Under the pieces are notes generated by a model, which searched no databases, was not told where the DNA came from, and saw only the letters and a program-made list of their open reading frames with translations. Shown here one piece after another: positions 1 to 56,771 of a stretch of 56,771 nt of DNA. The stretch comes from an uncultured Pelagibacteraceae bacterium (GTDB taxonomy: Bacteria; Pseudomonadota; Alphaproteobacteria; Pelagibacterales; AG-422-B15), in contig CACKBQ010000008.1 in the NCBI GenBank assembly GCA_902598405.1, positions 1 to 56,771 of the forward strand. The letters are read 5' to 3'. The first letter of the stretch is position 1. Each line of letters starts with the position of its first letter. Made by a program: the position numbers and the translations under genes.

Positions 1-2
1 AA

Positions 3-329
3 ATAGATTTTGCAATATCCTCGGATGGGATTTCAGATCAAGATGGCTGGTGTGATGATCCTAAAAATGAGTTTTATAATCAGTTTGTTAAATTTCCATT
101 TGATGGAAGTGCTGAAGAACTATTTAGAAAAGATGATCTATACGACATAGTTTGTGTAATAAATTACAACACAAAACCTATTGTGCCGGGAAAGGGTAGC
201 GCAATATTTTTACATATTTGCAAAGATGATTTTACTCCAACCGAAGGGTGCATAGCGGTCAAAAAAGAGGTTTTACTCAAGATATCACGAAATATAACAC
301 CAAACTCCTCAATAACTATTGAAAGCTAG
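3..329 (+). CDS. L,D-transpeptidase (YkuD family), 3' part only
   Basis: The open frame enters from the left edge and ends at a TAG at 327-329, so only the last 108 residues are present. They contain VPGKGSAIFLHI followed by PTEGCIAV. This is the YkuD catalytic signature, in which a conserved His lies upstream of the catalytic Cys in a GC motif. In the family the Cys attacks a peptidoglycan stem peptide to form 3-3 cross-links or to attach proteins to the wall, and the enzyme acts in the periplasm. The signal peptide would lie outside the window. The gene is convergent with yggS and shares the four bases CTAG with it, so each stop codon lies in the other gene's end. Family assignment is good; the exact substrate cannot be told. 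Confidence 0.8.
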   Translation: MDFAISSDGISDQDGWCDDPKNEFYNQFVKFPFDGSAEELFRKDDLYDIVCVINYNTKPIVPGKGSAIFLHICKDDFTPTEGCIAVKKEVLLKISRNITPNSSITIES

Positions 330-979
330 TCGCGGGGACCAAAAATTTGAGTGCCAATTCTTATATGTGTGGCACCGCTCTCAATAGCCACATCGTAATC
401 GCTTGACATACCCATACTTAGTGATGCGAGGTTATATTTTTGTGCCATGTTTTTTAATTTGATAAAGTATTTTTTTGGGTCTTCGCTTAATGGAGGTAAA
501 CACATTAGTCCGATGATATTTAAATTATAGTTTTCAATACACTTTGATATGAAATCATCAGCTTCAGATAATTTTACACCGCTCTTTTGTGCTTCGTCAC
601 CAATATTTATTTGTATAAAATAGTCCTTCGCAACTTGGTTTTCATTTTCAAGTTTATTAAAAAGTTCAACTAACTTCATTCGATCAATAGAATGAATAAC
701 GTCACAATTTTGATATATAGACTTAACTTTTCGGCTTTGAATGCCTCCAATGAAATGAAGTTTTATTTGAGGATGATGTTTCTTTAAATTGATCCATTTA
801 CTTTCTACCTCCTGAATTTGATTTTCTCCAAAAGATAATTGGCCAAATTTTATGACTGACTTAATCTCTTCAACTGATTTTTTTTTACTAACTGCGATTA
901 GTTCAACTTCATCGATTTGCCGATTTGCTTGTGAAATTGCAATTTTGAATTGTTCTAAAAATGTATTGTATGAATTCAT
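326..979 (-). CDS. yggS: YggS/PROSC-type pyridoxal phosphate homeostasis protein
   Basis: The product is a 217-residue single-domain PLP protein of the alanine-racemase-like TIM-barrel fold. Lys32 in LIAVSKKK is the expected PLP Schiff-base lysine. GENQIQE, HFIGGIQSRK (near canonical HFIGxLQ), LSMGMSSD and the closing IRIGTQIFG phosphate-binding region follow in the family order. The family buffers PLP and affects amino-acid pools; it has no established catalytic activity. An in-frame upstream Met at 1003 exists, but it lies inside the terminator hairpin of the porin gene. The ATG at 979 (MNSYNTF) also gives the usual family length, so I choose it. Confidence 0.9.
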   Translation of the reverse strand: MNSYNTFLEQFKIAISQANRQIDEVELIAVSKKKSVEEIKSVIKFGQLSFGENQIQEVESKWINLKKHHPQIKLHFIGGIQSRKVKSIYQNCDVIHSIDRMKLVELFNKLENENQVAKDYFIQINIGDEAQKSGVKLSEADDFISKCIENYNLNIIGLMCLPPLSEDPKKYFIKLKNMAQKYNLASLSMGMSSDYDVAIESGATHIRIGTQIFGPRD

Positions 980-1022
980 AAAATAAAAAAAAACACCTCG
1001 CAAATAAATGCGAGGTGCTTTT
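980..1022 (-). terminator. Intrinsic terminator of the porin gene
   Basis: A perfect 9-bp stem pairs 994-1002 with 1009-1017 (CACCTCGCA / TGCGAGGTG) around a 6-base loop. On the minus strand it is followed by a long T run (complement of the A-rich 980-993). It lies 30 bases after the porin stop and just before the yggS ATG. It is the only clear rho-independent terminator I could see in the window. Confidence 0.88.
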
Positions 1023-1047
1023 TAAGATCGTTTAATTGGAATTTAAA

Positions 1048-1941
1048 TTAAAAACCAATTACGTAACTGAAACGCCAGTTTTCAGTGTCGTTTGTAGTTC
1101 CGCCAGCTTCGTCTGTGTCTGTGTAGTCAAGACCGAATGAAGCAGCTCCAAGGCCTTTATTGATAGATATTTCCATCATATCTTTATCGGCATTTGAACC
1201 ATTATCAAGGTCAGCGAACTGGATACCCATGTCGAAACCACCCATAGATGTACCTACACCCATAGTTGTTTCTTCAACACCGTTATCTTGGTCGTACATT
1301 CCATAACCAAGGTTTAAACCTGCTACAGAGTAGCTTACAGTCACGAATGAAGGGTCAACATCTTGAGTTGAGTCTTTATAACCAATTGAAGATACACCGG
1401 CTTTGATAGATGCACCCATGATTGATGTTCCAACAACATAAGACATAACTGGATCAACGTTTCCGCCTTCCATACCTCTTGAGATTGCAAAATCAATACC
1501 ACTTACAGAGTTAGTGTACATGATTGAGTTACCTGATAGTTTGTCAGCGTCACCACCAGCGGCACCTCCCCATCCATCACCCATTAACTCAGCAGATCCA
1601 CAAGAACCTAATGAGAAACAAGCTGGGTTTCCGTCATTTTTATCAACAGCAGAGTCACGGCCGTTACCTAAAGATACAGTACCAATACCAGTATCAATGC
1701 TTACAGCTGTCAAGATTTCTCCTGCATAAATTGACATTGCAGATGAAACACCCATACCGTTATCTAGTGAGTCACTATAAGAAACGTATAGAGAGTTTGT
1801 AGATACAGTTTGTGACAAACCATTTCCACCATCTGACAAATGTCCGTAAGTGAAACCACCGATTGACATTTCAGCTTGAGCTGCACCCGCAGCCATAACT
1901 GAAGCCAATGCTGTAGCTCCTACGAATTTAGATCTATTCAT
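1048..1941 (-). CDS. Outer-membrane porin
   Basis: The 297-residue product starts with a textbook signal peptide, cleaved after AQA at residue 23. The mature part is rich in Gly, Ser and Asp, with alternating hydrophobic positions typical of transmembrane beta strands. It ends in WRFSYVIGF; a C-terminal Phe with hydrophobic residues at -3 and -5 is the BAM insertion signal. There is one Cys pair (ACFSLGSC, about residues 107-114) that could form a loop disulfide. The gene is visibly less AT-rich than its neighbours, has a strong Shine-Dalgarno and its own terminator. All of this suggests very high expression. It resembles Gram-negative general porins of alphaproteobacteria. Its pore specificity is unknown; the many acidic residues would favour cations, but that is inference. 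Confidence 0.85.
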   Translation of the reverse strand: MNRSKFVGATALASVMAAGAAQAEMSIGGFTYGHLSDGGNGLSQTVSTNSLYVSYSDSLDNGMGVSSAMSIYAGEILTAVSIDTGIGTVSLGNGRDSAVDKNDGNPACFSLGSCGSAELMGDGWGGAAGGDADKLSGNSIMYTNSVSGIDFAISRGMEGGNVDPVMSYVVGTSIMGASIKAGVSSIGYKDSTQDVDPSFVTVSYSVAGLNLGYGMYDQDNGVEETTMGVGTSMGGFDMGIQFADLDNGSNADKDMMEISINKGLGAASFGLDYTDTDEAGGTTNDTENWRFSYVIGF

Positions 1942-1946
1942 AATAA

Positions 1947-1954
1947 TTTCCTTT
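1947..1954 (-). promoter_or_regulatory. Strong ribosome binding site of the porin gene
   Basis: On the minus strand AAAGGAAA lies about 6 bases before the porin ATG. Most other genes here have no recognisable Shine-Dalgarno, so this marks the porin as an efficiently initiated mRNA with a real 5' leader. Confidence 0.7.
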
Positions 1955-1970
1955 CATATGTAATTGATCA

Positions 1971-1986
1971 TAGTTAAATTTAACTA
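1971..1986. repeat. 16-bp perfect palindrome upstream of the porin gene
   Basis: TAGTTAAATTTAACTA is its own reverse complement. It lies 30 bases upstream of the porin ATG, within the divergent porin/DUF3576 spacer (1942-2171). This is where an operator overlapping a promoter or a leader would sit. AT-rich DNA yields palindromes by chance, so an operator role is a guess. The rest of the spacer is AT-rich with no small ORF. Confidence 0.4.
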
Positions 1987-2052
1987 ATTGACGTTTTATC
2001 AAAAAAAATGCTTTTATTTAATGATTAAATCTTAATTACAACACTTTAATTG

Positions 2053-2080
2053 TAATATGTTGTATTTTTACAACATATTA
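2053..2080. repeat. Inverted repeat with 12-bp arms in the porin/DUF3576 spacer
   Basis: The arms TAATATGTTGTA (2053-2064) and TACAACATATTA (2069-2080) are perfect complements around TTTT. A related half-motif, ACAACA, stands at about 2039-2044. The element lies 112 bases upstream of the porin ATG and 91 bases upstream of the DUF3576 gene. It fits a dimeric regulator's operator better than a terminator, because no gene ends into it. It could also form a cruciform or hairpin. Confidence 0.45.
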
Positions 2081-2171
2081 TTAATACTGAAAAACAAAGA
2101 AAAACATACTATGTATGCAAAAATATATGTATATTTCATAGTAATTATAAAAACGTAATATTGTTTAATTA

Positions 2172-2720
2172 ATGTCTAAAAAACTTATATTTTCAGCCGT
2201 TTTTTGTGTTTTTCTAATATCTTGCTCAGGAAATTCCATATTTGAAAGCACTGTTCCAGATGATACTGGGAAAACTGAAAAACAAAAGGCAACGGAAGCC
2301 AAAATAGAAAAAAATGATTTTAGACTGCCTGAGGGAAGCTCTCTTTTAGATGGAGAAGGTTTATTGAATTTGAGAGACATGCTTGGATTTGAACAAGGAG
2401 AGTCCTTTAATGTAAACAGCTTGCTATTCAGTGTAGCTTTAGAAAAAATAGAATTTATGCCTTTGTTATCAGTCGATGCAGGTTCAGGGGTAATCGTGAC
2501 TGACTGGTATAGTTTCGATGAAGGTAAAACAAGAGTTAAAATAAATATTCGAGTAATTAATGAAGAACTGAACGACGACAGTCTAGCAATTAATCTTTTT
2601 AAACAAACTTTTGAAAATAGTGTTTGGGTTGACAAGGGCATTGATCAGACTCAGGCTGCAAAAATCAAAAATAGTATTTTATCAACTGCTCGAAATTTGA
2701 AAATTGCTTCAGAGCTTTAG
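2172..2720 (+). CDS. DUF3576 family lipoprotein
   Basis: The 182-residue product has a short charged N-terminus, a hydrophobic core and the lipobox LISC (about residues 15-18). It should be lipid-modified and face the periplasm, probably from the outer membrane. After a Lys/Glu-rich linker (residues 25-50) comes a globular part with [15 protein letters not shown] and RVKINIRV. That matches DUF3576, a family found next to leuS in many alphaproteobacteria. Its molecular role is not known. Location before leuS, lptE and holA suggests cotranscription and perhaps an outer-membrane assembly role, which is inference only. Confidence 0.8.
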
Positions 2721-2742
2721 AAGTAAATTAAAAATATATTTA

Positions 2743-5307
2743 ATGTCTGATAAATATAATCCAAAGGTGATTGAAAAAAAATGGCAATCATTTTGGGATA
2801 ATGAAAAAATATTTGAAAGTAAGGCAGATCCAAATAGAGAAAAATATTATATTCTAGAAATGTTTCCTTACCCATCGGGTAAAATTCATATGGGTCATGT
2901 TCGTAATTATACTCTTGGAGATGTTATTGCGAGATATAAAAGAGCTCAGGGTTTAAATGTTATGCACCCAATGGGGTGGGATGCATTCGGTTTGCCTGCA
3001 GAAAATGCTGCTAAAGAAAATAATATTTCACCTAAGGACTGGACTTACGAAAATATTTCAACAATGAAAAGTCAATTAAAACAAATGGGTTTATCTCTTG
3101 ACTGGTCTCGCGAGTTGGCAACGTGTGATGAGAAATATTATCATCAACAACAAAAGCTTTTTTTAAATTTTTTTCGTAAAAAATTAATTTACAAAAAGGA
3201 ATCTCTTGTTAATTGGGATCCAGTGGAAAATACAGTATTAGCAAATGAACAAGTAATTGATGGCAAGGGCTGGAGATCGGGAGCTGACATTGAGCAAAAA
3301 AAACTGTCTCAGTGGTTTTTTAAAATTACTGACTATGCAGAAAATCTTTTAACAAGCCTCGATAAACTTGAAAAATGGCCTGAAAAGGTCAAAACCATGC
3401 AAAAAAACTGGATTGGAAAATCAATTGGTTGCGAAATAACTTTTAACATTTTATCGAACGATGCAAAGCTTAAAACCTCTAAATTACAAATCTTTACTAC
3501 CCGTCCAGATACAATATTTGGAGCTACTTTTTGTGCTTTGTCTCCTTTTCATCCCCTAGTCGATGAGATACTTGAGATCAATCCAAAAATTGGAAATGAG
3601 CTGTCACAATTGCGAGCTCAAAAAATTAATGAGGAGTCAATCTCAAAAAACGAAAAGATCGGAATTAACACAAACATTTTTATCGAACATCCCTTAATCA
3701 AAGATAAAAAACTTCCGGTTTATATAGCTAATTTTATACTTATGGACTACGGATCTGGGGCTATTTACGGTTGCCCCGCTCATGATCAACGAGACCTAGA
3801 TTTTGCAAATAAATATAATTTAGACATCATCCAAGTAATCGATCCAAAATCTCAAGAAACATTTGATGGTGTTAATGCAATAACAGATGATGGAGTATTA
3901 ATCAATTCCGATTTCATAAATGGGCTAACTGTTTTTGATGCTAAAAAAGTTATTATAGATAAATTAGCAGAACTTAAAGTAGGTGAACAAAAAATAAATT
4001 ATCGATTGAGGGATTGGGGTATTTCAAGACAAAGATATTGGGGATGTCCTATTCCAATAATGTACAGAGAAGATGGTGAGGTAATTGAAGTACCAGAAGA
4101 TCAACTTCCTATAAAACTTCCTAGTGACATAGATTTAAGCATCCCTGGCAACCCTCTAGATAATCATCCAACATGGAAATATACAAAATGTCCGAAAACA
4201 GGTATGAATGCAATAAGGGAAACGGATACGCTTGATACATTTGTAGATTCCGCTTGGTATTTTTTAAGATTCTGCTCACCTGACTCGAATGATGCCTTTA
4301 ATGAGGATGAAAGCAAATATTGGATGCCTGTTGATCAATACGTCGGAGGTGTTGAACATGCAATATTACATTTATTGTATGCACGTTTCTTTACAAAAGC
4401 TCTGGAAAAAAAATCTTTTGATGAGCCATTTGAGAGTCTTTTTACTCAAGGTATGGTTTGTCATCAAACTTATCAAAATAAGTCTGGGAATTGGGTTTAC
4501 CCTGACGACATTAAAGAGGAAAACAGAAAAATTATACAAATTTCAACGGATGAAGAAGTTTTTGAGGGTCCAATGGAGTCAATGTCAAAATCAAAAAAAA
4601 ATGTCATTGACCCTGAAACAATAATTAAATCATTTGGCGCTGATGCCGCTCGTTGGTTTATGTTATCTGATAGTCCACCAGAGAAAGATATCAATTGGTC
4701 AGAGTCAGGGATTCAAGGCTCATGGAAAATTTGCCAAAAAATTTGGACACTTATAAATGTAAACAAAGAATATTTATCGTCCAATCATTGTAATGAAGAT
4801 CTAGATCTTTCAGACCAAGCAAAAGAATTAATGTATTTAAGTAATAGATGCCTCAACGCCGTTACTAACGGAATTGAAAAATTCCAAATGAATGTGGCAA
4901 TTGCGAAAATTTTTGAATTTGTTAATGGTTTGTCAAAATTTCGAGTTCATAAAAAAAATGATGAAGTGGCTTTATGTAGCGCTCTTAAGATATTAATCCG
5001 TATTATTGAACCAATGGTGCCTCATTTAGCTGAGGAATGTTGGAGTATAACTGGTGCAAGTGGCTCAATAATTTCTGAACCGTGGCCTGAAGTAAATCAA
5101 TCTTACTTAGAAAAGAATGATGTAATTGTTGTCATACAAATAAATGGTAAAAGAAGAGCTGAAATTAATGTAGAGAAAGATGTTACTGAAGAAGATGTAT
5201 ACGAAAAAATAAAAAATATTAAAAATATTAGTGATGCTATTAGTAAAAGAAATATAGTAAAATCTATTTATGTTCCAAATAAAATACTCAATATTGTATT
5301 AAATTAA
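2743..5307 (+). CDS. leuS: Leucyl-tRNA synthetase
   Basis: This is an 854-residue class I synthetase that charges tRNA-Leu. [16 protein letters not shown] (near residue 43) is the HIGH-type signature and MSKSKKNV (near residue 613) the KMSKS loop. The editing domain with [12 protein letters not shown] lies between them, and [17 protein letters not shown] is the conserved LeuRS catalytic-core block. An in-frame start at 2704 would lie inside the DUF3576 gene. The ATG at 2743 (MSDKYNP) matches the family's normal N-terminus. The stop overlaps the next gene's ATG by one base. Confidence 0.98.
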
Positions 5308-7016
5308 TGAATCGCCACGAAAGACGTAAACTAAAAAAAAATCGAGTTAATATGTCAGCCTTACATGAAGAATTGTTAAAAGCAATTCAGCTACATATGA
5401 GTAAAGACTATATTAATGCTGAGGCACTATATAAAAAAATTATATTTCAAGAACCTAGTAATTATGATGCAGTAAGACACCTTGGTATACTTAAAGAGGA
5501 TCTTGGAAACTACGAAGAGGCATATAATCACTATCTGAAATGTATAAACTTAAGACCAAATGGTTTTGAGGCTCTTAATAATTTGGGAGCGATTCATGTT
5601 AGAAATAAAAGCTATCAGTTTGCGCAAAAATGCTTTGAAAAAGCATACGCAATTAAAAATAATTATGTACCAGTCATAAATAATTTAGCTGCTTTATTTC
5701 ATAAATTGCATAACCCAAAAAGTGCGATAGAGTTTTCTTCAAAAGCTCTTAATTTACAACCTGATAATGCCATAGCTATAAAACAACACGCAAAGGCTTT
5801 AGTACTGAATGGTGAGCTTATTGAAGCAATTGGAATATTAGAGAAATGTTATGAAAAAGATCCCAAAGATAACGATACAGCTCTGAATCTATCAACAGCT
5901 TATAAAGAACAAGGAGACTTCAATAAAGCTAATGAGGTTATAGACAAATTATTTAAAAATGATTTTAAAAAAGTCTCAAACCTCGTTGCTTTTACGGGCA
6001 ATAAAAAAAATCAATTACAGGTTGAACACATTAAATTCTATACAAGTCAACTTGAAGAAAACAAATTATTTATCGATGATAAAGTATTAATTTACCATTC
6101 TTTTTTTAATAATTTTAAGAATCAAAAAAAATTTGATGAGGCTGGTAGATATTTAGTTGCAGGCAATGATTTACAATACAGTGTAAAGCCATTTGATATT
6201 GAAAATGAAAAAAGAATTTTTAAAAAAATTAAGTCTCTATTCTCTCAAAAAGACTCCATGAAAGTTAAGAATACCGAACAAACAACGCCTATTTTTGTTT
6301 GTGGGATGCCTAGATCAGGTACAACTTTATGTGAACAGATTTTATCATCTCACTCCATGGTTGAAGGGGCGGGTGAGCTTAGTTTTTTGACAGACGTATC
6401 TGGCATAGAAAATATTGTTTCCCCAAACGATGAGGGTCTTAGAAATCTTGATAATTTAATTAATAATAAAAAAATTGCAGTCAAAGCACGAGAAGATTAT
6501 TTAAGATCACTACATGCATTGAATAAGAAAAATGTAAGGTTTGTTTGCGATAAGATGCCCCACAATTTTGTATTGATTGGTTTAATAAATTTAATTCTTC
6601 CTGAAGCGAAAATTATATATTGCAAACGTGATCCCATTGATAACTGTTTTTCTTTATATTCACATAAATTTACTGAACTTTCACATCAGTATTCATATAA
6701 TCAAAAAGTACTTGCTCAGTACTATAAGCTTCATGTCTCGTTGATGAATGAATGGATTAAAAACTATGGTAGAAGTATCTTTGTACTTGATAATGAAGAA
6801 TTAGTTAATAATCAGGAAGATATATCAAAACAGCTTATTGATTTTTGTGACTTAGAATGGGAAGATGAATGTCTAAATTTTCACAAGTCTAATAGACAAG
6901 TTAGGACTGCCAGTATTGAACAAGTGAGACAACCTATGAATAAAAAATCGATTGGGGCATGGAAAAACTATGAAAAATATTTAACTGAACTTGTTTTAGA
7001 GTTAGAGGCTAAATGA
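5307..7016 (+). CDS. TPR-repeat sulfotransferase
   Basis: The 569-residue product has two parts. Residues about 15-225 are tetratricopeptide repeats, for example NYDAVRHLGILKEDLGNYEEA and GFEALNNLGAIHV. From about residue 328 a sulfotransferase domain starts with PIFVCGMPRSGTTLCEQIL, the 5'-phosphosulfate loop that binds PAPS. CKRDPIDNCFSLYSHKF carries the Arg and Ser of the 3'-phosphate site. There is no signal peptide, so it is probably cytoplasmic. The family transfers sulfate from PAPS to glycans or proteins; the acceptor here is unknown. The gene overlaps leuS by one base and lptE by four, so it is locked into the operon. Those neighbours make a cell-surface glycan acceptor attractive but unproven. 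Confidence 0.85.
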   Translation: MNRHERRKLKKNRVNMSALHEELLKAIQLHMSKDYINAEALYKKIIFQEPSNYDAVRHLGILKEDLGNYEEAYNHYLKCINLRPNGFEALNNLGAIHVRNKSYQFAQKCFEKAYAIKNNYVPVINNLAALFHKLHNPKSAIEFSSKALNLQPDNAIAIKQHAKALVLNGELIEAIGILEKCYEKDPKDNDTALNLSTAYKEQGDFNKANEVIDKLFKNDFKKVSNLVAFTGNKKNQLQVEHIKFYTSQLEENKLFIDDKVLIYHSFFNNFKNQKKFDEAGRYLVAGNDLQYSVKPFDIENEKRIFKKIKSLFSQKDSMKVKNTEQTTPIFVCGMPRSGTTLCEQILSSHSMVEGAGELSFLTDVSGIENIVSPNDEGLRNLDNLINNKKIAVKAREDYLRSLHALNKKNVRFVCDKMPHNFVLIGLINLILPEAKIIYCKRDPIDNCFSLYSHKFTELSHQYSYNQKVLAQYYKLHVSLMNEWIKNYGRSIFVLDNEELVNNQEDISKQLIDFCDLEWEDECLNFHKSNRQVRTASIEQVRQPMNKKSIGAWKNYEKYLTELVLELEAK

Positions 7017-7492
7017 TACGTTCAGCTCTAATATTAGTGTTTTTGCTGCTAATAATAAGTTGTGGATTTAAACCAATACACAAGTTATCTGACACAAATG
7101 CAGAAAATAAGGGTTACTCTGTTAAAATTTTAAATAACGTTTCAATGGAAGTTATTGAGGAAATAAACACTAATATCATTTCAGATGATAATGAAAAATT
7201 TTCGGCCTTATTGACAATTAGTGAAAGTTTAACCCCATTAATTATTAATACCAACGGTACAGTTGCAAAATACAGAATAGAAATTCTAATAAACTATGAT
7301 CTTATTGAAATCAGCTCAAACGAAGAAATTTCATCAGGAACTGCCAGAGGATTTGCACAATATGATGTAGGCACATCTGAGGTAGGTAATGAGGATACTA
7401 AAAAAAGTATGACAAAGATTGCAACCAAAAATGCTATTCAATTAATGGTATCAAAAATACAAAGTAGTATCTCTCAAGCAAATGATAATTAA
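7013..7492 (+). CDS. lptE: LPS assembly lipoprotein LptE
   Basis: The 159-residue product has a signal sequence ending in the lipobox IISC (Cys17), then GFKPIH, the typical start of mature LptE/RlpB. In the family LptE plugs the LptD barrel and helps insert lipopolysaccharide into the outer membrane. Similarity beyond the N-terminus is weak in this family, so the call leans on the lipobox, GFxP, size and position directly before holA, where alphaproteobacteria usually have lptE. The ATG overlaps the upstream stop (ATGA). Confidence 0.8.
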   Translation: MIRSALILVFLLLIISCGFKPIHKLSDTNAENKGYSVKILNNVSMEVIEEINTNIISDDNEKFSALLTISESLTPLIINTNGTVAKYRIEILINYDLIEISSNEEISSGTARGFAQYDVGTSEVGNEDTKKSMTKIATKNAIQLMVSKIQSSISQANDN

Positions 7493-8507
7493 GGATTCGC
7501 ATTTAGAAAAATTAGTCAAAGAACATGATACTTTTTTTAGTATTCTAATTTACGGACCCAACGAAGGTCTAGTAAAAGATCAGATTGACAAAATAGTTAA
7601 AAATTATCTAGTTCAAGATGAATATGAAAAAATTAGTTTAAATGGAAAAGAATTAGATAGTGACCCTCAAACACTGGAAGACTTAACTAGGTCAGTTTCT
7701 ATGTTCTACAAAAGTAAAGTTGTTATTGCAAGTGACATTAAAGATAAGCACCTCAAATTAGTTGAGGATGTAATATTAAATGAGCCTGATAGAGTTTTTT
7801 TGATTTTTAGAGAGGGTAATCTTAATAAATCATCGAAAATTAGAAAGTTTTTTGAAAGTAATGAAAAATGCTACTCACTTCCTTGTTATGAAGACGATGG
7901 CAGATCGATGATAAGAAATCTTGAAGAATTTATAAAGAAAAATAATCTTGAACTAAATCGCGATACAAAAAACTATCTTCTTCAATCACTAAGTAATGAC
8001 CGTATGGTAAGTAAACGTGAACTAGAGAAGATTGAAATATATTATAAAGACTCAAAAGCAGAGGTCGAATTAGATACAGTAAAAAATTTGCTTAATGACA
8101 ACAGTTCTCAGAACTTAAACAAAATGAATGAGAGTGTTATGTTTGGTAACACTGCAAAAAGTTCAAAAATAATTAATAAATTATTATCTGAGGGAGTGAA
8201 TCCGATAAGTTTGATAAGAAGTTTGTCAAGTTACCTGGCAAGAGTGCAGCGAACAAAAATAGAAATGAAAAAAGGTAATAATTTTGAAAATTCTATTAAA
8301 ATACTCAAACCACCTGTATTCTGGAAGGATAAAGATAGTTTTCAAAAACATTGTCTTAAGTGGCCGTTAGCTAAAATTGAAAAGAGTCTATCAAAACTCT
8401 TAGAAACAGAAGTCGTGTGTAAATTAAATAGCAGGTTAGCAAGTTTCAATTGTGAAAAATCAATATTGTTAATTGCTAGTCATGGAAAACAATATTTTAA
8501 AAACTAG
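7482..8507 (+). CDS. holA: DNA polymerase III delta subunit
   Basis: The 341-residue product is the clamp-loader delta subunit, which opens the beta clamp. FFSILIYGPNEGLVKDQIDKI is the characteristic N-terminal block (degenerate P loop). LIRSLSSYLARVQR and a C-terminal helical domain follow, as in alphaproteobacterial HolA. It overlaps lptE by 11 bases and ends with its TAG sharing CTAG with the convergent parB stop. Confidence 0.9.
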   Translation: MIIKDSHLEKLVKEHDTFFSILIYGPNEGLVKDQIDKIVKNYLVQDEYEKISLNGKELDSDPQTLEDLTRSVSMFYKSKVVIASDIKDKHLKLVEDVILNEPDRVFLIFREGNLNKSSKIRKFFESNEKCYSLPCYEDDGRSMIRNLEEFIKKNNLELNRDTKNYLLQSLSNDRMVSKRELEKIEIYYKDSKAEVELDTVKNLLNDNSSQNLNKMNESVMFGNTAKSSKIINKLLSEGVNPISLIRSLSSYLARVQRTKIEMKKGNNFENSIKILKPPVFWKDKDSFQKHCLKWPLAKIEKSLSKLLETEVVCKLNSRLASFNCEKSILLIASHGKQYFKN

Positions 8508-9364
8508 CTTTTTAGTTTAGTAGTTACTAATTCTAACTGATCAAGAGTCTTATATTCTATTTTAATTGAACCACCTTTTTTTCCTTTGTGATCGATAGAT
8601 ACACTTAATCCGAGCTTTGCTGTTAAGTTATTTTCTAAATCAATCGTATCTGGGTCTTTTAATTTAACTTTCTTTACTCCTGGCTTTCTTTGTTTTGCAA
8701 GGTCTTCTGCGGCCCTTACACTTAAATTTTCACTAACAATTTTTTCTGCTAGTTGTTCTGGGAAGGCACTATTCATAATAGCGCGGGCATGCCCTGATGA
8801 AATCTTTCCCTCAGAAATCATATCTTGAATGGACTGAGGTAAGCCAAGTAGTCTGATTATATTTGCAATATGACTTCTGCTTTTACCAACAATATCTGCA
8901 AGTGCGTCTTGAGTATGGCCGTGGTTTTCAATTAACCTTTTATATCCCGCTGCTTCTTCAATTGGTGATAGATCAGAACGTTGTACATTTTCTATAATTG
9001 CGATTTCTAACGCTTCTACATCATCTAGTTTTCTAACAACTGCAGGAATTTCGTGAAGTTGTGCAATTTGTGCTGCTCTCCATCTTCTCTCACCTGCAAT
9101 GATTTCATATATTCCAGTTTCTGTTGGTGAGGGTCTAACTAATATTGGTTGAACAAGCCCTTTGGATTTTATGGACTCAGCTAATTCATTAATACTATTT
9201 TTATCAAATAGTCTTCGAGGCTGTGACGGGCTTGGTTTTAAATTTGAAATAGAAATTTTTGTTTCTTGATTTGAAGTTTCATTTTGAATTGAGACATCTT
9301 TAGTATCACCCATAAGTGATGAAAGTCCACGACCCAGACCTTTTTTTGAAATCGATGAACTCAT
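8504..9364 (-). CDS. parB: Chromosome partitioning protein ParB
   Basis: The 286-residue product is the centromere-binding CTPase that loads on parS and spreads. KKGLGRGLSSLMGD is the usual ParA-interacting N-terminus. The ParB/Srx domain holds PSPSQPRRLFD and the nucleotide-binding GERRWRAAQ. The helix-turn-helix region includes SHIANIIRLLGLP, and the C-terminal dimer domain ends at LKS. It is the last gene of a reverse operon from the ferredoxin gene and overlaps parA by one base. A perfect parS target lies two genes upstream, in rsmG. Confidence 0.97.
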   Translation of the reverse strand: MSSSISKKGLGRGLSSLMGDTKDVSIQNETSNQETKISISNLKPSPSQPRRLFDKNSINELAESIKSKGLVQPILVRPSPTETGIYEIIAGERRWRAAQIAQLHEIPAVVRKLDDVEALEIAIIENVQRSDLSPIEEAAGYKRLIENHGHTQDALADIVGKSRSHIANIIRLLGLPQSIQDMISEGKISSGHARAIMNSAFPEQLAEKIVSENLSVRAAEDLAKQRKPGVKKVKLKDPDTIDLENNLTAKLGLSVSIDHKGKKGGSIKIEYKTLDQLELVTTKLKS

Positions 9365-10152
9365 TAAGCTGCTTCCTGTTCCTTGTTTTGTCTTATGATC
9401 TCATCCGCTAATCTTAAATATGCCTGACTACCGGCAGCCTTTTGATCATAAATTAATGCAGGCATACCAAATGAAGGAGCTTCTGAAACTCTTACGTTAC
9501 GGGGTATGATGGTTTCATATACTTGTTGACTTAAATGTTTTTTAACATCGTCAGCAACTTGTGAAGAAAGTTTATTTCTTGCATCGAACATTGTTAACAC
9601 TATTCCATCGATTGTTAAATTTTGATTTAGATTTTGTTTAACCCTATCAATTGTTTTTATTAACTGACTAAGACCTTCTAAAGCAAAAAATTCACATTGA
9701 AGTGGAACTATGACAGAGTCAGCTGCGGTCATTGCCATGACAGTGAGAAGACTTAAAGCTGGTGGACAATCAATAAAAACAAAACTAAAATCATTTAATG
9801 AGTTTTGGTCTATTAAAATTTTTTTAAGTGTAAAAGCTCTATCATTTACTTCAGCAAGTTCAGGTTCAATACCTGATAGATCCACAGTGGATGGAATGAT
9901 TTTTAAATTTTCTATTTCAGTATTTTGAATTGCATCAAATAAATTACATTGTGATGCAAGAACTTCATAAATTGAATTATTTCTGTTTTGATAATCTATA
10001 CCTAAACCTGTGCTAGCGTTTCCTTGAGGGTCTAGATCAATAATTAACACTTTTTCCCCAATAGCGGCTAAGGCTGTGGATAAGTTTATTGCTGTTGTAG
10101 TTTTTCCCACTCCACCTTTCTGATTTGAGATAGCTATTATTTTATTTTTCAT
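9364..10152 (-). CDS. parA: Chromosome partitioning ATPase ParA
   Basis: The 262-residue product has the deviant Walker A ISNQKGGVGKTTTAINL (from about residue 8), DLDPQGNASTGLG and FIDCPPALSLL. This is the Soj-type ParA without an N-terminal DNA-binding extension. It forms ATP-dependent dimers on the nucleoid and pulls ParB-parS complexes during origin segregation. It overlaps rsmG and parB by one base on each side, so the three are translationally linked. Confidence 0.98.
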   Translation of the reverse strand: MKNKIIAISNQKGGVGKTTTAINLSTALAAIGEKVLIIDLDPQGNASTGLGIDYQNRNNSIYEVLASQCNLFDAIQNTEIENLKIIPSTVDLSGIEPELAEVNDRAFTLKKILIDQNSLNDFSFVFIDCPPALSLLTVMAMTAADSVIVPLQCEFFALEGLSQLIKTIDRVKQNLNQNLTIDGIVLTMFDARNKLSSQVADDVKKHLSQQVYETIIPRNVRVSEAPSFGMPALIYDQKAAGSQAYLRLADEIIRQNKEQEAA

Positions 10153-10775
10153 TAAGTTATTGATTTTATTATATTTTTCAATTCCAAAATAAAAGATCCC
10201 CTTTCTCTTTCATTTTCATGCAATATATGAGTAAAATCCCAATATTTAGTAGCTTGCACGATCTCTTCATCTATATGTACACCTTTATGCAGAAGCAATG
10301 TAGTGTTTTTTTTGCATATATTATAACTAATTGATAATAAATGATTTAATTGGCTAACAGCTCTTGCTAAAATGATATCAAATTTTTTATTTTCAATTTT
10401 TTCTGCTTTAATGGGAATCACTTCAGTGTTTTTAAGATCTAAGTTAACAATACATTTATTAAGAAACGATACTCTTTTAGGTCTTTTTTCACACAAAAAA
10501 ACCTTATTTTTTGAGCCAAATAATATCGAAACTGGTATACCTGGAAGGCCAGCACCGCTGCCAATATCAATGATATCATTTCCATTGTTAGTTATAAACT
10601 GAACTAATCTTAGAGAATCATAAAAATGTCTTATCCAGATAAAGTTTTTATCATTCTTTGATATTAAGTTTTGGTCTTCTGCCAAAATCATTTCCCTGAA
10701 TTCAGCCAATTTTTCAATTGTTTCACGTGAAACATTTGGCAAGAGCTCTTTTAGAGCATCAGGCGAATCAATCAT
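10152..10775 (-). CDS. rsmG: 16S rRNA (guanine527-N7)-methyltransferase RsmG
   Basis: The 207-residue SAM-dependent methyltransferase is also known as GidB. IIDIGSGAGLPGIPVSILF is the SAM-binding motif I, and CEKRPKRVSFL follows in motif II. It methylates G527 of 16S rRNA. The N-terminal NVSRETIEKLAEF is partly dictated by a perfect parS site in the DNA (10719-10734), a known feature of this gene in many bacteria. It lies between mnmG and parA in the usual order. Confidence 0.96.
   Translation of the reverse strand: MIDSPDALKELLPNVSRETIEKLAEFREMILAEDQNLISKNDKNFIWIRHFYDSLRLVQFITNNGNDIIDIGSGAGLPGIPVSILFGSKNKVFLCEKRPKRVSFLNKCIVNLDLKNTEVIPIKAEKIENKKFDIILARAVSQLNHLLSISYNICKKNTTLLLHKGVHIDEEIVQATKYWDFTHILHENERERGSFILELKNIIKSIT
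10719..10734. promoter_or_regulatory. parS centromere site for ParB
   Basis: TGTTTCACGTGAAACA is a perfect match to the bacterial parS consensus and a perfect 16-bp palindrome. It lies inside rsmG, about 8.5 kb from the putative origin and 1.4 kb from parB. ParB should load here as a CTP-dependent clamp. I saw no second exact copy by eye in the window. Confidence 0.95.
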
Positions 10776-10785
10776 TATTTTGATA

Positions 10786-12654
10786 TTAAGCTAATTTTTG
10801 TGATTTAGCTTTGGTTTTTATATATGATAAAATAACACTGAGGGCCGCAGGTGTAACCCCATCAATTCTTGATGCTTGAGATAAGTTTTTAGGCTTAATT
10901 TTTGTAAGCTTTTCAATGATTTCTGTTGATAAACTGGGAATTAATTCATATTTAAGATTATGTGGAATTTCAACTTTTTCTTCTTTAGTAAGTGAAATTA
11001 TCTCACTTTCTTGCTTTTTAAGATAGCCTTTGTAATGAGCCTCCGTTGTTATTTGATCAAGAATTTCATTGCTATATTGCTTTAGATTTAAGTCAAAAAT
11101 CTCATCTATTTTATCAATATCGATATTAGGATAAGCTAATAAGTCAAAAGCTGATCTTTTTTTGCCATCTTGATTAATTTGAACTCCAATCTTTGAAAGT
11201 GCATTAGGTGTAACATATTGATTTTTAACAATTTTATTGACTTTTTCTAGTTCAATTTTTTTAGCTGAATACTTTTCATATCTGCGAGCCTCAACTAACC
11301 CTAAATTGTACCCAACCTCTGTTAATCTTAAATCTGCATTATCTGCTCTTAATAACAATCTGTATTCTGCCCTAGAAGTGAACATTCTGTAGGGCTCAGT
11401 AACCCCTTTTAGAGTTAAGTCGTCAATCATTACACCAATGTACGAGTCGTTTCTTGAAAAAACATGTTCTTTATTACTTAGGGATATTGCAGCATTCAAA
11501 CCTGCTACAAGCCCTTGCGCAGCAGCTTCCTCATAACCTGTTGTGCCATTTATTTGACCAGCAAGATAAAGACCTTTTATTTTTTTTGTTTCCAATGTTT
11601 GGTAAAGTTCTTGTGGATCAATAAAATCATATTCAATTGCATAACCATGCCTTACTATTTTAGCATTCTCTAAACCATTGATTTTACTTATAAATTCGTC
11701 CTGTACATCTGGCGGAAGAGAAGTTGAGATGCCATTTGGATATATTAAATCACTATCAAGTCCCTCTGGTTCTAAGAAAATTTGATGCCTCAATTTATCT
11801 GCAAATTTTACAACTTTATCTTCTACAGAAGGGCAATACCTTGGCCCTGTACCACTGATTTGACCTGAGTAAATAGCTGATTTTGTTATATTTTTTTGAA
11901 TTATATTGTGAACTGCCTCATTTGTATACGTCATGTGGCACGGTAATTGTTCATTATGAGTTTTTGTGGTTAAAAATGAAAAGTAAGAGTGCTCATCGTC
12001 AGATTCCTGTTTTTCAAGTTTAGAAAAATCTATTGTATTTTTATCCAGTCTCGCAGGTGTCCCAGTTTTTAAACGTCCAATATTAAAGCCAGTTTTATAG
12101 AGTGAGTCTGCAAGTCCTATTGAGGGAGAATCGCCATGTCTTCCAGCCGGAATAGTTTTGTCACCTAAGTGGATCAAGCCATTCAAAAATGTACCAGTTG
12201 TAATAATAACTTTTTTGGTAGATATTTTTTTACCACTTGCGCAAATCACACCAGCAATTTGTTTATTATTATCAAAAATTAAATCTTCTACAGGGTCAAA
12301 CAAAAGTTCTAAATTTTGTGTATTTTCAATCTCCTCCTGCATGTGTTTTTTATAGAGCTTTCTATCCGATTGAGCTCTTGGTCCTCTTACTGCAGGGCCT
12401 TTTGTTCTATTGAGTAATCTATATTGAATACTTGATAAATCAGCTATACGCCCCATTATTCCATCCAGAGCATCGATTTCCCTTACTAAATGGCCCTTAC
12501 CAAGACCACCGATTGCAGGGTTACAGGACATCTCACCAATGGTATCGAATTTATGGCTGATTAAGAGGGTTTTTGCACCAACACGTGCAGAAGTAGTCGC
12601 AGCTTCACAGCCAGCATGCCCTCCTCCAACTACAACAACATCATAACTAGTCAT
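10786..12654 (-). CDS. mnmG: tRNA uridine-5-carboxymethylaminomethyl modification enzyme MnmG
   Basis: The 622-residue FAD protein (GidA) starts with the dinucleotide-binding motif VVVGGGHAGCEAA. SCNPAIGGLGKGHLVREIDALDG and TGTFLNGLIHLGDKTIPAGR are family signatures, and the C-terminal helical domain ends in SRIDGVTPAALSVIL. With MnmE it modifies U34 of certain tRNAs using methylenetetrahydrofolate and ammonia or glycine. Its partner mnmE lies directly upstream in the same operon. Confidence 0.98.
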   Translation of the reverse strand: MTSYDVVVVGGGHAGCEAATTSARVGAKTLLISHKFDTIGEMSCNPAIGGLGKGHLVREIDALDGIMGRIADLSSIQYRLLNRTKGPAVRGPRAQSDRKLYKKHMQEEIENTQNLELLFDPVEDLIFDNNKQIAGVICASGKKISTKKVIITTGTFLNGLIHLGDKTIPAGRHGDSPSIGLADSLYKTGFNIGRLKTGTPARLDKNTIDFSKLEKQESDDEHSYFSFLTTKTHNEQLPCHMTYTNEAVHNIIQKNITKSAIYSGQISGTGPRYCPSVEDKVVKFADKLRHQIFLEPEGLDSDLIYPNGISTSLPPDVQDEFISKINGLENAKIVRHGYAIEYDFIDPQELYQTLETKKIKGLYLAGQINGTTGYEEAAAQGLVAGLNAAISLSNKEHVFSRNDSYIGVMIDDLTLKGVTEPYRMFTSRAEYRLLLRADNADLRLTEVGYNLGLVEARRYEKYSAKKIELEKVNKIVKNQYVTPNALSKIGVQINQDGKKRSAFDLLAYPNIDIDKIDEIFDLNLKQYSNEILDQITTEAHYKGYLKKQESEIISLTKEEKVEIPHNLKYELIPSLSTEIIEKLTKIKPKNLSQASRIDGVTPAALSVILSYIKTKAKSQKLA

Positions 12655-12657
12655 GAT

Positions 12658-12678
12658 TAAGTTAATTAAATTAACTTA
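12658..12678. repeat. 21-base AT-rich palindrome between mnmE and mnmG
   Basis: TAAGTTAATT (12658-12667) and AATTAACTTA (12669-12678) are perfect complements around one A. It fills much of the 48-base gap between the mnmE stop and the mnmG start, which is unusually long for this operon. It could be a regulator site for an internal promoter. Without G/C pairs it is a poor terminator. Confidence 0.35.
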
Positions 12679-12702
12679 GACTAATTGCAATGAATTATTT
12701 TT

Positions 12703-13998
12703 TTATTTACCGATGCAAAAATCTTTAAAAATAACTTCTAAATATTCTTCAACATCAACATGACCTGTTATTTTTCCGATTTCTTGAATGGCTAATCTTA
12801 ACTCTTCAACCATAAGTTCAGAATTAACTTTTAAATCTATACTTTTTGCGCTGAGTAAACTTTGTATTGAATTTTGAACACCTAGAATGTAACGAGTCTT
12901 TGTTGGTATTGTATCGGTGTAACTTATGAATTTGCTTGATACGTGCTCTGCAATTTTATTGATTAAATTATCAATACCACTTCCATTTGAAACTGAGATA
13001 TTGATACAGCCTTCTTTTTTATAATTATCATGCAAGTCACATTTATTTAGAACTGTAAGTCGATCCTTATATAACTCAACATCATTTGGATCATCAAATA
13101 ATTCCAAAACTAAATTTGCTTCCTTTATTTTACTTTGAGTTATTTCAATTCCTTTTTTTTCGATCTCATCTTCAGTGTCTCTTAAACCCGCAGTGTCTGT
13201 TAAAATGACTGGAAATCCAGCAATATTTAGCCTTACTTCAATCGCGTCTCTGGTCGTGCCCTCCCTATCAGACACAATTGCAACATCACGATTAGCGAGT
13301 GAATTTATCAAACTTGATTTGCCAACATTTGGAGATCCAATGATGGCGACTTTATAACCGTCTCTTAATATTTCTCCTTGATTGCGTTGTTTTAAGTGCT
13401 CATTCATTTCGTCTAAAAGTTTTTCAATTTTTGAATTGATGTTGTTAAGAACATTTTCAGGAATATCTTCATCTGCAAAATCTATATCCGCTTCGAGATA
13501 AGCAACTAACTCTATTAAAGACTTTCTCCATGATAAATATAATTTATTCAGTGAGCCATTCATCTGGGACAGTGCTTGATTATGTTGAATTTCAGTTTGC
13601 GCATTAATTAGATCACCCATGGCTTCAATTGCTGTTAGATCCATTTTGTTATTCACAAATGCTCTTTTTGAAAATTCACCAGGTTGAGCCAATCTTAACT
13701 GATCAATATTAGAAAGTGATTTAAGTAAAAGCTGAACAGTTGTATGGCCGCCATGCACATGAAACTCAACAACATCTTCACCTGTGAAACTTTTTGGTTT
13801 TGAGAAGAACACAGCAAGACCTTTGTCAATTAAGTTACCACTTTCTGGATCATAAAATTCTGATTTTGTTAAGACGTTTGAATCGAAGTGACTCTTTCTA
13901 GAAATTGTTTTAAGAGCGGTGAGCGCTAGATGTCCTGAGACTCTTACAACCGCTAACCCCGCAACACCGCTGGCAGTTGATAGTGCAAAAATTGTCAT
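12703..13998 (-). CDS. mnmE: tRNA modification GTPase MnmE
   Basis: The 431-residue product has the N-terminal folate-binding domain (TIFALSTASGVAGLAVVRVSG), a helical domain and an inserted G domain. The G domain has GSPNVGKSS (about residues 217-225), DREGTTRD, DTAGLRD and NKCD. It ends with CIGK, the conserved Cys-containing tail of the family. It works with MnmG on tRNA U34. Its start overlaps the ferredoxin stop by four bases. Confidence 0.97.
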   Translation of the reverse strand: MTIFALSTASGVAGLAVVRVSGHLALTALKTISRKSHFDSNVLTKSEFYDPESGNLIDKGLAVFFSKPKSFTGEDVVEFHVHGGHTTVQLLLKSLSNIDQLRLAQPGEFSKRAFVNNKMDLTAIEAMGDLINAQTEIQHNQALSQMNGSLNKLYLSWRKSLIELVAYLEADIDFADEDIPENVLNNINSKIEKLLDEMNEHLKQRNQGEILRDGYKVAIIGSPNVGKSSLINSLANRDVAIVSDREGTTRDAIEVRLNIAGFPVILTDTAGLRDTEDEIEKKGIEITQSKIKEANLVLELFDDPNDVELYKDRLTVLNKCDLHDNYKKEGCINISVSNGSGIDNLINKIAEHVSSKFISYTDTIPTKTRYILGVQNSIQSLLSAKSIDLKVNSELMVEELRLAIQEIGKITGHVDVEEYLEVIFKDFCIGK

Positions 13999-14315
13999 TT
14001 TTTTATTTGGAGATTTTCAGCGATACGGTCATTAATAAGATGTTCATTGATTACTTGGTCCACATCTTCTTCTGTTTTACATGAGTACCAAACATTATCT
14101 GGATAAACAACAAGTGTAGGACCAAATTCACAATGATCCAAACAGCCTGATGCATTTATTCTTATTTTCTTATCGGGGACCAATTCTTTTGTTTTTTTCT
14201 TCATATAAGCTCGCAGCACTGTGGAATTTTTAGAGGCACAACAACCTTTTGGATGACCATCAGGTCTTTGGTTTGTACAAAAAAATATGTGTCTTTCAAA
14301 AAATTTGTTAGTCAT
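13995..14315 (-). CDS. Thioredoxin-like [2Fe-2S] ferredoxin
   Basis: The 106-residue product carries Cys13, Cys25-Cys26, and Cys58/Cys62 in GCLDHCEFGP. This is the C-x(11-12)-C...C-x3-C arrangement of thioredoxin-fold 2Fe-2S ferredoxins. HIFFCTNQRPDGHPKGCC is the standard opening. It probably carries electrons in the cytoplasm; the partners are unknown. It is the first gene of the mnmE-mnmG-rsmG-parAB operon, so this operon starts at the 30-base spacer shared with the ogt-like gene. Confidence 0.85.
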   Translation of the reverse strand: MTNKFFERHIFFCTNQRPDGHPKGCCASKNSTVLRAYMKKKTKELVPDKKIRINASGCLDHCEFGPTLVVYPDNVWYSCKTEEDVDQVINEHLINDRIAENLQIKK

Positions 14316-14326
14316 AAGGTCAGAAA

Positions 14327-14334
14327 ATTATAAT
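14327..14334. promoter_or_regulatory. Overlapping divergent -10 elements for the ferredoxin and ogt-like genes
   Basis: ATTATAAT reads TATAAT on the plus strand (14329-14334) and TATAAT on the minus strand (14332-14327). It sits exactly in the middle of the 30-base spacer, 11 bases from each ATG. Both transcripts would have leaders of only a few bases. A weak -35 (TTGTTA, 14305-14310, 18-base spacer) exists for the plus direction; none is clear for the other. Confidence 0.6.
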
Positions 14335-14345
14335 ATCTTATATAT

Positions 14346-14801
14346 ATGAGCAGCTACGTTTTCAAATCAATCATTGGCAATATTGAGCTTGTCTCAAGCA
14401 AAAATAGAATAATTGCAGTTCATAGAACAAGGAAAAAAACCAACAAAACAGAGGATAAGCTTCTAAAAAGCTCTGCGCTTCAAATTAAAATGTATCTTGC
14501 GCGCAAAAGGCGATCCCTTAATTTTCCAACAAGACAAATGGGCACAAGATTTCAAAACCGTGTTTGGAATTATTTACAAAGGATACCTTATGGTAGAACA
14601 ACAACTTACGGCGATATTGCGAAGAAATTAAGAACATCGCCTCGAGCTGTTGGGGGCGCCTTAGGAAAAAATAATCTTATGATGACAGTTCCATGTCATA
14701 GAGTAGTTGGAAGTGACGGCAAACTCACAGGATTTACATCAGTGGGTGGATTAAGTACCAAAAGAAATTTACTGAACATTGAACAAAAAACTAAAAAATA
14801 A
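14346..14801 (+). CDS. Methylated-DNA--[protein]-cysteine S-methyltransferase (Ogt/MGMT family)
   Basis: The 151-residue product ends in the MGMT domain. FQNRVWNYLQRIPYGRTTTYGDIAKKL is the DNA-binding part, RAVGGALGKN follows, and VPCHRVVGSDGKL holds the alkyl-acceptor Cys. The protein removes O6-alkyl groups from guanine in a suicide reaction. The N-terminal part is short compared with E. coli Ogt but covers the usual domain. It ends 23 bases inside the apt reading frame. Confidence 0.92.
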   Translation: MSSYVFKSIIGNIELVSSKNRIIAVHRTRKKTNKTEDKLLKSSALQIKMYLARKRRSLNFPTRQMGTRFQNRVWNYLQRIPYGRTTTYGDIAKKLRTSPRAVGGALGKNNLMMTVPCHRVVGSDGKLTGFTSVGGLSTKRNLLNIEQKTKK

Positions 14802-15318
14802 ACTCAAAAAGAAAATTAGAGTAATTCCAAATTTCCCAAAAAAGGGTATTCAGTTTCAAGACATAACTTCAATCACAGACAGCAAGTCGCTTTTTACCGA
14901 AGTTGTTAATGAAATTTCTAAATATTGTAAAAAAAATAAATTTACTAAAGTAGCTGGTATAGAGGCGAGAGGCTTCATCTTTGGATCAGCTATTGCCTAC
15001 AAGCTTGGCTTACCTTTTATTCCAATAAGAAAAAAAGGGAAACTTCCAGGAAAAATAGTCAAGCAAACATACAAGTTAGAGTATGGAATAGATGAAATCC
15101 AAGTACACAAATATTCTATCACTTCCAAAGATAAAGTTTTGATTGTCGATGACTTAATTGCAACCGGCGGAACAGCTGACGCGGCCGCAAAGCTAATTTC
15201 AAAACTTGGGGTAAAGAAAATTGAATTTTTTATGATAATTGATTTATGGAACCTCAAAGGCTCAAAAAAGATTTCTAAAAAATATCAGATAAGGTCGTTG
15301 ATGGAGGCGGAAGGATAA
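14779..15318 (+). CDS. apt: Adenine phosphoribosyltransferase
   Basis: The 179-residue product converts adenine and PRPP to AMP. IRVIPNFPKKGIQFQDIT is the family N-terminal block, GIEARGFIFGSAIAYKLG the middle one, and VLIVDDLIATGGTADAA the PRPP-binding loop. The start is a TTG at 14779, giving a 12-residue Lys-rich lead before IRVIP; no ATG is available nearby. It overlaps the ogt-like gene by 23 bases, so its translation is probably coupled. It ends one base from the convergent rho stop. Confidence 0.95.
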   Translation: MNKKLKNKLKKKIRVIPNFPKKGIQFQDITSITDSKSLFTEVVNEISKYCKKNKFTKVAGIEARGFIFGSAIAYKLGLPFIPIRKKGKLPGKIVKQTYKLEYGIDEIQVHKYSITSKDKVLIVDDLIATGGTADAAAKLISKLGVKKIEFFMIIDLWNLKGSKKISKKYQIRSLMEAEG

Positions 15319-15319
15319 T

Positions 15320-16585
15320 CTACTTATTCATTGACTGAAAGAAATCAGCATTATCTTTAGTTTCTTTCAGTTTACCGAGTAAGAACTCGATAGAGTCCAT
15401 TGTTCCCATTGGGTTCAAAATACGTCTGAGAACATACATTTTCTGAAGCTCGTCTTTATCAAGCAGTATCTCTTCTTTTCGAGTACCAGACTTAGTAATA
15501 TCAATTGCAGGATATATTCTTTTATCAGCAACTTTTCTATCCAATATAATTTCTGAGTTTCCAGTACCTTTAAATTCCTCAAAAATTACCTCATCCATTC
15601 TACTTCCTGTATCTATCAGAGCAGTTGAAATAATAGTTAATGAACCGCCATCTTCAATGTTTCTAGCTGCACCAAAGAATCGCTTTGGTCTTTGAAGTGC
15701 ATTGGCATCAACACCACCAGTTAAAACTTTTCCTGAACTTGGAACAACCGTATTGTAAGCACGACCCAATCTTGTAATGGAGTCTAGAAGAATAACAACA
15801 TCCTTTTTATGCTCTACTAATCTTTTTGCTTTATTGATCACCATTTCAGCAACCTGCACATGACGTGATGCAGGCTCATCAAATGTTGAGCTGACAACCT
15901 CTCCTTTTACAGAGCGTTGCATGTCAGTAACTTCCTCTGGTCTCTCATCAATTAATAGAACCATCAAATAACATTCAGGATGATTATCAGTAATTGAATG
16001 TGCAATATTCTGAAGTAAGACTGTTTTACCTGTTCTTGGCGGTGAAACAATAAGTGCTCTTTGCCCCTTACCGATTGGCGCAACCAGGTCAATTACTCTT
16101 GAACTTTGATCACTTGCTGGTTTTTCAGTTTCTAATCTGATTTGCTCATCTGGATAAAGAGGTGTCAGATTATCAAAGTTAATTTTGTTTCTACTTTTTT
16201 CGGTTGCTTCGTAGTTGATTGTATCAATTTTTAATAATGCAAAATAACGTTCACCATCCTTTGGCGCTCTAATTGGACCTTCAATAGTGTCTCCTGATCT
16301 TAATCCAAATCTTTTAATTTGACTTGGACTTACATAAATATCATCAGGACCTGGAAGATAATTGGCCTCCATTGATCTTAAAAAACCAAACCCGTCCTGT
16401 AAAACTTCTAAAACACCTTCTCCGTCAATATCTTTGCTGTCACTCGCAAGAGTTTTCAGTATTTCAAACAGCATATCTTGTGTACGCATTGAACTGGCAT
16501 TTTCAACACCAAGTTCCTCCGCATAAACAAGAAGTTCTTGTGGAGTTTTTTTCTTAAGGTCTCTTAATTTTAAGTTTTTAGCCAT
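15320..16585 (-). CDS. rho: Transcription termination factor Rho
   Basis: The 421-residue product has the N-terminal helical and cold-shock-like RNA-binding domains ([15 protein letters not shown]). The hexameric ATPase core has Walker A in [13 protein letters not shown] and Walker B in [16 protein letters not shown], and [20 protein letters not shown] is the Q-loop region. With almost no intrinsic terminators and convergent genes abutting throughout the window, Rho probably carries much of the termination load. That is inference. Confidence 0.98.
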
Positions 16586-16662
16586 TCGTTTTGATGATGA
16601 TGATAATGTGGAAAATAGTTTGGAAGCTGCTTTCTAACCGTAATCGTTAAATATAGCAAGTT

Positions 16663-17106
16663 TTATATTGGTTTAAAAATAACCAGAAATACGACAATTA
16701 TCATCAAAACCGTTGGAAATTCATTGATAATTCTAAAAAAACGCTCTGATTTTGGCCTTTTATCCTCTTGAAACTCTCTTGTTAGTTTTGAGAAATACCC
16801 ATGCACTCCAGACATGAGAATCACAAATATGATTTTTAATTGAAGCCATAATTGAGACAGCGCATCAATGCCCAAATTTGATATCAACGCTAAACCAAAT
16901 AGCCATGAAAATATCATTGCTGGATTCATAATTATTTTAAGTAAACGAAGTTCCATCAATTTGAAAGTCTCTGACGAGTCAGACCCCACCTCTTTACTCC
17001 AATGGTAAACAAATAATCTTGGCAAATATAATAAACCCGCCATCCATGCTATAACGCTGATAATGTGTAAACTAAGAAATAAATTATATAAAAAAATTGA
17101 ATTCAT
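16663..17106 (-). CDS. hemJ: Protoporphyrinogen IX oxidase HemJ
   Basis: The 147-residue membrane protein has about four hydrophobic helices. LFLSLHIISVIAWMAGLLYLPRLFVYH includes the conserved His and the WMAGLLYLPRLFVYH signature of HemJ (UPF0093). It oxidises protoporphyrinogen IX, replacing HemG/HemY, as in most alphaproteobacteria. It is the last gene of the hemE-hemH-hemJ operon and overlaps hemH by four bases (ATGA). Confidence 0.93.
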   Translation of the reverse strand: MNSIFLYNLFLSLHIISVIAWMAGLLYLPRLFVYHWSKEVGSDSSETFKLMELRLLKIIMNPAMIFSWLFGLALISNLGIDALSQLWLQLKIIFVILMSGVHGYFSKLTREFQEDKRPKSERFFRIINEFPTVLMIIVVFLVIFKPI

Positions 17107-18122
17107 CTTAATTCTTGATCACATTGCTTGAACGTAGCTGGACATATTTTTTGCCTGATATTACCGCTCTCAATTTTCTCCGACTCACTAACTATTTCAG
17201 ATAAGCTTTCTATAAATGTTTGATCAATATTTAAGGACTCGGATCTATAATAATGCTTACAACCTAGTTCGCTTGCAAGTTCTTGATACTCGATATCTAG
17301 TTCAACGAGTGTTTCAGAGTGATCCGAGACAAACGCAATTGGAACAATAACTAATGCCCTATCTTCGCTAATTGCATTTTCAATTTCATTTGGTGTTGTT
17401 GGTTCCAGCCATTTAACTGGGGTAACTTTACTTTGGTAAGCCAAAACATGATCTTCATAACCATGAATGCCCTGCATGACCGCCTTGACTGTTTGCTCCA
17501 CTTGCCACTGATATGGGTCACCTTTTTTAATGATTGATACGGGTAAACTATGAGCGGAAAACAGAACTCTTACTTTCTTATCTTTGATGTTGTTTATTTT
17601 GTCTTGGATTAGTTTTTGATGGGCTTTTATTAGTTTCGCGTCATATGGATAACAACAGGTGTATTTTGTTTCTATATTTAATTCCTGATTTTGGGCTTCC
17701 TTGAACCATGCGTCCAGAGAAGATTTTGTTGTTGTTGTGGAGTACTGTGGATACAGGGGGAGTAAAAATATTTTGTCTGGGTTATAGTCTTTGACTTTTG
17801 AAACGACCTCGGCTGTCATTGGATGCCAATATCTCATACAAACAAATACCTTGTTCTCAATGCCTTTGTTTTTTAACTCTTTCTGAAGGGCCCCTGCTTG
17901 GGAGTTGGTAATTTCAAGAATAGGGGATTTACCGCCTATTTCTGCATAAATTTCAGTAGCTTCTTTGGTGCGACGAGAAGATATAAGTCTTGCCAATAAA
18001 TACCTGAAGGGATTTGGAAGTCTAAAGATGTTGGGATCATTAAACAGATTAAATAAAAAAGGTTTTACGCTTTCTTGTTTATCTGGTCCACCCAAGTTAA
18101 ACAAAACGACCGCTGTTTTCAT
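17103..18122 (-). CDS. hemH: Ferrochelatase
   Basis: The 339-residue product inserts iron into protoporphyrin IX. VVLFNLGGPDKQESVKPFLFNLFNDP is the family start. FSAHSLP holds the catalytic His, and PIAFVSDHSETLVELDIEY the acidic metal-path residues. It overlaps hemE and hemJ by four bases each, so three late haem steps are encoded together by the origin. Confidence 0.97.
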   Translation of the reverse strand: MKTAVVLFNLGGPDKQESVKPFLFNLFNDPNIFRLPNPFRYLLARLISSRRTKEATEIYAEIGGKSPILEITNSQAGALQKELKNKGIENKVFVCMRYWHPMTAEVVSKVKDYNPDKIFLLPLYPQYSTTTTKSSLDAWFKEAQNQELNIETKYTCCYPYDAKLIKAHQKLIQDKINNIKDKKVRVLFSAHSLPVSIIKKGDPYQWQVEQTVKAVMQGIHGYEDHVLAYQSKVTPVKWLEPTTPNEIENAISEDRALVIVPIAFVSDHSETLVELDIEYQELASELGCKHYYRSESLNIDQTFIESLSEIVSESEKIESGNIRQKICPATFKQCDQELR

Positions 18123-19105
18123 GTTGACCTTATCTGTAAGAGCATTTCCTCAACTTTCTCAATTGATGTCTCGGGTAAAACCCCGTGTCCTAAATTGAAA
18201 ATATGTGGTCTTTCGCTAAAAGCAAACAATATTTCTTCAATCTTCTGACTAAGATTTTGAGAGTCTTTTAATAGGTGTCTAGGATCTAGATTTCCTTGAA
18301 AAACAATTTTATCATTTAGCTCATTAATTTTATCTAAAGGAAAATTATAGTCTAAGGTAATACAGTCAAGCTTATCTATGTTTGAATATTTTTTATAACA
18401 TGCAAGATTAGTGTTTCTAGGAAAGCCGATAATAGGAATATTTTTTATTTTTTTTATACTCTCAATAATTTTTTTTGTAGGTTGAACGCACCATTTGTTG
18501 AACTGTTCGTCATTCAAATATCCTGCTGCTGATTCAAATATTTGAAAAGCATCAATCCCACAATCAATTTGCATTTCTGCATGTTGAATAATCGCACGTG
18601 TCATTTGCTCGATTAAATTGTCTATTTGTGGAGTCTTTTTTTCAATATCTTCGAATTTTAGATTTTGACGTTCATTTTTTTCATATAAACAATAAAACAG
18701 TGTCGTCCATACTCCGCCAGCAAACCCTATTAAGGGGACATCTGTATTTTCTTTAATTTTATTTATTCCTGTTGCAAGAGGTAGGGTTTTTTCAGGATTA
18801 TAATTTATGTTCTCATTAAACTTTATTGCTGGACCCTGCCCTTCGATAAAACTAACAGTTGAGCCTGCAGCAAAAGGGGTTATTAAAATGTCTGAAAACA
18901 CAATACAGGCATCCATGTCGTATCTGTTTACAGGCTGAAGTGAAACTTCAAGTATTGCCATGGGATCAAGAAACATATCCATAAGGTTTGCAAATTGTTT
19001 TCTGATACTTATATATTCAGGCAAGTGTCTTCCCGCTTGTCTCATTAACCAAACTGGTGTTGGGCTTGTTTTTTGTCCCTTAAGTGTATCTATAAATATA
19101 CTCAT
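18119..19105 (-). CDS. hemE: Uroporphyrinogen decarboxylase
   Basis: The 328-residue TIM-barrel enzyme converts uroporphyrinogen III to coproporphyrinogen III. TPVWLMRQAGRHLPEY is the first signature, with substrate-binding Arg and Asp residues (CIVFSDIL). FNLGHGVLPETSIE is the C-terminal one. It is slightly short at the N-terminus compared with E. coli. Its start faces the putative origin, as hemE does in Caulobacter. Confidence 0.97.
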   Translation of the reverse strand: MSIFIDTLKGQKTSPTPVWLMRQAGRHLPEYISIRKQFANLMDMFLDPMAILEVSLQPVNRYDMDACIVFSDILITPFAAGSTVSFIEGQGPAIKFNENINYNPEKTLPLATGINKIKENTDVPLIGFAGGVWTTLFYCLYEKNERQNLKFEDIEKKTPQIDNLIEQMTRAIIQHAEMQIDCGIDAFQIFESAAGYLNDEQFNKWCVQPTKKIIESIKKIKNIPIIGFPRNTNLACYKKYSNIDKLDCITLDYNFPLDKINELNDKIVFQGNLDPRHLLKDSQNLSQKIEEILFAFSERPHIFNLGHGVLPETSIEKVEEMLLQIRST

Positions 19106-19376
19106 TATAATATATATAATTGTAGTTGTTTATGTTCCTGTGGAATTGTGTATATATAAAAAGTCACGTTTTGCCCACAATTCGATACACAGAACAATTG
19201 TTTTGAATTATATGTTTTTTAACCTTATGCACCGACGTGGAAGAAAACCCCAATATCTCTAATAGGTGAACAAAGTTTGCAAAAATTCTCAATAAAGATA
19301 GAAAAATAAGTTAAAAATTACAGATGGGCAAAGATAGTAAAAGCACTCACAGGTCATAAGGGGTTTATACAGGTTT
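19106..19376. other. Putative chromosomal replication origin (oriC)
   Basis: This 271-base spacer is the longest gene-free stretch in the window. It lies between divergent hemE and maf, exactly where gene direction flips from mostly minus to plus. It holds several DnaA-box-like 9-mers (consensus TTATNCACA). ATATACACA (19147-19155, minus strand) and TTATGCACC (19225-19233) each differ at one position. Weaker ones are TTATACAGG (19365-19373) and TTATGAACA (19375-19383). A TATATATAAT stretch at 19111-19120 could unwind. Caulobacter Cori lies beside hemE, and parAB-parS are close by, as expected near an origin. No exact DnaA box is present, so the call rests mainly on context. Confidence 0.7.
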
Positions 19377-19982
19377 ATGAACAGGGATATAATTTTAGCT
19401 TCTAAAAGTGAAACAAGAATTAAGTTGTTACGCAATGCGGGTATTGACTTTGAGGCTGTTGCTCATGGTGTAGATGAGGAAGAAGTCAAGATGTCGATGA
19501 GTAGAAATACACCCGAAGAGGTCGTAGTTAAACTTGCGGAGATGAAGGCCTTGAAGCCCTCCATATCTAATAAAAGTGCATTTGTTATTGGATCAGACCA
19601 AGGTTTGGATCTGAAAGGTGAATTAATTAATAAGGCTAGGGATAGAAATGAGGCAAAAGAACAGTTGATGAAAATGAGCGGATCTATCCACACACTCATA
19701 ACCGCCACAACAGTCGCCCATGAAAATAACATTATTTGGAAGTATGTAGACAGATCTAAAATGCATATGCGAAAGCTAAGCGAGGATCTGATAAAAGAGT
19801 ATTTAAATAAAGTCGACGACAATATTCTTGGTCTTGTAGGCGTCTATGCAATTGAGGAGGAAGGAATTAAACTTTTTGAAAATATTGGGAGTGACCTTTT
19901 TTCAATACAAGGCATATCATTAATTCAATTAACCCAGTTCCTTTGGGACAACAATCTTCTATTTGAAAAAAATGGTGCATAA
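19377..19982 (+). CDS. maf: Maf family nucleotide pyrophosphatase
   Basis: The 201-residue product opens with IILASKSETRIKLLRNAGIDF, the Maf signature. VVKLAEMKAL and FVIGSDQGLDLKGELINK contain the conserved acidic and Lys residues. The family hydrolyses modified or canonical NTPs to keep them out of nucleic acid. It is the first rightward gene after the origin and overlaps aroE by 11 bases. Confidence 0.92.
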   Translation: MNRDIILASKSETRIKLLRNAGIDFEAVAHGVDEEEVKMSMSRNTPEEVVVKLAEMKALKPSISNKSAFVIGSDQGLDLKGELINKARDRNEAKEQLMKMSGSIHTLITATTVAHENNIIWKYVDRSKMHMRKLSEDLIKEYLNKVDDNILGLVGVYAIEEEGIKLFENIGSDLFSIQGISLIQLTQFLWDNNLLFEKNGA

Positions 19983-20787
19983 AAAAACAGCAGTTATTGG
20001 AGACCCAATAGATCATAGTCTTTCACCTAAAATTCATAATCACTGGATTGAAAGCAAGAAAATGGATGTGGGCGCCTACCAAAAAATAAATGTAAAAAAA
20101 GAAAACTTTATTAGGGATGTAGATAGTTTAATAGAAGAGGGTTACTACGGTTTAAACGTTACAGTTCCTCTTAAGGAGGACGCATATAAATATTGTGATA
20201 ACACATCTGATGTTGCAAGAACCCTCAAAGCAGTCAACACGCTCATAGTAAATAAAGATGGTGTTTATGGGGATAACACCGACCCGATAGGTTTTGAAAA
20301 ATCAATAGCAAACAAAGGCCTAAATAACAAGTTGTGTTTGGTGCTTGGAGCCGGCGGATCAGCAAGGGCGATTGTGTATGCGCTAACACACATGAAGTGT
20401 GAGATTGGTATTTATAATAGAACAAGAGAAAACGCAGAGTTGCTTTGCAGTGATCTTGGTGTTGAAGCAACAGTTTTAACAGAAAAGACAATCAGTGAGT
20501 TTATTAGATCCTCACATCTGGTTGTCAACACCACAAGCTTAGGACAACAAAAAGGTGAAGAAAATAATTTAATAGATTTTAACGATCTAAATGCATCTGC
20601 GCATGTTTACGACCTTATATATAATCCAAGCAAAACAACTTTTCTAAGACATGCTGAGAAAAACGGCTGTACGGTTCAAAATGGATTGGAGATGCTAATC
20701 CATCAAGCTGCCCAGTCCTTCAATGTGTGGCACGATATAATGCCTGAAATTGATGAGGAATTAATGAGTGTATTGGGGGCTAACTAA
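19972..20787 (+). CDS. aroE: Shikimate dehydrogenase
   Basis: The 271-residue product reduces 3-dehydroshikimate with NADPH. AVIGDPIDHSLSPKIHN, NVTVPLKEDAY (catalytic Lys) and GDNTDPIGF (catalytic Asp) form the substrate site. CLVLGAGGSARAIVYAL is the NADP-binding loop. An in-frame TTG at 19963 exists, but the ATG at 19972 (MVHKKTAVIGDP) fits the family start. The stop overlaps the coaE ATG by one base. Confidence 0.96.
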   Translation: MVHKKTAVIGDPIDHSLSPKIHNHWIESKKMDVGAYQKINVKKENFIRDVDSLIEEGYYGLNVTVPLKEDAYKYCDNTSDVARTLKAVNTLIVNKDGVYGDNTDPIGFEKSIANKGLNNKLCLVLGAGGSARAIVYALTHMKCEIGIYNRTRENAELLCSDLGVEATVLTEKTISEFIRSSHLVVNTTSLGQQKGEENNLIDFNDLNASAHVYDLIYNPSKTTFLRHAEKNGCTVQNGLEMLIHQAAQSFNVWHDIMPEIDEELMSVLGAN

Positions 20788-21410
20788 TGTTGTTGGTTGG
20801 TATAACAGGATCTATTGGAATGGGAAAATCAACTGTTGCGCAAATGTTTAAAGAGCATGGTTACGGCGTTTATAATGCTGACGATACAGTTCATTATATC
20901 TACGAAAACGATGAAGAGGTCATAGAAAAAGTAGAGAGGCAGTTTCCAGGCTCAACGAAAGATGGTGTAGTTAACCGATTAGCATTACGAGATATTTTAA
21001 ATAAGGACCCTAATAAATTTAGAGATCTAGAACAAATTGTTCATCCCGTAACAAGGAAATACCAAATAATTTACATAAAAAAATTAATCGAAGAAGCAAA
21101 GATGGGTTGTGTTTTAGACATCCCATTACTCTTTGAAACCGGAGGAGAAAAATATGTGGACGTTTCTGTTGTGGTGACAGCATCTGAAGCCACACAACAA
21201 TCCAGAGTGGTGTTGGAGAGAAAAGTACCACTAGAGATTTTTAATGCTATTAAAGATCAACAAATGCCAGATAGAGACAAATTAAAAAAAGCAGATTACA
21301 TCATTTCAACCGATAACAATATTGAAGATACTAAATTAGAGGTAAAAGAAGTTGCTGCAAAAATTAAATTGATTAATCCAAAGGCGTGGAATACCTTCTT
21401 TAATCAATGA
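20787..21410 (+). CDS. coaE: Dephospho-CoA kinase
   Basis: The 207-residue P-loop kinase performs the last step of coenzyme A synthesis. VGITGSIGMGKSTVAQMF is the ATP-binding loop, YNADDTVHYIY the conserved DAD-like block, and VLDIPLLFETGGE the family motif. It lies between aroE and dnaQ in the usual alphaproteobacterial order and overlaps both slightly. Confidence 0.96.
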   Translation: MLLVGITGSIGMGKSTVAQMFKEHGYGVYNADDTVHYIYENDEEVIEKVERQFPGSTKDGVVNRLALRDILNKDPNKFRDLEQIVHPVTRKYQIIYIKKLIEEAKMGCVLDIPLLFETGGEKYVDVSVVVTASEATQQSRVVLERKVPLEIFNAIKDQQMPDRDKLKKADYIISTDNNIEDTKLEVKEVAAKIKLINPKAWNTFFNQ

Positions 21411-22117
21411 GAAAAGTCGTTCTTGATACAGAAACCACCGGACTAAGGCCTTCAGAGGGTCACAGAGTCATTGAAATTGCCGCAATAGAGATAATTGATT
21501 ATCTTCCTACTGGTAAAACATACCAACAATATATTAACCCCCAGCGAGATGTGCCGGACTCATCATTTAAGGTACATGGCTTGAGCTACGAATTTTTAAA
21601 AGACAAGCCTTTATTTGAGCATATTGTATCAGAGTTCTTAGAATTTTTAGGCGCAGATCCAATTATTGCTCACAATGTGGACTTCGATGTTGGCTTCTTA
21701 AATTACGAGCTTAACACTTGTGGTAAAGAATCCCTTAAAAATGATAAAATTGATACTGTCTCGATTGCTAGAGAAAAATTTCCTGGCCAGAGTGTTTCAC
21801 TGGATGCGCTTTGTAAAAGATTTGCAATTGATAACAAGCAGAGAGAAAAACATTCAGCTACTATTGATACCGAGCTCTTAGCTCGTGTGTACATAGAACT
21901 AATGGATGCTCGCGAACTAAGCCTGGATCTAAGCACCAAGTCAGTAACAGTCAAATCCACCACTTCTTTTGACACTGAAAAGATCAAGAATAGAAATTTA
22001 ACACCTCGGATTTCTGATCAAGAAAAAAAATTGCATGAAGAATTTATTCAAACACTAGGTGAGCACTCTATTTGGAAAAAAATTAATGAATCTAAAAACA
22101 ATCAAACGAGTGAATAA
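21407..22117 (+). CDS. dnaQ: DNA polymerase III epsilon subunit (proofreading exonuclease)
   Basis: The 236-residue DEDDh 3'-5' exonuclease removes misincorporated bases in the replicase core. VLDTETTGL gives the first Asp/Glu pair, HNVDFDVGFLNYEL the next Asp, and EKHSATIDTELLARVYIEL the final His and Asp. The C-terminal tail is the alpha-subunit binding region. The 3' end overlaps the next gene by 32 bases. Confidence 0.95.
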   Translation: MRKVVLDTETTGLRPSEGHRVIEIAAIEIIDYLPTGKTYQQYINPQRDVPDSSFKVHGLSYEFLKDKPLFEHIVSEFLEFLGADPIIAHNVDFDVGFLNYELNTCGKESLKNDKIDTVSIAREKFPGQSVSLDALCKRFAIDNKQREKHSATIDTELLARVYIELMDARELSLDLSTKSVTVKSTTSFDTEKIKNRNLTPRISDQEKKLHEEFIQTLGEHSIWKKINESKNNQTSE

Positions 22118-22922
22118 CAAAATTAATCTTACTCCTAGCGATAACGGCAATTATCAAAAAGTACCTACGCCAGCCGCATCAGTATTGCTTATACGAGATA
22201 CCAAACATCTGATAGAAGTGTTTATGATTAAAAGATCAATGAAAACAAATTTTGGTGGTGTATGGGTATTTCCAGGTGGTAAAATTGATAATGAAGATAT
22301 TTCAAATAAATACTCAAAATACAGCCCCCATCTTGATGATGTCTTAGCATCAGAAAGGCTTGGATTAAAAAAAGACGGCCTTTCATATTGGGCTGCAAGT
22401 ATAAGAGAGTGCTTTGAGGAAAGTGGAATTCTTCTTGCAAATAAAAAGGGAGTAAATTTAAAAAATACCGTTCTAAACAACGATGATATTAAAACAATAG
22501 ATCAATACAAAAGAAAAATTTTACAAGGTGAAAATATTTTTTATGAAATGATAGATATTTTAAATTTAGAATTAGCAACAAATGAACTTGCATATATTTC
22601 ACACTGGGTTACTCCAAAAATAGAGAAAAGAAGATACAGTACTAGATTTTTTATTGCCCGCACGACCGATCAGGTAGCCGTACACGATGGCGTGGAGGGA
22701 GTTGAAAGCAAATGGATTAATCCAGAGGAAGCTCTTCAACAGTTTAAGGCTGGTCATTTTCCTATGATTATGCCAACAATTAAAAATCTTGAAATGATTT
22801 GTGGTTTTGCTAATACTTCTGAGCTTTTATCTTTTATGAACAATAAAGATAAAAATGATATACCAAACGTAGAACCAGTTTTTGAGATTGTTGATGGTGA
22901 ACCTAAACTAATTAGTTACTAG
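22086..22922 (+). CDS. NUDIX hydrolase
   Basis: The 278-residue product contains a NUDIX box split by an insertion: GGVWVFPGGKID, then about 30 residues, then AASIRECFEESGIL. The REcxEExG core binds the metal. This layout resembles the larger NUDT19-like hydrolases, which cleave CoA-type or nucleotide diphosphates, but the substrate cannot be read from sequence. An upstream in-frame GTG (22059) lies deeper in dnaQ; I prefer the ATG at 22086. Its stop shares CTAG with the convergent secB stop. Confidence 0.85.
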   Translation: MNLKTIKRVNNKINLTPSDNGNYQKVPTPAASVLLIRDTKHLIEVFMIKRSMKTNFGGVWVFPGGKIDNEDISNKYSKYSPHLDDVLASERLGLKKDGLSYWAASIRECFEESGILLANKKGVNLKNTVLNNDDIKTIDQYKRKILQGENIFYEMIDILNLELATNELAYISHWVTPKIEKRRYSTRFFIARTTDQVAVHDGVEGVESKWINPEEALQQFKAGHFPMIMPTIKNLEMICGFANTSELLSFMNNKDKNDIPNVEPVFEIVDGEPKLISY

Positions 22923-23341
22923 TTTTGACCTTTTTTTTTCTTATAAAGTTCAGCAAAATTTACGGGATCTAACATCAGTGGTGGCAAAGAACCGTCAGCA
23001 TGTAGATCATAAATAATTCTTCTTGCAAATGGGAAAAGTATTCTTGGACATTCAACTAACAAATAAGCTTCTTTAATGTCGTCTGTCAAATTCTCAATCT
23101 CAAATAAGCCAATATATTTAAGATCGACAATATATAAATTATCATCACCACGTTTAGCTCCAATATTTATTTGTAATTCAACTTCATAAATATCAGTGCC
23201 TTTGCGGTTCTGAGCCTTTACGTCAACGTTTGCGTTGATAGTTGGTCTATCACTTCCAGGTTGAAATGATCCTGGTCCATTTGGATTTTCAAAAGATAAG
23301 TCTCTAATGAATTGTGTGACAATTTTTGATTTCACATCCAT
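22919..23341 (-). CDS. secB: Protein-export chaperone SecB
   Basis: The 140-residue product holds precursor proteins unfolded and hands them to SecA. QFIRDLSFENPNGPGSFQ is the family opening, and LLVECPRILFPFARRIIYDLHADGSLPPLMLDPVNFAELY the highly conserved C-terminal half (cited from several blocks). It overlaps fxsA by one base. The porin in this window is a likely client. Confidence 0.97.
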   Translation of the reverse strand: MDVKSKIVTQFIRDLSFENPNGPGSFQPGSDRPTINANVDVKAQNRKGTDIYEVELQINIGAKRGDDNLYIVDLKYIGLFEIENLTDDIKEAYLLVECPRILFPFARRIIYDLHADGSLPPLMLDPVNFAELYKKKKGQN

Positions 23342-23775
23342 TACTTTTTTTCCTCATCATCAATTTCAATGTAATCACCCTCAATAGTCGAGTCATGCTG
23401 ATTATTTTGATTACCATATCGATAAAGCATATAACTTGCTACAAACTTAATAAAAATTATTCTTGAGACTGGTACCAACCCTAAGAAACCCAAAGCATCA
23501 GTAAAAAAACCTGGTGTGATTAATAAAATACCTGAAATTAGAATAACAAGTCCTTCAAACATAGTTTGAACAGGTGCTTCAAGGTTTTGCAATTGAGAGG
23601 CTAATTTCTGAAATGTACTAATACCTTGCTGGCGGACAAAGAATACACCAACTATAGCTGTAAGAAATATTAGCATAATTGTATAAAAGGAACCAATAAT
23701 GCTCCCAATTTCAATAAATAAGCTAATTTCAATGATCGGAATAAGTATGAAAATTGCAATAAATAAAAAAAACAA
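23341..23775 (-). CDS. FxsA family membrane protein
   Basis: The 144-residue product has hydrophobic segments at about residues 2-20, 25-45 and 70-100. LIPIIEISLFIEIGSIIG and GILLITPGFFTDALGFLGLVP are the FxsA signature blocks. It is an inner-membrane protein; E. coli FxsA overexpression relieves phage T7 exclusion by F, but its normal role is unclear. The start read here is a TTG at 23775. No ATG lies in a plausible position, so the exact start is uncertain. Confidence 0.82.
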   Translation of the reverse strand: MFFLFIAIFILIPIIEISLFIEIGSIIGSFYTIMLIFLTAIVGVFFVRQQGISTFQKLASQLQNLEAPVQTMFEGLVILISGILLITPGFFTDALGFLGLVPVSRIIFIKFVASYMLYRYGNQNNQHDSTIEGDYIEIDDEEKK

Positions 23776-23825
23776 AATAAAAAGTAAATGTTGAAAGTTT
23801 AGTTTAAATCCCTAAATAAGGATTC

Positions 23826-23831
23826 TATAAT
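23826..23831 (+). promoter_or_regulatory. -10 element of the Tim44-like gene
   Basis: An exact TATAAT ends 10 bases before the ATG at 23842. It gives an expected leader of only a few bases. No good -35 is visible. Confidence 0.5.
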
Positions 23832-23841
23832 ATTTAAATAA

Positions 23842-24456
23842 ATGAGTGAAGCATTTCAGTACATAGACATTTTGATTCTAGCAATTATTGCTGGCATTGT
23901 CCTTCTGCGTCTTAGAAGCGTCCTAGGAAGACGTACTGGTCACGAAAAAACCGACAAAACCTCATATAATTATGAGACACCACAAACTTCTAAAGAGGAA
24001 AAAGTCATTCCAATTGAACCAAAAACTTCATCTAGTGCGCGCGAGGACGGTTGGTTTAATAATGACGATTTTTTACGTGGTGCAGCGAACGCCTATGAAA
24101 CTATTGTTACGAATTTCGAGAACGGCAACAAAGATGCATTAAAGCCTCTACTTTCTGACGATGTATTAAATAGTTTTTCTACAGTTATTGATGAAAGAAA
24201 TAGTAAAAATGAAACAGTGGAATTTAATTTTATAGGAATTGAAAAGTCAGAGATTGTTCACAAAGATTTAAAGAATAATCCAATGGAGGTGACAGTTAGA
24301 TTTATATCAGAAATGATCACCTGTATTAAAAACAATAAGGACGAAGTTATTTCAGGCAGCTTGAATCAAGTTCAAAAAATTACTGATGTTTGGACATTTG
24401 AAAAAATAAAAGATAAAAAAAGTTCAAACTGGCTGTTAGCAGCGACTTCCGATTAA
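23842..24456 (+). CDS. Tim44/TimA domain protein
   Basis: The 204-residue product has an N-terminal membrane helix (IDILILAIIAGIVLLRLRSVLGRRTG). A charged low-complexity linker follows, then a Tim44-like domain from about residue 75 (FLRGAANAYETIVTNFENGNKDALKPLLSDDVLNSF). Alphaproteobacteria carry such TimA proteins near secB and fxsA. By relation to mitochondrial Tim44 they may dock chaperones at the inner membrane. The function in bacteria is not settled. Confidence 0.85.
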   Translation: MSEAFQYIDILILAIIAGIVLLRLRSVLGRRTGHEKTDKTSYNYETPQTSKEEKVIPIEPKTSSSAREDGWFNNDDFLRGAANAYETIVTNFENGNKDALKPLLSDDVLNSFSTVIDERNSKNETVEFNFIGIEKSEIVHKDLKNNPMEVTVRFISEMITCIKNNKDEVISGSLNQVQKITDVWTFEKIKDKKSSNWLLAATSD

Positions 24457-24881
24457 TCAATTAAATATTTATTCAATTTTGATCTAATATCATCTGGAAT
24501 AGTCTCGGACTTCATACTTTTTTGATTAGTGTTGACCCAAGTAATAATTGCCGAATTTAAAACTTCGTCTGAACCTGTTTTATATATTTCTTGCATGAAT
24601 GTCATGCTTGAGTTTCCAAGTTTTTTTACGCCCGTGTAAACCTCAAGCTGATCATTTAGTCTTGCAGGACTTTTAAAATCCATTTGAACACCAACAGTAT
24701 GAAAATCATTGTTCGTATTATTTACATATTCATTTTGATCGAAACAATCTTCAAGCATTTCACTTAAAGAAATATCAAAATATGTTAGGTAATGAGAGTT
24801 GTAGACTATTCTTTGACAATCAACTTCTGAATAACGTACTTTTATTTTATTTAAATGAGTCTTTTTAGTTTTTAATGACAT
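24453..24881 (-). CDS. Hotdog-fold acyl-CoA thioesterase (YbgC/4HBT type)
   Basis: The 142-residue product has KVRYSEVDCQRIVYNSHYLTYFD. This is the 4HBT active-site block in which a conserved Asp precedes a Y/HN-x-x-Y helix. FKSPARLNDQLEVY is a later family block. It probably hydrolyses acyl-CoA; the chain length is unknown. It ends in a TTAA shared with the convergent Tim44-like gene and starts 5 bases after the hslU stop. Confidence 0.82.
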   Translation of the reverse strand: MSLKTKKTHLNKIKVRYSEVDCQRIVYNSHYLTYFDISLSEMLEDCFDQNEYVNNTNNDFHTVGVQMDFKSPARLNDQLEVYTGVKKLGNSSMTFMQEIYKTGSDEVLNSAIITWVNTNQKSMKSETIPDDIRSKLNKYLID

Positions 24882-24886
24882 ATAAA

Positions 24887-26191
24887 TTAAAGAATAAATT
24901 TAGAAAGATCTGTATCTTTCGATAATTCATTTACATTATCTTTCACATAGTTTGCATCAATTGTAATTTTTTCTCCACTTTTATCAGCTGCAGAAAAACT
25001 TATATCTTCTAATACTCTCTCAAGAATTGTATGTAAACGACGAGCTCCAATATTCTCAATAGTTGAGTTAATGTCTACAGCCAAGGTTGCTATTGCATCA
25101 ATTCCATCTTCGCTAAAATTAATTTTTACATCTTCAGTACCCATAAGCGCCTCATACTGTTTTATCAAGCTATACTTGGGTTCTGTTAAGATACGTTTAA
25201 AGTCTTCCTGTGAAAGTGCTTTGAGATTTACCCTTATTGGTAGTCTACCCTGTAATTCTGGCAATAGATCTGATGGCTTAGATAGCTGAAATGCCCCAGA
25301 AGCTATAAAAAGTATATGATCAGTTTTGATCGTTCCATGTTTCGTATTAACAGTGGTTCCCTCAATTAAAGGCAACAGATCTCTTTGTACCCCTTCTCTT
25401 GAAACGTCACCACCAACTCTTTCACTTCTTGCACAAACTTTGTCTATTTCATCTATAAATACAATTCCATTATCCTCTACAGCTTTTTTTGCCTCGTTTA
25501 CAATTTGGTCACTATCAATGAGTTTATCTGATTCTTCATTAACAAGGATCTCGTAAGAGTCGGCAACTGTTGTTTTCTTCTTTTTAGTTTTTGGTCCCAT
25601 AGCTTTACCAAGCATATCATTAAGGTTTATCATTCCTATACCCGCACCCTGTCCACCTTGAAGATCAATTGTCGGAAATGATCCAGTGTCTTGAACAGCT
25701 ATTTCGATTTCCTTTTCATTGAGTTCGTTATTTCTGAGTTTTTTTCTAAAACTTTCTCGTGTTGCAGGTCCTGAACCTGGCCCAACTAAAGCATCTAGTA
25801 CTCGTTCTTCAGCAGCTAATTGTGCTTTTGCTTTGACTTCTTTTCTTTTTATTTCACGAACCATTGTAATTGATATCTCAATTAAATCGCGAACAATAGA
25901 CTCTACATCTCTACCTACATATCCCACTTCTGTAAATTTTGTCGCTTCAACTTTTATAAAGGGTGCTTGTGCTAATTTTGAAAGCCTTCTAGAAATTTCA
26001 GTTTTACCAATTCCAGTAGGACCAATCATTAAAATGTTTTTTGGAAGAACTTCTTCTCTCATATCTTCAGGTAATTGCTGGCGTCGCCAACGATTCCTCA
26101 ATGCGATGGCTACAGATTTTTTTGCATCATCTTGGCCAATAATATATCTATCGAGTTCGGAAACAATTTCTCTTGGTGAAAACGCTTGCAT
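24887..26191 (-). CDS. hslU: ATP-dependent protease ATPase subunit HslU
   Basis: The 434-residue AAA+ unfoldase feeds substrates to HslV. It opens with [21 protein letters not shown], has Walker A in [16 protein letters not shown] and Walker B in [28 protein letters not shown] is the pore-loop block (GYVG). The C-terminus DLSKFIL is the tail that docks in HslV. It follows hslV by three bases. Confidence 0.98.
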
Positions 26192-26194
26192 TAT

Positions 26195-26746
26195 TTAGTA
26201 CTCAATTTTTTCAAGTGTTACATTGCTGTTTGTAAAAACGCAAATTTCGCCAGCAATTTTTAGTGATTTTAAAGCAATTTCTTCAGCGGTAAGATCAGTA
26301 TCAATCAGAGCTTTAGCAGCTGATAGTGCATAATTTCCTCCACTACCAATTCCTATGATCGACCCTTCAGGGTCTAACACATCACCCATTCCAGTAATGA
26401 GGAGTGATGTAGAAGAGTCAGCTACAGTTAGAAGTGCTTCAAGTCGCCTTAAATATTTGTCGGTACGCCAATCTTTTGCTAGTTCGACACAGGCCCTAGT
26501 AAGCTGCTTAGGATGCTTTTCGAGCTTCGCCTCCAGTCTTTCAAATAAAGTAAATGCATCTGCAGTCGCTCCGGCAAAACCTGCGATAACACCACCATCA
26601 CCTATTTTTCTAACCTTTTGGGCTGTACCCTTAATGACTGTATTTCCAAGACTGACTTGTCCGTCTCCAGCGACAACTACCTGATTGCCTTTTCTTACAC
26701 TAATAATAGTTGTGCCGTGCCATGATTGACTTTGTTGATTTTCCAT
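26195..26746 (-). CDS. hslV: ATP-dependent protease subunit HslV
   Basis: The 183-residue proteasome-like peptidase has [28 protein letters not shown]. Thr12 becomes the N-terminal nucleophile after removal of an 11-residue propeptide. [16 protein letters not shown] is also conserved. It forms a double hexamer with HslU on both ends. Its upstream region has a candidate heat-shock promoter. Confidence 0.97.
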
Positions 26747-26756
26747 ACTGATTGTT

Positions 26757-26784
26757 ATGTGGCTATTTATTTATTAACTTCAAG
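26757..26784 (-). promoter_or_regulatory. Candidate RpoH-type promoter of hslVU
   Basis: On the minus strand an exact CTTGAA (26784-26779) is followed after 16 bases by CCACATAA (26762-26755). The latter partly matches the -10 CCCCATNT. The hexamer ends 10 bases before the hslV ATG. hslVU is a heat-shock operon in most bacteria, which supports it. Confidence 0.4.
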
Positions 26785-26860
26785 CCCTGACTTTTCATTA
26801 AAAATTACATTTTTATAGATAATTCAGTGATTTATTGATAGAAACCGACTGGATTTTGTT

Positions 26861-27460
26861 ATGAGAACCGCAGAGTATAAAAGAGACACTAAAGAAACCT
26901 CCATCTCTGTCGATATCAATATCGACGGAACAGGTAAGTACGACATTAAGACTGGCATAGGATTTCTTGACCACATGCTTGAACAACTATCAAAGCACTC
27001 ACTGATTGATATGACGATAAAAGCAACAGGTGATACTCACATTGACTATCACCATACAACTGAGGATACAGGCATTGCAATTGGTGAATGTTTATCAAAA
27101 GCATTAGGTAATCGACAAGGTATTACACGTTATGCGCACTCATATATTCCCATGGATGAAACATTATCAAGAGTTGCGCTTGATCTATCAAATAGACCTT
27201 ATTTAATTTGGAAAGTACAATTTAGTGCTCCAAAAATAACTTCTTCTCAAGGTGACTTTGATACTGAATTATTTAAAGAATGGTTCCAAGCTTTTGCACA
27301 AGCAAGCGGAACAACATTACATGTGGAAAATATTTATGGAGAAAACAACCATCATATTATTGAATCTTGCTTTAAGGCTTTGGCAAGAAGTTTAAGAAAT
27401 GCTGTTGCGATTAACGATCGAGAGGGAATGAACATTCCTTCTACCAAAGGACAACTTTAA
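26861..27460 (+). CDS. hisB: Imidazoleglycerol-phosphate dehydratase
   Basis: The 199-residue single-function dehydratase (no phosphatase domain) catalyses the sixth step of histidine synthesis. [30 protein letters not shown] and [16 protein letters not shown] provide the manganese-binding His clusters. It is the first gene of a forward run of ten genes and starts 114 bases from the divergent hslV. Confidence 0.97.
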
Positions 27461-27462
27461 CA

Positions 27463-27921
27463 ATGATTAAAGAAGGCCAAAAACTACCTTCATTCAAACT
27501 TAAAAATCAAAAAGATGAAGAAGTTAAATTTCCTACAAAAGAGGACACGGTAATTTATTTTTATCCTAAAGCGGATACTCCAGGATGTACAAAAGAATCT
27601 TGTGATTTCCAAAGCAATCTTCGAAAGTTAAACAATCTAAAGGTAAGAGTTTATGGTATATCCAAAGATACCGTTCAAAAACAAAATAAATTTGCTGAAA
27701 AATACAAATTAAAATTTGATCTTCTTTCTGATGAGAGTGGTAAAATCTGTGAAAAGTTTGGTGTATGGATTACAAAAAGTATGTATGGCAGAACGTACAA
27801 GGGCATAGATAGATCTACATTTCTTATTATGAAAGGCAAGGTCGTAAAGGTTTGGAGAAAAGTGAAAGTAAATAATCATGTAGAGGAAGTTATTGATACT
27901 ATTAAACAAATGAATAAATGA
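27463..27921 (+). CDS. bcp: Thioredoxin-dependent peroxiredoxin (Bcp/PrxQ)
   Basis: The 152-residue product has VIYFYPKADTPGCTKESCDFQ. The peroxidatic Cys is in PGCT and the resolving Cys five residues later, the PrxQ pattern. It reduces hydroperoxides with thioredoxin. It is wedged between hisB and hisH, 2 bases after the former and overlapping the latter, so it must be cotranscribed with them. Confidence 0.94.
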   Translation: MIKEGQKLPSFKLKNQKDEEVKFPTKEDTVIYFYPKADTPGCTKESCDFQSNLRKLNNLKVRVYGISKDTVQKQNKFAEKYKLKFDLLSDESGKICEKFGVWITKSMYGRTYKGIDRSTFLIMKGKVVKVWRKVKVNNHVEEVIDTIKQMNK

Positions 27922-28556
27922 AGTTAGTAATTATCAACTACGGCTCAGGAAACTTACATTCAGTACACAAGGCATTTGAAGCCGTAAACAATAACTTAGA
28001 AAATCCATATGAAATTATTGTTACAAACACACCATCTGAAATATTAAACGCCGATAAATTAGTTCTTCCTGGAGTAGGAGCTTTTCAAGACTGTAAGAAT
28101 GCAATTCACAAAATAGACGGCCTATTTGAAAGTCTTGAAGAAGTGGTAATTGGTGAAAAAAAAGCTTTTATGGGCATTTGTGTTGGAATGCAATTACTAG
28201 CAGAAAAATCTTTAGAATTTGGTGAATGTGAGGGCTTTGGATGGATACCTGGAGAAGTAATCAAGATCGAGGCTCCAGCTGATTATAAAATTCCACATAT
28301 GGGATGGAATGAAGTCACTTTTCGCAATCATGAATTATTGAATAATATTTCACAAAATACTGATTTTTATTTTGTGCACAGTTACTACTTTAGAACTCAA
28401 AAAAATGAAAATTGTATTGCAACTACAAAATATCCAAATCCAATTACTGCAGCAGTACTCAAGGAGAATATTTATGGTACACAATTTCATCCAGAAAAAA
28501 GTCATAATAACGGAAAACAAATAATTACAAACTTTCTCGAGTGGGAACCTTCATGA
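27918..28556 (+). CDS. hisH: Imidazole glycerol phosphate synthase glutaminase subunit
   Basis: The 212-residue class I amidotransferase has FMGICVGMQLLAE with the catalytic Cys and GTQFHPEKSH with the catalytic His and Glu. It passes ammonia to HisF. Overlaps of four bases with bcp and hisA (ATGA) indicate coupled translation. Confidence 0.97.
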   Translation: MKLVIINYGSGNLHSVHKAFEAVNNNLENPYEIIVTNTPSEILNADKLVLPGVGAFQDCKNAIHKIDGLFESLEEVVIGEKKAFMGICVGMQLLAEKSLEFGECEGFGWIPGEVIKIEAPADYKIPHMGWNEVTFRNHELLNNISQNTDFYFVHSYYFRTQKNENCIATTKYPNPITAAVLKENIYGTQFHPEKSHNNGKQIITNFLEWEPS

Positions 28557-29275
28557 TTTTATTTCCAGCAATTGATTTAAAAGACGGTAAATGTGTAAGA
28601 TTAATACAAGGTGATTTTAAACAATCTACAACATACAACGAGTCACCGTTAGAACAGGCTAAAATTTTTGAAGACTCTGGAGTGGAATATTTGCATTGCG
28701 TTGATCTAGATGGTGCGCTTAAGGGCAATTTTGAAAATATTAAATCTATTGAGCAAATAAAAAAAAATACAAATCTTAAGATTCAGTTCGGTGGCGGAGT
28801 AAGAAATATAGAAAGAGTTGAAAGACTCATTAATATTGGTGTAAATAATGTAATTATCGGAACATCAGCGTTTGAAAATAAAACTTTTTTTGAAAAATCA
28901 GTTTGCAGTTATCCTAATAGAATTTCAATTGCTCTCGACATAAAGCAAAACCAAATTGCTACAAAAGGTTGGAAAGAGGTAAAAGATTTACAAATTTCTG
29001 ATTTTTTAAAAAGTATAGAAGATCTTAATATCAACTCAATAATAATTACTGACGTTATGAGGGATGGTATGAAGCAAGGAATTAACTTTGAAATGCTAGA
29101 AAATGTGATGGTTCAAACAAAAATTGACTGTGTCGCATCAGGCGGGGTATCAAATATTTCGGACCTTATTAACCTAAAGAAAAAAAATTACTCACAAATA
29201 AAAGGTGTAATTGTAGGTAAAGCAATTTATGACAAAAATATTGATATTGTTGAGGCATTAAAGACAGTTAGATAG
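28553..29275 (+). CDS. hisA: Phosphoribosylformimino-AICAR phosphate isomerase
   Basis: The 240-residue beta/alpha barrel has [15 protein letters not shown] with the catalytic Asp, and [24 protein letters not shown] holds the second catalytic Asp, and [11 protein letters not shown] a phosphate site. An upstream in-frame GTG (28541) lies inside hisH; the ATG at 28553 (MILFPAID) is the family start. Confidence 0.96.
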
Positions 29276-29276
29276 A

Positions 29277-30035
29277 ATGCTAAAAAAAAGAATCATACCC
29301 TGTTTAGATGTTGATCGAGGGAGAGTTGTCAAAGGCGTCAATTTTGTTGACTTAATTGATGCTGGAGATCCTGTTGAACAAGCAAAAATCTATAATTCTG
29401 AGGGAGCTGATGAACTTTGCTTTCTAGATATAACTGCATCAAGTGACGATAGAGAAACCCTCTTTGAAGTTGTAAAAAAAACTGCTGAAAATTGTTTCAT
29501 ACCACTCACTGTAGGTGGGGGTGTCAGGACCATTGATGATATATCTCGTTTGCTTCACCACGGAGCAGATAAAGTGTCTATAAATACAGCTGCAGTTGAA
29601 AACATTGACCTAGTTGCAAAAGCAGCAAAGAAATATGGATCCTCAACAATAGTTATAGCAGTAGATGCAAAAAAAAATGGAGATAAAAGTTGGAATATAT
29701 TTACCCATGGTGGAAGAAAGCCCACAGATATTGATGCATTGGAATATTGTATTGAAGTAGCTAATTTAGGAGCTGGAGAGATATTATTAACTTCAATGGA
29801 CAGAGATGGAACAAAAATAGGATTTGATAATGAATTATTGAGTACTGTCTCATCCTCTATTGATATTCCTGTTATCGCTTCAGGTGGCGTTGGAAACCTT
29901 GAGCACTTTGTTGAAGGGGTATTAAAGGGGGGAGCTAGCGCTCTATTAGCTGCTTCTATTTTTCATTTCGGAGAATATAGTATCAAAGATGTAAAAACAT
30001 ATCTTGCTGAACAAAATATTGCAGTTAGGATTTAA
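29277..30035 (+). CDS. hisF: Imidazole glycerol phosphate synthase cyclase subunit
   Basis: The 252-residue barrel has [19 protein letters not shown] with the catalytic Asp, [26 protein letters not shown] with the second Asp, and [11 protein letters not shown]. With HisH it makes imidazole glycerol phosphate and AICAR. It begins one base after the hisA stop. Confidence 0.98.
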
Positions 30036-30037
30036 TT

Positions 30038-30325
30038 ATGAAAGGTTATTGGGTAGTAAAAGTCAATGTGTTACATCCGGATAAGCAAAAATTGTATGCA
30101 GAGCATGCAACTGAGGCGGTTAAAAAATACAATGGTAAATTTTTAGTACGGGGTGGCGAACAAACAACTATGGAAGGTAAAGAGTTTAAAAGAAACGTCA
30201 TAGTTGAGTACGAGTCAATTGAAATAGCTAAACAGGCTTATAATTCAGAAGAGTATCAAAACGCAAAAAAAATCTTGGGTGACGAAAAGGATAGAATTTT
30301 TGCAATTGTAGAGGGAGTAGAATGA
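30038..30325 (+). CDS. DUF1330 domain protein
   Basis: The 95-residue product matches the small dimeric alpha/beta DUF1330 fold. KGYWVVKVNVLHPDKQKLY, FLVRGGEQTTMEG and RNVIVEYESIEIAKQAYNSEEYQ are the usual blocks. No activity is established for the family. It lies between hisF and hisE, two bases from the first and overlapping the second by four, so it is part of the histidine transcript. A role in histidine synthesis is not implied by family knowledge. Confidence 0.85.
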   Translation: MKGYWVVKVNVLHPDKQKLYAEHATEAVKKYNGKFLVRGGEQTTMEGKEFKRNVIVEYESIEIAKQAYNSEEYQNAKKILGDEKDRIFAIVEGVE

Positions 30326-30633
30326 GCAGTAAAAAAGTTGATGTTCTAGCTCGGCTCTTTAATACAATTATATCACGTGCTAATGAAGACCCTTCAAAAT
30401 CCTATACTGCAAAACTTATATCGGAAGGTAAAAGGAAATGTATAGAAAAGTTAAAAGAGGAGTCACTTGAAACTGTGGAGGCTGCTGAACAAGAGAATAT
30501 AGAGCAGATAATTTATGAGTCGGCGGATCTTATTTATCATTTGTTAGTTATGTTAAAAAAATTTGATATTACTCCCGATCAAGTTTATGAAGAGCTAGAA
30601 AAAAGAGAGGGTAAAACAGGACTTAGAAATTAA
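30322..30633 (+). CDS. hisE: Phosphoribosyl-ATP pyrophosphatase
   Basis: The 103-residue all-alpha MazG-like protein hydrolyses phosphoribosyl-ATP to phosphoribosyl-AMP, the second step of histidine synthesis. SYTAKLISEGKRKCIEKLKEESLETVEAA carries the acidic metal-binding residues, and ESADLIYHLLVML the closing ones. It is separate from HisI, which is not in this window. Confidence 0.94.
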   Translation: MSSKKVDVLARLFNTIISRANEDPSKSYTAKLISEGKRKCIEKLKEESLETVEAAEQENIEQIIYESADLIYHLLVMLKKFDITPDQVYEELEKREGKTGLRN

Positions 30634-31022
30634 TGTCATACGATAAGGAAAATATTTTTGCTAAGATTTTAAGAGGTGAAATCCCTTGTGATAAAATTTA
30701 TGAGGATGAATATGTCCTGTCATTCAAAGACATTCGTCCTCAAGCACCTTCACATGCATTAGTAATTCCAAAAGGGGAATATATAGACATAAATGATTTT
30801 AGTGCAAATGCTTCGGACGAAGAAATAGTTGGTTTCAACCGGGCTATTTCAAACGTAGCAGATATGTTGGGTATAAGTGAAAAAGCTGGAGGAGGAGGAT
30901 ACAGGCTCATCGCAAATGCCGGTAAGGATGCGCATCAAGAAGTACCTCACTTACACTTTCATTTACTCGCGGGAAGACCATTGGGACCAATGGTATTTCC
31001 TGAAAAACCTGAAAACGAATAA
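30633..31022 (+). CDS. HIT family protein (HinT-like)
   Basis: The 129-residue product has NIFAKILRGEIPCDKIYEDEYVLSFKDI at the start and VPHLHFHLLAG, the His triad, near the end. Such proteins hydrolyse purine nucleoside phosphoramidates. It overlaps the hisE stop by one base; hisE-HIT adjacency is common in alphaproteobacteria. Confidence 0.94.
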   Translation: MSYDKENIFAKILRGEIPCDKIYEDEYVLSFKDIRPQAPSHALVIPKGEYIDINDFSANASDEEIVGFNRAISNVADMLGISEKAGGGGYRLIANAGKDAHQEVPHLHFHLLAGRPLGPMVFPEKPENE

Positions 31023-31027
31023 TTAAT

Positions 31028-31489
31028 ATGACTGAAAAAATCTCAGATGCTGAACTCATCAAGCTGTTTAATAAGAATAAATTATTCGATCTTTTTAATA
31101 TGACTGTTCTTGAAGTTGATACCACAGTTGGCGATATCAAAGTTGAGTTTGATATTGATAAAAAATATTGCAATCCTGCAGGTGATGTCCAAGGTGGTAT
31201 TGTTAGTGGAATGGTAGATGATGCAACTGCATTAGCTTTTATATTTCAAAATCATTTCAAAAAAAGACCGCCAACAATAGAACTGAAAACAAATTTTTTG
31301 TATCCAACTAAACCGGGAAAAGTTATTGGATATGGGCGAGTGGTGAAATCTGGAAAAAATATTGTATTCTTGGAAGGTAGACTGGAGCAAAACAATAGGA
31401 CTGTTGTTACCGCAACATCAACTTGTGTAAGTGTTGATATGCCTCAGGTGAATTTTAAAAAAATGATTGGAGATAATAATGAAAAATAA
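31028..31489 (+). CDS. PaaI-type hotdog thioesterase
   Basis: The 153-residue product has CNPAGDVQGGIVSGMVDDATALAF, the hotdog active-site helix with a catalytic Asp, and TIELKTNFLYPTKPGKVIGYG. It probably hydrolyses an acyl- or aryl-CoA; the substrate is unknown. It overlaps the next gene by 11 bases. Confidence 0.84.
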   Translation: MTEKISDAELIKLFNKNKLFDLFNMTVLEVDTTVGDIKVEFDIDKKYCNPAGDVQGGIVSGMVDDATALAFIFQNHFKKRPPTIELKTNFLYPTKPGKVIGYGRVVKSGKNIVFLEGRLEQNNRTVVTATSTCVSVDMPQVNFKKMIGDNNEK

Positions 31490-32489
31490 ACAATGGATTT
31501 TAAAAAAATTTCCAGTTGGTGAAATTAGTGAAGGGGACTTAGTTTTGGAAGAAAATGAAGTAGCCAGTCTCTCAGATAGTCAAATTTTAATTAGAAACAT
31601 ATATCTTTCTCTAGATCCCGCAAATCGGGGATGGATGAGTGGACAAAAATCCTATGTGGATGCAATGCAGACTGGCGATATTATGAGGGGCGGTACAATC
31701 GGTATAATTGAAGAGAGTAAAAATGAAAAATTCAAAAAAGGAGAAATTGTAAACTGTATGGGCGGCTGGCAGCAATTTTGTGTAAGTGACGGTAAAGGTG
31801 TAAGGCAAATTCCTCTAGGTACCGGCTTTCCACTTGATAGTTATATGAGCGTTTTAGGAATGACTGGTCTTACGGCATATTTTGGTTTATTAGACATTAC
31901 TGATCCACAGCCTGGAGAAACTCTAGTTGTGTCTGCAGCAGCAGGTGCTGTTGGATCAATTGTGTGTCAAATAGGAAAAATCAAAGGTTGCAAGGTAGTG
32001 GGCATTGCTGGCTCAGATACGAAATGTAAATGGCTAGTCGATGAATTAGGCATTGACTCTGCAATTAATTATAAATCTGAAAATGTTAGGCAAAGACTAA
32101 AAGAAAGTTGTCCGGATGGAATAGATATATATTTCGAAAATGTAGGCGGCAGTATTACTGAGGCAGTTTTAACTCGAATGAATATTAATGGTAGAATTAG
32201 TCTCTGTGGCTTAATCTCAGGATATAACGCTGAGTCTATTGTTCCAGGACCTGCATGGGGAAATTTATTAATAAAAAGAATTAAACTCAAAGGGTTCATA
32301 GTATTTGATTACTTCAAGCGATATATGGAAGCCTACCAAGATATAACTCAATGGCTTAAAGATGATAAAATCAAATATAAAAATCATATTATACCAGGCA
32401 TTGAGAATGCAGGAGAGGCAATAAGAAAATTATTTTCTGGCGAAAATGAAGGTAAGTTAATAGTTAAAATTAGTGAAGAACCTAATTAA
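31479..32489 (+). CDS. NADP-dependent oxidoreductase (CurA/leukotriene B4 dehydrogenase type MDR)
   Basis: The 336-residue product is a zinc-free medium-chain reductase. YLSLDPANRGWMSGQKSY is the family N-terminal block. GMTGLTAYFGLLDI and VVSAAAGAVGSIVCQIGKIKGCKVVGIAGS form the nucleotide-binding fold, and IDIYFENVGGSITEAVL follows. Relatives reduce alkenal or enone double bonds. An upstream TTG (31467) exists; the ATG at 31479 fits the family. The last eight bases are shared with the convergent glycosyltransferase. Confidence 0.9.
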   Translation: MKNKQWILKKFPVGEISEGDLVLEENEVASLSDSQILIRNIYLSLDPANRGWMSGQKSYVDAMQTGDIMRGGTIGIIEESKNEKFKKGEIVNCMGGWQQFCVSDGKGVRQIPLGTGFPLDSYMSVLGMTGLTAYFGLLDITDPQPGETLVVSAAAGAVGSIVCQIGKIKGCKVVGIAGSDTKCKWLVDELGIDSAINYKSENVRQRLKESCPDGIDIYFENVGGSITEAVLTRMNINGRISLCGLISGYNAESIVPGPAWGNLLIKRIKLKGFIVFDYFKRYMEAYQDITQWLKDDKIKYKNHIIPGIENAGEAIRKLFSGENEGKLIVKISEEPN

Positions 32490-33378
32490 TGTTTTCAGAA
32501 TACCTTAAAGATTTTTGAATAAAATTATCTTTTTCGTCTAAAATTGTTATCTTATGTTTTTTATTATCTCGCATTTTATCCTGTGCAACCATATGAATAA
32601 TACTTACAGCTTCATATGGAGCATAATAATCAATAAATAAATTTAAATCAGTAGACCATCTATAAGGACCCATGTAGTTGCATATTTCTGGCAAAGCCTC
32701 GTATGCAAGTTCTTCATGGTATGAAATAATACCTAGTGCTAATTGCGTTGTGGTAAACAATCTTATTCTTTTATTATTAATTAAGAATTTTTGCCAATAT
32801 CTCAGCCTTTCCCAATGTGGGGCATCTTTTGCAATTGCAAATATTCCAGCATTGAGAGTAGGCCTACAAATTAATTTGTTTGATATTTTGTTGGGCAGTT
32901 TAGCCTTACTCGCATTCTTGTATAAAATATTCTTCAAAAGATACAGAGGTCCAAAAATTTTTTTCACACTCATATGATGACTCTGAAGTCTTGAAGCTTG
33001 AGATACAATTGCAAGTTTATTTTTCTTTATAACAATACGTACAATATCCAATGCAGTACTATTTTGAAACCACGCGTCTGCATCTACCCAGAATAAATAT
33101 TTGGCATTTGGAAAAAGCTTATCCAAATTAGCTTTAGCAAGCTCGACTTTTAAAAATTTTTTATTACCTGCCCGCGTCTCTGTTTTAGTATCTGGCCATC
33201 CAGGATCAATAACATCAATTTTTTTTGAACGAAAAATATTCACTTGTTCCGAGGATAATCCGCCATCTAAAACTGAAATCTTTATATTTTTATCATCTAA
33301 TTTGCTAACTGACTCGCAAAGCTCATTGATTAGATCAAAATATTTTGAGTCGCCACCGGTGATTAAGTCTAATTTCAT
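32482..33378 (-). CDS. Putative GT-A fold glycosyltransferase (GT8-like)
   Basis: The 298-residue product begins with a Rossmann-like strand (KLDLITGGDSKYFDL). It has YLFWVDADAWFQNSTALDIV near residue 95-110, where DAD is the metal-binding DxD motif of GT-A glycosyltransferases. RPTLNAGIFAIAKDAPHWERL is the acceptor-side block seen in GT8-like enzymes (LNAG). It lacks a signal peptide or membrane helix. It probably adds a sugar to a surface glycan or a small acceptor, but no partner genes nearby confirm this. Confidence 0.68.
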   Translation of the reverse strand: MKLDLITGGDSKYFDLINELCESVSKLDDKNIKISVLDGGLSSEQVNIFRSKKIDVIDPGWPDTKTETRAGNKKFLKVELAKANLDKLFPNAKYLFWVDADAWFQNSTALDIVRIVIKKNKLAIVSQASRLQSHHMSVKKIFGPLYLLKNILYKNASKAKLPNKISNKLICRPTLNAGIFAIAKDAPHWERLRYWQKFLINNKRIRLFTTTQLALGIISYHEELAYEALPEICNYMGPYRWSTDLNLFIDYYAPYEAVSIIHMVAQDKMRDNKKHKITILDEKDNFIQKSLRYSENIN

Positions 33379-33399
33379 ACAAAATTATTACAGGCTTTT

Positions 33400-34248
33400 T
33401 TAAATGTCACTTCGCTTTGTAACCATCTTATCTAGCATTCTGTCGGTGATTAACATTGGAAGTGTCCAATACATCAATTTATTCGGAGTAATAGTATATC
33501 GTGTTTTTCTATTTGGATCATGAAGCGCATTAAAAATTAATTTTCCAACCTCCTCGGGTGGAAACGCTATCTTCTTTGCATTTTTCATTCTTTTTGGAAT
33601 ATTCTTAGCTGCTTTAGCATAATCAGATTTTTTTAATGTTTCTAAAAACTTCTTATCTACTTTGTCAAAAATTTCTGATTTTATCGGTCCTGGTCCAATA
33701 ATAACAACATCTACCCCATATCTGATTAGTTCTCTTCGTAAAGAGTGGCTTAAACCTTCTAAACCAAACTTAGAGGCAGTGTAAGCTCCAACTCCAGGCA
33801 TTCCAATTTTTCCTGAAATTGAACTAATATTAAATATCACACCCTTTTTTGAATTATTATTTTTTTCCGCACCACATAATGGTGCAAAAAATTTTAAGAC
33901 TCTGAATGCGCCATTTAAATTAATATTAATTTGTTTTTCAAAATCTTTAACTTTTTGCAATAATATAGGGCCAGATATTGCAACTCCTGCGTTGTTCACC
34001 AATGCGAGGAGATTTGAGTTTTTCAAATCTTTTTTTACTATTGATGCAGCCTTTTTCACTTGAGCTTCCTTTGTCACATCAAAGATTAAAGGGGTAAAGT
34101 TTTCTTTGAAGATTTTTTTTAACTTGTTTGCATCTTTAGAATTTCTAACACTCCCATACACATGAAAGCCTTTTTTAACAAAATAGCTTAATGTTCCATG
34201 TCCAATTCCTGAAGAAACCCCTGTTATCAATATAGACTTTTTGTTCAT
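33400..34248 (-). CDS. Short-chain dehydrogenase/reductase
   Basis: The 282-residue product is a classical SDR. ILITGVSSGIGHGTLSYF is the NAD(P)-binding loop, LVNNAGVAISGP the NNAG motif, NISSISGKIG the catalytic Ser block and YTASKFGLEGL the YxxxK motif. It resembles SDRs that act on lipids or ketones; the substrate is unknown. It overlaps the PfkB kinase gene by four bases. Confidence 0.88.
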   Translation of the reverse strand: MNKKSILITGVSSGIGHGTLSYFVKKGFHVYGSVRNSKDANKLKKIFKENFTPLIFDVTKEAQVKKAASIVKKDLKNSNLLALVNNAGVAISGPILLQKVKDFEKQININLNGAFRVLKFFAPLCGAEKNNNSKKGVIFNISSISGKIGMPGVGAYTASKFGLEGLSHSLRRELIRYGVDVVIIGPGPIKSEIFDKVDKKFLETLKKSDYAKAAKNIPKRMKNAKKIAFPPEEVGKLIFNALHDPNRKTRYTITPNKLMYWTLPMLITDRMLDKMVTKRSDI

Positions 34249-35198
34249 AATCTTGCTCCATATATTTGGATTATTTTTGAAGCGAAGTTTACACCTTCAT
34301 TTCCACAATATTCCAAGTCTCTCTCGTTAATAAAACCAAGTAAAAAACCAGCTGCGAAAAGGTCTCCAGCACCGGTAGTATCCACCAGTTTTTCAATCTT
34401 TTGAGCTTTTATTTGTATTTCTTCGTCTTTATTAATAATCATTGCCCCTTTTTCACCAAGGGTGATAGCAAATATTTTATTTTGTTGTTTAATAATCTTA
34501 AGGCAATCTTCAAGATTATCTTTTTGATAAAGTGATTTGATTTCTTCTTCATTAGCGAAAATTATGTTTGCTTCATTATTTACTAGATCTAAAAAACTTT
34601 CTCTAAATCGTTCAATACAAAATACATCTGACACACTAAATGCTACAATTTTTCCTGCATCTTTGGCAATTTTGATTGCTTTTTTTATTGCTTCTTGGGC
34701 ATCATCAAGATCCCATAGGTATCCCTCAAGATATGTAATTTTTGAGTGAGAAATAACTTCTTTGTTTATATCACTTGCATTTAACTTCTGAGAAATACCT
34801 AAGTAAGTACTCATTGTTCTTTGTGCGTCAGGGGTTACCATCACAAGACATCTTCCAGTTTCACTTTCATCTGATTGAGCTGTATTGGCAAAAACAACAT
34901 TTTCTTTCTCTAGCCCTTTTATAAATGAATTTCCAACTTTATCTTCACCTACCTTGCCAATGAATGCAGTTTTTATATTATTTTGGGCTAAAGCAACAAT
35001 TGAATTAGCAACTGATCCACCAGAGACATTTGCTTTAATCTCAATCTCTTCAGATAATGATTTGATGCTGTCTAAATCTACAAGGGACATTAGACCTTTT
35101 CTGAGCTCTTTTTTATTTAGAAACTCTTCATTAACATCAGTAATTACATCAACGATTGCATTACCTATTCCAACAATATCAAATTCCTGATTTACCAT
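34245..35198 (-). CDS. PfkB family carbohydrate/nucleoside kinase (adenosine kinase-like)
   Basis: The 317-residue product has GIGNAIVDVITDVNEEFL, VSGGSVANSIVALA and the PfkB signature DTTGAGDLFAAGFLLGF with the catalytic Asp. It is most like alphaproteobacterial kinases annotated as adenosine kinase; sugar specificity is not excluded. An in-frame start at 35237 would run 46 bases into the neighbouring SDR gene. The ATG at 35198 (MVNQEFDIVGIG) is better and leaves a 7-base overlap. Confidence 0.86.
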   Translation of the reverse strand: MVNQEFDIVGIGNAIVDVITDVNEEFLNKKELRKGLMSLVDLDSIKSLSEEIEIKANVSGGSVANSIVALAQNNIKTAFIGKVGEDKVGNSFIKGLEKENVVFANTAQSDESETGRCLVMVTPDAQRTMSTYLGISQKLNASDINKEVISHSKITYLEGYLWDLDDAQEAIKKAIKIAKDAGKIVAFSVSDVFCIERFRESFLDLVNNEANIIFANEEEIKSLYQKDNLEDCLKIIKQQNKIFAITLGEKGAMIINKDEEIQIKAQKIEKLVDTTGAGDLFAAGFLLGFINERDLEYCGNEGVNFASKIIQIYGARL

Positions 35199-35923
35199 GT
35201 TTCCACCCATGGACGGAGATCTAACTCGAATGTCCAAGCATTTTTAGGTTGATTATGAATGACTAAGTAGTTTTGCGCAATATCGTCTGGCTTCATAAGG
35301 CCATCAATTTTCTTCTTTTCTTTTACATATTCAGGAAAAAGCTTATTAACCCACGGCGTATCTATTGCACCATCTACAATAATGTGTGCTACATGTATGC
35401 CTTTTGGAGCTAGTTCTTTTGCCATACTTTGTGCTAAAGCTCTTTTTGCTTGTTTAGCGCCGGAGAACGCAGCAAAACCCTCTTTGCCTCTGATGCTTGC
35501 TGTTGCTCCGGTGAAAATTATTGTGCCTTTTTTTCTTGGTATCATTTTTCTTGTTACTTCTCTTCCCATTAGAAAAGCTCCAAAAGTCGCCATTTCCCAT
35601 ACTTTATAATATTTTTTTGAAGTTGTTTCTAAAATGTTGAAACGAATGTTGGCTCCAATGTTGTATACGGCCACATTAATTTCACCAATCTCTGTTTCAA
35701 TCTTATTAATAAAGTTAATTACATCTTCTTCTTTTCTTGCGTCTAAACTATATGCGAAACACTTTCCGCCATTTTTTTCAATTTCTTCTTTAAGTGGCGA
35801 TAATTGATCCCCGTTCCTTCTAGCAACTACAGTAATGAAGTTATTTTGTGCAAATACTCTCGCTACCGCAGAACCAAGGCTGTCACCTGCGCCAATAATG
35901 AGTGCTACTTCTTTATTAATCAT
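35192..35923 (-). CDS. SDR-family oxidoreductase with Phe in place of the catalytic Tyr
   Basis: The 243-residue product has the nucleotide loop LIIGAGDSLGSAVARVF (GxGxxxG-like) and VAVYNIGANIR in place of NNAG. IIFTGATASIRGKEGFAAFSGAKQAKRAL follows, where the usual YxxxK reads FSGAK. I recall a widespread alphaproteobacterial SDR subgroup with this same Phe and with GIHVAHIIVDGAIDTPW. Activity is therefore uncertain. The ATG at 35923 starts right before the fold; the longer reading to 35944 adds seven residues with no support. Confidence 0.82.
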   Translation of the reverse strand: MINKEVALIIGAGDSLGSAVARVFAQNNFITVVARRNGDQLSPLKEEIEKNGGKCFAYSLDARKEEDVINFINKIETEIGEINVAVYNIGANIRFNILETTSKKYYKVWEMATFGAFLMGREVTRKMIPRKKGTIIFTGATASIRGKEGFAAFSGAKQAKRALAQSMAKELAPKGIHVAHIIVDGAIDTPWVNKLFPEYVKEKKKIDGLMKPDDIAQNYLVIHNQPKNAWTFELDLRPWVETW

Positions 35924-35982
35924 AATGAATAAAGGTATCAGCAAACACTAGACAGTAAAAGGTGTTTTATTTTTATAACCAT

Positions 35983-36636
35983 TTATGCTTTTTTTGTTTT
36001 AATTGGCTTTTTTCTAGTTGGATAACAAGTTTTACATATTTTACACTCTATTCCAAAACAACTTCGAGCTTCACAATATTCCCTTCCATAAAATATTATT
36101 TGTAAATGTAACTTGTTCCATAGTTTTTCAGGAAATATTTTTTTTAAATCATTTTCAGTTTGCTTTACACTCTTACCATTGGTTAACCCCCATCTTTGGG
36201 CAAGTCGATGAATATGAGTATCAACAGGAAATGCTGGGTGACCAAAACCTTGTGACATTACAACGCTAGCTGTTTTATGCCCTACTCCAGGAAGCGCCTC
36301 TAGATCTTCAAAAGTTTCTGGAACCTCACCACTATAATTTTTCATTAATATTTTTGACAGCTTTGAGATAGCTTTTGACTTTTGTGGAGCAAGACCACAG
36401 GGTCTAACAATATTATAAATGGTTTTGACTGGCAGCTTCTCCATTTTCGCAGGATTATTTGCTTTCTTAAAAAGCAAAGGAGTTACTTCATTGACCCTTT
36501 TATCCGTACACTGCGCACTCAGAAGAACAGAAATTAATAGTTCAAAATTATTTTTATGATTTAGTGGAATTGGGGTTTCGGGATAAATTTTATTTAAAAT
36601 ACTAATAATTTTTTTTGCCCTATCAGCCTTTAACAT
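35983..36636 (-). CDS. nth: Endonuclease III (DNA glycosylase/AP lyase)
   Basis: The 217-residue HhH-GPD glycosylase removes oxidised pyrimidines. LLSAQCTDKRVNEVTPLLF is the family block, and LPGVGHKTASVVMSQGFG the helix-hairpin-helix with the catalytic Lys. FPVDTHIHRLAQRWG holds the catalytic Asp. The C-terminal cluster loop has cysteines at 188, 193, 198, 201 and 204. This differs from the canonical C-x6-C-x2-C-x5-C of the [4Fe-4S] site. A basic tail follows (TRKKPIKTKKA). It follows dapB in a long minus-strand run. Confidence 0.95.
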   Translation of the reverse strand: MLKADRAKKIISILNKIYPETPIPLNHKNNFELLISVLLSAQCTDKRVNEVTPLLFKKANNPAKMEKLPVKTIYNIVRPCGLAPQKSKAISKLSKILMKNYSGEVPETFEDLEALPGVGHKTASVVMSQGFGHPAFPVDTHIHRLAQRWGLTNGKSVKQTENDLKKIFPEKLWNKLHLQIIFYGREYCEARSCFGIECKICKTCYPTRKKPIKTKKA

Positions 36637-36653
36637 TATGGTTCTTTTTCAAC

Positions 36654-37463
36654 CTAACTTATATTTAACACATCCGACATATCAAATAGGCCTGGTTTTT
36701 TGTTCATGCCCCATTTCACAGCTTGTATTGCTCCGTTAGCAAAAATACCCCTATCTTTCGCTGTATGCTTGATAGTAATATCCTCATCCCTGCTTGAAAA
36801 AATAATTTCGTGATCACCAATTACTTCACCTTTGCGGAAGGATGAGACTACAATTTTATTTTTAGCACTTTTAGCCTTTATGTTTAGACGAGAGATTTTT
36901 TTAATATTTTCAAATTTTTTATTTTTACCTTCTGCAGCTGCCTGCCCCATCATTACTGCAGTGCCTGAAGGTGCATCAATTTTATGTCGATGATGTGTTT
37001 CGTTTATTATTGTGTAAAAATTATTTTTTAAACTTGAGGAACTTATTTTAATTAATTTATTTATTAGGTTTATACCTAAACTCATATTACCTGATTTTAT
37101 GATTGTTGCATGCTGCGCAGCGAGTTTAATTTTTTTTAATTGAGAGCTATTAAAACCTGTAGTTCCAATTATATGTACTATTCTTGCTTGAGCTGCATAT
37201 TTTGTATGGATCATAGTTGCTTCAGGAGTTGTGAAGTCAATAACAGCGTCAGTTTTAGCAAATAATGGAATTATATTATCTGTGACTTTAATTTTTAATT
37301 TTTTCGTTTTTAGTAATTGACCTAAATCTTTGCCAATAGCTTTATGCCCGCTTCTTTCGGTTGCACCATATAAAACAAGCGATTTATCTTTCAAAACTCT
37401 TTTAGCGATTTGCATTCCCATGCGTCCGGTTACGCCAGTTACGACAATTTTTATTTTTTTCAT
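36654..37463 (-). CDS. dapB: 4-hydroxy-tetrahydrodipicolinate reductase
   Basis: The 269-residue product of the lysine/meso-diaminopimelate pathway has VVTGVTGRMGMQIAKR, the NAD(P) loop. DAVIDFTTPEAT and ETHHRHKIDAPSGTAVMMG follow, the latter with the catalytic His and Lys. GEVIGDHEIIFSSRDEDI closes the core. It follows dnaJ by 39 bases and may be cotranscribed with the chaperones. Confidence 0.96.
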   Translation of the reverse strand: MKKIKIVVTGVTGRMGMQIAKRVLKDKSLVLYGATERSGHKAIGKDLGQLLKTKKLKIKVTDNIIPLFAKTDAVIDFTTPEATMIHTKYAAQARIVHIIGTTGFNSSQLKKIKLAAQHATIIKSGNMSLGINLINKLIKISSSSLKNNFYTIINETHHRHKIDAPSGTAVMMGQAAAEGKNKKFENIKKISRLNIKAKSAKNKIVVSSFRKGEVIGDHEIIFSSRDEDITIKHTAKDRGIFANGAIQAVKWGMNKKPGLFDMSDVLNIS

Positions 37464-37502
37464 TAATTTAGGATAATCGAAATAATTTAAAAAGTAAGTT
37501 TT

Positions 37503-38639
37503 TTAAGCTTTTGTTTTCCAAAAATCCTTAGCTTTTTTAAAAAATGCCGATGTTAAAGGACTCTCATTTTGATCACTGGTTTCTTGAAAGGATTTTAATA
37601 TTTCAATTTGCTTCTTACTTAAATTTACTGGTGTTTCAACTTTTGCCTGAATATACAAATCACCTAAATAACCGTTGCGAACATTAGGCATGCCTTTTGA
37701 TTTTAATCTGAATTGGTCACCAGATTGAGTACCTTGAGGTATTTTTAGCCTTGCTTTACCGCCATCTATTGTCGGTATGTCAATAGCGCCGCCAACAGCA
37801 GCATCGACCATAGATATTGGGACCTCAGCAAATAAATTTTCATTTTCACGAGCAAATATTTCGTGCTCATTTACATTTACAAATATATACAAGTCCCCCT
37901 GCTGCCCCCCGTTTAGACCCGCTTCACCTTCTCCAGATAGTCTTATTCTAGAACCATCATCAACGCCTTTTGGTATTTTCACCATTAAACTCTTTGTTTT
38001 CTGTGTTCTCCCAGATCCGCCGCATGGCCTGCATGGATCTGAAATAGTTGAACCACTTCCCTGACAGGTTGGGCAAGTTTGCTGAATTGAAAAAAAACCT
38101 TGCTGCGAGCGAATTTGCCCTCTTCCTCCACATGACTGACAGGTTACTGGCTGACTTCCTTGAGATGCGCCAGAACCTGAACAAGAGTCGCATTGAACTT
38201 GAGTTGGAATTTTTACTTTAAATTTTTTACCATTAAAAGCTTCCTCAAGACTTACAGTAATATCATATCTTAAGTCTGAGCCACGATTATTTGTTTTTCT
38301 TCTGCGATTTCCTCCACCACCAAAAAAAGAAGAGTCTCCAAAAAAGTCTTCAAAAATATCTTGAAAAGCTGATGAATTAAAATCAAAACCAAAACCACCC
38401 TGGCCTGTATTACCATCCACTGCTGCATGACCAAACTGGTCGTAAGCTGAACGTTTTTCTTTATCATGAAGTACAGCGTATGCTTCACTTGCCTCTTTGA
38501 ATTTAACTTCCGCATCTGCATCACCCTGATTACGATCAGGATGATATTTCATTGCTAATTTCCTGTAGGCTTTTTTTATTTCAGAGTCATCAGCTGACTT
38601 GGAAACGCCAAGAACTTCATAATAGTCTCTTTTTGACAT
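37503..38639 (-). CDS. dnaJ: Chaperone DnaJ
   Basis: The 378-residue type I J-protein has the J domain with HPD (about residues 33-35) and a Gly/Phe-rich region ([14 protein letters not shown]). Four zinc-finger repeats follow: [24 protein letters not shown] and CRPCGGSG. The substrate-binding C-terminal domains complete it. It stimulates DnaK and starts 12 bases after the dnaK stop. Confidence 0.98.
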
Positions 38640-38651
38640 AAGCTTACCTGC

Positions 38652-40577
38652 TTACGATTGCTTATTATCTTCTTTGACTTCCTCGAATTCAGCATCAACA
38701 ACTTTTTCATTATTCTGGTCAGATCCAGCAGCTGTATTGTCAGACGGCTCGTTTGGATTAGGAGCATCTTGTTGTTGAGCCTTATACATTGCTTCACCTA
38801 ATTTCATAGACGACTGAGTTAATGCATCAAGTCCACTTTTAATCTTATCGGTGTCATCTGAAGCAACAGCTTCTTTTAAAGCCTTAATATCGTTTTCAAT
38901 TGCATTCTTTTCTTGCTCAGAAACCTTATCACCAAATTCTTTTAGATTTTTCTCGGCAGAGTGTATCATTGTGTCTGCTTGGTTTTTAATATCAACGCCT
39001 TCTCGCTTTTTCTTATCTGCTTCCGCGTTGGCTTCAGCTTCCTTGACCATTTTGTTGATCTCTTCCTCACTCAAGCCACCCGATGCTTGTATTTTAATTT
39101 GTTGTTCTTTTCCTGTGCCTTTGTCTTTTGCTGACACATTTACGATTCCATTAGCGTCAATATCAAATGTTACTTCAATTTGAGGAACACCCCTAGGCGC
39201 AGGTGGTATGCCTACTAAGTCAAAGTTACCAAGTAATTTATTATCAGCAGCCATTTCTCTCTCACCTTGACATACTCGTATTGTTACAGCAGTTTGATTG
39301 TCATCAGCAGTTGAAAATACCTGACTTTTTTTTGTTGGAATTGTTGTATTTTTATCAATTAATTTTGTAAAGACGCCACCAAGAGTTTCAATACCAAGGG
39401 ATAGAGGTGTAACATCAAGCAGCAATACATCCTTAACATCCCCTTGAAGAATACCAGCCTGAATAGCTGCACCTTGTGCAACAACTTCATCTGGGTTCAC
39501 TCCTTTGTTTGGTTCTTTACCAAAAAAGTTTTTAACAGTTTCTATAACTTTTGGCATTCTTGTCATTCCACCAACTAAGACTACCTCGTCAATTTCACCG
39601 GCACTCAAACCGGCATCCTTGAGAGCGGCATCACATGGTTTAATTGTTTTTTCAATTAAATCATCAACAAGTGTTTCAAGCTTTGCTCTTGTCACCTTGA
39701 TATTTAAATGCTTAGGTCCTGACTGATCAGCAGTAATAAATGGTAAATTAATTTCTGTTTGAGATGTTGAAGATAATTCGATCTTAGCCTTCTCAGCAGA
39801 TTCTTTCAATCTTTGGAGTGCTAATTTATCCTGAGTAAGGTCAATATTATTTTCTTTCTTAAATTCTTCAGCAAGATAATTTAAGAGACGAGTGTCAAAG
39901 TCCTCACCGCCTAAAAATGTATCACCATTAGTTGACTTTACTTCAAAAACTCCATCGCCAATTTCTAAAATTGAAATATCAAAAGTGCCACCACCTAAAT
40001 CATATACAGCAATAGTTTTGCCATCCTTTTTATCTAAACCATATGCTAATGCAGCAGCAGTTGGCTCATTGACTATTCTTTCAACCTCTAGTCCAGCTAT
40101 TTTACCAGCATCTTTAGTAGCTTGTCTCTGAGCATCATTGAAGTAAGCAGGAACAGTGATGACTGCTTTTTCAACTTTTTCTCCTAAATACCTCTCTGCA
40201 TCTTCCTTTAATTTTTGAAGTACAAAAGCAGAGATTTGAGATGGTGAATATTTTTCAGATCCTGACTCTACCCATGCGTCACCATTTTCAGATTTAATGA
40301 TTTTAAAAGGCACCATGTCGGCATCTTTTTTGACCATTGGGTCTTCGAAAGACCTACCTATAAGTCTCTTGATCGCAAAAAATGTATTTTCAGGGTTTGT
40401 GACGCCCTGCCTTTTTGCAGGTTGTCCCACTAACTTTTCTTCATCACTCCCAAAACTTATAATTGAAGGCGTTGTTCTGGATCCTTCAGCATTTTCAATA
40501 ACCTTAGGGTCTTTCCCATCCATTATCGAGATACAACTATTTGTAGTTCCTAAATCTATTCCTATTACTTTTGCCAT
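38652..40577 (-). CDS. dnaK: Chaperone DnaK (Hsp70)
   Basis: The 641-residue Hsp70 begins [17 protein letters not shown] and has [18 protein letters not shown] and [12 protein letters not shown] in the ATPase domain. [20 protein letters not shown] starts the peptide-binding domain. It ends with an acidic, low-complexity tail ([12 protein letters not shown]). It works with GrpE (upstream) and DnaJ (downstream). A candidate RpoH-type promoter lies just upstream. Confidence 0.99.
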
Positions 40578-40602
40578 ATTCTTAATTTGATATTTGTTCT
40601 AT

Positions 40603-40630
40603 ATATGGGTAGTTGATTTTGCAGTACAAC
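40603..40630 (-). promoter_or_regulatory. Candidate RpoH-type (heat-shock) promoter of dnaKJ
   Basis: On the minus strand GTTGTA (40630-40625; consensus CTTGAA) is followed after 14 bases by ACCCATAT (40610-40603; consensus CCCCATNT, one mismatch). It lies 25 bases before the dnaK ATG, in the only sizeable gap of the grpE-dnaK-dnaJ run. No CIRCE inverted repeat is present in the gap. Confidence 0.55.
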
Positions 40631-40694
40631 CCCCTGCTGAAAAAAAGAGTTAATTGAGATTGTAAATTATTATTATGCTATCCTATTGATTTCA

Positions 40695-41246
40695 TTATTT
40701 TTTTTTCTTAACCACACCCACAAGCGCCGGTCTCAGAAGTCTATCTCCAATTTTGTATCCCTCTTGAATAACCTCAGCAATAGTTCCTGGTTCTTGATCA
40801 TCCTTTTCTACTTCAAACATCGCTTGGTGGATATTCGGATCAAACTGCTCGCCCAGTGATTTAATTTGTTCAATCTTAAATCTTTCAAATGTAGAAATAA
40901 TTTGTTTCTCGGTAAGCTCAATTCCCTCAAATAGTTGTGATAAACCATCTGATTTTTCTTTTACTTCTTTGGATTTAACCGAAGATATAGCTCTTTGGAG
41001 ATTATCGAGAACTGATAATATCTCTTTTGCGAAATTTGAAATTACATAATTACTTAAGTCCTCTTTTTCTCTATCAAATCTTTTTCTTAAATTTTCATTT
41101 TCAGCCAGGCTGGTTAGAAGCCTACTTTCAAGCTCTTTGAACTTATCATTATTATCAGCACCTGCTTCTTCTGTTTTTGCTTCGGAATTATTATCTACTT
41201 TGGCTGGCTTAGGGTCTAAATTTTTTTTATTTTTATTTTTGGTCAT
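40695..41246 (-). CDS. grpE: Nucleotide exchange factor GrpE
   Basis: The 183-residue product has a charged disordered N-terminus (residues 1-35) and a long coiled coil (LLTSLAENENLRKRFDREKEDLSNYVISNFAKE). The beta-wing domain ends in EVIQEGYKIGDRLLRPALVGV, the GrpE signature. It releases ADP from DnaK. It is divergent from rph with 59 bases between; hrcA, which often precedes grpE in alphaproteobacteria, is not there. Confidence 0.96.
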   Translation of the reverse strand: MTKNKNKKNLDPKPAKVDNNSEAKTEEAGADNNDKFKELESRLLTSLAENENLRKRFDREKEDLSNYVISNFAKEILSVLDNLQRAISSVKSKEVKEKSDGLSQLFEGIELTEKQIISTFERFKIEQIKSLGEQFDPNIHQAMFEVEKDDQEPGTIAEVIQEGYKIGDRLLRPALVGVVKKKK

Positions 41247-41289
41247 ATTTAATTATGTAATGATCTATATTATTTTCGTCAATACATAG

Positions 41290-41295
41290 TATAAT
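41290..41295 (+). promoter_or_regulatory. -10 element of rph-rdgB
   Basis: An exact TATAAT ends 10 bases before the rph ATG (41306). It implies a leader of a few bases. No convincing -35 is seen. Confidence 0.5.
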
Positions 41296-41305
41296 TTATC
41301 ACTCA

Positions 41306-42019
41306 ATGAGAAATAATAGAAATATTAACCAACTAAGAAATATAGAAATAATTCCTAATTTTTCATACAATCCGGAAGGCTCATGTTTAATTAAATGTGG
41401 CGATACCCATGTGATCTGCAGTGCTTCACTTGATAGAAATTTACCAAGATGGTTAAAAAATTCAGAGACCGGGTGGGTAACAGCAGAATATGGAATGTTA
41501 CCAAGATCAACTTCTGAGAGAATGTCTAGAGAAGCCGCTAAAGGCAAACAATCTGGTAGAACACAGGAAATCCAAAGACTAATTGGAAGATCATTAAGGT
41601 CTGTAGTTAATTTAGAAGATTTAAGAGAATTACAAATAATAATAGATTGTGATGTTATTCAAGCAGATGGTGGAACAAGAACTGCTTCAATCTCAGGATC
41701 ATTTATTGCACTTCAATTGTGTATAAATCATATGCTCAATAAAAAAATTATAAAAAAAAATCCAATAAGTGAATATGTTGCCGCAATCAGCTGTGGAATT
41801 ATGAATGGTGAGCCTTATTTAGACTTAGATTTTGAAGAAGATCAAAATGCTGAAGTAGATGCAAACTTTGTAATAACAGAAAGCGGTAAATTAGTTGAAG
41901 TACAGATGACTTCGGAAAAAAAGCTTTGTGAGGAAAGGTCATTTAATGCAATGTTGGAACTTGCAAAATCAGGGATCTCTGAGATTATCCAAATACAAAA
42001 AAAAATTTTAAGTGATTAA
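41306..42019 (+). CDS. rph: Ribonuclease PH
   Basis: The 237-residue phosphorolytic 3'-5' exoribonuclease trims tRNA precursors. YNPEGSCLIKCGDTHVICSASLD, PRSTSERMSREAAKGKQSGRTQEIQRLIGRSLR (catalytic and RNA-binding Arg residues, quoted in part) and VIQADGGTRTASISG are the family blocks. It overlaps rdgB by eight bases. Confidence 0.97.
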   Translation: MRNNRNINQLRNIEIIPNFSYNPEGSCLIKCGDTHVICSASLDRNLPRWLKNSETGWVTAEYGMLPRSTSERMSREAAKGKQSGRTQEIQRLIGRSLRSVVNLEDLRELQIIIDCDVIQADGGTRTASISGSFIALQLCINHMLNKKIIKKNPISEYVAAISCGIMNGEPYLDLDFEEDQNAEVDANFVITESGKLVEVQMTSEKKLCEERSFNAMLELAKSGISEIIQIQKKILSD

Positions 42020-42626
42020 AAAAATAAAAGAAATAGTTATTGCCAGTCATAACGAAGGAAAGGTAAGAGAAATCAGATCTTTATTAATGCCAATGGGATT
42101 CAAGATTTACTCTGCAAAAAAATTTTGTATCAATGAACCAATTGAAAACGGAAAAACCTTTAAAGAAAATTCTCTAATAAAATCAAAAAATGCTGCCAAA
42201 AAATCAGGTGTTCCTGCCATAGCTGACGATAGTGGCCTTTGTATTTTATCGCTTGGCAATCAACCTGGAATATATTCAGCCAGATGGGCAGGAAAGGATA
42301 AAAATTTCGATACGGCAATCAGAAAAATACAAAAAAAAATTTATAAAAATAATCATGTTAGTAAGAACTCTCGAAAAGCTTTCTTTTGCTGTGCTTTATC
42401 AATTTATTTTCCAGATAATAATTACAGAGTATTCGAAGGAAAAAAATATGGACATGTTCAATTTCCTCCACTAGGCAAAAATGGTTTTGGATATGATCCC
42501 ATATTCGTACCTATTGGTTATAAAAAAACATTTGGTGAAATGAATTTTAATTACAAGGAAAGAATAAGTCATCGATCAATAGCATTTAAAAAAATGAAAA
42601 CGTATTTAGAAAGATTTAAAGATTAA
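42012..42626 (+). CDS. rdgB: Inosine/xanthosine triphosphate pyrophosphatase RdgB
   Basis: The 204-residue Ham1-type enzyme cleans ITP, dITP and XTP from the pool. EIVIASHNEGKVREIRSLL is the opening signature, PAIADDSGLCILSLGNQPGIYSARWAG the active site, and GFGYDPIFVP and SHRSIAFKKM the closing ones. The start is a GTG at 42012 inside rph. The family often neighbours hemW in alphaproteobacteria, but here the next gene is a convergent lipoprotein gene. Confidence 0.97.
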   Translation: MIKKIKEIVIASHNEGKVREIRSLLMPMGFKIYSAKKFCINEPIENGKTFKENSLIKSKNAAKKSGVPAIADDSGLCILSLGNQPGIYSARWAGKDKNFDTAIRKIQKKIYKNNHVSKNSRKAFFCCALSIYFPDNNYRVFEGKKYGHVQFPPLGKNGFGYDPIFVPIGYKKTFGEMNFNYKERISHRSIAFKKMKTYLERFKD

Positions 42627-43915
42627 TTTAACAGACTAAATTTTTGATTCTTTATCCTATATATTTTTGGTTGACGTGAGACATTGCCATTTGAATTCAT
42701 CTTAAACCACCCATTTATACCAATATATCCATTGGAGCTATGTAGCTTTTTTATTGTGAAATTATTTTTGTCTTGATGAAGATTACTGATTAGTCCAACT
42801 ATATCGTAACTTAACGCCGCTAAAGAGTGTGGCTTAGAGTCAAAAATTTCAAAATACATATTTTCAAATTTTCTTCTATTATCGATGTCAAGTGATGTGA
42901 AGTATGCATTTTCTAAACCTGGTTCTTTTAATGCTAAATTTTTTGCCCACAATGAACTGCCAATATATTGTACTTTTTTAGGATCTACATCATAGTATGG
43001 AAGTATGGAGCTGAAGTTTGATACTTCTTGAAAATTTTGTGCAAAAATTAATAAGGCTTCAAAGTTTAATTCTCCGTAGGTATCTAATTTTTTTAACTTC
43101 TTTAATTCATCTTTTGCTTTTTCAGAATTTTCTTTTTCCAATTGTTTAATTTTGTTTTCTAAATTAGCTTTCCTTTCCTCAAAATTTGAGACATTCTTTG
43201 AAATATCATAAAAATCTGGAGAGTTTGGATTATAGAAAGTGAAGATAAAGGAAGATAAATTGTTTTTAGACTGAAATTTTTTAATTTCTCTTTCAACACG
43301 ACTTCCAAATTCATTTCTAGGAATTATCACTGCATATCTTTTTAAATTACGCTTAATGGAGTAGGTTAATAATTCCTTTATCTCATCTTCTAATGTAAGC
43401 CCAAACACATATAACCCGTTGTCTTGTATTTTAGAATTGTTAGAAAGTGTGACGATGGGTATATTTTTATTTTTTGTAATCTCTTTTACCTGATCTACTT
43501 TATTTGAAAAAACTGGCCCAATAATTAGATCTATATCGTCTTCAAGTACGCTGTATAATTGAGATAATAACTGCTCTTCATCTCCTGTATCAATTATTGT
43601 AAATATAATTTTCTTATTATTTTTTTTTTCAACTGCCATTTGGGCCGAGTTTAATAACGATTTACCTATTTGATAATGTTTACCGCTTAAAGGTAGCATT
43701 AAAACAATATTAAGAAATTCCCTTTGAACAGTATCTTTTTCTTCATTCGAAACCTGTATTGATAATGAATTATTATTTATATTCTTATTATCTAATTTTA
43801 TAGATTTATTATATGTGTTAGTTTCATTTAGGTATTTAGTTGGAGTTTCACAACCAAGAAAACCCATGAATGTAAAGACAGCTATTATTAATATAATTTT
43901 TTTTTTTAAATACAT
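42623..43915 (-). CDS. LppC/LpoA-like lipoprotein (penicillin-binding protein activator)
   Basis: The 430-residue product has a signal peptide ending in the lipobox FLGC (Cys22). Its body has the periplasmic-binding-protein fold of LppC (IVLMLPLSGKHYQIGKSLLNSAQMAVE; DIDLIIGPVFSNKVDQVKEI; IPIVTLSNNS). A Lys/Glu-rich coiled coil (about residues 240-285) is inserted in the middle. In gamma-proteobacteria LpoA activates PBP1a; the alphaproteobacterial role is inferred. The usual partner rsmI lies head to head with no spacer. Confidence 0.85.
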   Translation of the reverse strand: MYLKKKIILIIAVFTFMGFLGCETPTKYLNETNTYNKSIKLDNKNINNNSLSIQVSNEEKDTVQREFLNIVLMLPLSGKHYQIGKSLLNSAQMAVEKKNNKKIIFTIIDTGDEEQLLSQLYSVLEDDIDLIIGPVFSNKVDQVKEITKNKNIPIVTLSNNSKIQDNGLYVFGLTLEDEIKELLTYSIKRNLKRYAVIIPRNEFGSRVEREIKKFQSKNNLSSFIFTFYNPNSPDFYDISKNVSNFEERKANLENKIKQLEKENSEKAKDELKKLKKLDTYGELNFEALLIFAQNFQEVSNFSSILPYYDVDPKKVQYIGSSLWAKNLALKEPGLENAYFTSLDIDNRRKFENMYFEIFDSKPHSLAALSYDIVGLISNLHQDKNNFTIKKLHSSNGYIGINGWFKMNSNGNVSRQPKIYRIKNQKFSLLN

Positions 43916-44806
43916 ATGAATATAAAATTAAATAATCATTATATTAATGAATTATTAGAATACGAAAAGGTTCAAAATGGATTATACATTGTGGCAACTC
44001 CTATTGGTAATTTAGGTGATATTACCATACGATCTCTTAAAACTCTTTCTTGTGTAGATTTAATCTTATGTGAAGACACCCGCATCAGTAAAAAATTAAC
44101 AAATAAGTATGGTATTAAAACCCCACTAAAACCATTTCATAAATTCAATTCAAAAAACTCTATTCCATTAATAATAAAAAAACTACAAAAGGGATTATCA
44201 ATTGCAATAATATCTGATGCTGGTACACCAATAATTTCGGATCCAGGTTCAGATCTAATAAAAATTTGTTTTGAAAGCAACATTAAAGTGTTTTCATTAC
44301 CTGGCCCGTCTGCGACTATATCGAGCTATGTTTTGTCAAGTTTTGCTCAAAAATCTTTCATGTTTAGAAGTTTTTTTCCAAAATATAAAAAGGAAGCTCT
44401 AAAGGAATTGGATTTATTAAAAAAACTTGAATGTGCTGTAATATTTTTTGAATCGCCACAGCGAATTCTCAAAACACTTAATTTTATTAATGATCATTAT
44501 GGAAGCTGTGAGATTACATTTGTAAGAGAATTAACCAAAAAAAATGAAGAAGTCATTAATGAAAATATTTCTGTGGTTATAGAAAAATTGAAGAATAGAA
44601 AAAAAATTTTAGGAGAAATAACATTCGCGGTTAAGCCTCTTTGCCATAATAAAAAGAGCGAAATTTCAAATGAAGAAATTTTAATATTATCTAATCAACT
44701 TATTGACGCAGGGCTTAATATTTCTAAAATTTCAAAAATTATTTCAACTTACTTTAATCTTTCAAAAAGAGAGGTATATCAGTTACTAATAAAAAATAAA
44801 CAATGA
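43916..44806 (+). CDS. rsmI: 16S rRNA (cytidine1402-2'-O)-methyltransferase RsmI
   Basis: The 296-residue product has YIVATPIGNLGDITIRSL, CEDTRISKKL, ISDAGTPIISDPGSDLI and LPGPSATISSYVLSS, the tetrapyrrole-methylase-type fold of RsmI. The first about 20 residues are extra to the core. Its ATG directly abuts the lppC-like ATG on the other strand (CAT|ATG), so its promoter must lie inside that gene. Confidence 0.95.
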   Translation: MNIKLNNHYINELLEYEKVQNGLYIVATPIGNLGDITIRSLKTLSCVDLILCEDTRISKKLTNKYGIKTPLKPFHKFNSKNSIPLIIKKLQKGLSIAIISDAGTPIISDPGSDLIKICFESNIKVFSLPGPSATISSYVLSSFAQKSFMFRSFFPKYKKEALKELDLLKKLECAVIFFESPQRILKTLNFINDHYGSCEITFVRELTKKNEEVINENISVVIEKLKNRKKILGEITFAVKPLCHNKKSEISNEEILILSNQLIDAGLNISKISKIISTYFNLSKREVYQLLIKNKQ

Positions 44807-44820
44807 TATTAATTTTGATA

Positions 44821-44826
44821 TATAAT
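44821..44826 (+). promoter_or_regulatory. -10 element of the BON lipoprotein gene
   Basis: An exact TATAAT ends 11 bases before the ATG at 44838, within the 31-base gap after rsmI. It suggests a separate start of transcription with a leader of a few bases. Confidence 0.42.
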
Positions 44827-44837
44827 AATCACTGATA

Positions 44838-45428
44838 ATGAACATTAAATTTGTTTTTACATTAGTATATATAATTCTTCCCTCTATCTTGATAGCTCAC
44901 TGTGCTCAAGTAGCAACCGGAACTGCTGTAAAGGTAGTTACAGTTAATCAAGAAGATAGATCAATTGGAGAGTTTGTTGACGATGCAATTATAAAAACTT
45001 TAATAAAAAACACATATTTTGATCAAAACGAAAAACTATTCTTTAATATTGATGTTGAGGTATTACAAGGAAGAGTGTTATTGACTGGAACAATAGAGAA
45101 TATCGACCTTAAAATTGAAGCAACTCGAATTGCTTGGGGAGTAAAAGGGGTAAAGACTGTTATAAATGAAATCCAAATATCAGACTCAGATAATATAATT
45201 AATTTCGCCGATGATCTTGTTATAAGCACAAAAGTAAAAGGAAAATTAATATTAAACGATAATATCAATTCATTGAATTATAGCATTGAGACCGTTAATA
45301 AGCTGGTTTACATTATTGGTATTGCTACAAGTGAGAATGAAAGAGATTTAGTAATAAATATTGCTAGAGAAGTATATGGTGTAGAGGAAGTGATAGACTA
45401 TATCTCAATTAAAACTGACGAATTTTAA
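44838..45428 (+). CDS. BON-domain lipoprotein
   Basis: The 196-residue product has an N-terminal hydrophobic segment and a probable lipobox ending at Cys22 (LIAHC; the His before Cys is unusual). Two BON domains follow: NIDVEVLQGRVLLTGTIEN with WGVKGVKTVINEI, and a second with VYIIGIATSENERDLVINIAREVYGVEEVIDYI. It is of the DolP/OsmY type, which binds anionic phospholipid at the outer membrane. Position between rsmI and gshB is common in alphaproteobacteria. Confidence 0.85.
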   Translation: MNIKFVFTLVYIILPSILIAHCAQVATGTAVKVVTVNQEDRSIGEFVDDAIIKTLIKNTYFDQNEKLFFNIDVEVLQGRVLLTGTIENIDLKIEATRIAWGVKGVKTVINEIQISDSDNIINFADDLVISTKVKGKLILNDNINSLNYSIETVNKLVYIIGIATSENERDLVINIAREVYGVEEVIDYISIKTDEF

Positions 45429-45433
45429 TTTAA

Positions 45434-46366
45434 ATGAACATAGGTTTTCAAATTGATGAAATTAATAAGCTCAATATTAAGACTGATAGTTCTCTACCAT
45501 TAATATTAGAGTCTCAAAAAAGAAAAAATAAAAATTTTTATTTTTTACCAAGTAGTCTCACTTACAAAAATAATTTGGTTTATGCGCAAGCTAGAGAAAT
45601 ATCTTTTAAAAATAATAAATTAGAAAATTATATAGTCGGTAAACCAAAGCAGGTTAGGGTCGATAACTTCAAATATGTTTTTATACGACAAGATCCACCT
45701 TATAACATGGAATATATTTCTTCCATGCATCTTTTAGAGCAAGTCAAAAGTTCAACTAAGTTCATAAATCACCCAAAGGGGATAAGAAATGCGCCAGAAA
45801 AAATATCTATGCTGGCATACAAAAAAATTATACCTCCAACAATTATTACAAGAACAAAAAAAGAAATAAATGATTTTATCAAAAAGAACGGTAAGTGCGT
45901 AATTAAACCACTCTACGGCAATGGAGGTGAAAGTATATTTTTGCTAAATATTCAGGATGAAAACTACAATCAAATAACTGAAAGGTTTATAGATCAGCTT
46001 AAAGAACCATTTATTATCCAAAAGTTTCTACCAGAAATCAAATATGGCGATAAAAGAATTATTCTAATTAATGGGGAGCCAATTGCTGCTTTGAGAAGAA
46101 TACCTGGCAAAAACGAGATCCGCTCAAATATTCATGTCGGAGGAAACTGTGAACCAATCAAAATTTCTAGACAAGATTTAAAAATTTGTGCTGAAATTAA
46201 AGAGTTTTTAAAAGACGAAGGACTTTTTTTTGTAGGTATAGATATAATTGGTAAATATTTAACGGAAATTAATGTTACTTCACCAACTTGTATACAAGAA
46301 ATTAAAAAACTTCATAGAATAGATATATCTAAAGTAATCTGGGATCAACTTTCAAAAACTGATTAA
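45434..46366 (+). CDS. gshB: Glutathione synthetase
   Basis: The 310-residue ATP-grasp enzyme joins gamma-glutamylcysteine and glycine. YVFIRQDPPYNMEYISSMHLLE and NHPKGIRNAPEKI are the substrate blocks. KCVIKPLYGNGGESIF is the ATP-grasp loop, and DIIGKYLTEINVTSPTCIQEI the metal site. It begins five bases after the BON gene. Confidence 0.96.
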   Translation: MNIGFQIDEINKLNIKTDSSLPLILESQKRKNKNFYFLPSSLTYKNNLVYAQAREISFKNNKLENYIVGKPKQVRVDNFKYVFIRQDPPYNMEYISSMHLLEQVKSSTKFINHPKGIRNAPEKISMLAYKKIIPPTIITRTKKEINDFIKKNGKCVIKPLYGNGGESIFLLNIQDENYNQITERFIDQLKEPFIIQKFLPEIKYGDKRIILINGEPIAALRRIPGKNEIRSNIHVGGNCEPIKISRQDLKICAEIKEFLKDEGLFFVGIDIIGKYLTEINVTSPTCIQEIKKLHRIDISKVIWDQLSKTD

Positions 46367-46372
46367 TTTATT

Positions 46373-47335
46373 ATGAGTATACAAGCCAAAATTCTCAATT
46401 TTATGCTTAAAAAATTTGTAAAAGATGTTCAGCCTCCGGTTGAACAAAGATCCTACATTGAAGCTAGGAAAATGATGAATCAAGAAGGTTACACTGATCA
46501 TGATACTTCGTTGGGATCTAAAATATTACAAAAAATAATCTTTAATAAAAATAAATCGTCTATAAATATTAATGAGACAAATTTAAATAATATTAGAACT
46601 TTACATTTTATAAATGAAAACTCTGACGAAGAAAAATGTATACTATATTTTCATGGTGGAGGATATGTTGCTGGGTCACCAGAAACACATCAAAATATGC
46701 TTGCAACATTAGCAAAGTATTCCTCAATTCAAATATTTGCTATTGATTATTCATTATCACCTGAAAGCAATTTTCCTAAGGCAATCAATGAGGCGATAAG
46801 TAGCTATAACGCCTTATTAGAAAAAGGTTTTAAAAATGAAAATATTTTTTTTGGTGGGGATTCTGCTGGAGGCAATCTAACATTGGTCAGTACACTAAAA
46901 TTACAAGAGCTTAATCAAAAATTACCTTCAAAACTTTTTTTACTATCACCATGGACAGACCTTACTGGAGAGGGGAGAAGTATCAAAGAAAACTCAAAGT
47001 CAGATCCATATTTGTCATATGATAATTGGTTGAATACATCACTCTCTATGCAGAAAACTGTCAAAGAGTGGTATGCTCCAAATCAGAATTATAGAAACCC
47101 GCTAATATCACCAGTTTTTGCAAATTATTCCAATTATCCAAAAACATTGATTCAAGTTAGCGACATTGAAATACTATATAGCGACTCCCTAGATCTTGAA
47201 TCTAAAATTAAAGATGGAAATAATGAAGTAAGGCTCAGCATTTACAAAAACTTACCTCATGTCTGGCAGATATTTGGTTTTTTACCTGAGGCAAAGCAAG
47301 CGCTTCATGAGATCTCAAACTTTTTAAAAAATTAA
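46373..47335 (+). CDS. Alpha/beta hydrolase of the hormone-sensitive lipase family
   Basis: The 320-residue product has the HGGG oxyanion motif (ILYFHGGGYVAGSPETHQNM) and the nucleophile elbow FFGGDSAGGNLTL. The acid is probably in ISPVFANYSNYPKTLIQVSDIE, and the His in NLPHVWQIF. It should hydrolyse a carboxyl ester; the substrate is unknown. It has no signal peptide. It shares TTAA with the convergent maeB stop. Confidence 0.88.
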   Translation: MSIQAKILNFMLKKFVKDVQPPVEQRSYIEARKMMNQEGYTDHDTSLGSKILQKIIFNKNKSSININETNLNNIRTLHFINENSDEEKCILYFHGGGYVAGSPETHQNMLATLAKYSSIQIFAIDYSLSPESNFPKAINEAISSYNALLEKGFKNENIFFGGDSAGGNLTLVSTLKLQELNQKLPSKLFLLSPWTDLTGEGRSIKENSKSDPYLSYDNWLNTSLSMQKTVKEWYAPNQNYRNPLISPVFANYSNYPKTLIQVSDIEILYSDSLDLESKIKDGNNEVRLSIYKNLPHVWQIFGFLPEAKQALHEISNFLKN

Positions 47336-49599
47336 CTCTTAAAAGCAGACAATGCAGCTAAATTAACAATGTCAGCAACATTTGCGCCTAAAGGTACAAT
47401 TTGTATACTTTCTTTAAAACCAACTAAATAGGGTCCAACAAGTGTACCACCACCTAACTCCTGGAGCATCTTTGTAGAAATGCTCGCGCTATGAATGGCT
47501 GGCATTATTAATAAGTTTGCGGGGCCGGATAATTTACAAAATGGATACAGGTTCATCAGGTTTTCGTTCAAAGCGGTATTTGCTCCCATTTCTCCGTCGT
47601 ATTCAAAATCTAAATTTCTTTGATCAAGAATTTTCTTCGCATCTCTCATATATACTGATCTTTCAGTGAATGGCTTTCCAAAATTTGAATATGATACGAG
47701 AGCAGCTCTTGGCTCAATGCCAAATATTTCTCTGACTACTTCTGCACTTTCTTGTGTGATATTTGCCAGTTGAGAGGCATTGGGCATATCATGTACATTT
47801 GAGTCTGCGACGAAAATAGTTCTTCCATTACACAACATTACTGTCATACCAAGAATGGTTTTATTTGGTATTGGGTCAAGTACATATTCGATACTCTCTA
47901 AAGAGGCCGCGTAGCTTCTAGTTAGGCCACAAACCATTGCGTCAGCTTCCTTTAAAGAGACCATGCATGCTGCAAAAACATTTCTTTCTCGATTTAAGAG
48001 ATCTAAACAATCCTTTTTTAAAAATCCTTTTCTTTGTAAACGATGATAGATATGTTCTGCGTATCTATCATGCTCTGATTTATTTCTAGTGCTGTGTATT
48101 TCCATTTGATCAAAAAAATCTAAACCCATTTCTTGCATTTTGTTTTTTATGACATCGTCTCTTCCAATTAAAATGGGAGTACCCATTCTGTTATTTAGGA
48201 AAATTACAGCAGCCCTGATCATATCTTCCTCTTCCCCTTCTGTGAAAATAACTCTTTTGGGATTTTCTTTCACTTCTTGAAAAACTTTTTGAAGAAGGCC
48301 AGCTGAGGGATTTAGTCTTGCGGATAATTCATTTGAATAGTTTTCCATGTCAACTATTGCTTTTCTTGCAACACCCGTGTCCATAGCTGCTTTAGCTACC
48401 GCAGGAGGTACCTTACTTATTAATCTTGGATCAAAGGGAGAAGGAATAATATAATCTGGTCCATATTGAGGTCTTTTTCCAGGGTAAGCATTGGCTACTT
48501 CATCCGGCACATCTTCCTTCGCCAGGTTGGCAATGGCCTTAGCTGCGGCGATCTTCATTTCAAGATTAATTGTTTTTGCTCTTACATCTAATGCACCTCT
48601 AAATATATAGGGGAATCCAAGTACATTATTAACTTGATTAGGATAGTCGGATCTTCCAGTCGCTATAATTGCATCATCTCTGCATTCTTTAATTTTTTCT
48701 GGCAATATCTCGGGCTCAGGATTTGCCATTGCAAAAATAATCGGTCTCTCAGCCATCGATAAAACCATTTTCTGACTAATGATGTTGCCAATTGAGAGGC
48801 CAAAAAAGATATCAGCTCCACTTAGTGCGTCTTCAAGAGTTCTACACTTTGTTTTTATTGCATGGGCAGATTTCCACTGGTTCATATTTTCTTTTCTTTC
48901 AGTATGAATAACCCCCTTCGTATCACACAATATTGCATTTTCATTTGGCATACCCATTGCCTTCAAGAGTTCTAGGCACGCAATACCAGCGGCACCCGCT
49001 CCGTTAACAACAATTTTAACTTCATTAATTTTCTTTCCGGTAAGGTCCATGGCATTTAAAAGTGCAGCGGCAGATATAATTGCAGTACCATGTTGGTCAT
49101 CATGAAAAATTGGTATGTCCATTATTTCTCTGAGAGAGTCTTCAATTATAAAGCACTCTGGTGCTTTTATGTCCTCAAGATTAATACCTCCAAAAGATGG
49201 TCCTAGATACTTTACAGAATTAATAAATTCATCAGCATCTTCAGTGTCAATTTCTAAATCAATCGAATCAATATCCGAAAATCTTTTAAATAAAACAGAC
49301 TTACCTTCCATAACTGGTTTTGAAGCGTGGGCACCCAAATTTCCAAGGCCTAGTATTGCTGTGCCATTAGATATTACAGCAACTATATTTCCCTTACTTG
49401 TATAGTCATATACTGAATTGGTATCATCAGCTATAGCATTTACTGGTGCCGCGACACCAGGTGAATAAGCCAGTGAGAGATCTCTTTGTGTCTCTAGCGG
49501 TTTTGTGGCTTTAATTTCTATTTTGCCTGGTTTACCTTGAGCATGAAACACCAAAGCTTCTTTTTCACTAAAATGCTCTTCTCTATCTTTTTTTGTCAT
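47332..49599 (-). CDS. maeB: NADP-dependent malic enzyme (fused to a phosphotransacetylase-like domain)
   Basis: The 755-residue product has a malic-enzyme part at about residues 1-425. This contains LSLAYSPGVAAPVNAI, NGTAILGLGNLGAHASKPVMEGK, FHDDQHGTAIISAAALLNA and IVVNGAGAAGIACLELLKAMG. A C-terminal phosphotransacetylase-like domain follows (VIFTEGEEEDMIRAAVIF to the end). The fusion is the MaeB type, decarboxylating malate to pyruvate; the PTA-like part is regulatory in known members. Confidence 0.96.
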   Translation of the reverse strand: MTKKDREEHFSEKEALVFHAQGKPGKIEIKATKPLETQRDLSLAYSPGVAAPVNAIADDTNSVYDYTSKGNIVAVISNGTAILGLGNLGAHASKPVMEGKSVLFKRFSDIDSIDLEIDTEDADEFINSVKYLGPSFGGINLEDIKAPECFIIEDSLREIMDIPIFHDDQHGTAIISAAALLNAMDLTGKKINEVKIVVNGAGAAGIACLELLKAMGMPNENAILCDTKGVIHTERKENMNQWKSAHAIKTKCRTLEDALSGADIFFGLSIGNIISQKMVLSMAERPIIFAMANPEPEILPEKIKECRDDAIIATGRSDYPNQVNNVLGFPYIFRGALDVRAKTINLEMKIAAAKAIANLAKEDVPDEVANAYPGKRPQYGPDYIIPSPFDPRLISKVPPAVAKAAMDTGVARKAIVDMENYSNELSARLNPSAGLLQKVFQEVKENPKRVIFTEGEEEDMIRAAVIFLNNRMGTPILIGRDDVIKNKMQEMGLDFFDQMEIHSTRNKSEHDRYAEHIYHRLQRKGFLKKDCLDLLNRERNVFAACMVSLKEADAMVCGLTRSYAASLESIEYVLDPIPNKTILGMTVMLCNGRTIFVADSNVHDMPNASQLANITQESAEVVREIFGIEPRAALVSYSNFGKPFTERSVYMRDAKKILDQRNLDFEYDGEMGANTALNENLMNLYPFCKLSGPANLLIMPAIHSASISTKMLQELGGGTLVGPYLVGFKESIQIVPLGANVADIVNLAALSAFKS

Positions 49600-49720
49600 A
49601 TTTTCTTTTTTGGATTTTATATAGGTTTTTACCTGCTTTTCAAATTCAAAAGATATATATTGGATGAACCTTTATTTTTGAAGTTATTTAAATCAAAATA
49701 GATTAATAAACAATGTTTAT

Positions 49721-51262
49721 ATGAATGTTTTAAGGTCTTCAGTTATTTATTCTTTTTTTACAGCGTTAAGTAGAATTTTTGGTTTTTTAAGAGATATACT
49801 AATTGCAAATTTTTTAGGTACTGGTGTGACAGCAGATATATTCTTTGTTGCATTTAGGCTTCCAAATACATTTAGAAGAATTTTTTCAGAAGGAGCATTA
49901 AACTCAGCATTTGTACCTATTTATACTAAGCTTATCAAAAATAATTCAAAACAAGACTCAAAAAAATTTTCCGGAAGTATTTTTTTAATTTTCTTAATAG
50001 CATCATCATTATTTGTGTTGATCATCGAAATTTTTATGCCATTTTTTCTAGCCATTTTAGCTCCTGGTTTCATTAGTGATAATGATAAGTTTACTGAATT
50101 AGTTAGAGTTTCGAGAATTATTTTTCCTTTTTTGATATTAATAAGTGTATCATCAATATTTTCATCCATTCTCAATTCACATAATAAATTTGCATTGTCA
50201 GCTGCCCTTCCAATAATATTAAATATTACTTTAATAATTGCTCTTGTCGTTGCTGCTTACACAAGAGCTGATTTCTTAATATTTTTATCCTGGAGTGTAA
50301 TTATAGCGGGGCTACTTCAGATCTTAATACTTACTGTTACTCTGATAAGGGAAAAAATATACGTTATCTTCTCTCTTAAAATATATACGAATTATATTCA
50401 TCGATTTACTAAATTATTTGCTGCTAGTTTTTTTTCGTCTGGATTACTGCAGATCAACATTTTGATTGGAACAATAATTGCTTCTTACGAGAGTGGTGCA
50501 ATTTCATATTTATACTATGCAGACCGTATCTATCAATTGCCTCTTGCGCTTATAGGAATAGCAATCGGAATTGCATTGCTTCCTTCAATTTCAAGTAAAA
50601 TAAAATCAAATAGTCTTGCCACAATACATCAGTCGATTGAACAAACTTTAATTTACTCATTGTTATTTGCTATTCCCGCTTCATTCGGAGTTTATGCACT
50701 TGCAGAGCAAATCATAGCTGTATTATTTGAAAGAGGAGAATTTGACGATAAATCATCATTATTTACGGCTAATGCACTCAAATTCTATGCTCTTGGTCTT
50801 GTGGCATTTATTATTATGAAAATTTATACACCAATATTTTTTGCCTATGAAAATGCAAAACCTACTCTTTACATTGCTGCCGTCAATTTAGCTATAAATA
50901 CTATTTTAAGTATTATTTTGTTTTTTTATATAGGGTTTGTTGGAATTCCTATAGCTACAAGTGTATCAGCATGGATAAGTGTTATATTAATGAATTATTA
51001 TCTAAAAAGTCATAATTATTATCAGACGAGTAACAAAATTGTCTTTCCTACAACAATAATTATTATTGTCTCGCTTGTGATGTACTTATATTTATCTGTT
51101 TTAAAAAATTATTCGGGGATATTTTTTAATATGTTAAAAGACCATGAAATTATATTTCTTTTGTTTTCAGTACTTTCTTCAATATTACTTTATTTTATTC
51201 TAATTTCATTTTACAAGCCTTTTAAATATTCTGAAATTAAAAAGATTTTACAAAATGAGTGA
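49721..51262 (+). CDS. murJ: Lipid II flippase MurJ
   Basis: The 513-residue membrane protein has about 14 hydrophobic segments. RIFGFLRDILIANFLGTGVTADIFFVAFRLPNTFRRIFSEGA is the MurJ N-terminal signature (quoted from contiguous blocks), with the conserved Arg residues of the central cavity. It moves peptidoglycan precursor across the inner membrane. It overlaps trpS by eight bases. The 121-base spacer to maeB holds nothing else that I can see. Confidence 0.95.
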   Translation: MNVLRSSVIYSFFTALSRIFGFLRDILIANFLGTGVTADIFFVAFRLPNTFRRIFSEGALNSAFVPIYTKLIKNNSKQDSKKFSGSIFLIFLIASSLFVLIIEIFMPFFLAILAPGFISDNDKFTELVRVSRIIFPFLILISVSSIFSSILNSHNKFALSAALPIILNITLIIALVVAAYTRADFLIFLSWSVIIAGLLQILILTVTLIREKIYVIFSLKIYTNYIHRFTKLFAASFFSSGLLQINILIGTIIASYESGAISYLYYADRIYQLPLALIGIAIGIALLPSISSKIKSNSLATIHQSIEQTLIYSLLFAIPASFGVYALAEQIIAVLFERGEFDDKSSLFTANALKFYALGLVAFIIMKIYTPIFFAYENAKPTLYIAAVNLAINTILSIILFFYIGFVGIPIATSVSAWISVILMNYYLKSHNYYQTSNKIVFPTTIIIIVSLVMYLYLSVLKNYSGIFFNMLKDHEIIFLLFSVLSSILLYFILISFYKPFKYSEIKKILQNE

Positions 51263-52277
51263 AATTCAAAATAATACTGTATTATCCGGTGTTCAACCTT
51301 CAGGCGACCTTCATATAGGAAATTATCTTGGTGCAATTAAAAATTTTGTGAATATGCAAAAGGATTATAATTGTTTTTTTTGTATAGTCGATTTACATGC
51401 AATAACAGTTAAGCAAGATCCAAATAAATTGAAAAGAAATACTCTAGAAGTTGCTGCAACTTATATTGCATCTGGCATAGATCCAAACGAAAGTGTTATT
51501 TTTAATCAAAGTAGCGTCCCTGCCCATGCAGAGTTAGCTTGGATATTTAATTGTGTAACGAGAATGGGATGGCTTAGTCGAATGACACAATTTAAAGATA
51601 AAGCCGGTAAAGATAAAGAGAATGCAAGTTCAGGTTTATTTATTTATCCAAACTTAATGGCCGCAGATATATTGGTCTATAAAGCAACACATGTACCAGT
51701 TGGAAACGACCAAAAACAGCATCTCGAACTTACAAGAGATATTGCACAAAAATTTAACCGAGAATTTAACTGCGAAAATTTCTTTCCAATTCCTGAACCA
51801 ATTATAGATGAAAATATTTCAAGAATTATGTCACTCAAAGATGCAAACCAAAAAATGAGTAAATCAGATTTGTCTGAATACTCCCGTATAAGCCTTTTAG
51901 ACGATAGTGATGCGATTAGAAAAAAGATAAAAAAAGCAAAAACTGCTGATACTGTAATGCCAGAAAAAATTGAGGAAATATTGAAATTAAGTGAGGTCCA
52001 CAACCTGCTTAATATTTATTCAGGATTTTCTGGGATTGATAAACAAATTTTGATCGAGCAATATAAGGGAAAAAATTTTTCTAACTTTAAATCTGATTTA
52101 TCAGATATTCTCGTTGAACAAATGAAGCCTATTACTTCAGAAATCAAAAAACTCATGCAAGATAAGGGATATCTCTTAAAAATTTTACTTGATGGTCAAA
52201 ATAAAGCAAACAAAGTTGCCCAAAAAACAATTAACGATGTATATGATTTAGTAGGATTACTTAGGAATGAAACATAG
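51255..52277 (+). CDS. trpS: Tryptophanyl-tRNA synthetase
   Basis: The 340-residue class I synthetase has SGVQPSGDLHIGNYLGAI with the HIGH-like motif (HIGN), and VPVGNDQKQHLELTRDIA. ANQKMSKSDLSE is the KMSKS loop. It charges tRNA-Trp. It sits between murJ and a USP gene with short overlaps on both sides, a common alphaproteobacterial order. Confidence 0.98.
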   Translation: MSEIQNNTVLSGVQPSGDLHIGNYLGAIKNFVNMQKDYNCFFCIVDLHAITVKQDPNKLKRNTLEVAATYIASGIDPNESVIFNQSSVPAHAELAWIFNCVTRMGWLSRMTQFKDKAGKDKENASSGLFIYPNLMAADILVYKATHVPVGNDQKQHLELTRDIAQKFNREFNCENFFPIPEPIIDENISRIMSLKDANQKMSKSDLSEYSRISLLDDSDAIRKKIKKAKTADTVMPEKIEEILKLSEVHNLLNIYSGFSGIDKQILIEQYKGKNFSNFKSDLSDILVEQMKPITSEIKKLMQDKGYLLKILLDGQNKANKVAQKTINDVYDLVGLLRNET

Positions 52278-52743
52278 ATCAAAATTTTTAGTTATAGTTG
52301 ATGAAACCAAAGAATTGAGCGTAGCGATTAGATTTGCCGCCAAGCGTGCTCAAAGCACTAAGGGAGGTGTAATTTTATTAAATGTTATAGAACAGTTTGA
52401 TCCTCAACAATGGCAATCAATTGAAGATATAATTCTTCAAGAAGCAAGAGATAAAGCGCAAGAAAAGCTACAAAAATGGTCGAAAGTAATAAATGATTTA
52501 ACAAATATTGTTCCTGAATTAATAGTTAAGGAAGGTGTGCCAAGCGAGAAAATAATTGAGACACTTGAGGATGATAGTGCTATTAGATTTCTTGTTTTAG
52601 CAGCTGCTAATGAAGACCAGCCAGGACCATTAGTATCTTTGCTTGCAGGTCAAAAATCTGGCAAATTGCCTGTCCCTATTGTAATTATTCCGCAAGGGCT
52701 TTCAGACGATATAATAGATGATTTAGCATCAAGAACAGATTAA
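52267..52743 (+). CDS. Universal stress protein domain protein
   Basis: The 158-residue product has KFLVIVDETKELSVAIRFAAKRAQSTKGGVILLNVIE at the start and a Rossmann-like USP fold. The usual C-terminal GxxGxxxxxxxGSVs ATP motif is degenerate (VSLLAGQKSGKLPVPIVIIP). It overlaps trpS by 11 bases. The trpS-USP-nfu order recurs in alphaproteobacteria. Function unknown. Confidence 0.85.
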   Translation: MKHRSKFLVIVDETKELSVAIRFAAKRAQSTKGGVILLNVIEQFDPQQWQSIEDIILQEARDKAQEKLQKWSKVINDLTNIVPELIVKEGVPSEKIIETLEDDSAIRFLVLAAANEDQPGPLVSLLAGQKSGKLPVPIVIIPQGLSDDIIDDLASRTD

Positions 52744-52812
52744 ATATCAATTAAAATTCAGTAACTTAGCAAATAACTGTTTCAAATCTTTAAAAATTAA
52801 AGAATCTATCTA

Positions 52813-52818
52813 TATAAC
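52813..52818 (+). promoter_or_regulatory. -10 element of the Nfu-type gene
   Basis: TATAAC ends 10 bases before the ATG at 52829, in an 85-base spacer. A short AT-rich hairpin (TCTTTA/TAAAGA, 52787-52803) lies just upstream. The evidence is position only. Confidence 0.38.
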
Positions 52819-52828
52819 TTTAAATCAT

Positions 52829-53392
52829 ATGTTTATACAAACTGAATCAACTCCAAATCCAAACTCTCTAAAATTCATACTTGACGATTATGAACTATGT
52901 GAAACTCCTATTGAGTTCAATAAATCTCAAAAGGATAAAGATTCAGTGCTAGCTGATGAACTCTTTAAAATTAAAGGAATTGTAAATATATTATTTAATA
53001 AGAATTGCATTTCGATCAATAAAAATGAATTTACCTGGGACCAACTTAAAGCTTCAATATTACAAGTTATCTCCAATCATATAAATTCAGGTCTACCAGC
53101 TATTGAAACAGAAGATCGCGACCCCAGTGAACTAGATCACATCAATTTTGACGAAGTAGACCTAAATGTAGTGAATATGATTAATAGTATTTTATCATCA
53201 AAGATCAGACCAGCCATAATGCAAGATGGCGGTGATGTAAAATTTATAAAATATGAAAGTGGCACAGTTTATCTTTCGCTAAAAGGAAGTTGTGCAGGCT
53301 GCCCTAGCGCAACAGTAACATTAAAAAATGGAATTGAAAATATGCTTAAACATCATATTCCTGAAGTTAAAAATGTTGAGCAAGTAATTTAA
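52829..53392 (+). CDS. NifU/Nfu-type iron-sulfur scaffold protein
   Basis: The 187-residue product has the Nfu_N domain (MFIQTESTPNPNSLKFILDDYEL) and a C-terminal NifU domain. The latter has IRPAIMQDGGDVKFIKYESGTVYLSLKGSCAGCPSATVTLKNGIE (cited in part), whose CAGC binds a [4Fe-4S] cluster between two subunits. It delivers clusters to apo-proteins; clients here could include endonuclease III. Confidence 0.95.
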   Translation: MFIQTESTPNPNSLKFILDDYELCETPIEFNKSQKDKDSVLADELFKIKGIVNILFNKNCISINKNEFTWDQLKASILQVISNHINSGLPAIETEDRDPSELDHINFDEVDLNVVNMINSILSSKIRPAIMQDGGDVKFIKYESGTVYLSLKGSCAGCPSATVTLKNGIENMLKHHIPEVKNVEQVI

Positions 53393-53405
53393 AAGTTTTA
53401 AAACA

Positions 53406-54374
53406 ATGAATATTTTTATTACTCAAAACAAAAACATTCAATTTCTATTTAAGTTATACTATTTTATTTTTTTATTAATTACCTTGTCAGTTTTAACTTC
53501 TTTAATATTTACTAATAACTTTTATCAAAAAACAGTTACTACAAAAAATACATTGATCAAGACTGATGAAAATGACATATCAAGTTCTCATATAAGTGAT
53601 TTACATACAGTAAAATCGCTCCAAAAAAACGAGCTTATTCACGACTTTCAAATTGACAAAGTTAGAGAGACTAAGATTATTCCTAACATAGTTATTGCCC
53701 AACTTCCTAGGGATTTGAAAAATATTAAATCCATTAAAAATAGAAAAGAGCTTTTTATAAAAATTACATTGCCATTAATTGTTCAAGAGAATGAAAAGCT
53801 TTTATTATTGAATAAAAAAATAAACTTAATCAAAAATAGTTTTGACAAAATATCTCGAAATGAGGCTAAGTGGATCAATAATTTAATGGTTAAATATAAA
53901 GCAGATACTTTAGATGCTTTATTAATAAAGGTTGACCAAATACCTGTATCGCTTGCTCTCGCTCAAGCTGTAATTGAAAGTGGATGGGGAACTTCAAGAT
54001 TTGCTTTCGAGGGAAACGCACTGTTTGGACAATATGTCTGGGGCACAGCTAATCATGGAATTATACCTAATGATAGAGAAACTGACGCAAAATATAAAAT
54101 TAAATCATTTGATAATTTAAGTGAGTCAGTGGCATCTTATATGAAAAATCTAAATACAAATTTTCATTATAATGAGTTTCGTATTAATCGATTTGTCTTA
54201 AGAACAAATAATATACCTTTAAGAGGAACTTATTTGGCTGAATATTTGTTTAGTTATTCTATTGAAGATGACTATATTGATAAAATCAAAAAAATTATAA
54301 AAATAAATAACTTTGAAGATTTTGAGAATTTAATCACAGAAAATCAGCTTCCATTAATTACGGATATTATTTAA
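53406..54374 (+). CDS. Bax-like glucosaminidase domain protein
   Basis: The 322-residue product has one N-terminal membrane helix (about residues 16-37), which makes it a membrane-anchored periplasmic protein. From about residue 155 it has WINNLMVKYKADTL, PVSLALAQAVIESGWGTSRFAFEGNALFGQYVW (catalytic Glu) and IKSFDNLSESVASYMKNLNTNFHY. That is the E. coli Bax/mannosyl-glycoprotein endo-N-acetylglucosaminidase pattern. It probably cuts peptidoglycan glycan strands. It ends overlapping the convergent deacetylase gene. Confidence 0.85.
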   Translation: MNIFITQNKNIQFLFKLYYFIFLLITLSVLTSLIFTNNFYQKTVTTKNTLIKTDENDISSSHISDLHTVKSLQKNELIHDFQIDKVRETKIIPNIVIAQLPRDLKNIKSIKNRKELFIKITLPLIVQENEKLLLLNKKINLIKNSFDKISRNEAKWINNLMVKYKADTLDALLIKVDQIPVSLALAQAVIESGWGTSRFAFEGNALFGQYVWGTANHGIIPNDRETDAKYKIKSFDNLSESVASYMKNLNTNFHYNEFRINRFVLRTNNIPLRGTYLAEYLFSYSIEDDYIDKIKKIIKINNFEDFENLITENQLPLITDII

Positions 54375-55401
54375 TTAACAACTGATACCCAAACCAATAC
54401 CAATTATCATCTACCTTTGTAGTACAATTTATTCTAGCTCTTCCCACTAAATAAGCTTCATTTAATTTAATTTGTATCCTATCTTTTTTTATATTAATAA
54501 TCTCCTGCTTATTCCATTTGCCACCAGGATTTGAAAAACAATCAATAGAACTTCCTTTTAAGTTTTTGATAATACTGAATTCAATAGTTGGTTTTCTGTC
54601 ATCAATTAAAAACATATCTGTTGGTATGAAGTTTTCTACATCTAAAGAATAGGCATTTACTGCGAACTCAAATCTATCAATTTCACCAAATCTCTCATTT
54701 AACGAAAATCTTGGTAAATAGTATTGATTATCAAGGCTTGAGACAACCCCAGAGTGCTGAGCAAATGCATGTGAAATATTAAATTCTTTTAAAATTCTAA
54801 TGACTTCGTTACTTGCTTCGCCATAGGGATATGCAAAAAGTTTTGGTATAAATCCGATGTTTTTAATCCAACTTTTATGAGAATCAAGAATATCTTTTTT
54901 TATATCTGAAACATTGTTTAATGGCATGTGTAAATGTGTAGATGTGTGCTGACCCACACTTCCACCTTCATCAATAAATTTTTTTATATCTTCCCAGCTC
55001 ATGTATCCTTTAGTTCTTTTGTCAATTATGTCGGTTGATATAAACAATGTGACAGGAATATTATTATCTCTGAAAACTGGCCATGCAATTTTATAAAACG
55101 AGCTATAGGCATCATCAACAGAGAATGCCACAGCTTTTTTATTTAAACTTTCATTATTTTCTAAAATCGTAATTAATTCTTTTAACTCTATAACTTTAAT
55201 TTTATTGCTTAAAATATACTCAATATGTGAACTAAATTGCTCCTCACTAACATTTGTTGAAGGATACTTATCTTCACCGAATCTATGATACATAAATACT
55301 GATACACCTGGTTCAGAAAATGCGGGTAAAATATATGAAAAGCAAATTATTAGAAATAAAAAATATATTTTACTAAAATTAGTAAAAAAAAAATTATTCA
55401 T
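54367..55401 (-). CDS. Polysaccharide deacetylase family protein
   Basis: The 344-residue product has a signal-like hydrophobic N-terminus ending near AFSE. The NodB domain holds VFMYHRFGEDKYPSTNV, VAFSVDDAYSSFYKIAWPVF (DD metal/base site) and VGQHTSTHLHMPL (metal-binding H-x3-H), with LFAYPYGEASNEVI after it. The C-terminal 110 residues are a separate beta-rich part. It likely removes acetyl groups from a secreted or wall polysaccharide. A TTG at 55410 is in frame, but the ATG at 55401 is preferred. Confidence 0.87.
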   Translation of the reverse strand: MNNFFFTNFSKIYFLFLIICFSYILPAFSEPGVSVFMYHRFGEDKYPSTNVSEEQFSSHIEYILSNKIKVIELKELITILENNESLNKKAVAFSVDDAYSSFYKIAWPVFRDNNIPVTLFISTDIIDKRTKGYMSWEDIKKFIDEGGSVGQHTSTHLHMPLNNVSDIKKDILDSHKSWIKNIGFIPKLFAYPYGEASNEVIRILKEFNISHAFAQHSGVVSSLDNQYYLPRFSLNERFGEIDRFEFAVNAYSLDVENFIPTDMFLIDDRKPTIEFSIIKNLKGSSIDCFSNPGGKWNKQEIINIKKDRIQIKLNEAYLVGRARINCTTKVDDNWYWFGYQLLIK

Positions 55402-55442
55402 ATCATCCAATTTTTAGTCTATATGTAAAAAATAGCAATAAT

Positions 55443-56066
55443 ATGTTTCTAATTTTAGATTTTAGTCAGTCCTTAAAACTAGCAATAGTTGACAAAAATA
55501 TTTTAATTCAAAAAGAATTAAATACAAAAAAAAATATATCTGAAATATTAATTTATGAGGTAGAAAGGTTTTTAAAAAAGTCAGAGGTCAATATTAAAAA
55601 ATTAAAATCAATTTGCATTGTTACTGGACCCGGTAGTTTTACAGGCATTAGATCGGCACTTACTTTTGCCAAGTCTCTTAAACTTGCTCTAAAATTGAGG
55701 CTTTTTGGAATATCAAAATTTGAAATAATCAATTCAAAAATAAAAATTAACAATGACAATAAAACAAGAAGAATTTTCTTATACTTTAGAGATAACCAAT
55801 TTTTTTCACAGGATTTTGAGGGCAATAAGGCCAAAAATGAAGCAAGACTAATCAATATTGATAATGAAAAATTAAAATTAAATAATAAAATAACTTATAT
55901 TTATGACAATATTTTGCTTGAATCGTCCTTGAAAAATGAATTCTTGAATAAAAAAGATAATTTCTATTTAGTTGATTATAATTTCAAAGAGATAAAAGAA
56001 CTTTTTGTTAATAATATGATTGATAATTCAGACCCAAAACCGCTATATATAAGTAATTATTACTAA
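55443..56066 (+). CDS. tsaB: tRNA threonylcarbamoyladenosine biosynthesis protein TsaB
   Basis: The 207-residue product has the ASKHA-type start MFLILDFSQSLKLAIVD and the hallmark IVTGPGSFTGIRSALTFAKSL. With TsaD and TsaE it makes t6A37 in ANN-decoding tRNAs. Its C-terminal half is diverged and Lys/Asn-rich, as is typical in AT-rich genomes. The rimI gene that often follows is absent; fur begins nine bases later. Confidence 0.92.
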   Translation: MFLILDFSQSLKLAIVDKNILIQKELNTKKNISEILIYEVERFLKKSEVNIKKLKSICIVTGPGSFTGIRSALTFAKSLKLALKLRLFGISKFEIINSKIKINNDNKTRRIFLYFRDNQFFSQDFEGNKAKNEARLINIDNEKLKLNNKITYIYDNILLESSLKNEFLNKKDNFYLVDYNFKEIKELFVNNMIDNSDPKPLYISNYY

Positions 56067-56075
56067 GATCTTATT

Positions 56076-56489
56076 ATGATTGACGTTAAAAAAATGTGTA
56101 AAGAAAAAGGCTTGAGAATGACAGAGCAGAGAAATATTATTGCAGATGTCATTACAGAAATGAGTATAAATGGACATCCTGACGTAAACGATATTTTTTT
56201 AAACGCTAATGAAAAAGATAAAAATATCAGTATTGCGACAGTTTATAGAACAGTAAAGCTATTTGAGGAATATGGAGCAATTGAAAAGCATGAATTTAAA
56301 GATGGTAGGTCTAGATATGAAGCAATCGAGAATCATCATCATGATCACTTGATAGATATTGAATCAGGTGAAATCCATGAATTTACTAATGAGGAAATTG
56401 AAAATATTCAACGAAAAATAGCCGAAACACTAGGGTATAAACTCGTTGATCATAGACTAGAATTATATGGAATTAAGATAAAAAAATAG
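56076..56489 (+). CDS. fur: Fur-family metal-responsive regulator
   Basis: The 137-residue product has the winged-helix DNA-binding part (GLRMTEQRNIIADVI; ISIATVYRTVKLFEEYGAIEKHEF). The metal/dimer domain has NHHHDHLIDIESGEIHEF. The CxxC zinc pair of E. coli Fur is missing, as in the alphaproteobacterial Fur/Mur branch. It could therefore sense iron or manganese. It is in the usual place before plsC. Confidence 0.92.
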   Translation: MIDVKKMCKEKGLRMTEQRNIIADVITEMSINGHPDVNDIFLNANEKDKNISIATVYRTVKLFEEYGAIEKHEFKDGRSRYEAIENHHHDHLIDIESGEIHEFTNEEIENIQRKIAETLGYKLVDHRLELYGIKIKK

Positions 56490-56493
56490 TTAG

Positions 56494-56771
56494 ATGTCCA
56501 TTCTAAGACTCATTGTAATTTTATTTTTTTTAACTTTAATTATTATCATATCAATTCCAATTCAGACTCTATGTAATTTTGTAGGTTTTAAATTAAAAAA
56601 ACTTTATCCCTTATTTTTTTACCAAATGATAAAAACTGTTGTCGGAATTAATATTAATTTTGAAAAGACGAAACTCAACACAAGAAACAGGGGAGTGCTT
56701 TACATTGCAAATCATGTATCTTGGTTTGACATTATTTGTTTAGGAACGTTACTCAATGCTCGGTTTATAGC
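56494..56771 (+). CDS. plsC: 1-acyl-sn-glycerol-3-phosphate acyltransferase PlsC, 5' part
   Basis: The frame starts with ATG four bases after the fur stop and runs off the window after 92 codons. It has an N-terminal membrane helix (ILRLIVILFFLTLIIIISIP) and VLYIANHVSWFDIICLGTL. NHVSWFD is the NHx4D acyltransferase motif I. The enzyme makes phosphatidic acid. The remaining motifs lie outside the window. Confidence 0.88.
   Translation, partial: MSILRLIVILFFLTLIIIISIPIQTLCNFVGFKLKKLYPLFFYQMIKTVVGININFEKTKLNTRNRGVLYIANHVSWFDIICLGTLLNARFI

Follow-up and report, generated by a model that had tools for sequence, protein, structure and literature searches.

The window analysed here, a stretch of 56,771 nt from an uncultured Pelagibacteraceae bacterium of the SAR11 order, contains two divergent gene units whose start codons, at 14315 on the minus strand and 14346 on the plus strand, enclose a very short spacer (Table 1). 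The leftward unit begins with a gene for a 2Fe-2S ferredoxin-like protein and reads fdx-mnmE-mnmG-rsmG-parA-parB, as an earlier interpretation of this DNA made from the letters alone (hereafter the sequence-only reading) had correctly named it. The rightward unit consists of ogt and apt and stops before a convergent rho gene; a scan for relatives of ogt in viral contigs found none.

Table 1. Genes and sequence elements of the divergent locus, in window coordinates
Feature	Position	Strand	Remarks
parB	8504..9364	-	named from translation and position after parA
parA	9364..10152	-	
rsmG (GidB)	10152..10775	-	
mnmG, next in the leftward operon	10786..12654	-	named from translation and position
mnmE, start overlaps the end of fdx by 4 bases	12703..13998	-	
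2Fe-2S ferredoxin-like gene (fdx), first of the leftward operon	13995..14315	-	matches below curated cut-offs
TTGTTA, weak -35-like hexamer inside fdx	14305..14310	+	18 bp upstream of the rightward -10
Divergent spacer between start codons, 30 bp	14316..14345		length 30 in 22 clade A genomes, 31 in 8 clade B genomes
ATTATAAT, self-complementary octamer with both -10 hexamers	14327..14334		identical in 28/30 genomes, one substitution in the other two
TATAAT, predicted -10 of the fdx-mnmE operon promoter	14327..14332	-	sequence; conserved except in L029 (TATAAC)
TATAAT, predicted -10 of the ogt-apt promoter	14329..14334	+	sequence, hexamer conservation
ogt-like O6-methylguanine-DNA methyltransferase	14346..14801	+	PCHR motif present
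apt (adenine phosphoribosyltransferase), overlaps the end of ogt	14779..15318	+	approximate start

Read from the window sequence, the spacer is AAGGTCAGAAA-ATTATAAT-ATCTTATATAT, with segments of 11, 8 and 11 bases. The central octamer is its own reverse complement and gives TATAAT on both strands, each hexamer lying 11 bases from its ATG, which agrees exactly with the arrangement described in the sequence-only reading. Both hexamers are perfect matches to the -10 consensus, overlap by 4 bp and have their T(-7) positions 7 bp apart, and the palindromic symmetry is confined to the 8 bp of the octamer. Upstream of the rightward hexamer, TTGTTA matches the -35 consensus at 4 of 6 positions and is present in 23 of 29 congeners, TTATTA or TTGTTC being found otherwise; no -35 element was found for the leftward direction. 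Over the first 13 codons of each of fdx, ogt and mnmE, synonymous changes were not significantly rarer than elsewhere, and a conserved -35 element within the neighbouring genes was rejected on the grounds that there was no excess of synonymous constraint.

Conservation of the spacer among SAR11 genomes

The octamer occurs in the window at chance frequency (6 copies seen, 5.75 expected), a match that led us to reject it as a rare signal, and the site was picked after reading; the spacer sequence by itself is therefore weak evidence. In simulations, ATTATAAT appeared somewhere in a 30-bp spacer of the same composition with a probability of ~0.019, and exactly centred with a probability of ~0.0009, a value calculated after the site had been picked. 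A promoter scan returned 53 sites, with 54 expected from shuffles, and was uninformative by itself. Most copies of the octamer in the sampled genome stretches fall within genes. A second copy in the window, at 19104-19111, abuts the start codon of hemE, too close to be the -10 element of that gene, and suggests caution in taking the octamer alone as evidence of a promoter. The octamer at the spacer goes beyond chance because it is conserved, not because it is rare.

The gene pair was compared in the window and 29 public relatives, mostly single-cell isolates, giving 30 genomes that fall into clade A (n = 22) and clade B (n = 8). The spacer measures 30 bp in clade A and 31 bp in clade B (11+8+12). 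ATTATAAT was found unchanged, with both overlapping -10 hexamers intact, in 28 of the 30 genomes that carry the pair. The two remaining genomes differ at one base each: in L029 the octamer is GTTATAAT and the leftward hexamer becomes TATAAC, with loss of T(-7), and in L034 it is ATTATAGT and the rightward hexamer becomes TATAGT. Between the two clades, fourfold-degenerate sites differ at 63% (mnmE), 64% (fdx) and 60% (ogt), and the left flank of the spacer differs at 49%, compared with ~1% per site in the core; the right flank is entirely invariant within clade A. With these fourfold sites as a neutral yardstick (A kept at 55%, T kept at 43%), the probability of retention between the clades would be ~0.003 for the octamer and ~7e-5 for the common 14-mer AAAAATTATAATAT. 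The A and T that belong to the leftward hexamer only (14327-14328) are conserved as well as the rest of the octamer.

In a genome of a sister genus (L158), which has an fdx of 75% identity, the octamer aligns with ATTATTGT, located 11 bases from fdx and 15 bases from ogt. A(-11) and T(-7) persist on both strands there, but the two hexamers, AATAAT leftward and TATTGT rightward, are weaker matches to the consensus. In all three lineages that carry fdx the octamer or its counterpart therefore lies 11 bases from that gene, whereas it lies 11, 12 or 15 bases from ogt, and because only the left distance is constant, exact centring is not conserved and perfect symmetry is not supported as a rule. 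The alignment that the sequence-only reading had put forward as its own check hence bore it out in part: the octamer is kept in 28 of 30 genomes amid diverged flanks and the left 11-base distance holds, but the right one does not. Exact symmetry as a functional feature found no support, since the right distance varies between 11 and 12 within the genus and reaches 15 in the sister genus.

Six genomes of genus g1 gave no match to ogt. Five of them were also without a good match to mnmE, and the sixth (G007) has the locus on a short contig, which breaks off soon after the spacer. Considering both facts, the locus is probably just unassembled in these genomes, and we rejected their use as evidence of gene loss.

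Distance between TATAAT and the start codon

Assuming the usual 6 bases between a -10 element and the start of transcription, start sites are predicted near 14341 (+) and 14320 (-), 21 bp apart, and the predicted leaders would be ~5 nt long on both sides (2-8 nt, taking the range of distances from -10 to start site in Zheng et al. 2011, PMC3160421). No Shine-Dalgarno sequence was found in CTGACCTT-ATG (fdx, 5'-3') or TTATATAT-ATG (ogt). According to that survey, leaderless bacterial genes are marked by a -10-like signal near the start codon. The genes at the spacer resemble the TA-led class described there in having a TANNNT signal ~10-12 bp before the start codon, TATAAT ending 11 nt before each ATG, and in having no Shine-Dalgarno sequence. 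Unlike that class, they would have a leader of ~5 nt (2-8), which makes them near-leaderless. Of the 117 alpha-proteobacterial genomes in that survey only 2 scored, and Pelagibacter is not named in the part consulted.

We also counted this distance at other gene starts. Among genes with an upstream gap in the window and in stretches of three related genomes, TATAAT was located 9-11 nt before ATG in 15 cases, compared with 2.6 expected, homologous loci being counted repeatedly. When only called starts with a gap upstream were counted, TATAAT 10-11 nt before ATG was seen 8 times in 600 kb of genome G059 (1.8 expected; two of the 8 are the present spacer) and 4 times in 400 kb of G048, a genome of another family (0.95 expected). 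Gene calls in these counts were simple longest-ATG ORFs, some of whose starts are wrong, and the distance of 11 was taken from the finding itself, 10 being added after the data had been seen. Called starts from two families of the order show this excess at 10-11 nt.

Since TATAAT recurs 10-11 nt before ATG at other called starts, the 11-base spacing looks like a near-leaderless habit of the order. This remains a lead rather than a proof, because unrestricted whole-genome counts of TATAAT-N10/11-ATG revealed no excess over N7/8 and N13/14, where the coding background may hide one. The very short leaders noticed in the sequence-only reading follow from the geometry of the spacer, and the recurrence of TATAAT 10-11 nt from ATG at unrelated called starts is consistent with them. 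Within the window, the same arrangement of TATAAT followed after 10-11 nt by ATG is also found at 23826-23844 (+) for a Tim44-domain gene, at 41290-41308 (+) for the RNase PH gene and at 44821-44840 (+) for a BON-domain gene.

A predicted bidirectional promoter and its alternatives

We consider it likely that the spacer is a functional bidirectional sigma-70 promoter with overlapping -10 elements, of the Warman/Grainger type. Direct support comes from the sequence and its geometry, from the conservation of the octamer next to diverged flanks and synonymous sites, and from the recurrence of the TATAAT-ATG distance at called starts; transcription, start sites, mutual exclusion and leaderless translation are what we infer from these observations. 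Because each strand carries TATAAT and the two copies overlap by 4 bp, the housekeeping RNA polymerase could bind the same AT-rich site in either orientation. Rightward binding would produce an ogt-apt mRNA from near 14341, and leftward binding an fdx-mnmE-mnmG-rsmG-parAB mRNA from near 14320. A single polymerase would occupy the site at any time, so that the two directions would be mutually exclusive, and leaders of ~5 nt without a Shine-Dalgarno sequence would entail near-leaderless translation of both mRNAs.

Overlapping -10 elements for transcription in both directions, to which the sequence-only reading had appealed, do form an established and widespread class (PMC10268837, PMC12825309). 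Such promoters are defined by divergent starts 7-25 bp apart with overlap of key -10 positions (PMC10268837); they are ubiquitous in prokaryotes, simultaneous binding of polymerase is sterically prevented, and common separations are 18, 10 and 23 bp (PMC12825309). As in the class of Warman et al. 2021, the -10 elements here overlap on opposite strands, would lie between two divergent mRNAs and have predicted starts separated by 21 bp, which falls within the defining range of 7-25 bp; A(-11) and T(-7) are present on both strands in the window, in 28 of the 30 genomes and in the sister genus. Unlike that class, whose commonest start-site spacing is 18 bp, the spacer has two perfect hexamers overlapping by 4 bp, and each predicted start is ~5 nt away from its start codon. 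The finding combines two elements of known kinds, of which it is a further, well-conserved example. Counting against the bidirectional reading are the lack of a good -35 element either way, the rightward TTGTTA not being invariant, the loss of the leftward T(-7) in L029, and a 21-bp spacing outside the commonest values.

The main rival is a one-way promoter with incidental symmetry, in which one TATAAT is used, the other is a by-product of the AT-rich overlap, and the second gene uses a nearby -10 element. TATAAT is nearly symmetric, so that one consensus element readily makes a mirror element, and a symmetric hexamer makes the two directions hard to separate by conservation. The better -35 element is on the rightward side, the loss of the leftward T(-7) is tolerated in L029, and congeners in which a nitroreductase gene faces ogt (see below) keep TATAAT, or TATGAT or TATACT, by ogt and have no matching leftward consensus. 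Against this reading, the leftward-only A and T are as conserved as the remaining octamer, the left 11-base distance is constant in three lineages, and a further leftward -10 element would hardly fit into the spacer. We regard the one-way promoter as unlikely.

Two further explanations carry much less weight. The perfect 8-bp inverted repeat, conserved and central, could be the operator of a dimeric regulator of one or both genes, but a sequence that occurs at chance frequency in the window, with most copies within genes, is unsuited to a specific operator; moreover, the octamer coincides exactly with the -10 consensus and the symmetry stops at 8 bp, which makes an operator very improbable. 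Least credible of all is an AT-rich spacer without function that has not had time to diverge. The chance frequency of the octamer and the invariance of the right flank within clade A would fit such a spacer, but it was already disfavoured by the difference between the clades at ~60% of fourfold sites and 49% of the left flank, from which the core is exempt.

If the bidirectional reading holds, the locus would be an unusually clean, comparatively supported natural bidirectional promoter in a bacterial group that ranks among the most abundant and the most streamlined, and would show how ~30 bp can suffice to drive both a parAB-leading operon and a second unit. A wider SAR11 feature is suggested as well, namely -10 elements so near the start codons that the mRNAs would be nearly leaderless. 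More tentatively, and with the balance tilted against it, SAR11 might possess a compact type of promoter, with one symmetric -10 element shared by two near-leaderless mRNAs, the near-leaderless TATAAT 10-11 nt before ATG being order-wide; both 5' leaders, the ribosome sites and the intergenic regulatory region would then collapse into ~30 bp. We found no published description of an order-wide near-leaderless TATAAT habit.

Gene partners across the spacer

In seven congeners (L154-L156, L159-L162), ogt is present and fdx is absent at the locus, and a gene of the nitroreductase family (Pfam PF00881, 185 aa) is divergent from ogt. The nitroreductase-ogt spacer is 21 bp long (e.g. ATAATATATCTTAATGTATAC) and contains no palindrome; TATAAT is on the ogt strand, as TATGAT in L155 and TATACT in L159. 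The nitroreductase was found in 3 of 14 congeners searched, only in those carrying it at the locus, and in none of seven fdx-bearing genomes searched. In G010 (L155), mnmE is 95% identical to the window protein and ogt only 71%; from just before the mnmE start onward its DNA matches a nitroreductase-type genome at 79-97%, compared with 69-83% inside mnmE. Because mnmE and the nitroreductase-ogt-apt segment match different lineages, recombination seems to have exchanged the divergent cassette, the breakpoint lying close to the start of mnmE. The mosaic locus in L155 (G010) lies from about position 1700 onward.

Still other genes lie opposite mnmE in genera g7 and g8 of the same family, and in two genomes of another family ogt and mnmE are directly divergent. 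Given the replacement of fdx by the nitroreductase gene in congeners and the apparent exchange of the cassette, the gene pairing across the promoter is not fixed. The proposal that the spacer couples a replication/partition operon to DNA repair accordingly finds no support beyond adjacency: ogt-apt makes up the rightward unit, congeners have either a ferredoxin or a nitroreductase gene in first place on the left, and mnmE faces other genes in g7 and g8.

The apt gene is ~70% identical to that of the window in L030, L032, L034, L036, L037, L039, L040, L045-L047 and L049, whose ogt and fdx are 83-97% identical to those of the window, as if apt had been exchanged within clade A. In three uncultured proteobacterial genomes (L081, L082 and L085, one of them titled Bordetella), ATTATAG lies ~6-7 bases from the start of the homologous ferredoxin gene and gives a TATAAT directed into that gene.
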